The position numbers and the translations under genes are program-made. From Candidatus Heimdallarchaeota archaeon (GTDB taxonomy: Archaea > Asgardarchaeota > Heimdallarchaeia > Heimdallarchaeales > Heimdallarchaeaceae), in the NCBI GenBank assembly GCA_030603505.1, contig JAUVXQ010000007.1:1-29961 (forward strand): a DNA stretch of 29,961 nucleotides. The letters run 5' to 3'. The notes beneath the pieces were generated by a model. It did no database searches. It saw nothing but the letters and a program-made list of their open reading frames with translations, and was not told the DNA's origin. Shown here in pieces: positions 1 to 29,961 of the stretch. Positions within the stretch are counted from its first letter, which is position 1; the number at the start of each line of letters is the position of its first letter.

Positions 1-135
1 GTAACTGATTCCATAGTATGGCATGCTCTATTGGTAATTTTAGCAGGTTCAGTAATTCTCTTTGTAGTTTTCCAAATATTATTCAAATCAATCTACAAGA
101 GGATACAGCATAAAGGAACATTTCATGAATACTGA
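1..135 (+). CDS. C-terminal end of a membrane protein, possibly an ABC-2 type transporter permease (partial)
   Basis: The reading frame is open from the first base and ends at a TGA at 133-135, giving the last 44 residues of a protein whose start lies outside the window. It holds one strongly hydrophobic segment (about residues 9-28) followed by a basic cytoplasmic-looking tail ending HKGTFHEY. ABC-2 type multidrug-transporter permeases often end in a final helix followed by a basic stretch and a similar K-G-T-x-x-x-Y tail, which is why I suggest that family. With only 44 residues the assignment is tentative. The next gene starts 180 bases downstream and is probably a separate unit. Confidence 0.5.
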   Translation, partial: VTDSIVWHALLVILAGSVILFVVFQILFKSIYKRIQHKGTFHEY

Positions 136-240
136 AGAAAAAATAGTATCTTCTATTTCCTAAAAATTCAATAAATGGTCAATAATATATAGGGGTGGTG
201 AATTGATTATTTTAAGAAAAATTCCAGTCAAAACAAAATA

Positions 241-282
241 GTGGTCACTTTTTTTCAGCAATTTTAAAATGAGTGGTCATTT
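241..282 (+). promoter_or_regulatory. Direct repeat upstream of the GNAT fusion gene
   Basis: GTGGTCACTT (241-250) recurs as GTGGTCATTT (273-282), start to start 32 bases, about three helical turns. The pair lies 34-75 bases before the ATG at 316, where a regulator or the basal promoter would act. No clear TATA box is placed with confidence; an AT-rich stretch lies at 185-192. This could be an operator pair, but two short copies are weak evidence. Confidence 0.25.
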
Positions 283-315
283 ACTAATTGATTAGAAATA
301 AAGAATGGTGAGATT

Positions 316-3300
316 ATGAGTGAAGAATGGGGACAAATCACTGTTTACGACCCGGTAATGGCCAGTGAATGTGCGGATATGTTTAATGCATTTAATGAAT
401 TATGGCTAGGTGGATTCGGAGGAGGAATTCCCTACACAGAACAAAGAGTGAAAGAGTGGTTAGATAAAACATCGGCAATTGCGGACTTAATAGCCATTGA
501 TGAAGAAGGGGTGCCTGTGGGTTACTGCGGTCTATACCCTCATTGGCGAGATGAAAAAGCAGCCTATATTACCATATTAGGAGTTATTCCACGTGTTCAA
601 GGAAAGAAATTTGGTAAAAGACTTCTCTTAAAAGCGCTTGAAGTCGCTAAAAATAATGGTAGAGACAGGGTTGATCTTTATACTTGGTCAGGTAACATGG
701 AAGCCATGCCGCTTTACAAAAAAGTTGGCTTGTACTGGGTTCCTGAAACTAGTGTATATATGCAAGATTTCATTCCAGGTTTATTACAAACACCTCTTGC
801 AGTGGAATGGTTTGAAAAACATCAAGATTGGTATGGGTGTTTCAAAAGAGAGCTAACTCAAGCACCTGATAAGTACATTATCGACAAAATGGAACTTTAT
901 ACTTATGTCTTTGAAGTTGATGATGATAAATTAACTGCAGAAGTTGACCGTTATGGATGGGGGTTTACAAGTATTGCAAGCGTTCTTGATGGTAAAGCAA
1001 TTTCAATAAAAACTAGGTTGGAATCACACGAAATTTTGATGGGAATTAGTAATACCATGACAATCTCAATTAATAATGATTTAGGTGAAGATATTAGTTT
1101 TGCATTGTCTATTACTCCATTCAAAGGTTTAACATGGAAAGAGGAATTTCCGCAATCTATCACCGTTAAGAATGGAGAAAATGTAGAAATATCTAGAGAG
1201 TTTGTTGTGGATAACACAGCTACTGAATTTAAATCAAATCATAGAAGTTCTGAAGTAATAAAAACATCAATTTCATTTGGAAATTATAATCTAGAACTAT
1301 TAACGGGTGGTAAAATTAAACCTGCTGTAAAACTGACAAGTGACTTCCAGTATGAAGTAGCTCCTTTAGGAACAGAAAAAATTGTTTATCTTGATTTATT
1401 TAATCACAGTAATAGAAAAATTGAAGGTAAAATTGATATCCAAATAGATGGTATCAAAGAAGGAAGTAAAACGGTAGAATTCAATCTAGAACCAGAAGAA
1501 ATAACAGGAATAGATATTCCTATCACAATTCCTGTGAAAACGCAGCAGACAGTATTCACTATTTTAGCTAAACCAACAATAAAGATTTCCGGTTCTTATC
1601 ACAGAATGCCAGAATATAAGATACCAATTGTTGCAGATATAACGAACTTAGCAGAAGTAATAGAAGGACAAAATGAAGAAAGAATAACACTTCTCACTGA
1701 TTATTGGTCAATAGAGGTATTTCTTAAAGGTGGAAATATGACTTTTGCACGAAGAAATCTAGAAGGTGGTCAAGTAAGATCCATTTTTCAGATAGATCCC
1801 CCTTTTGGTTTAGATTTGGATAGAACTTTGAAATTTGATTATAAAAGAGTAAAGGAAGGAAATGGCATCACTTTTGAATTATATGCTAAAAGTAGGAAAG
1901 TTGAAGGTCTTAAGATTCAGAAATTTGTTAAAGTAACGCCCGGAATTCGTGAATTTGAACATTGGATTGAGTTGACTAACATATCTAATAGTACGCTAGC
2001 TGCAGGAGGAAGATTTTCAACCGGTGTTCCACAAGGACTTAATGTTAATCCCTTTGGAAACTATGCAAGAGTCATTACGCCTGTGAATAACAAGTATATT
2101 GAGTGTGATCCAACTTTACCCGTAATGAGTGACACTTTGGTTCCGAAAGAAGCGAAAGATTGGCATGAAACCTGGACAGCAGGAGAATATCTGGGGGAGG
2201 CATCTTTTGCAGCATGGTTCTGGAAACCTGATAATATATCAAAAGTTAAAGTAACTAAAGGCATCCTTGATAATCTTGAAAGTGAGTCAAAGATGATAGA
2301 GCAGAATGAAACTCTAGAAGTAGTTCATACATGGTTTGGGCATTCATACACTTCGGTACAAGATGTAAGAAATCGATGGAATCAGTTTGTTAATTGTAAA
2401 GAAATACCCGATGAAGAGAGAATGTTTGGAGTAAAAACTGTCCAACCTATTGAAATTAGACTGAAGGGTTCTAATATCTTAGAAAAAGGCATTACAGTTT
2501 CAAAAATCATAGAATTAGTTTTTGAAACTCCCTATCCATTTGCAGGTGAATTAAAATTAGAACTTCCAAAAGGATGGAATGGTGGTTTCAAAAACTCAGG
2601 AGACAATAAAAGTGTGATATCCATCCCCCAGCCAACACCTAACATTCCTATTCCAATTGAGATAGAACTCACTCCTCCAATTAATACAGTAAAAGCTACA
2701 GATATGTTAAATTTACGTTTTATTAGTGAATATGAACTTAACTTTGAAATTCCCATAGTCCTTAAAGGTAAAACTGATGTTACAATTGAAGAGTGTGAGA
2801 TAGAAGGAGAACCTATCTATTTAGTTAAGAACGGAGCTCTCCAATTCAGTGTTCCTAAATTTTTTGGAGGTAATTTAATAAAACTTGAAGATAACGAAGG
2901 TAACACATACTTCAATGACAATTTTCCAAAAATTCAACCAAAATTCTTCATCGACCATCATATTGGCGGAGTACAACCTTTAGTTTTTTGGATGAACGAG
3001 GATAACCCATTCTCAGAACCTGAAAAAACGAAAGCAGAAATAGTTGAAGAAGGAGAATGGAAAGGAATCAAATCTACATGGATAATTTCAAAATCTGAGC
3101 ATCTAAAAGGACAGGAGATTTCACTGAGCTATTTTACTTTGCCTGATTCTAATTTAGTTCGCATCAAATATGAATACAATAACACTTCTTCAAGGCGTGT
3201 TAGAAGTGTTGCAGCCTTGTTAGCTGATATATGCATGCAAGGAGATGTAGCAGATAATGTAATTCATATTCCAGGAGGACTAAAAACATGGACAAGAAAT

Positions 3301-3564
3301 AGAGTGATGAAACCGTTTATGGGTCACGCTAATCCCGATGAACCCTGGGTGAGAATTACAAAAAATTCAAAATCTTTAGATATCATATCCCCGGATGGTT
3401 TTCATGGTTCTAATACAATATTTGATGCTCAAGTAGCAATAATGAATTTCATGGTTTCTTTATTTGATGTGAAACCGAAAGAAAAAGCGGTGATGGAATT
3501 TGTACTAGCCATTAATCAACCTTATGAATCAATAGGTGAAATAAGAAAAGCTCTAGCAAAATAA
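316..3564 (+). CDS. GNAT-family acetyltransferase fused to a ~900-residue beta-rich multidomain region
   Basis: Residues about 5-150 form a GNAT N-acetyltransferase domain. The acetyl-CoA pyrophosphate-binding signature is seen as VIPRVQGKKFGKRLL, followed by a C-terminal GNAT strand-helix ending MPLYKKVGLYWVP. The remaining ~900 residues are beta-rich with no signal peptide or membrane segment. They read as alternating Ig-like segments (about 210-450 and 700-800) and two larger sandwich-like segments (about 455-680 and 810-1080) that resemble galactose-mutarotase-type folds; that fold guess is inference. The protein is probably cytoplasmic; its substrate cannot be told. The ATG at 316 has a GGTGA ribosome binding site (306-310). 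A hairpin terminator follows the stop. At 1082 residues it is far longer than the usual 150-200 residue GNAT enzyme. Confidence 0.8.
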   Translation: MSEEWGQITVYDPVMASECADMFNAFNELWLGGFGGGIPYTEQRVKEWLDKTSAIADLIAIDEEGVPVGYCGLYPHWRDEKAAYITILGVIPRVQGKKFGKRLLLKALEVAKNNGRDRVDLYTWSGNMEAMPLYKKVGLYWVPETSVYMQDFIPGLLQTPLAVEWFEKHQDWYGCFKRELTQAPDKYIIDKMELYTYVFEVDDDKLTAEVDRYGWGFTSIASVLDGKAISIKTRLESHEILMGISNTMTISINNDLGEDISFALSITPFKGLTWKEEFPQSITVKNGENVEISREFVVDNTATEFKSNHRSSEVIKTSISFGNYNLELLTGGKIKPAVKLTSDFQYEVAPLGTEKIVYLDLFNHSNRKIEGKIDIQIDGIKEGSKTVEFNLEPEEITGIDIPITIPVKTQQTVFTILAKPTIKISGSYHRMPEYKIPIVADITNLAEVIEGQNEERITLLTDYWSIEVFLKGGNMTFARRNLEGGQVRSIFQIDPPFGLDLDRTLKFDYKRVKEGNGITFELYAKSRKVEGLKIQKFVKVTPGIREFEHWIELTNISNSTLAAGGRFSTGVPQGLNVNPFGNYARVITPVNNKYIECDPTLPVMSDTLVPKEAKDWHETWTAGEYLGEASFAAWFWKPDNISKVKVTKGILDNLESESKMIEQNETLEVVHTWFGHSYTSVQDVRNRWNQFVNCKEIPDEERMFGVKTVQPIEIRLKGSNILEKGITVSKIIELVFETPYPFAGELKLELPKGWNGGFKNSGDNKSVISIPQPTPNIPIPIEIELTPPINTVKATDMLNLRFISEYELNFEIPIVLKGKTDVTIEECEIEGEPIYLVKNGALQFSVPKFFGGNLIKLEDNEGNTYFNDNFPKIQPKFFIDHHIGGVQPLVFWMNEDNPFSEPEKTKAEIVEEGEWKGIKSTWIISKSEHLKGQEISLSYFTLPDSNLVRIKYEYNNTSSRRVRSVAALLADICMQGDVADNVIHIPGGLKTWTRNRVMKPFMGHANPDEPWVRITKNSKSLDIISPDGFHGSNTIFDAQVAIMNFMVSLFDVKPKEKAVMEFVLAINQPYESIGEIRKALAK

Positions 3565-3568
3565 ACAT

Positions 3569-3588
3569 GAGAGAGGAGTTATTCTCTC
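3569..3588 (+). terminator. Hairpin between convergent genes
   Basis: GAGAGA (3569-3574) and TCTCTC (3583-3588) pair across an eight-base loop, immediately after the GNAT gene stop and followed by an AT/T-rich stretch. The genes on either side converge here, so it may stop transcription from both directions. Confidence 0.45.
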
Positions 3589-3652
3589 AAAATTCTTTTA
3601 ATTTGTTTAAATCCTTGATATGCTCTTTTCTATAGTTTAATGATCAATTGAA

Positions 3653-4516
3653 TTAATGATCAAATGATAATTGCGTGCCTACATGGCATGGTTTAACAAT
3701 ATTTTCTCCAAAGCGTGCTTTCAACTGGTCAATAATGTGGTTTCCTGTGCAGTGATTTAGGTAGAGTTGAGGAATCCCATAACGTGTCTCAAGGATTTCC
3801 CCGACACGAATTACATCTTTTCTAGCAAAAGCTATCATGTGTGTTCCTCCTAAAATCGCATGAATTTTTTCATCTTTATGGTTATTAGAGACTTGGTTAA
3901 GAACATTAAGCAACCCTGCATGGCAACAACCACAGATAAGAATTAAACCTTTTTTTGTTTTTAATACTAAAGAAAGATCATCTAGCATTGGATCACGAAC
4001 CCATTTTCTTCTCTCTTTGTGGATTAAACGTTCATTAGTTCCATCTCTTTCCTCTCTATCAAGAACTACTCCTGAAGTATAGAGCCAAGGAGTTATTTGA
4101 TAAGGTTCCTCAACAAACTTAAAATTCAATTTTTTGAGTAGAATTTCTTCAATTCTTGGGATGCTTATATCATACTTATAGGGGAGTTTAAACTTTTTTC
4201 CTCTCTTTTTTTTGGTTTCCAAAATAGAGGGGTGGGCAATTGTTAATAGAGGTTTTGGGGAAGCTCTAACTTTTAACAGTTCTTCTAGACCACCAGTATG
4301 GTCATAATGCCCGTGACTAATGACTAAGTAGTCGATTGTATTAGGACCAATGTTAATTAGATTAAAATTGTGAAGTAAATCATTTCCGTTCAACCCAGTA
4401 TCAAAAAGAACTTTGATATCTTCAGTTGAGATAAAAAAAGACTGACCATGGCCTTTTTTTAAGTTAGAACCTTGCATAGCAGTGTTATTGTAAACGTTAG
4501 TAACAGTAATTTTCAT
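3653..4516 (-). CDS. MBL-fold metallo-hydrolase, COG1237 (dihydropterin/RFAP-synthase-like) type
   Basis: This 287-residue protein has the metallo-beta-lactamase metal site: HGHYDHTGG (motif 2), then CGCCHAGLLN, GGTHM and a final CHVGT that supply the remaining histidines and metal ligands. The start KITVTNVYNNTA and the cysteine-rich CGCCH segment are typical of the COG1237 branch. That branch includes the enzyme long annotated as beta-ribofuranosylaminobenzene 5'-phosphate/7,8-dihydropterin synthase and other metal-dependent hydrolases. The true substrate is unknown. It is encoded alone, convergent with the GNAT gene, and the ATG is preceded by an AT-rich region without a clear Shine-Dalgarno, so it may be near-leaderless. 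Length matches the family and all metal-ligand motifs are present, so it should be active. Confidence 0.8.
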   Translation of the reverse strand: MKITVTNVYNNTAMQGSNLKKGHGQSFFISTEDIKVLFDTGLNGNDLLHNFNLINIGPNTIDYLVISHGHYDHTGGLEELLKVRASPKPLLTIAHPSILETKKKRGKKFKLPYKYDISIPRIEEILLKKLNFKFVEEPYQITPWLYTSGVVLDREERDGTNERLIHKERRKWVRDPMLDDLSLVLKTKKGLILICGCCHAGLLNVLNQVSNNHKDEKIHAILGGTHMIAFARKDVIRVGEILETRYGIPQLYLNHCTGNHIIDQLKARFGENIVKPCHVGTQLSFDH

Positions 4517-4692
4517 TGTTAAAACACTATTTACTTATAATATTTAATTAAATGTTACTATTTAGAATTTCAGAATGAGAAAAAGCTGGAAAACTTTTGT
4601 CTGTTTATTAGGGTTTTAATGTTATTATTAGTCCTAAACATTCTCAATAGAAAAAAAGAATAGAAGTTAGGATTATTTATACCACTTTCACA

Positions 4693-5433
4693 TTACAAGT
4701 TGAATATAAGAAGAAAGATTGGTAGTAATAATCCTAAAGCTGCTATAACCAGTGCAGATGTCAGTCCTATAATTGCTAGTTTGTCTTTTGATGGTTTAAT
4801 AATGCTAGGATCCTTTATTATATCGGCTCTTAAAACTGAAATATCGTGATCAGATTTTTTACTTTCAAGTCTACTTGCCATCGCTGTAGATAGAACAGTT
4901 GCAATAGTAGTAACTGATACTCCAATTGTTATTTGGTCAGCTATTGACTGATATGTGTTTGCTTTATCAGCATTTTCCAATTGTAGGACAACTTCATTTT
5001 GGAAAGGTATTTGTAACAAATATCCTGCATTAGAAAAGTCAAATTGCCAAAAGGAACCACCGCCATCTGGTTTATCAAATTGTATGTAAAAATCTAAATC
5101 GTCCACAATAGTTTGAAGTGTTGGATACAAACCTAGCTGTGTAAAGAGAGTATTTCTGGTTACTAAAAAGAGAGGAGTATATGTTCCAGCAATCATAAAA
5201 AAAATAGCAATATGATCAAGTATCCGCCATAAACTGTATTCATCTTACTTTTTCTTCAAAGAATGATAAAAAAATCTTGCAACAAACAGTAAAAAAATAG
5301 AGAAACCATCGACAGATGTGACAATCATATTTGAAGAATTTCTTGCTAACCAAACCAACACAACAGAACCTACAATAGACGCAATCAGGCCAACTAGGTG
5401 AGAGTATGCAGAGAATCTTTCCTTTTTTAGCAA
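4693..5433 (-). pseudogene. Decayed hemolysin III-like membrane protein with in-frame TAA, joined to unrelated membrane sequence
   Basis: Read on the minus strand from a TTG at 5433, the first 62 codons (KKERFSAYSHLVGLIAS and a second helix ending VARFFYHSLKKK) look like the N-terminal part of hemolysin III/YqfA-type seven-helix proteins. A TAA at 5245-5247 interrupts the frame. In the same frame just beyond it is LDHIAIFFMIAGTYTPLFLV, the family's conserved third-helix motif, so the gene was once continuous. After that point similarity to hemolysin III stops. The remaining ~150 residues are a polar stretch plus two membrane segments (the last ends LLLPIFLLIFNL) that I do not recognise. The best reading is a broken chimera. 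The downstream 167-residue frame (ATG at 5196) could still be made as a two-helix membrane protein. Confidence 0.6.
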
Positions 5434-5570
5434 TGTTGTGGCAACTCTTTCTCTTCTAATTCAACATCAATGAGTGTGAAACCCTTATTTTTAAAGATTT
5501 CAATGAAACTCACAAAAATGTTTACAGTTTTCAAAAGCGCATTTTTCTAAGAATATTGAGATGCGATAGG

Positions 5571-5579
5571 TTTATATAT
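5571..5579 (+). promoter_or_regulatory. TATA box of the heat-shock operon
   Basis: TTTATATAT sits 131 bases before the hsp20 ATG, with a purine-rich BRE-like stretch (GCGATAGG) just upstream. Transcription would be expected to start about 25 bases downstream, near position 5600, inside the inverted-repeat operator. Confidence 0.65.
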
Positions 5580-5596
5580 CAGAGTAAAGAATATAC

Positions 5597-5631
5597 TATT
5601 GAACAAAAAGTTCAATACTCATAGTTCAATA
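5597..5631 (+). promoter_or_regulatory. Inverted-repeat operator plus third half-site at the hsp20 transcription start
   Basis: TATTGAAC (5597-5604), a five-A spacer, then GTTCAATA (5610-5617) form a perfect 21-bp inverted repeat. A third identical half-site GTTCAATA lies at 5624-5631, offset by 14 bases. It overlaps the expected transcription start, a position typical of archaeal repressors that block RNA polymerase recruitment. The layout (5-nt spacer, ending GTT-) recalls the CTAAC-N5-GTTAG site reported for HSR1 of Archaeoglobus. The likely binder is the winged-helix protein encoded by the third gene of the same operon. Confidence 0.6.
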
Positions 5632-5709
5632 CGAATCACTTTGAATAATTTGCTATAAGCTTTTAGAAAAAAATGGTTTATCGCAGAAAATTGAGATTGG
5701 TGATAATTT

Positions 5710-8626
<2,917 letters not shown>

Positions 8627-8647
8627 AATCCCAACAAGGTGATACTA

Positions 8648-9175
8648 ATGTCAAGAACGAGTGGTGATAACGATCTTGATTTCGATTCAATATTGGATAT
8701 TTTATCGAATACAACTAGAAGAAAAATACTTCAATTATTAACGACTGAAGACTTATATCCATTTCAAATTTCAAGGATTCTCGATATTTCACCTCGGATA
8801 ATTGGAAAATATATAGATGAACTTGTAGAACTTGGGATAGTTGAGACATATGAAAGTGAAAGAATAAAAGGTCCTTCTCGCAGATATGCAAAACTCAACA
8901 AATCTTTTTCCTTTATTATTGATATCAGTCCTAGCAACTTTTCATGGAAAATTGTTCCAATCGAGAATGTTTTAGTAGAAGCAATTGATGAAGAGAATGA
9001 AATAATTGTTAGTAAAGAAATCAGTAACGAAATACTGGAGATTAGAGATTGTATTAGAGCAAAAATAGAAGACATAGAATTAATAAATGAAAAACGTAAA
9101 AAGATAGTTCGCGAAATTAATGAAGCTTATAGTCGTTTTAATAAGATAATTGACTCTATTGTTAGTTATTATTAA
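8648..9175 (+). CDS. Winged-helix (ArsR/Phr/HSR1-like) transcriptional regulator, probable heat-shock repressor
   Basis: A 175-residue protein. The N-terminal ~85 residues form a winged helix: ILDILSNTTRRKILQLL, recognition region ISRILDISPRIIGKYIDELV, and a wing around GPSRRYAKLNK. This pattern (X-L-X-N-X-T-R-R-K-I-L) is that of the ArsR-like heat-shock regulators Phr (Pyrococcus) and HSR1 (Archaeoglobus). The C-terminal half is a helical, probably dimerising segment rich in I, E and K. The ATG at 8648 has AAGGTGA ahead; the GTG at 8639 is less likely. It follows cdc48 by 21 bases. In Archaeoglobus an HSR1 gene shares an operon with cdc48 and hsp20, so autoregulation through the operator at 5597-5631 is likely. 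That DNA-binding link is inference. Confidence 0.75.
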   Translation: MSRTSGDNDLDFDSILDILSNTTRRKILQLLTTEDLYPFQISRILDISPRIIGKYIDELVELGIVETYESERIKGPSRRYAKLNKSFSFIIDISPSNFSWKIVPIENVLVEAIDEENEIIVSKEISNEILEIRDCIRAKIEDIELINEKRKKIVREINEAYSRFNKIIDSIVSYY

Positions 9176-9187
9176 GATAGAGAGATT

Positions 9188-9370
9188 ATGAGAGCTCTCT
9201 TCAAAGTCATTGTAAATAAATCTAGGAATGAAATTTCACTAGTTGAACTTGCAAACGAAACACGAATGTGGCAAGGAACACTAGTAGAAAGAGTAACTAT
9301 CCTTGCTAGAGAAACAAAACTTGTTAAAATCGTTCAAGACAAAAAAGGTATGATTTGGTTTTCAATCTAA
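9188..9370 (+). CDS. Small helix-turn-helix protein of the heat-shock operon
   Basis: A 60-residue basic protein starting at an ATG 12 bases after the regulator gene. The segment ISLVELANETRMWQGTLVER followed by VTILARETKLVKI reads as a compact helix-turn-helix with a short beta wing ending KKGMIWFSI. It has no membrane segment or metal site. I do not recognise a named family; it may be a stand-alone winged-helix DNA- or protein-binding partner of the upstream regulator. Tight spacing suggests co-transcription with hsp20-cdc48-regulator. Confidence 0.55.
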   Translation: MRALFKVIVNKSRNEISLVELANETRMWQGTLVERVTILARETKLVKIVQDKKGMIWFSI

Positions 9371-9400
9371 TATCTTAAATTCTCTTTCGGTATTTTTTAT

Positions 9401-10771
9401 TTGGTTATCAACTTGACAACGCAGCATAGTAAGGTACTACATATTGGGTTTGATGACACTGACTCTCTTAAAGGGAGCTGTACAACTCATTTAGCTGTGC
9501 TTATTATCGAAAAAATCTCAAAAAATATCACATTCAAAGATTATCCAAGATTAATCCGTAATAATCCCAATATTCCATGGAAAACCAGAGGAAATGCGGG
9601 AATATGTTTATCATTAGAAGTAAAAGAGGGGCTAATAGATTCAATAATTGAAACTGCAATAGAAACTTTGGAAAAGTACTACCAAAAAGATCCAAAAACT
9701 AATCCAGGTTTTGTAGTCATTACTGGTCAAATTCCAAGAATACTCAAAGAATTCTCAATTAGAGCTTTAACAGATGTTATTTCCATTTCTGAAGCTAAAA
9801 AAATAGCGAAACAATATTGTTATGCTTCATATTATATTGGTAATGGTCGAGGATTGATTGGAGCTCTTGCAGTAGTAGGAAACCAACTTAAACCTTTTGA
9901 AGAAGACTACACTTATGAATTGCTTACATATAGAGAATCAGAATCCATTGGTACCAAAAGGAAAATAGATGAAGAATCAGTTAAGATGATGGATGCAAAA
10001 TTAGCTCCATTCGTTTTTAATAATATCGATGAAGAAAAAGGGAAGATTCTTATTTCTCCAACAGGATTAGATCCTGTTCTTTATGGGGTTAGAGGTGAAG
10101 ATCCTTCTGTTTTGTTAGAGGCAAAAAATTTAATCAAATCTAAAGAAATAATTGAAAGATATTGTATTTTTCGTACCAATCAGGGAACAGATCAACATTT
10201 CAAATATGCGGATCATTCAATCCGGAATTTCAATGTCTTTAGCGGAGAAATTGAAGTAATAAACTATCCCAAAACAGAAGCAGGAGGACATGTTTTTTTC
10301 AAGGCAAAAGTACTTCTCAGCAACAAAACAGTAAATGTAACAGCCTTTGAACCGACTAAAAACTTTCGAAGAGTTATTCGTCAACTAATTCCTAGAGACA
10401 GGTTAAAAGCTTACGGTGGAATAAGATATTTTAGCAAGAAAGAGGAAAAATTCAATTTACAACTAGAAAAATGCGAAGTTATTTTCCTTGCAGAACATTT
10501 CCATGAGGAAAGTCCATTTTGTCAGCAATGTGGTAAAAGAATGACTAGTAATGGATTAAATAAGGGGTACAAATGTCGTAATTGTGGATTAAAAAACCGT
10601 ATCATCAAAAAAAGTTTAGTACCAATTGAAAGGAAAATTTCTGAAGGAATGTATATTCCTCCAGCACAAGCTCAGAGACACTTAGTCAAACCTTTAAGGA
10701 GATATAAAATCCAAGAGAAAGAAGGTTTTGAGATTATTCAAGATTTTTGGGGAAAAAGGAGACCTCAATAG
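9401..10771 (+). CDS. tiaS: tRNA(Ile2) 2-agmatinylcytidine synthetase TiaS
   Basis: TiaS uses ATP and agmatine to convert C34 of the CAU-anticodon tRNA-Ile to agmatidine so that it reads AUA; it is archaea-specific. The N-terminus shows LHIGFDDTDS (an aspartate-rich catalytic motif), followed by the kinase-like and ferredoxin-like domains, an OB-fold, and a zinc ribbon near residues 373-393 (CQQCGKR ... CRNCG). The protein is 456 residues, normal for the family. No good ATG exists: the frame begins at TTG 9401, with a second TTG at 9413 also possible, so the exact start is uncertain. It lies 30 bases after the heat-shock operon and may be read from it. It is convergent with infB. Confidence 0.93.
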   Translation: MVINLTTQHSKVLHIGFDDTDSLKGSCTTHLAVLIIEKISKNITFKDYPRLIRNNPNIPWKTRGNAGICLSLEVKEGLIDSIIETAIETLEKYYQKDPKTNPGFVVITGQIPRILKEFSIRALTDVISISEAKKIAKQYCYASYYIGNGRGLIGALAVVGNQLKPFEEDYTYELLTYRESESIGTKRKIDEESVKMMDAKLAPFVFNNIDEEKGKILISPTGLDPVLYGVRGEDPSVLLEAKNLIKSKEIIERYCIFRTNQGTDQHFKYADHSIRNFNVFSGEIEVINYPKTEAGGHVFFKAKVLLSNKTVNVTAFEPTKNFRRVIRQLIPRDRLKAYGGIRYFSKKEEKFNLQLEKCEVIFLAEHFHEESPFCQQCGKRMTSNGLNKGYKCRNCGLKNRIIKKSLVPIERKISEGMYIPPAQAQRHLVKPLRRYKIQEKEGFEIIQDFWGKRRPQ

Positions 10772-10781
10772 GTTGAAAAAT

Positions 10782-10865
10782 TCTCTCCCCCCAGGAGCGT
10801 GTTTGAACTAGCTGAGCTTGGTTGTAAGAAAGAGTACTCAGCCAAGAAAAGTTAGGGGGAAGAGA
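10782..10865. other. Structured spacer between convergent tiaS and infB (terminator or small RNA candidate)
   Basis: An outer stem pairs TCTC-T-CCCCC (10782-10791) with GGGGG-A-(A)-GAGA (10855-10865), with one bulged A. Inside, GCTGAG (10811-10816) can pair with CTCAGC (10837-10842), or CTTGG (10817-10821) with CCAAG (10842-10846). These two pairings cross, so they are alternatives rather than nested. An A/T-rich TATA-like block (10864-10875) flanks it. It could be a bidirectional terminator or an unannotated RNA. It does not fold as a tRNA. Confidence 0.4.
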
Positions 10866-10886
10866 TATATAAATGTAACGTGGCAA

Positions 10887-12695
10887 CTACCATCCCCAGT
10901 ACTTACTTGTAGTTTCACGTTTTATTTTTGCTAATTCTTCTAAAACTTGTATATCATCAGATGATATCATATCCTTATACCTTACCATGAGTAAAACTGC
11001 ATGTTTTTCAGGCACATCGATGTATAAAGTGTCCCCTTCTCTTATTTGTCTTCCTACAGTTGGTCCTCTTAGTGAAATTGCTACTTGTTTTCCTTTAATT
11101 GCTTCTTGTGTTGATTCCCTATTGTCTTGTATTTGTTGAATTCTTCCAACTCTTCTATTATCTTCTCTAATAAGCATTAATTTAGTTTTAATCTTTCCAC
11201 CCAGAATTTCAACTCCAACTATAGCTGGTTTATTTGCTCTAAAGGTATGATTTGGCAAAATAATCATTTTTCCGGGCATGATGAGATCTTTCAACGATTC
11301 AGCTTTGATTGCTTCTTTTTGGTCTATCATCCATCTTTCATAATCATCTATTAGATTGTAAATCACATTGTCTTTGAAGACTTTTAAATCACTCACTTCT
11401 ATTTCTTCTTTAGCATCTGAGAGAACGTTCACATTAAAGCAAAGTAAAGCCCCGTGTTCGGGCGTTTTATCTGCTACTATTGCTGCATCTATTGCGTCTT
11501 TCTTTGTTACGTCTCCAACATCAGCTTTTTGAATAGGGATATTTCTTTCCTTTAACATATCAACAATTGCTTCTAGACTGCCAAGAGTGTCAACTTTCAC
11601 TATGATTCCACTATCTTTTGTCTCGATTCTAAAACTTTCAAGCTCTTCAGCCACTTCATTTAAAATGGTTTGCTCTTCACCAGGAGGAGCAACACGTACA
11701 GGTGCCCCGGATAATGCATCTTCCAACCCAGGAGCACTGATTTTCAAACCAGCAGAAGCAAAAACATAATCAACTGGCTTAAATTTATCCCGAGGATCTC
11801 TCATTTCATCCAATTCTTTTGGCTGAAGAAGAGCTCTAATATTCAGAAGTTTAGGTTCTTGCCTTCCTCCAACTACTATCTTATCACTTTTTCGAATAAC
11901 ACCATCATAAAGAATGACATCAATTGTTGTACCTAATCCCTCTACTTCCTTAACTTCCAAAACAGTACCTGTTCCAGGCCCTTCACTATACTCAAGTTTT
12001 TGCATCATAAATTGTTGAGTGATTCCTGCAAGAACTAAAAACAAATCAGGAATCCCTTCTCCTGTTTTGGCACTGGTTGGAATAATTGCAACTTTTTTTC
12101 TAAAATCTTTGATTTTATCATATCTGTCAGCTTCATAACCAAGCTCAGCTAGTTCACCCATTATCTCATATATCCGATTATCCAAATCTAAAGCAGCTTT
12201 AGAATTTTGTTTACTATAGGTTTCGCCAAAAGAAGCTCCATGAACACTCTTCCAAGCAGATATACGATCAATTTTATTAGCTGCTACAATAAAAGGAACT
12301 TTACGCGCTTTTAATATATCCATACTCTCGTAAGTTTGAGCTTGAAAACCACGGGTTAGATCAACAACAAGAATAGCAATATCAGCTACTGATGCTCCGC
12401 GCTTGCGTAAATTAGTAAATACTTGGTGACCTGGAGTATCAACAATTAATATGCCAGGAAGATCAAGTTCAATATTTGCGTTTTGAAATAGGTCTCCACA
12501 GGCTTCCAGAACGGTCTCAGCTGGAAAGTAAGATGCTCCAACATGTTGAGTGATTCCTGCAGCTTCACGTGCTTGAACAGCAGTACCGCGAACTTTGTCT
12601 AGCAAACTTGTTTTACCAGAATCGACATGCCCCAGAATAACTGAAATCGGGCTTCTTAGTCGTTTACCTTTTTTTTCATCTATTACTCTTGACAT
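10887..12695 (-). CDS. infB: Translation initiation factor aIF5B (IF2 homologue)
   Basis: A 602-residue GTPase that promotes joining of the large ribosomal subunit and Met-tRNAi positioning. G-domain motifs are intact: G1 GHVDSGKT (about residues 22-29), switch II DTPGH, G4 NKID and G5 TSAK. After it come the beta-barrel domain II, domain III and the C-terminal barrel that contacts initiator tRNA. It starts almost directly at the G domain, as is usual for archaeal aIF5B, and no intein interrupts the P-loop. The ATG has an AAAGGGA ribosome binding site. It is the last gene of the minus-strand block, separated from ndk by 338 bases that probably contain its own promoter. Confidence 0.96.
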   Translation of the reverse strand: MSRVIDEKKGKRLRSPISVILGHVDSGKTSLLDKVRGTAVQAREAAGITQHVGASYFPAETVLEACGDLFQNANIELDLPGILIVDTPGHQVFTNLRKRGASVADIAILVVDLTRGFQAQTYESMDILKARKVPFIVAANKIDRISAWKSVHGASFGETYSKQNSKAALDLDNRIYEIMGELAELGYEADRYDKIKDFRKKVAIIPTSAKTGEGIPDLFLVLAGITQQFMMQKLEYSEGPGTGTVLEVKEVEGLGTTIDVILYDGVIRKSDKIVVGGRQEPKLLNIRALLQPKELDEMRDPRDKFKPVDYVFASAGLKISAPGLEDALSGAPVRVAPPGEEQTILNEVAEELESFRIETKDSGIIVKVDTLGSLEAIVDMLKERNIPIQKADVGDVTKKDAIDAAIVADKTPEHGALLCFNVNVLSDAKEEIEVSDLKVFKDNVIYNLIDDYERWMIDQKEAIKAESLKDLIMPGKMIILPNHTFRANKPAIVGVEILGGKIKTKLMLIREDNRRVGRIQQIQDNRESTQEAIKGKQVAISLRGPTVGRQIREGDTLYIDVPEKHAVLLMVRYKDMISSDDIQVLEELAKIKRETTSKYWGW

Positions 12696-13033
12696 AATAA
12701 TCCCTTTAATCTTCTCAGTTTGTTATTGTTGAGTTCCAGTAATGCTTACAATATTCTCACACTCTTTCGAGAGGATTGAAATAAAAAGAAATTGGTTCAA
12801 TAGAGAAAAACTTTAACCTAAAACTAAGGATTGTTGTATTTCTCTATCCAGAAAAGTGAATTAAATATAGTTTTTTTAGTAATCTAAAAGACCTTGTTTT
12901 TAATTCTATAATTATCGAATGGAGAATCAGTTATGCAAGTGGAGAATTAATAACTACAATCATTCTACTTAAAAAAAAGCAAGATATTTGCAAAGAAGAA
13001 GTAAATAGGTAAAATAGTGAAATAAAGAATAGT
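12696..13033 (-). promoter_or_regulatory. Long leader/promoter region of infB with a direct repeat
   Basis: No gene is visible in these 338 bases. On the plus strand TGGAGAAT occurs at 12920-12927 and again at 12940-12947, start to start exactly 20 bases, about two helical turns. A TATA-like stretch for minus-strand transcription lies near 12859-12868. The implied 5' leader of infB would be long (over 100 bases). No other structure was recognised. Confidence 0.3.
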
Positions 13034-13483
13034 TTATTCGTAAAGCCATCCTTCATCTATTTTATTATATTCTACAAATTCCTCTTCACTAAAATAGATT
13101 TTATATTCATAAATGGCATTTTCTGGGGAATCGCCAGCATGAATAATATTTCTACCAATATCTAATGCAAGGTCGCCTCGAATAGAGCCGGGGACTGCAT
13201 CAATGGGATTAGTAGCTCCAACAATTTTTCTTGTAACCCTAATCGCATCCTTACCCTCAACAACCATTGCTACAACAGGACCACATGTTATGTGTTCTAA
13301 TAAATCATCATAGAATGGTTTCCCTTTATGAATCGCATAATGTTGTTCAGCTTGTTTTAAAGATACTTTGAGTAGCTTCATTCCAATTATTTTAAAACCC
13401 ACATTTTCGATTCTTTTCACAACATCTCCGATTAATCCTCTCTGGACACCATCAGGTTTTATCATTATAAATTCTCTTTCCAT
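13034..13483 (-). CDS. ndk: Nucleoside diphosphate kinase
   Basis: A 149-residue enzyme that transfers the gamma-phosphate of ATP to nucleoside diphosphates through a phosphohistidine. The catalytic histidine is in NIIHAGDSPENA, and the start EREFIMIKPDGVQRGLIG is the conserved first strand and helix. R and N residues of the active site are present (PGSIRGDLALDIGRN). Length is normal. It sits in the widely conserved archaeal order rpl7ae-rps28e-rpl24e-ndk-infB, 100 bases after rpl24e. No anomaly seen. Confidence 0.96.
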   Translation of the reverse strand: MEREFIMIKPDGVQRGLIGDVVKRIENVGFKIIGMKLLKVSLKQAEQHYAIHKGKPFYDDLLEHITCGPVVAMVVEGKDAIRVTRKIVGATNPIDAVPGSIRGDLALDIGRNIIHAGDSPENAIYEYKIYFSEEEFVEYNKIDEGWLYE

Positions 13484-13583
13484 TTATGTCACCATGAAAC
13501 TGAAACTGAAATATTTCTTGAATAAGTAATTAAAAACAAATTGGTTGTAAGAATAAAAATAAAATTATGAAAAAAGGGAGTAT

Positions 13584-13772
13584 TTACAAAATTTTTCTCT
13601 CGTATTTTGCACTCCACTTCAACTTCTTTGGATCTCGTTTTAATTTTAATTGAGATTTTTTGCACTTATTTGAACAGAAGTTCAACACTGAGCCGGATCT
13701 TTGAACATAAATCATACCGTAACCTTGGTTGTATTCTTTTCCACAAAATGAGCATTTTCGTATATTAACCAT
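13584..13772 (-). CDS. rpl24e: Ribosomal protein eL24 (L24e)
   Basis: A 62-residue large-subunit protein with a treble-clef zinc site: CSFCG near residue 7 and FCSNKCKK near residue 33, a Cx2C ... Cx3C arrangement. The end is rich in K and R (KLKRDPKKLKWSAKYERK), as expected for rRNA contact. The ATG lies 12 bases after the rps28e stop with TTAAGGTGA upstream overlapping it, so it is translated in the same transcript as rps28e and rpl7ae. Confidence 0.95.
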   Translation of the reverse strand: MVNIRKCSFCGKEYNQGYGMIYVQRSGSVLNFCSNKCKKSQLKLKRDPKKLKWSAKYERKIL

Positions 13773-13784
13773 GTTTTCATCACC

Positions 13785-14009
13785 TTAACGTTTTCTAATT
13801 TTCTTAGCTTCCCGCTCTGTTTCTCTTAGCATTATTATATCTCCTTTTCGTACGGGACCTTTCAAGTTTCTCGTTAAGATACGATTTTTATCTCTACCTT
13901 CGAGAACCTTAACTCTTGCTTGAATAACTTCCCCAACACTACCAGTACGGTTGAGTACTTGAATTACTTCAGCTGGAGTAGCTTCATCACCATAAGACGC
14001 TTTGCTCAT
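13785..14009 (-). CDS. rps28e: Ribosomal protein eS28 (S28e)
   Basis: A 74-residue small-subunit protein located near the mRNA exit and decoding region. The family core is clear: [19 protein letters not shown], the [20 protein letters not shown] segment, and the conserved end [13 protein letters not shown]. Length is normal. It starts with ATG 13 bases after rpl7ae, with a GGTGA motif in the spacer. Confidence 0.96.
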
Positions 14010-14022
14010 TATTCTTCACCAG

Positions 14023-14382
14023 TTATTTCTTCAGTTCTTCTATTTTGTTTGTTAAGTTTGTGAGAGACATTTTCTCTTCCCCTGCGTCTACAATTGCTAT
14101 TGATGCAGAACCTATCTTTAATCCAGCAGCATCTCCAAGTCCTTCTTTTGATGGGACGAAAGTATAGGGGATTTTTTTCTCTTCACATAAAAGTGGTAAA
14201 TGCATAACGATTTCAGGAGGGGAAACATCTTCAGCAATATAAACTAAAAGGGCAGTTTGTCGTTCTATTGCTTTAGTAACTTCATTTGTTCCTTTCCTAA
14301 TTTTACCTGTTCTAATGGAAGATTCCAAAACATTTAATGACTCTTTAACGAGCTCTTCGGGTAAATCGATTTTTTTGTACAT
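14023..14382 (-). CDS. rpl7ae: Ribosomal protein L7Ae, kink-turn binding protein
   Basis: A 119-residue protein that binds kink-turns in 23S rRNA, box C/D and H/ACA guide RNAs and archaeal RNase P. The RNA-recognition signature is present: RKGTNEVTKAIERQTALLV (contains the GTNE(A/V)TK motif) and the loop IAEDVSPPEIVMHLP. The ATG has GAGGTGA nine bases ahead. Directly upstream, the leader folds into a kink-turn (14391-14424) that overlaps the ribosome binding site, suggesting translational autoregulation. The gene heads the rpl7ae-rps28e-rpl24e group, 113 bases after ipk. Confidence 0.97.
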   Translation of the reverse strand: MYKKIDLPEELVKESLNVLESSIRTGKIRKGTNEVTKAIERQTALLVYIAEDVSPPEIVMHLPLLCEEKKIPYTFVPSKEGLGDAAGLKIGSASIAIVDAGEEKMSLTNLTNKIEELKK

Positions 14383-14390
14383 ATTTTTTC

Positions 14391-14424
14391 ACCTCAGGAA
14401 TTCGAAAAGAATTCCATCATAAGG
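14391..14424 (-). promoter_or_regulatory. Kink-turn in the rpl7ae 5' leader, probable L7Ae autoregulatory element
   Basis: Read on the minus strand, a box C-like ATGATGG (14420 to 14414) is followed by the rest of stem GGAATTC (14415-14409), loop TTTTC, and the paired GAATTCC (14403-14397). Box D-like CTGA follows (14397-14394). This gives the tandem G.A/A.G and U.U pairs of a kink-turn on a perfect 7-bp stem. On the other side ACC (14424-14422 on the minus strand) can pair with GGT (14393-14391) of the GGTGA ribosome binding site, so a bound protein would hide it. The extra bulge is four nucleotides in this pairing rather than the usual three. Confidence 0.6.
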
Positions 14425-14495
14425 TCATTATTAAGAGACGAGAATTTGTTGAATTTAAAAGAATTACCTTTAACGAGTTCTTCATTGGGGATTTT

Positions 14496-15293
14496 TTACT
14501 CTTTTGTCAATGTTGTACACTTTGTTTCTTCGTTGTTTAATAATCTCAACAGTCGATTTTTAACCAATCCATTGACAATCTGAACCTTTTCCACATTATT
14601 TAGCATATGAAAGATGGAAGAGATTTTCCCTATCATATTTCCTGTTACATCTATAGTTTGATCATTTATAATCTCAACAAATTTTAGGTCTTGAAGCTCG
14701 GATATAGTTGCTTTCTTAATTAAAAATGTTTCACCAGATTCAGGTTTTTCTCCCCACAAACCATCTACATCAGTTACAAAGATTACTCGATTTATAGATA
14801 ATTTTTGAGATAAGAGATTTATCAATGTATCACCACTAAGAATTGTGAAAGAATTGTTTTCCTCAAAACAAATATCTCCGTATAATACAGGTGTCAACCC
14901 AAGAGAAAAAGCCTTTTCGATAGGCTGTAGGAAAATCTTTTGGTTTTTCTTTTCTGAATCCAAATAAGCTAAAGCACTAGTTTGAAAACCTAATGCCTGT
15001 AAACCTTGATTACGTAAATTTTCTACTACACTTCGATTAAGACTTAGCATATCTTCCCGAATCTGGAGCAAACCTTTAAGCTGTGATTCATTTTTATATC
15101 CTGAAATTATATCATGTTTCTCTGCAATTATATGACCAAAAGAACCAGCACCATGAACTATAATGCATTTTTTCCTCCATCTTCCAATTTCAGTACAAAT
15201 TTGTTTCAAAATTTCATCTTTGAGAGTTGCATATTCAGATTTATTTGTAATTACAGATCCACCTATCTTTATTATGTCAATCTTTTTACTCAT
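14496..15293 (-). CDS. ipk: Isopentenyl phosphate kinase
   Basis: A 265-residue amino-acid-kinase-fold enzyme that phosphorylates isopentenyl phosphate to isopentenyl diphosphate in the archaeal variants of the mevalonate pathway. Diagnostic features are the lysine-containing KIGGSVIT start and IVHGAGSFGHIIAEKH, whose glycine-rich loop and histidine bind the phosphate substrate. TDVDGLWGEKP is the nucleotide-binding region. The ATG overlaps the mvk stop by eight bases (ATGAGTAA), so translation is probably coupled. Length is normal. Confidence 0.93.
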   Translation of the reverse strand: MSKKIDIIKIGGSVITNKSEYATLKDEILKQICTEIGRWRKKCIIVHGAGSFGHIIAEKHDIISGYKNESQLKGLLQIREDMLSLNRSVVENLRNQGLQALGFQTSALAYLDSEKKNQKIFLQPIEKAFSLGLTPVLYGDICFEENNSFTILSGDTLINLLSQKLSINRVIFVTDVDGLWGEKPESGETFLIKKATISELQDLKFVEIINDQTIDVTGNMIGKISSIFHMLNNVEKVQIVNGLVKNRLLRLLNNEETKCTTLTKE

Positions 15294-16260
15294 CTATTGT
15301 AACACCAATTTTTGTATGTTTTGTAGTAAAAGCTTGATATCCTTTTTTCTTAATATTTTTCATAGATGAATGAGCATCTTTAATGTTGTCAAATAACCCA
15401 ACAACACATCCACCACCACCAGCACCTGTGAGTTTTTCACCCATAGAGCCATTTTTCTTAAGTATTAACAATAAGTCCGTCAATTTGGAATGACCCACAC
15501 CTAATTGTTCTAAGAGGGTCTGGTTTTCGTTCATTAGTTCACCGATTTCATCAAGCTTATTTTGTTTGATATATTCCTTTCCTCTAATAACAATACTATG
15601 GATTGAGTGGAAAATTTCTTCGGTTTTTTCCTGCTTTCTTTTGTAATTTTTTTGAACATCTGCAACTATATCTTTGGTATTTCTTTCTACCATACTATTC
15701 GCAATAACCCAGAATCCTGAAAAATCATCAACGGTTATTTGTTCCATTAATCCATTTTGATAAAGAATAGATCCGCCATAAGTTGAGATGTTATTGTCAA
15801 TACCGCTTGGTTGCCCATGTTGGATTTTTTCTGCTTCAAAAGCTATTTTATTTACATCTTCTAAAGAGTAGTTTCTTCCCACGAAAGATGAAAGAGAATT
15901 GGTTAAAGCCACAGAAACAGCTGCACTTGAACCTAAACCTGATGAAGAAGGTATTGAAGAGCTAATGTCAATTTGTAGCGAGAGGTTAGATTGGAAGTTG
16001 TCAGTTAGTTTTTTTATTAAAAAAAGAATAGCTTGTAAAGAAGAGGGAAAAGATTCTTCACTGGAGACTAAAAACTTCTTACCAGGAAAAAGATTTGTTG
16101 ATAACACAACATCTTCTTCATATGATAAGTAGCTCGAAACAGTGCATTTCGCCCTTCTATCAATTGCTATAGCTAATGCAGGATAACCATAAACAACTGC
16201 ATGCTCTCCAAATAATATTATCTTACCTGGAGCAGTATAGGTTATTCTGCTACTATTCAT
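15286..16260 (-). CDS. mvk: Mevalonate kinase
   Basis: A 324-residue GHMP-family kinase that makes mevalonate 5-phosphate from mevalonate and ATP. Motif 1 is APGKIILFGEHAVVYG, motif 2 is IPSSSGLGSSAAVSVAL (phosphate-binding loop), and motif 3 is KLTGAGGGGCVVGL near the C-terminus. EKIQHGQPSGIDN carries the conserved active-site segment. It precedes and overlaps ipk and follows rpsB by 76 bases. Together with ipk and the nearby geranylgeranyl reductase it supports archaeal isoprenoid-lipid synthesis. Confidence 0.95.
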   Translation of the reverse strand: MNSSRITYTAPGKIILFGEHAVVYGYPALAIAIDRRAKCTVSSYLSYEEDVVLSTNLFPGKKFLVSSEESFPSSLQAILFLIKKLTDNFQSNLSLQIDISSSIPSSSGLGSSAAVSVALTNSLSSFVGRNYSLEDVNKIAFEAEKIQHGQPSGIDNNISTYGGSILYQNGLMEQITVDDFSGFWVIANSMVERNTKDIVADVQKNYKRKQEKTEEIFHSIHSIVIRGKEYIKQNKLDEIGELMNENQTLLEQLGVGHSKLTDLLLILKKNGSMGEKLTGAGGGGCVVGLFDNIKDAHSSMKNIKKKGYQAFTTKHTKIGVTIDE

Positions 16261-16336
16261 ATGAAAACAAAAACATTAACTATTATAAAAAAATTGGTTT
16301 AAATTAAATAAAATAAGAAGCAAAAAAGATAAAATA

Positions 16337-16972
16337 TCAGCTTTTCAGCAATTTGAAAGAGAAATCTTCAACAGTTTCTTTCAAATCCTCTGTTTCACTT
16401 ATTTCTCCACGTTCTCTTAATATTTGTCTAGTTAGAAGGTAATACACTTGCGCTAAAGATTTTCGTCCTTTGTTATTAACTGGGACAACAAAATCAACAT
16501 AGGTTGTGATATTATCTGTATCACATAAAGCAACAGTAGGAATACCTCTAGAAGCAGCCTCTGTTAAAGCTTGTTTGTCTGCTCTTGGATCGGTGAGAAT
16601 TACAGCATCAGGTTCTATATATTTATCGTAAGAAGGATTGGTAAGAGTCCCTGGTATGAAACGTCCGGGAACTACAGTAAAACCGCAAAGACGAGCCATT
16701 TTAGTGCTTGGAACAGAAGTATATTGTCTAGTTGCAAAAACTGCAACTTTAGAAGATTCGAAACGAGCTAAAAATTTTGCTGCTATTCTGACTCTATCAT
16801 CTGTTGCATTTACATCTAAAACATAAATCCCATCAGATCTAATTCTGTATTGAAAAGGCTCCATAAAGCTTGTGCACACACTTGTACCAATGTGAATACC
16901 ACTTACTAAATATTCATCTCTGGGTATCAGTAGTTGTTTTTCTTCTTGAGTTACTTCTGTTTCCTCAGACAT
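16337..16972 (-). CDS. rpsB: Ribosomal protein uS2
   Basis: A 211-residue small-subunit protein. The family core is plain: YLVSGIHIGTSVCTSFME, GIYVLDVNATDDRVRIAAKF, FIPGTLTNP, and VILTDPRADKQALTEA followed by GIPTVALCDTDN. The C-terminus has a short acidic extension (GEISETEDLKETVEDF). The ATG follows a TGAGGA ribosome binding site. It lies between rpoN and mvk, an order that recalls the rpoN-rps2-mvk-ipk neighbourhood of other archaea. Confidence 0.96.
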   Translation of the reverse strand: MSEETEVTQEEKQLLIPRDEYLVSGIHIGTSVCTSFMEPFQYRIRSDGIYVLDVNATDDRVRIAAKFLARFESSKVAVFATRQYTSVPSTKMARLCGFTVVPGRFIPGTLTNPSYDKYIEPDAVILTDPRADKQALTEAASRGIPTVALCDTDNITTYVDFVVPVNNKGRKSLAQVYYLLTRQILRERGEISETEDLKETVEDFSFKLLKS

Positions 16973-17085
16973 TTTTAGTCCTCATATACTTAAATGGATA
17001 TTATTTACCTCACTGTGGGCAGTAAGAGCTCAAACAATTTCAATAAAAACCTTCTGTTCTTTCAGTTCGTTGAAGAAAATCCTCA

Positions 17086-17313
17086 TTATGTAAAGGGGAG
17101 AAATTCGTCAATTAGGTCGATGTGAGAGATTATCATTCGACGACAGCACCATCTCATAACCTGTAAATCATCCAACACTTTGTCGGGTTTTTCTCCTTCT
17201 TCAACACGTTTACTAAAAACTTCAAACTTATCTCCAATCAATGTACCACAAGAGAAACAGCGAACGGGTATTAGTATCTTGAGCACCTCATTCTCAAATT
17301 CCTTCTTGAGCAT
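17086..17313 (-). CDS. rpoN: DNA-directed RNA polymerase subunit N (Rpb10)
   Basis: A 75-residue zinc-bundle subunit needed for assembly of the Rpo3/Rpo11 platform. Zinc ligands are in PVRCFSCGTLIGDK (Cx2C) and MRWCCRRMIISH (CC). Most archaeal homologues begin directly at M-I-x-P-V-R-C. Here the frame adds about 12 residues (LKKEFENEVLK) before ILIPVRC. A GTG at 17284-17286 would give a shorter N-terminus, while the ATG at 17313 lacks a clear ribosome binding site, so the start is unsettled. It lies 22 bases after the geranylgeranyl reductase gene. Confidence 0.93.
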   Translation of the reverse strand: MLKKEFENEVLKILIPVRCFSCGTLIGDKFEVFSKRVEEGEKPDKVLDDLQVMRWCCRRMIISHIDLIDEFLPFT

Positions 17314-17335
17314 TTAACATTTTTGTTTTATGTCA

Positions 17336-18505
17336 CTAAAATCCCCAATCACGAGCAATTTTGAAACCCTTATACATGTAAAATAAGCCTACAGGATGAA
17401 ACAATAAGGAAGGTTTCGTGGAAATTTTAGCTAGAGTTTTTGGAATTCTTATACCTTCAATACGGTTGATATACTGTCTATTGAAAACTTGGCCTATCTT
17501 TGCTAAGACAGCATTCGAACGGCTATAAAAGAACTCGTGGCATTTCAAATTCAGTGTGCTCATAAATTTATATTTCTGAAGATTTTTTTGATAATCTCCA
17601 AGATTAGAAAATTGAGTTTTTTCGCCATGTAGAAGCACAGTGGATAATAATTCTCCCGCAATTCTACCGCTAGTCATTCCTAAACGAATACCCCCATAAA
17701 AAATAGGGTTAACCATCCCTGCTGTATCACCTACTAACAATATTCTGTCACCTTGCAATTTGCTAACAGGTCCCTTCATTGGAATAGTACCGCCAACTTT
17801 TTTGAGAATATCTCTTGGTATATTACATTCTTTGAGAAAATTGTCCAATCGCTCTTTCCTGTTTTGAGCAGTTGTTACAATTCCAACGTTAGTTTCATTA
17901 TCTCGAGGAAAAATCCAGCAATACCCATAAGGACTTCTTTTTGCATTAAAACAGAATTTTAAATCGTCTCCCCATTCACCCTTAATCTTATATTCAAACG
18001 CTCTAATTGAGATAGGTGTATCAAAACCCATACTTCTAGCTAAATTAGCTCTTGATCCTTCTGCTAATATAACATATTCGCATTCGTAATGCTCTTTACT
18101 ATTTCCTGAAACTACCAGTTCAATGTGTCCTTTTTTTCTTCTAAGTTCAATAATCTTGCTTGATAGTCGAATTTCACTCCCATTTTCAATAGCTTTTTCT
18201 GCTAAATAATTATCAAACTCATCTCTCTTAATCATGAATGAATGAACATCCCCAAAAATTTGGGTGTTAGAGGGAAGGTGTATTTTGGTTTCTTTGAAAT
18301 CTCTAACCACAAAATCGCATTTCTTAGGAGAAAGTGACAAATCTTCAAAAACACCAATACTGACTCCTTCGCCACATTGAATTGGTCTCCCTATAGAAAG
18401 ATGTTCTTCAAAAACAATAGGAGAAATTCCACTCTTTGAAAGAGTTAAAGCTGCTGTCAAACCTGCAGGTCCTCCTCCTACGATAGCAACTTGTGTTTTT
18501 TTCAT
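17336..18505 (-). CDS. Geranylgeranyl reductase family flavoprotein (archaeal lipid saturation)
   Basis: A 389-residue FAD-dependent reductase that most likely saturates the geranylgeranyl chains of archaeal glycerolipids. The Rossmann dinucleotide motif VAIVGGGPAGLTAALTLS starts at residue 7, IQCGEGVS is the conserved cysteine motif of the family, and RILLVGDTAGMVNPIFYGGI is the second FAD-contact motif. The C-terminal helix region is basic. The ATG has no ribosome binding site but lies about 31 bases from a minus-strand TATA box (18532-18540), so the transcript should be nearly leaderless. It is the first gene of the long minus-strand block; mvk and ipk downstream make the isoprenoid precursors. 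Confidence 0.9.
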   Translation of the reverse strand: MKKTQVAIVGGGPAGLTAALTLSKSGISPIVFEEHLSIGRPIQCGEGVSIGVFEDLSLSPKKCDFVVRDFKETKIHLPSNTQIFGDVHSFMIKRDEFDNYLAEKAIENGSEIRLSSKIIELRRKKGHIELVVSGNSKEHYECEYVILAEGSRANLARSMGFDTPISIRAFEYKIKGEWGDDLKFCFNAKRSPYGYCWIFPRDNETNVGIVTTAQNRKERLDNFLKECNIPRDILKKVGGTIPMKGPVSKLQGDRILLVGDTAGMVNPIFYGGIRLGMTSGRIAGELLSTVLLHGEKTQFSNLGDYQKNLQKYKFMSTLNLKCHEFFYSRSNAVLAKIGQVFNRQYINRIEGIRIPKTLAKISTKPSLLFHPVGLFYMYKGFKIARDWGF

Positions 18506-18548
18506 AAGTGCTTATTAGTTTGAAAATACAAAAATATATCGGATTCCC

Positions 18549-18605
18549 ATATAATTATATTGCTTTATTACGTATCAATTGCGAAAGTTTTTTAGATAAA
18601 CTTTC
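18549..18605 (+). promoter_or_regulatory. Promoter and inverted-repeat operator of the aminotransferase gene
   Basis: ATATAATTATAT (18549-18560), itself palindromic, fits a TATA box for plus-strand transcription. Just downstream GAAAGTTT (18583-18590) and AAACTTTC (18598-18605) form a perfect 8-bp inverted repeat with a 7-base spacer, at the expected transcription start. It is 50 bases before the ATG. It could be a repressor site or a hairpin at the 5' end of the mRNA. The divergent geranylgeranyl reductase promoter is about 15 bases to the left. Confidence 0.4.
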
Positions 18606-18654
18606 TTTTCCTATTACAATTGAAGAAGAAATAATGAATTGGAGAGCTTATTAA

Positions 18655-19932
18655 ATGGACCCAATAAGAACGATACTAGCTGAATGGACAAGTGAAGTAC
18701 CAGAAAGTGAAATTAGAAAACTCTTGAAGCAAAAAACGAAATTTTACCTAGCAGGAGGACTTCCAGGAAACCTTCCTACTAAAATTTTTCCAGAGATATT
18801 AAGAGAATTAGCTGATTATTATGATTCAGATGAACAAAATGTAATCAATGAGTTTCAATATGGCCCTACCGCTGGTCACCCTGGTCTTCAAAAAGTTTTA
18901 GCAGAAAGATTAGCAAAAAGAGATAAAATCCCAGGTATAAGTGGCGAACAAGACTATGAAAAAGTGTTTATTTCAACAGGATCTCAACAAGGTACATATC
19001 TTGTCCTTGACATTCTTATTAACAAGGGAGATATAATCATAACACCTAGTCCAGCATATTTAGGGTTTGTAACAGCTTGTGTAAAAGTGGGAGGACATGT
19101 TGTGACTGCACCTACTGATGAATATGGTTTAATCCCAGAATATGTTGAAGATACCATAGTTAAAGCTGAAGAAAAATTTGGAAAGAAGGTTAAACTCCTT
19201 TATGTTGTAAGCGATAGCGATAATCCAAAAGGAACAACCCTACCTATTAAGAGGAGAGAAGCCTTGTACAATATCGCAGAACAGTATGATGTGATGATTT
19301 TAGAAGATCAAGCCTATAAAGAAATACAATTCGAAGAAAAAAGAAAGCCAATCAAATCATTTGATAAAGATAACACTCGCGTAATTTATGCTTCGACAAC
19401 ATCTAAAGAAGCAGCACCCATAAGAATTGGATATAACATTCTACCGGATGAATTATTTAAAGAAGCAGAAAAAGCGAAAGGATATATTGATCTATGCACG
19501 CCAACGTTAACGCAAAGACTGGCGGAAGTATATTACAGAAAATACATTGATGAAGAGCTACCAAAAATAGTCCAAAAATATAAAGAACAAAAAGAAATAA
19601 CATATAAAGCACTAGTAGAAACATTTCCGGAAGGGGAATATACAAACCCAACAGGAGGATTTTTCATCTGGTTCCAAGCAAAAGGAGAAAAAGCATACAC
19701 ATTCGATGTAGACAAGTTTAACCAAGAAGTGTTATACCCAAATGAGGTATTAATAGTACCAGGAGGAGCATTCTATCCACCAAAAGGGTCATCATATGAT
19801 GAGGAAACAAGAGAAATAAAACCTCTAAAAGTAATAAAAGGAGGGATGAGGATAGGATATTCATTCCTAAAAAAAGAACTAATAGGTGAAGGAGTAAGAA
19901 GACTAGGAAAACTACTCTCAGAGCATCTATAA
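18655..19932 (+). CDS. Class I/II PLP-dependent aminotransferase (2-aminoadipate/kynurenine/LysN-like)
   Basis: A 425-residue fold-type I aminotransferase. FQYGPTAGHPGLQKVLAERL and FISTGSQQGTYLVLDILIN are the conserved N-terminal and cofactor-loop regions. SDSDNPKGTTLP and ILEDQAYKEI supply the asparagine and aspartate that contact PLP. The catalytic lysine is in YASTTSKEAAPIRIGY, and the substrate-carboxylate arginine is in KGGMRIGYSF. The pattern fits the AAT-I group containing LysN and 2-aminoadipate/aromatic aminotransferases; the amino donor cannot be told. In the last ~130 codons, codon choice shifts strongly to A-ending codons, unlike the first half. It has its own promoter and a GGAGAG ribosome binding site. 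Confidence 0.9.
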   Translation: MDPIRTILAEWTSEVPESEIRKLLKQKTKFYLAGGLPGNLPTKIFPEILRELADYYDSDEQNVINEFQYGPTAGHPGLQKVLAERLAKRDKIPGISGEQDYEKVFISTGSQQGTYLVLDILINKGDIIITPSPAYLGFVTACVKVGGHVVTAPTDEYGLIPEYVEDTIVKAEEKFGKKVKLLYVVSDSDNPKGTTLPIKRREALYNIAEQYDVMILEDQAYKEIQFEEKRKPIKSFDKDNTRVIYASTTSKEAAPIRIGYNILPDELFKEAEKAKGYIDLCTPTLTQRLAEVYYRKYIDEELPKIVQKYKEQKEITYKALVETFPEGEYTNPTGGFFIWFQAKGEKAYTFDVDKFNQEVLYPNEVLIVPGGAFYPPKGSSYDEETREIKPLKVIKGGMRIGYSFLKKELIGEGVRRLGKLLSEHL

Positions 19933-20317
19933 ACGGGATTTATTACAAGTTTGCAATTATAGAAAATTATGGAAGAGAAGAAGTAGCGAAAATACAAAAA
20001 GAAAATGATAACCAGAATAAAAAAGAAACAAAAACGCTAAATAATCTAATGATGAACTACATCAACTTCTGGGCAAGAGGAGGAATGTGGACAGAGTAAC
20101 AAGAAAAAAACAAAGGATTAAGAATGAAAATATAAAACAATTTATTCTGTATAAAAAGATATTATTTGTTGAGAAAACATTAATGTCCAATCGTTAAACA
20201 AAGGAATTGAACGAGAGGACGAAAAAGAGGAGAATTTGAAGGTTTGAGGGGGGGTAGAATAGCAAAAGGCATGCAGAAGGGTTGTAATAAGGGAAAAAAA
20301 GAGCACAACCGAAAAGG
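19933..20317 (+). other. Purine-rich intergenic region with short coding remnants
   Basis: No complete gene is seen. The plus strand is strongly purine-rich, continuing the bias of the aminotransferase 3' half, and includes a run of seven G near 20247. A frame ending at TAA 20097-20099 runs back over the aminotransferase stop without any ATG near its beginning. Its end LMMNYINFWARGGMWTE looks protein-like and may be the leftover C-terminus of a lost gene. A second fragment, about 22 codons, ends in a TGA near 20240. Both are weak. Confidence 0.25.
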
Positions 20318-20367
20318 TTTTTAATAGACAAAGAGATAACGTTGATAGACTTGTCAAAAAAACAAGT
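20314..20367 (+). promoter_or_regulatory. Promoter of histone-fold gene copy 1
   Basis: AAAAGG followed by TTTTTAATA (about 20312-20325) reads as BRE plus TATA box. Expected transcription start is near 20348. ACTTG (20349-20353) and CAAGT (20363-20367) form a small inverted repeat with a 9-base A-rich spacer, either a start-site operator or a weak leader hairpin. A GGTG ribosome binding site lies at 20376-20379. Confidence 0.45.
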
Positions 20368-20387
20368 TAAGTAAAGGTGTAAAACCC

Positions 20388-20558
20388 ATGATGATAGTAC
20401 AGTCTAAAGTACGCGAATATATCAAAGAGCTCGGCGACTATAAAGTTGGCGGAGACTTACTTAAAGCTCTTGATGAGAAACTCGCTATAATCGTTAAGGC
20501 TGCAGCTGGTCGTGCTAAAGCTAATGGTCGTAAGACCGTTTCTGCTAGAGACCTCTAA
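20388..20558 (+). CDS. Short histone-fold protein, face-to-face (HTkC-like) type, copy 1
   Basis: A 56-residue basic protein: SKVREYIKELGDYKVGGDLL, then KALDEKLAIIVKAAAGRAKA and a final NGRKTVSARDL. The helix-strand-helix order and the end T-V-x-A-R-D-L are those of the histone fold, as in short archaeal proteins of the face-to-face (FtF) histone class such as HTkC of Thermococcus; that class name is from memory. It starts at ATG 20388, or possibly ATG 20391. Codons are the CTC/GGC/GGT/CGT set expected of a highly expressed gene, unlike its neighbours. A long polypyrimidine terminator follows. A near-identical second copy lies 8204 bases downstream. Confidence 0.8.
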   Translation: MMIVQSKVREYIKELGDYKVGGDLLKALDEKLAIIVKAAAGRAKANGRKTVSARDL

Positions 20559-20592
20559 GCTGTAATTCCTCTAAGAACATAAGCAATGTTTC
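20406..20592 (+). repeat. Left copy of ~180-bp direct repeat (histone gene 3' part plus 3' UTR)
   Basis: From AAAGTACG (codons 7-8 of the histone gene) through the stop and into the polypyrimidine tract this sequence matches 28610-28795. By hand count there are about nine mismatches over the first 179 bases and no indel there; 20488-20565 is identical. Homology ends abruptly at the 5' side. Confidence 0.85.
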
Positions 20593-20594
20593 AA

Positions 20595-20641
20595 TCTTTT
20601 TTTTTTTCTTTTCTTTTCTTTTCTCTTCCTCTCCTTCTTCT
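20595..20641 (+). terminator. Polypyrimidine terminator of histone copy 1
   Basis: An uninterrupted run of T and C including eleven T followed by repeated CTTTT units. U-rich tracts end archaeal transcripts. The convergent TcmP-like gene stops at its right edge, so it also separates the two units. Confidence 0.6.
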
Positions 20642-22069
20642 TTATCTTTTCTTGAAATAGTAGTCTAGTGTTTTACGATTTTTTATTATTTCTTCTTTTT
20701 TTCCACTTACTTTTTTTTCTAGTTCTGGTTTTCTCTCTTTCTCCATTATTCTTTCTTTTCTTTGTTTTTGAGCCTTTTTTAAATCCTCTTCTGATTTTAT
20801 CGGTATTAGCTCTTTTGATTTTTCTACCCCTAATTCTCTCTTTACTTTTTCCCAATTTAATTCGAACCTTGGTATCTCTTCTTTTTTTTCCCATCCCCAT
20901 TCTACTCCCTCTAATCTTTTTAAATACCCTATTCTTTCTATATTCTTTAGAACTGTCAATGTTTTTCTATTCTCTTTTTCATCTTTGAAAGATTCACACT
21001 TGTGGTCACATATTCCCCCTTCATGCTGCTTTATACACTTCCATAAAAATCTCCACTCTGGCGGTCTTCTTGATCCTTTATATCTGATACAATATCCCTT
21101 GTGTTTTGCTTTAAATTTATTATATGCTTTCCTATTATCAGGTCTATATCGTATATTTTGCGTTAAACTATAGTAAAAATCCTTCGTTACTTTAACCCCT
21201 GCTTCATAGTTTGAGCAAAATATTAAGTGGTAAAGTTGTCCTTCTTTTGGTGCGAAGGGTAAAAGCAACACATATCTAAACCATTTGAGTAGTCTTCTTT
21301 TATATAATTCTAAGAATTTCTTTTGTTTATCTTCCCTTTCTCCTTTTTTTAATATGTTCTCTCTCCATGAATCTCCCCCAAACAGATTATCCGCTTCAAT
21401 TACTGTTGATAGCTCCTTTCCTGTCCATTTTTCCTTTTCATTAACTGTTGGTAGAGCTTTAAATTTACCTCTTCCTAAAAACCAGTCTGATGTGAATAAG
21501 AATATAATGAATTCCGTTCCTGTTTTAAATGTCGATTTTATCCTCTGTTGTGCCACTTTTTCTATTATTTCCCAGTTTACACTTCGTAGTGGATCAAAGT
21601 AATATAGACCAAAACTATATTTGTATTTTTCAATTTCAGATAGTGCTTCATCTATGTCTGTATTCAATAAATATATCTTAAATTCTTCTTGACTCTTGAT
21701 GCTTCTTGCTATATCAGCTGGTATTATTGGCCATCTTTTTCTTATTATATTTTGTAGTTTATTATAACATTCCTCGTTTTTTTCAATCAAAAAGAGTCTT
21801 AAATTCCGAGTTGTGTGTAAGTTATCACATTTTAATTTCAATGCACAACCTGCTGAACCCAGAATTAATTCTCCTGTATCTTCAATCTTTACCTCCCCTG
21901 TTGCTGCATCCATTTCAATAATTGCGGTAGAGTGTCGATGATTTTTACTGGGTCCTCCTGAAACTATTTCCCACCAGAAAGGATAGTATCTGCTTATAAT
22001 TTGCGATTTTAATTTAGTACCCATTTCTCCACTTAAACAAATTGCATCACCATCAAAATCTAGAGGCAT
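20642..22069 (-). CDS. TcmP-like (three-Cys-motif partner) protein with C-terminal PIP-box
   Basis: A 475-residue soluble protein. Its N-terminal ~130 residues match the TcmP pattern: LKSQIISRYYPFWWEIVSGG, then GSAGCALKL and FLIEKNEECYNKL, reminiscent of a nucleotide- or methyltransferase-like fold. TcmP proteins are typically encoded beside a radical SAM protein with a Cx3Cx2C motif, and such a gene is divergent here. Around residues 345-358 there are clustered Cys and His (CIKQHEGGICDHKC), possibly metal-binding. The last ~90 residues are highly charged and ends RKTLDYYFKKR. R465-x-x-L468-x-x-Y471-F472 fits a PCNA-interacting (PIP) box placed at the very C-terminus as in archaeal replication and repair proteins. 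The ATG has a GAGGAG site. Function unknown. Confidence 0.65.
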   Translation of the reverse strand: MPLDFDGDAICLSGEMGTKLKSQIISRYYPFWWEIVSGGPSKNHRHSTAIIEMDAATGEVKIEDTGELILGSAGCALKLKCDNLHTTRNLRLFLIEKNEECYNKLQNIIRKRWPIIPADIARSIKSQEEFKIYLLNTDIDEALSEIEKYKYSFGLYYFDPLRSVNWEIIEKVAQQRIKSTFKTGTEFIIFLFTSDWFLGRGKFKALPTVNEKEKWTGKELSTVIEADNLFGGDSWRENILKKGEREDKQKKFLELYKRRLLKWFRYVLLLPFAPKEGQLYHLIFCSNYEAGVKVTKDFYYSLTQNIRYRPDNRKAYNKFKAKHKGYCIRYKGSRRPPEWRFLWKCIKQHEGGICDHKCESFKDEKENRKTLTVLKNIERIGYLKRLEGVEWGWEKKEEIPRFELNWEKVKRELGVEKSKELIPIKSEEDLKKAQKQRKERIMEKERKPELEKKVSGKKEEIIKNRKTLDYYFKKR

Positions 22070-22227
22070 GTAGTTTCTCCTCGTTGTTTATCAATTTTGT
22101 TTATATTTAAATTGTACATTTTCTATTTCAATTGTTTATTTATCTTTTATGTCTCTTTAGAAAAGTTAAAATTTCTCCCGTATTAAATATGAGTTAGAGG
22201 ATAATATTACTGAAAACAAGACTAGCT

Positions 22228-22243
22228 TTTAGTAGCTACTAAA
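22228..22243. promoter_or_regulatory. 16-bp perfect palindrome in the divergent TcmP/radical SAM promoter
   Basis: TTTAGTAGCTACTAAA is its own reverse complement. It lies in the ~210-base region between the two divergent starts, 45 bases before the TTG of the radical SAM gene. It is a good candidate for a shared operator. Confidence 0.5.
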
Positions 22244-22288
22244 GTGAGTTTTTTAATAGAACATTCTAGTGGCTAGAAGGTGAGAACA

Positions 22289-23059
22289 TTGACTAAAGGA
22301 ACAAAGGAATGGGCTGAATCAAATGTTAATTTCAGTAAAGGCTGTGCTAATGGTTGTTTATATTGTTATGCAAGACGTATGGGGAACAGATTTGGTTGGA
22401 AACCCACAGAAGATTGGATAAATATGGAAAACAAAGTCTGGATGGGTGAAAAGAAATTTCATAAAAGAGTAGGTCGGATTATGAGTCCATCTAGTCATGA
22501 TATTACTACAGCAAATGTCGATTTAGGTATAAAGGTATTTATTAACATACTTTCTGCTGGAAATAAACTTCTTATTGTTACAAAACCGAATCCTGCAGTT
22601 GTTGAAAAAATCTGCAACCAGCTAAATAAATGGAAATCACAGATTCTGTTTAGATTTACTATAGGCACACTAAATGATGAGGTAAGAGCGTATTGGGAAC
22701 CATATGCTTCAACTATACAAGAACGATTAGATACAACTAAATCTTTGTATAATAATGGATGGGCTACCAGCGTTTCCGTTGAACCATTTTTAGATGAGAC
22801 TGTGATCAAATTAGTTGAAGAATTATTACCTTATGTTTCTGATACAATATGGGTTGGATCTATGAATAAAATCCATGTACCGAAGGAGTTATGGACTAAA
22901 GAACTCAGTCAATTATACTCTCCTACATCTCTTAAAAAGAAGTACGAGAAGCTACAGAAATTGGGTAACTCAAAAATCAGGTTTAAAGATCATTTTATAT
23001 CTATAATGAATACAGACATCTTCATTACAAAAACCTGTGTAGAAATTAGGGTAAATTAG
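22289..23059 (+). CDS. Radical SAM protein with Cx3Cx2C cluster motif, TcmP partner
   Basis: A 256-residue protein. C19, C23 and C26 in SKGCANGCLYCYARRMG form the CxxxCxxC site for a [4Fe-4S] cluster and S-adenosylmethionine. The following strands are those of a radical SAM barrel: RIMSPSSHDIT, LLIVTKPNP, ILFRFTIGTLND, ATSVSVEPFLD and DTIWVGSMNKI. It resembles the short SplB/Gp37-Gp68-type proteins found next to TcmP genes. There is no extra C-terminal cluster domain. I prefer TTG 22289, with AAGGTGA five bases ahead, over GTG 22280, which overlaps that ribosome binding site. The substrate is unknown. The gene is divergent from the TcmP-like gene across a palindromic promoter region. Confidence 0.75.
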   Translation: MTKGTKEWAESNVNFSKGCANGCLYCYARRMGNRFGWKPTEDWINMENKVWMGEKKFHKRVGRIMSPSSHDITTANVDLGIKVFINILSAGNKLLIVTKPNPAVVEKICNQLNKWKSQILFRFTIGTLNDEVRAYWEPYASTIQERLDTTKSLYNNGWATSVSVEPFLDETVIKLVEELLPYVSDTIWVGSMNKIHVPKELWTKELSQLYSPTSLKKKYEKLQKLGNSKIRFKDHFISIMNTDIFITKTCVEIRVN

Positions 23060-23064
23060 TACCT

Positions 23065-23080
23065 AGAGGATATTTCCTCT
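23065..23080 (+). terminator. Hairpin after the radical SAM gene
   Basis: AGAGGA (23065-23070) pairs with TCCTCT (23075-23080) across a TATT loop, six bases after the stop codon. An AT-rich stretch with T runs follows. Confidence 0.45.
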
Positions 23081-23260
23081 TGAAAAACACCATTCTTTAT
23101 TACGACTAATCAATTAAAATCTCCAACGCATTTATGTCTTGTTTTATTATTTTTCTGTTATTCTAACATTTCCTCATATTTTTGTAGTAAATATATAATT
23201 TGTATGTAAACTATAAATATTATGATGTTTTTTTAGTAATAATATAGTTAGGGGATAAAA

Positions 23261-24922
23261 GTGGCAATAAATATAAATAAGAGATATAAAAAAGCAGCTT
23301 TTTTAGCTGTCATTTTAATAATAGTATCAACATTTGTTGATGAAAGAACATTTTACATTATAGGAGAGGAAGAGAATGAAACAACTAGTGTTGAACTAGA
23401 ATGGTTTTTTACTACTGGTGCAATCGTTCGTACTTCTCCCGTTGTAGCAGACTTAGATGGGGATGGGACGCTGGAAATCCTCGTAGGATCACGTGATCGT
23501 AACCTTTATTGTCTTAGTCATACAGGAACAGTTGAATGGATATTTACGACCAATTCGAACATCTTATCTTCACCAGCTGTTGCAGATTTAGATGGGGATG
23601 GAAGGCTCGAAATCCTTATTGGCTCGTATGATCGTAACCTTTATTGTCTTAGCCATACAGGAACCGTAGAATGGACATATCATACTGGGGATGATATTTA
23701 TTCATCTCCATGCATAGCAGACATTGATGGAGATGGTTCTTTAGAAATACTGATTGGATCATATAGTAACCAACTTCTTTGCATAGATTGCAATGGTATA
23801 GAGAAATGGGTGTATGCAACCGATAGTACGATTTTTTCTTCTCCTAGTGTAGCAGATCTTGATGAAGATGGAAAACTGGAAGTGTTAATCGGATCATGGG
23901 ATGGGAGACTCTATTGTATAGATTACACTGGGAACATGAAATGGAATTTTGCTACTTGGGGTGTAATTACTTCTTCTCCTAGTGTAGCAGACATTGATGA
24001 AGATGGAAAACTGGAAGTGTTAGTAGGATCATGGGATGGGAGACTCTATTGTATAGATTACACTGGGAACATGAAATGGAATTTTACTACAGGTGATTCT
24101 ATTATGTCTTCTCCTTCTATAGCTGACATAGATCGAGATAATAATCTTGAAATCTTAATTGGTTCAGTAGACAATAACCTTTATTGTGTAGATTATACTG
24201 GAACCGAGAAATGGAATTATACTACTGATGGTTCAATATCCTCATCTGCCTGCGTTGTAGACCTTGATTCAGATGACATGTTGGAAATACTTGTAGGATC
24301 ATTTGACCACAAACTACATTGTATAGATGACGATGGATCAGGTATATGGTCTTATGAAACAGATCATGAAATAGATTCATCACCATGTGTTTCTGATATT
24401 GATGATGATGGTATTTATGAAATACTTATAGGATCATTTGATCACAACATTTATTGCTTTTCTATGGACAATGCGGATGCATCAGGTTTTAGTCCATGGC
24501 CATGCTTCCGTGGTTCGACATTTCATACTGGTAGGATGGATAGTGATGGAGACTACCTTGATGATCTAACAGAAGAATTTTACTCTACTAATAGTTCTAA
24601 TCCTGACACTGATAACGACGGCATTTTAGACGGTTGGGAAGTTCAATATGCTCTTAACCCTCTATACGATGATGCTTATGATGATAAAGATAATGATGGT
24701 TTAACTAATTATGATGAATTATATATTTACCATACTTCCCTATTTGACTCCGATACTGATAACGATGGTCGAAATGACGGTTGGGAGGTTAATCATGGTC
24801 GCAACCCTCTCAAATGGGATAGATGGGGATTGCTTTTTGGTCTCTACCTTCTCCCTGTATGGGTTCTATGTGTAGCTACACCTTTTATTGTACGATATAG
24901 GTTTAAACGTTCCAAGAGTTGA
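23261..24922 (+). CDS. Membrane-anchored eight-bladed beta-propeller with calcium-binding repeats
   Basis: A 553-residue surface protein. Residues 1-35 are a basic start plus a hydrophobic helix (signal or anchor). Residues about 45-410 hold eight repeats of ~45 residues with consensus VADLDGDGxLEILVGS, LYCIDYTG, and a W-x-F/Y-x-T turn, combining FG-GAP-like Asp loops with PQQ-like blades; eight blades would close one propeller. Then two or three thrombospondin type-3-like calcium loops follow (DTDNDGILDGWE, DSDTDNDGRNDGWE). A C-terminal membrane helix (about 523-545) and RYRFKRSKS tail follow. It is probably exposed outside the cell and may bind ligands or partner cells. The start is GTG 23261 with an AGGGGAT site. 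Blades 4 and 5 are almost identical in DNA. Confidence 0.75.
   Translation: MAININKRYKKAAFLAVILIIVSTFVDERTFYIIGEEENETTSVELEWFFTTGAIVRTSPVVADLDGDGTLEILVGSRDRNLYCLSHTGTVEWIFTTNSNILSSPAVADLDGDGRLEILIGSYDRNLYCLSHTGTVEWTYHTGDDIYSSPCIADIDGDGSLEILIGSYSNQLLCIDCNGIEKWVYATDSTIFSSPSVADLDEDGKLEVLIGSWDGRLYCIDYTGNMKWNFATWGVITSSPSVADIDEDGKLEVLVGSWDGRLYCIDYTGNMKWNFTTGDSIMSSPSIADIDRDNNLEILIGSVDNNLYCVDYTGTEKWNYTTDGSISSSACVVDLDSDDMLEILVGSFDHKLHCIDDDGSGIWSYETDHEIDSSPCVSDIDDDGIYEILIGSFDHNIYCFSMDNADASGFSPWPCFRGSTFHTGRMDSDGDYLDDLTEEFYSTNSSNPDTDNDGILDGWEVQYALNPLYDDAYDDKDNDGLTNYDELYIYHTSLFDSDTDNDGRNDGWEVNHGRNPLKWDRWGLLFGLYLLPVWVLCVATPFIVRYRFKRSKS
23837..24089 (+). repeat. Recent tandem duplication of one propeller blade (135-bp period)
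   Basis: The segments 23837-23954 and 23972-24089 are nearly identical (about four mismatches in 118 bases by hand count), offset by 135 bases or 45 codons. Other blades in the gene are far more diverged, so this is a recent blade duplication or conversion. Confidence 0.8.
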
Positions 24923-24976
24923 TCTTCGATTAGTCTTCAAAACAGGATACTAATTATGGTAAAGAAAAAGCTAAGG

Positions 24977-25148
24977 TTACAGAGTAGTTCTCCCCAATTC
25001 TGGACATCTATTCTTCCCTTCCAATTTTGCACCACAATATTTACAAAAAGGTATTTTTTTTCCTCTAATCCACAATTTCTCCATAAGCTTTTGCTAAAGT
25101 CTTCAACTCGTCTTTTTCTTCAATTTCAATTGAATTACTTCTTGCCAT
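24977..25148 (-). pseudogene. Frameshifted remnant of a small zinc-ribbon protein
   Basis: On the minus strand an ATG at 25148 opens 27 codons (ARSNSIEIEEKDELKTLAKA ...) ending at TAG 25065-25067. A shifted frame from ATG 25084 continues with WIRGKKIPFCKYCGAKLEGK and ends RCPELGRTTL at 24977. The Cx2C with a later C-P suggests a zinc ribbon whose last cysteine is lost. The two frames together look like one ~57-residue gene broken by a frameshift. Evidence is limited because the pieces are short. The rest of 24923-25279 shows no feature. Confidence 0.35.
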
Positions 25149-25279
25149 ATTATTTTTTGATGATTTATTTTTACATGTAAAGGAGCAAAATAGTTATTCA
25201 CTTACATGTTATTCATTTCACAATAATTAAGGAAGGTTGATAAAAAAATGGAAAGTGATAAAAAAATAACAAAGAGAGA

Positions 25280-26176
25280 CTATGGCATAAAGCCTCCACC
25301 GGGAGGGCAACTATTTGGATCATTAGGATCTGTTGCTCCAAATCTCCAATGAAGCTCTAGCCAATCTGACCATCCATCACCATCTGTATCTACACTTAAC
25401 CAATCTGTGGATTCATAATTATAATCTTCATTGCAAGAACCTGTATATTCTTCCCAATCAGTTAATCCATCACCATCAGAATCTTGGTTTTCAGGCGTGC
25501 TACTAGCACTAAGAGGATCAGAACCAATGATGATTTCAAGTCCATCAGAGAAACCATCGTTGTCACAATCAGGGTTGAGCCAATTTGTTCCCCAAAGATT
25601 AACTTCGACACCTGTACTTAGTCCATCACTATCATGGTCAGTATGGCCATCACTGGAGATTGTAGGGTCAAAATCCACACCTTGATAAGAGTGAGTCACT
25701 TCCCAACCATCCAAGAGATAATCATTATCTGTATCACTATCCAATGGGTCAGTTCCCTCATCTATTTCTTCTCCATCTAAGAGTCCGTCATTGTCCGTAT
25801 CAGGATCAAGCGGTTCCGTTCCATAAGTAATTTCATCTCCGTCTTCTAACTCATCACCATCAGTATCAGAATTCATAGGATCAGTACCATGTACAAATAT
25901 CTCATCGTAGTCAGATAATCCATCGAAATCTGAATCTGAATTATCAAAGTATGTTCCTTCAACCTCTTCTCCTTTATCAGATATCCCATCACCATCAGTA
26001 TCAACAGGAGTATAACTCAAAGCATAGTCTACTGCAGCACAAGCATTCACTAACCCATAACCATGATATTCAAATTCATAGCCAGTTTCTTCATCACCAT
26101 TCTTTTTTACTACCGCATAATCCAACGTTCTTATACAATTCTCGATAGATTTTTTACTCGTTTCATCCCACACCAT
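25280..26176 (-). pseudogene. Subtilase C-terminal fragment with thrombospondin type-3 calcium repeats; catalytic domain missing
   Basis: The 298-codon frame begins (ATG 26176) with IENCIRTLDYAV ... YHGYGLVNACAAVDYAL, the segment that closes the catalytic domain of S8 subtilases. The remainder is ~200 residues of acidic calcium loops of the type DSDTDNDGLLDGEEIDEGTDP, at least seven copies, ending with CPPGGGFMP. The catalytic Asp, His and Gly-Thr-Ser motifs should lie upstream, but the upstream frame has no such motif and soon meets stops. There is no signal peptide. It is therefore a 5'-truncated remnant of a secreted protease. Its calcium repeats resemble those of the propeller protein 350 bases away. 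A short adhesive product cannot be excluded. Confidence 0.65.
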
Positions 26177-26730
26177 GTGGAAAGTGGTTCTAGAGGGTTT
26201 TTCCTTTTTGATGTTCTTCCTCTCTTGAGAATATACACAAATCTAATTTCGAGGGTAAGTTTCTCTAAGTTGCTCCTTCTTCTCCTCCAAAACGCATAAA
26301 AGGACTATTATCTATCTTTCACCTATTCTTGACCTCCCTCACCTTCTTCTTCCTCTTCTTTTTTCCATAAATATTCTTTTAACTTAATCTCTATTTGTTT
26401 TAATAAAATTATTCGTTGCGAGAGAGTAGAATTTATGTACTTACATAATTAAAGGTTTGACTCTCTCTTCTTAGATTCTTCGTTTGTTACTTTTTTCTCC
26501 CCCGTTCTCTAGCAACAATGCTCTTTTCCTTTCTGAGAAGCTCTAGTTTCCATAAACAAATTATGGGACATCCTTTTAAAATTATGATTAGAAATATTAT
26601 ATCAGACTATTCTACTTAATATATACTAGAATAGTTGTAAACAAACTTTTAGGGGAAAAATCCAAGATGTAATATACTTAGAAGAAACTGTTTTAAAATC
26701 TAAAAGAACAATCATAGAACTGTGATATAT
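26177..26730 (-). other. Gene-poor stretch with a possible coding remnant
   Basis: No intact gene is seen in these ~550 bases. On the minus strand a 41-codon open frame (26448 to stop 26323-26325) has no start codon but encodes a plausible helix STLSQRIILLKQIEIKLKEY followed by an acidic tail EEEEEGEGGQE. It may be the end of a lost gene. The plus strand is pyrimidine-rich between about 26270 and 26390. A TATA-like TATATA at 26620-26625 could serve the gene starting at 26731. Confidence 0.25.
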
Positions 26731-27792
26731 ATGTCATCTTTCGATAAAATCTTACAAACACTCTTCAAAATGAGACGAGACATAGAGAATTGTATCGTTA
26801 TTAGAAAATCGGGGGAGATATACAAAGAGAATGCGAAATCAAAAACCAGAGAGATATACTCAGATAACAAAAATATTGACAATGATCTTATTCAAAAGTG
26901 CTTAAAAAATCCTACACAGAAAATTAATGCATTGAAAAAAGAGCTTCATGGATATATTACAAGTATAGCTATAGAAGAGGTGATTGATATTTTTAGAGAA
27001 GAAAAAAAGATTAGGTTAATTTTTGCAGCATTTGGGATAATTGCACAGTACTGCGAAGAATATGCTTTTCAGCTAATAGATTTAATGTTATCAAAAACCA
27101 ATGCTGAAAAAGATTTTGAAAATATCAACGCTTGTTTAAGCCCAGTTTTAACTGAATCTTCTAAGCCAATTAAAGAAGAAATCATAAGAAAATTAGATAT
27201 AAACTGCTTTAACAAAAAAATTCTATCGGAGAAAAATCTGATATTTGTAATCGAATTCATAAAACCCATCGCTTTTATTTCAATTGAAAAGGCAGAACAA
27301 TTTGTCGAAACTGTTGTTGAAAGGCTAGATGCGGAAGAGAACGGAACAAAGGTAATATCTTTTTTTAGACATATTGATCCTGCTCCTGGTAGTATCCTCA
27401 TGCTTATACCTCCAATAGCTGGAAAAATTGTTGAAAAGATAAATATTGAAAAAATAAAGAAGATAATTCCTAAAGAAGAAAATATCGAACATGTTGGCTC
27501 ATTCATGAGTGAAATTGTTAAACTTAATGTTGATATAGGATTGAAATTGTTGGATGTTTTTGTTGAAAAAATGAAAGAAGTAAAGCAGTTATCCACATTA
27601 GCTGATGTTATTAGAAGGATTTCAAATTCTGATAGAAACATGGGGAAACTGCTTATTAATAGGCTTGATTTTGACACAATTGCTGATTTAATGGATAAAG
27701 AAGAAGATTCTGAAGACAAAGAATATTATACTTACATTATTGCTAAAGCTGATAAAGAAATAGCTGAGCGTTTAAGAAGAGTAAAGAAATGA
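26731..27792 (+). CDS. Alpha-helical solenoid protein of unknown function
   Basis: A 353-residue protein that I do not recognise. It is almost entirely helical with repeated amphipathic pairs of about 35-40 residues (for example IRLIFAAFGIIAQYCEEYAF, then KIVEKINIEKIKKIIPKEEN), the look of HEAT/ARM-like solenoids that bind other proteins. It is rich in K, E and I with no signal peptide, membrane segment or catalytic motif. A conserved-looking HIDPAPGSILMLIPPIAGK interrupts the helices. I chose ATG 26731, with GTGAT five bases ahead, over GTG 26722. It overlaps the end of the convergent caspase-like gene by about 20 bases. It probably acts as a scaffold or adaptor; that is inference. Confidence 0.6.
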   Translation: MSSFDKILQTLFKMRRDIENCIVIRKSGEIYKENAKSKTREIYSDNKNIDNDLIQKCLKNPTQKINALKKELHGYITSIAIEEVIDIFREEKKIRLIFAAFGIIAQYCEEYAFQLIDLMLSKTNAEKDFENINACLSPVLTESSKPIKEEIIRKLDINCFNKKILSEKNLIFVIEFIKPIAFISIEKAEQFVETVVERLDAEENGTKVISFFRHIDPAPGSILMLIPPIAGKIVEKINIEKIKKIIPKEENIEHVGSFMSEIVKLNVDIGLKLLDVFVEKMKEVKQLSTLADVIRRISNSDRNMGKLLINRLDFDTIADLMDKEEDSEDKEYYTYIIAKADKEIAERLRRVKK

Positions 27793-28494
27793 ATTGGAAA
27801 AATTTGAACCAGGTAGATTACATCGATATATTAAATCTATTGAAGTTTCGTTTGCTTCTGTATAGTTTATCCAACTCATATATAGAGACGTTAAAAAGAA
27901 ATATCCATAAGAACTAATTGTACTAACCACAATTTCATTATCTGGTAAAATCTTATATCTTAACCTGTAACCACTGGTCTTATTTTCCAAATCACTGGTA
28001 TATAGTCCATTCAGATGTTCATGTCTAAAATCATCTACCCAATTAACACTATAACATGAATCAACAACAACTGTAAGATTATTACATTCAATTTTACCTG
28101 GAATGTCTTTGACTGGAATTTTATTGTTTTCTCTAATAACAAGAAATGAACTCCCCCTATATTCTCCGTGTCCAATAAAGAAAATTAGAAGTACATCATA
28201 CCTATACCTATTAAAATCACAGCTTTTTTCCGAATAACAATAAAAATCCCAATTCCATCTCTCTGCTAATTTCTCTCCTTTACGGAAAAATTTCTCGTAA
28301 TAGAGTTTTTCTATTGTTTTTATCTGTTTTCGACTCAATATTTCTGAACCTTCAGATTTCTCTAGCATAAGGTCACCAATTACCATAATTATAGCTGCTT
28401 TTCCTTGTCTCAAATATACGAATCGATAGAAGGGATATACAGAACTCATAACTATAAAACTAATGAAAATTAATGAAACCACTTTCCTTTTCAC
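27772..28494 (-). CDS. Secreted or membrane-anchored caspase-like (clan CD) cysteine peptidase candidate
   Basis: A 240-residue protein with an N-terminal KRK followed by a hydrophobic helix (about residues 5-22), a signal or anchor. The core has two motifs in the spacing of clan CD peptidases (caspase/metacaspase, legumain, gingipain). LLIFFIGHGEYRG puts His109-Gly110 after a hydrophobic strand, and LTVVVDSCYSV puts Cys147 after the next strand in D-S-C-Y-S. These would be the catalytic His-Cys dyad. Several N-x-S/T sites toward the C-terminus suit an extracellular protein. It starts at GTG 28494 without a clear ribosome binding site. It is convergent with the solenoid gene and overlaps its end. 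The family call rests on motifs only. Confidence 0.55.
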   Translation of the reverse strand: MKRKVVSLIFISFIVMSSVYPFYRFVYLRQGKAAIIMVIGDLMLEKSEGSEILSRKQIKTIEKLYYEKFFRKGEKLAERWNWDFYCYSEKSCDFNRYRYDVLLIFFIGHGEYRGSSFLVIRENNKIPVKDIPGKIECNNLTVVVDSCYSVNWVDDFRHEHLNGLYTSDLENKTSGYRLRYKILPDNEIVVSTISSYGYFFLTSLYMSWINYTEANETSIDLIYRCNLPGSNFSNSFLYSS

Positions 28495-28576
28495 ATGAAT
28501 TCAAACTATTTTGAAACCAACTTTTATTTAAAAATGTCTGTCTTTTTTCCACTTTTAATCTAATTATACCTATTAT

Positions 28577-28762
28577 TTGTGCTTAATTATCTATTTCAAA
28601 ATCCAAAGGAAAGTACGTGAATATATTAAAGAGCTCGGCGACTACAAAGTTGGCGGAGATCTCCTCAAAGCTCTTGATGAGAAACTCGCTGTAATCGTTA
28701 AGGCTGCAGCTGGTCGTGCTAAAGCTAATGGTCGTAAGACCGTTTCTGCTAGAGACCTCTAA
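28577..28762 (+). CDS. Short histone-fold protein, copy 2, with replaced N-terminus
   Basis: From its KVREYIKE onward this 61-residue frame equals copy 1 except one Ile-to-Val change. Of about eight base differences within the coding part, only that one alters the protein, so both copies appear selected as proteins. The first 11 residues (CLIIYFKIQR after the start) are unrelated to copy 1. The only start available is TTG 28577, since an in-frame TAA lies at 28556. There is no ribosome binding site. A TATA-like TTTATTTAAA lies near 28524-28533. It may be a functional variant or a displaced 3' part of a gene cut by an insertion. It is followed by the same type of polypyrimidine terminator as copy 1. 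Confidence 0.55.
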   Translation: MCLIIYFKIQRKVREYIKELGDYKVGGDLLKALDEKLAVIVKAAAGRAKANGRKTVSARDL

Positions 28763-28795
28763 GCTGTAAATCCTCTAAGAACATAAGCTTAGTTC
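28610..28795 (+). repeat. Right copy of ~180-bp direct repeat (histone gene 3' part plus 3' UTR)
   Basis: Matches 20406-20592 in the same orientation, offset 8204 bases, with the match continuing through the stop and CCTCTAAGAACATAAGC into the pyrimidine tract. A one-base indel occurs near 28791. With the left copy it brackets the accessory region. Confidence 0.85.
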
Positions 28796-28797
28796 AA

Positions 28798-28880
28798 TCT
28801 TTCTTTCTTTTTTTCTTTTCTTTTCTTTTCTTTTCTTTTTACTTCCTTTATTCTTCTTCTCTTCCCCTTTTTTTCTTTTT
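28798..28880 (+). terminator. Polypyrimidine terminator with (CTTTT)n repeat after histone copy 2
   Basis: A long C/T tract with about five tandem CTTTT units, broken only by two isolated A at its middle. It is longer than the equivalent tract of copy 1. The remainder of the gap to 29099 holds no recognised gene; a short open stretch of 28 codons on the minus strand (28879-28965) could encode one hydrophobic helix but lacks a start. Confidence 0.55.
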
Positions 28881-29099
28881 ATTTCTTCTTCCTTATTCTT
28901 ATAACCATATTAACTTTGAAAATGACAAGTATCGCTGATGCTACACTTATGCTTTTAATTATTCCTTAATTCACTTCCACATTATCTGTTTTATTTGGGG
29001 TTCTAAGCGAAGCAATTTATGATATTTAATTTTCAAACAAAACTAGAGTGTTTTCAATTGAAATTAGCACTTTTTCCTTTTTGTATTCTTTAACACTAT

Positions 29100-29654
29100 T
29101 TAAAAACTAAATTCATCCTCTTCTCTTTCTTTTTGGTACATTGCTAGTGATAGTTCAGCCTTTTTTGACACTGTCATATATGTCCATTTTCCTACAATTT
29201 CTACTATTACATACACATCTGGGTTCTCCATTTTCACTTTTCCTTCTTTTATTTCACTTGCTACCGCGCTGATTATTTCTTCTCTTTTAAGCTGTGAATG
29301 TCTTCTTCTTAGATTTATTTTCCAAGTATCTTCACTTTTTATTCTAGGTGCTAGACTTATTGCTGCTTCTCTTATTTCTTCTATGTTAGATTCAATTCTG
29401 AACTCTATAGGTACGAGTTTTAATGTCACTTGTAACACTGCGTTATCTTCCTCAACTACTTCTTCTATTTTCTTCAGTGTTATAATTGGGTTTTCTTCGA
29501 ACTTTGCTATTGATAATCCTGATATCTCTTTTATTGGATACACCTCTACATTTGTATATCCCAGTATCTCTGTCAGTAAAAAGAATACCTCGCTTGAAGC
29601 ATTTCTTTCAAGTGTTCTTGAACTTGATATCACTAAACCGTGGAACGTTTGCAT
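29100..29654 (-). CDS. THUMP-domain protein, Tan1-like tRNA modification factor
   Basis: A 184-residue protein. The C-terminal ~110 residues form a THUMP RNA-binding domain: LVPIEFRIESNIEEIREAA, then WKINLRRRHSQLKREEIISA and VYVIVEIVGKWTYMTVSKK. The N-terminal part (HGLVISSSRTLERNASSEVF) matches the stand-alone Tan1/THUMPD1 arrangement, where the protein helps an acetyltransferase make N4-acetylcytidine in tRNA. No methyltransferase or other catalytic domain follows, so it is an adaptor. I chose ATG 29654; a GTG directly before it (29657) is equally placed. It lies 66 bases after the small membrane-protein gene. Confidence 0.8.
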   Translation of the reverse strand: MQTFHGLVISSSRTLERNASSEVFFLLTEILGYTNVEVYPIKEISGLSIAKFEENPIITLKKIEEVVEEDNAVLQVTLKLVPIEFRIESNIEEIREAAISLAPRIKSEDTWKINLRRRHSQLKREEIISAVASEIKEGKVKMENPDVYVIVEIVGKWTYMTVSKKAELSLAMYQKEREEDEFSF

Positions 29655-29720
29655 CACAATAGCTTTTAATTAATAGAAAAAGAATTTTTCCCTTTGTATA
29701 CACAAAATCTTCAAGTCTCT

Positions 29721-29942
29721 TTATTCACCTGATGATTGATGTGCTACCATTTTTGTTATTCGCTTTACTAATATCACTACGAGTGATATTCCAAATAACA
29801 AGTATAATCCTCCATCAAACAGTAAAAACGCTGTAGCACCGTAGATAAAACTCACAATCCCCTTAGTTGTTGTTAGCCCATCTAGCAGATATGGAATTCT
29901 TATAATTAACGTAGCACTAATGATGTACAATAGAGGAGCCAT
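29721..29942 (-). CDS. Small membrane protein, possibly 5'-partial
   Basis: A 73-residue hydrophobic protein with two clear membrane segments (about residues 3-20 and 35-60) and a short polar tail KRITKMVAHQSSGE. I do not recognise its family. The frame stays open upstream of ATG 29942 to the window edge (W-I-S-I-T precedes it), so the real start may lie outside the window. It is immediately upstream of the THUMP gene on the same strand and may share its transcript. Confidence 0.45.
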   Translation of the reverse strand: MAPLLYIISATLIIRIPYLLDGLTTTKGIVSFIYGATAFLLFDGGLYLLFGISLVVILVKRITKMVAHQSSGE

Positions 29943-29961
29943 TGTAATGGATATCCATTTT

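Follow-up and report, generated by a model that had tools for sequence, protein, structure and literature searches.

A TcmP (three-Cys-motif partner protein) encoded in a 29,961-nucleotide stretch of DNA from a Candidatus Heimdallarchaeota archaeon, here called the window, ends in a PIP-box-like motif, and ends of this kind recur in other archaeal TcmPs. The best reading of these sequences is that archaeal TcmPs became clients of PCNA repeatedly. For the window protein itself, we lean towards the view that it docks PCNA through the motif RKTLDYYF and would thereby recruit its radical SAM partner to DNA for the modification or mending of bases. The pairing of TcmP with a radical SAM protein is a recurrent one in bacteria and archaea, and the portions of the literature covered by our search give no function for the pair. 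If archaeal TcmPs do bind the clamp through such recurrent tails, this would point to the substrate of the pair, namely DNA at forks or repair sites; to our knowledge, it would be the first direct pointer of this kind. The case illustrates that a linear motif may give a clue to what an orphan enzyme family acts on.

Table 1. Features of the TcmP locus, in positions of the window.
Feature	Position	Strand	Basis
TcmP gene, three-Cys-motif partner protein, 475 aa	20642..22069	-	TIGR04474; PADLOC PDC-M41A
RlmJ-like class I methyltransferase-fold region (predicted), about residues 1-300 (limit by eye)	21170..22069	-	
K/E-rich C-terminal extension (residues 428-475), a helix followed by a disordered part	20645..20788	-	Homologue comparison and AlphaFold2 model
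PIP-box-like motif RKTLDYYF (residues 465-472), with KKR and the stop after it	20654..20677	-	
Divergent intergenic region, 210 bp	22070..22279	.	Sequence by eye
Radical SAM partner, 259 aa, Cx3Cx2C at C22, C26 and C29	22280..23059	+	

The window protein belongs to the TcmP family, as the earlier note had proposed without database searches: it scores 83.5 bits (E 2.2e-23) against the NCBIfam profile TIGR04474, above the cut-off of 53, and the PADLOC model PDC-M41A matches it with an E value of 1.5e-8 (PADLOC cut-off not given). An AlphaFold2 model based on 68 sequences reached a mean pLDDT of 92.2, and the protein models as an RlmJ-like methyltransferase fold. Residues E52, A55, G58, E96 and D159-P160-L161 are conserved in this region. 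A fold search of BFVD returned generic methyltransferase matches only, and a sequence search of the PDB with the window TcmP gave no match.

The same note had paired this gene with a divergent radical SAM gene, and the pairing also holds. Both open reading frames are present, and the partner combines the Cx3Cx2C motif, in the form CANGCLYC, with a radical SAM barrel, which places it in the radical SAM superfamily. Against individual families it stays below the cut-offs, with 27.8 bits for Pfam Radical_SAM (cut-off 29.5), 23.7 bits for the spore photoproduct lyase family SPL (PF20903, cut-off 27) and 18.0 bits for DUF5131/Gp37-Gp68 (curated cut-off 28.9); an assignment of the window partner to the Gp37/Gp68 type, made earlier, is not borne out by the last of these scores. 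The PADLOC model PDC-M41B matches residues 8-48 only (E 5e-4, PADLOC cut-off not given), and the best result of a PDB sequence search, a miniGq construct at E 0.0062, is not a meaningful match. A true DUF5131 protein, with 280.9 bits, is the partner of another PIP-tailed TcmP, at locus L008.

Inspection of the intergenic region by eye revealed, on the complement strand, a GAGGAG at 22077-22082 ahead of the TcmP gene and, near 22104-22111, an AT-rich stretch of TATA-like composition. Within 22277-22291, the radical SAM gene may have its true start in a TTG at 22289, which is directly preceded by GAAGGTGAG; the conserved KGTKEWA of its homologues starts at this point. Other ORFs of the window were likewise read by eye. 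A very short histone-like ORF of about 56 aa (20388-20558) faces the TcmP gene in convergent orientation, and a T-rich stretch separates the two. By the pair, 23261-24922 and 25280-26176 encode repeat-rich proteins with beta-propeller-like and DxDxDG calcium-type repeats, and the second protein resembles the closing part of a subtilase from which the front is missing. The window also contains IF5B-like, mevalonate-kinase-like and isopentenyl-phosphate-kinase-like ORFs, which together with the histone-like ORF and others suggest archaeal DNA.

The C-terminus of the window TcmP reads ...KKEEIIKNRKTLDYYFKKR. About 48 K/E-rich residues extend past the point at which most of the listed homologues stop, and finish with RKTLDYYFKKR. 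A charged, disordered-looking tail with this terminus had been described before, and the AlphaFold2 model agrees with that description: pLDDT is below 50 at residues 462-475, with a short helix at 469-473. PIP-box positions 4, 7 and 8 are suitably occupied by L468, Y471 and F472, and position 1 is R465 instead of the Q that the box calls for. The motif lies in the disordered segment at the extreme C-terminus, three residues short of the stop. According to two papers, archaeal PIP motifs are found at the extreme C-terminus (PMC3504372, PMC6881253), with those of three archaea at the very C-terminus (PMC6881253), and the PIP motif of Dpo4 has no Q (PMC3504372). A PDB search with the 25-residue tail yielded one designed coiled coil (E 4.1).

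Unless another pattern is named, the counts below refer to a core pattern, [LIM][DESTN]x[FYW][FYWM] followed by no more than three residues, which had been tightened after inspection of the data. A first search with the window TcmP found 383 homologues, of which 120, including the window, were listed. The 119 others share 45-54% identity with the window TcmP across 85-95% of its length. Most of them stop near window residue 425-430, some carry other, different extensions (P0043, P0061, P0076 and kin), and among these listed matches none of the 119 has a PIP-like end; the core pattern occurs in 1 of the 120, the window itself. On this set alone, we find what the earlier note had named as speaking against its own proposal, no conservation of the terminal motif in close homologues.

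The same absence favors an alternative in which the motif arose by chance, as a low-complexity stop-loss extension that happens to end LDYYF. The tail DNA is purine-rich and also open in a second frame (ORF 20673-20900), so that a read-through extension is conceivable. Chance is at odds with three observations. When the final 15, 30 or 50 residues of the window TcmP are shuffled, the core pattern falls at the terminus in only 0.66%, 0.12% and 0.06% of cases. Of the remaining ORFs of at least 150 aa at the archaeal loci, 168 once TcmP and FEN1 are set aside, none carries it. Like ends also recur in many other archaeal TcmPs. Weighing both sides, we regard a chance origin as rather improbable.

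This recurrence, brought out by wider searches, reverses the verdict of the nearest-homologue set. Scanning genome contigs with the single window TcmP sequence gave no relative, and a scan with a TcmP alignment gave 12. Two of these, the thaumarchaeal L006 and L008, have KGLEEFF and KGTLEEWF as their termini, and at both loci the radical SAM gene is divergent; the other 10 are without a PIP-like end. Four of these 10, the thaumarchaeal loci L004, L005, L007 and L009, show the same divergent layout. A search with the L008 protein returned 517 matches, and 105 of the 120 listed were new. The core pattern is present in 20 of these 105 listed proteins, with ends such as GLDRFF, TLEDFF, TLDDFF, GLDKYF and TLERWF. 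Taken together, it closes 21 of 225 long TcmPs, the window included. An earlier strict pattern had matched 23 of the 225, compared with a mean of 0.30 and a maximum of 3 after shuffling of the last 30 residues (500 rounds). The linkers ahead of the motif vary in length and sequence. Two 541-aa TcmPs (P0152 and P0168, the latter named from a Nitrososphaera) have a cysteine-containing C-terminal extension and no PIP-like end.

We placed the motif on a quick tree of 223 of the 225 long TcmPs (P0191 and P0208, below 405 aa, were omitted), from which all columns past window residue 420 had been removed. On this tail-free tree, in which according to a program warning the long branch of the window joins other long branches, the motif label requires at least 10 changes, 4 of them forced by starred branches. 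The window falls in a clade of 7 rows, and the motif is found in the window alone among them, so one sequence carries the case in that lineage. Since 204 of the 225 long TcmPs have no such motif, and the divergent loci L004, L005, L007 and L009 also do without it, clamp binding would be at most optional. The PIP-like tail would then best be understood as a means of recruitment that was gained or lost many times.

Comparable ends are found in short TcmPs. A search with TIGR04474 covered samples of three groups, which we label Chloroflexota (phylum of G006), Halobacteriota (phylum of G009) and Nitrososphaeria (class of G002) after their centre genomes, Dehalococcoidia, Methanoregula and Thaumarchaeota, and gave matches in 43 of 201 (32 over the cut-off), 19 of 246 and 20 of 250 genomes (18 over the cut-off), respectively. 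PIP-like ends of archaeal short TcmPs include RTLDSYFE, GLDGFF, TEITKWFT, TEITDFFE and NITKWM as well as two with the canonical Q, QTFLERFF (L088) and QRQISEFY (L096). A profile built from ten PIP-ended short TcmPs retrieved 106 proteins, and those named by source are of the Nitrosopumilus type or from other Thaumarchaeota. The core pattern matches 46 of the 106. A looser pattern matches 53, against a shuffled mean of 1.5 and a maximum of 7. In all of these counts, database rows are 90% clusters and not independent events, and the long, short and genome sets overlap (L108 is L008, and P0226 is the protein of L112). Other short archaeal TcmPs end in NQTLF, NKTLF, NETLF or QTKLF (P0284, P0286, P0287, P0289-P0291; L086, L087, L101), and these ends resemble QLTLF, given as the clamp motif of crenarchaeal PolB1 in PMC3504372.

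By the core pattern, the motif occurs in a part of the archaeal TcmPs and in none of the controls. Eight of 37 archaeal genome TcmPs carry the core pattern (2 of 18 from Halobacteriota and 6 of 19 from Nitrososphaeria) compared with 0 of 38 from Chloroflexota and from viral contigs, the hosts of which are not known to be bacteria (Fisher p 0.0023). Before six bad picks among 81 were removed (L069 and L078, fronts of split genes; L089, a radical SAM protein; L110, in another frame; L118 and L123, truncated), the counts were 8 of 40 and 0 of 41 (p 0.0024); these sets omit L062, L091, L102, L111 and L114, which have no ORF of 200 aa. A looser pattern matches 2 of the 29 loci from Chloroflexota and 1 of the 10 from viral contigs, with ends of a strand-like kind (VLRFL).

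A radical SAM ORF lies within about 1.5 kb of the TcmP gene at 20 of the 23 loci from Nitrososphaeria, 13 of the 21 from Halobacteriota and 21 of the 30 from Chloroflexota. We also considered that the motif might sit on this partner instead of TcmP and rejected this, the core pattern being present in 0 of 56 partner ORFs. At two places (G003:C57:1455-4722 and G004:C1:147156-150061; cf. L004 and L001), a gene for a short TcmP is close to one for a long TcmP, with a radical SAM ORF between them by coordinates.

The form of the motif is familiar from FEN1. We searched ten genomes of TcmP relatives, a set to which the window's own genome does not belong, with TIGR03674 and found FEN1 in all ten (11 genes). 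Eight of the 11 tails read TTLESWFG, HTLEQWFG, DSLDSWL, NLEQWFK, SLEKWFG, NLEQWFT, NLDQWF and TLEKWFG; 7 of these 8 match the core pattern, and by eye none of the 8 has a Q at position 1. TcmP and FEN1 from one genome end in GTLEEWF and HTLEQWFG (G002), and those from another in GLEEFF and NLEQWFT (G001). PCNA (TIGR00590) matches were obtained in 8 of the same 10 genomes, 7 of them over the cut-off.

This likeness bears on a second alternative, according to which the motif contacts TcmP itself by folding back, or else engages the radical SAM partner, its resemblance to a PIP box being superficial. The short TcmPs would fit such a role, in that their motif stands only a few residues past the body. 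In the long TcmPs, however, it follows linkers of variable length and sequence, and the tail of the window protein is detached and of low confidence in the AlphaFold2 model. Moreover, the 38 Chloroflexota and viral-contig TcmPs of the control lack the motif even though most Chloroflexota loci have radical SAM neighbors, and its form is that of FEN1 from the same genomes. We therefore consider fold-back or partner binding improbable. On sequence grounds, there is good support for reading the motif as a PIP box in archaeal TcmPs as a whole, in which it is recurrent, terminal and FEN1-shaped. The check proposed in the earlier note, whether TcmP homologues in other archaea keep such a terminal motif, finds it recurrent in archaeal TcmPs more widely and absent from the closest listed relatives of the window, and the R at position 1 departs from the Q-type motif named there.

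A third explanation shares the clamp-binding step and differs in purpose: the pair might be an antiviral defence module that reaches invading, replicating DNA via PCNA. Long TcmPs are rare and patchy, with matches in 7 of 400 genomes of the class of G002 (5 full-length), 8 of 400 of the phylum of G006 (2 full-length) and 1 of 398 of the phylum of G004. Both PADLOC models that match the pair, PDC-M41A and PDC-M41B, bear a prefix that we take to mean phage defence candidate. TcmP also appears in a table of the Hna phage-defence gene study (PMC12445080) and in a prophage table (PMC12429752). Against a defence role, the literature searched gave no defence test of TcmP, a scan of viral contigs with the long TcmP family confirmed no relative, and some partners belong to a family that hints at repair. 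We hold a defence purpose possible, on balance unlikely.

In the mechanism that we favor, the C-terminal RKTLDYYF of the methyltransferase-fold TcmP would enter the PIP pocket of PCNA, and the flexible K/E-rich tail would let TcmP bring its radical SAM partner to DNA under replication or repair, where the pair might chemically modify or mend a base at forks or repair patches. If archaeal TcmPs are recurrent PCNA clients, the pair probably acts on DNA at such sites. In the open-licence literature searched, we found no paper with both TcmP and PCNA, nor one with both three-Cys-motif and clamp. Partners of the SPL family, scoring above the Pfam cut-off of 27, stand beside L085 (67.9 bits) and L082 (58.5 bits), the TcmPs of which end in RTLDSYFE and VRITDFLED. 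By eye, the L085 partner has no Cys at the site matching the mutated residue of the lyase 4fhg and is therefore probably no classical photoproduct lyase. SPL-type partners favor repair a little. More tentatively, and with slightly more doubt than confidence, we propose that archaeal TcmPs form a class of PCNA clients, in which a module that bacteria also have acquired a PIP box several times over in hosts that use PCNA, and that TcmP with an SPL-like partner would perform replication-coupled radical repair or marking of DNA bases.

Comparison with known systems sets the window pair apart in several respects. RlmJ is the 23S rRNA A2030 N6-methyltransferase; the window TcmP shares only 13% identity with it, its top Foldseek match is a different methyltransferase (3dtn), and its motif IV reads DPL, unlike the DPPY of RlmJ. 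Compared with spore photoproduct lyase, the window partner remains under the PF20903 cut-off, and the L085 and L082 partners, at 75.6 and 70.5 bits, are far under the NCBIfam equivalog cut-off of 400. The window locus agrees with the known pair of TcmP and three-Cys-motif radical SAM protein (TIGR04474; PADLOC PDC-M41A/B) in its TcmP score and the adjoining Cx3Cx2C gene. It differs in the added C-terminal tail with its PIP-like end, in a partner below the DUF5131 cut-off and in its divergent layout, whereas at L001-L003 and L012, which have the same kind of partner, the partner gene is downstream on the same strand. Archaeal FEN1 is a known nuclease client of PCNA, whereas the fold of TcmP resembles that of methyltransferases and no role is known for it; the FEN1 PIP box (eight tails) and the window TcmP motif nevertheless share the extreme C-terminal position, the TLxxWF shape and the lack of a Q at position 1.
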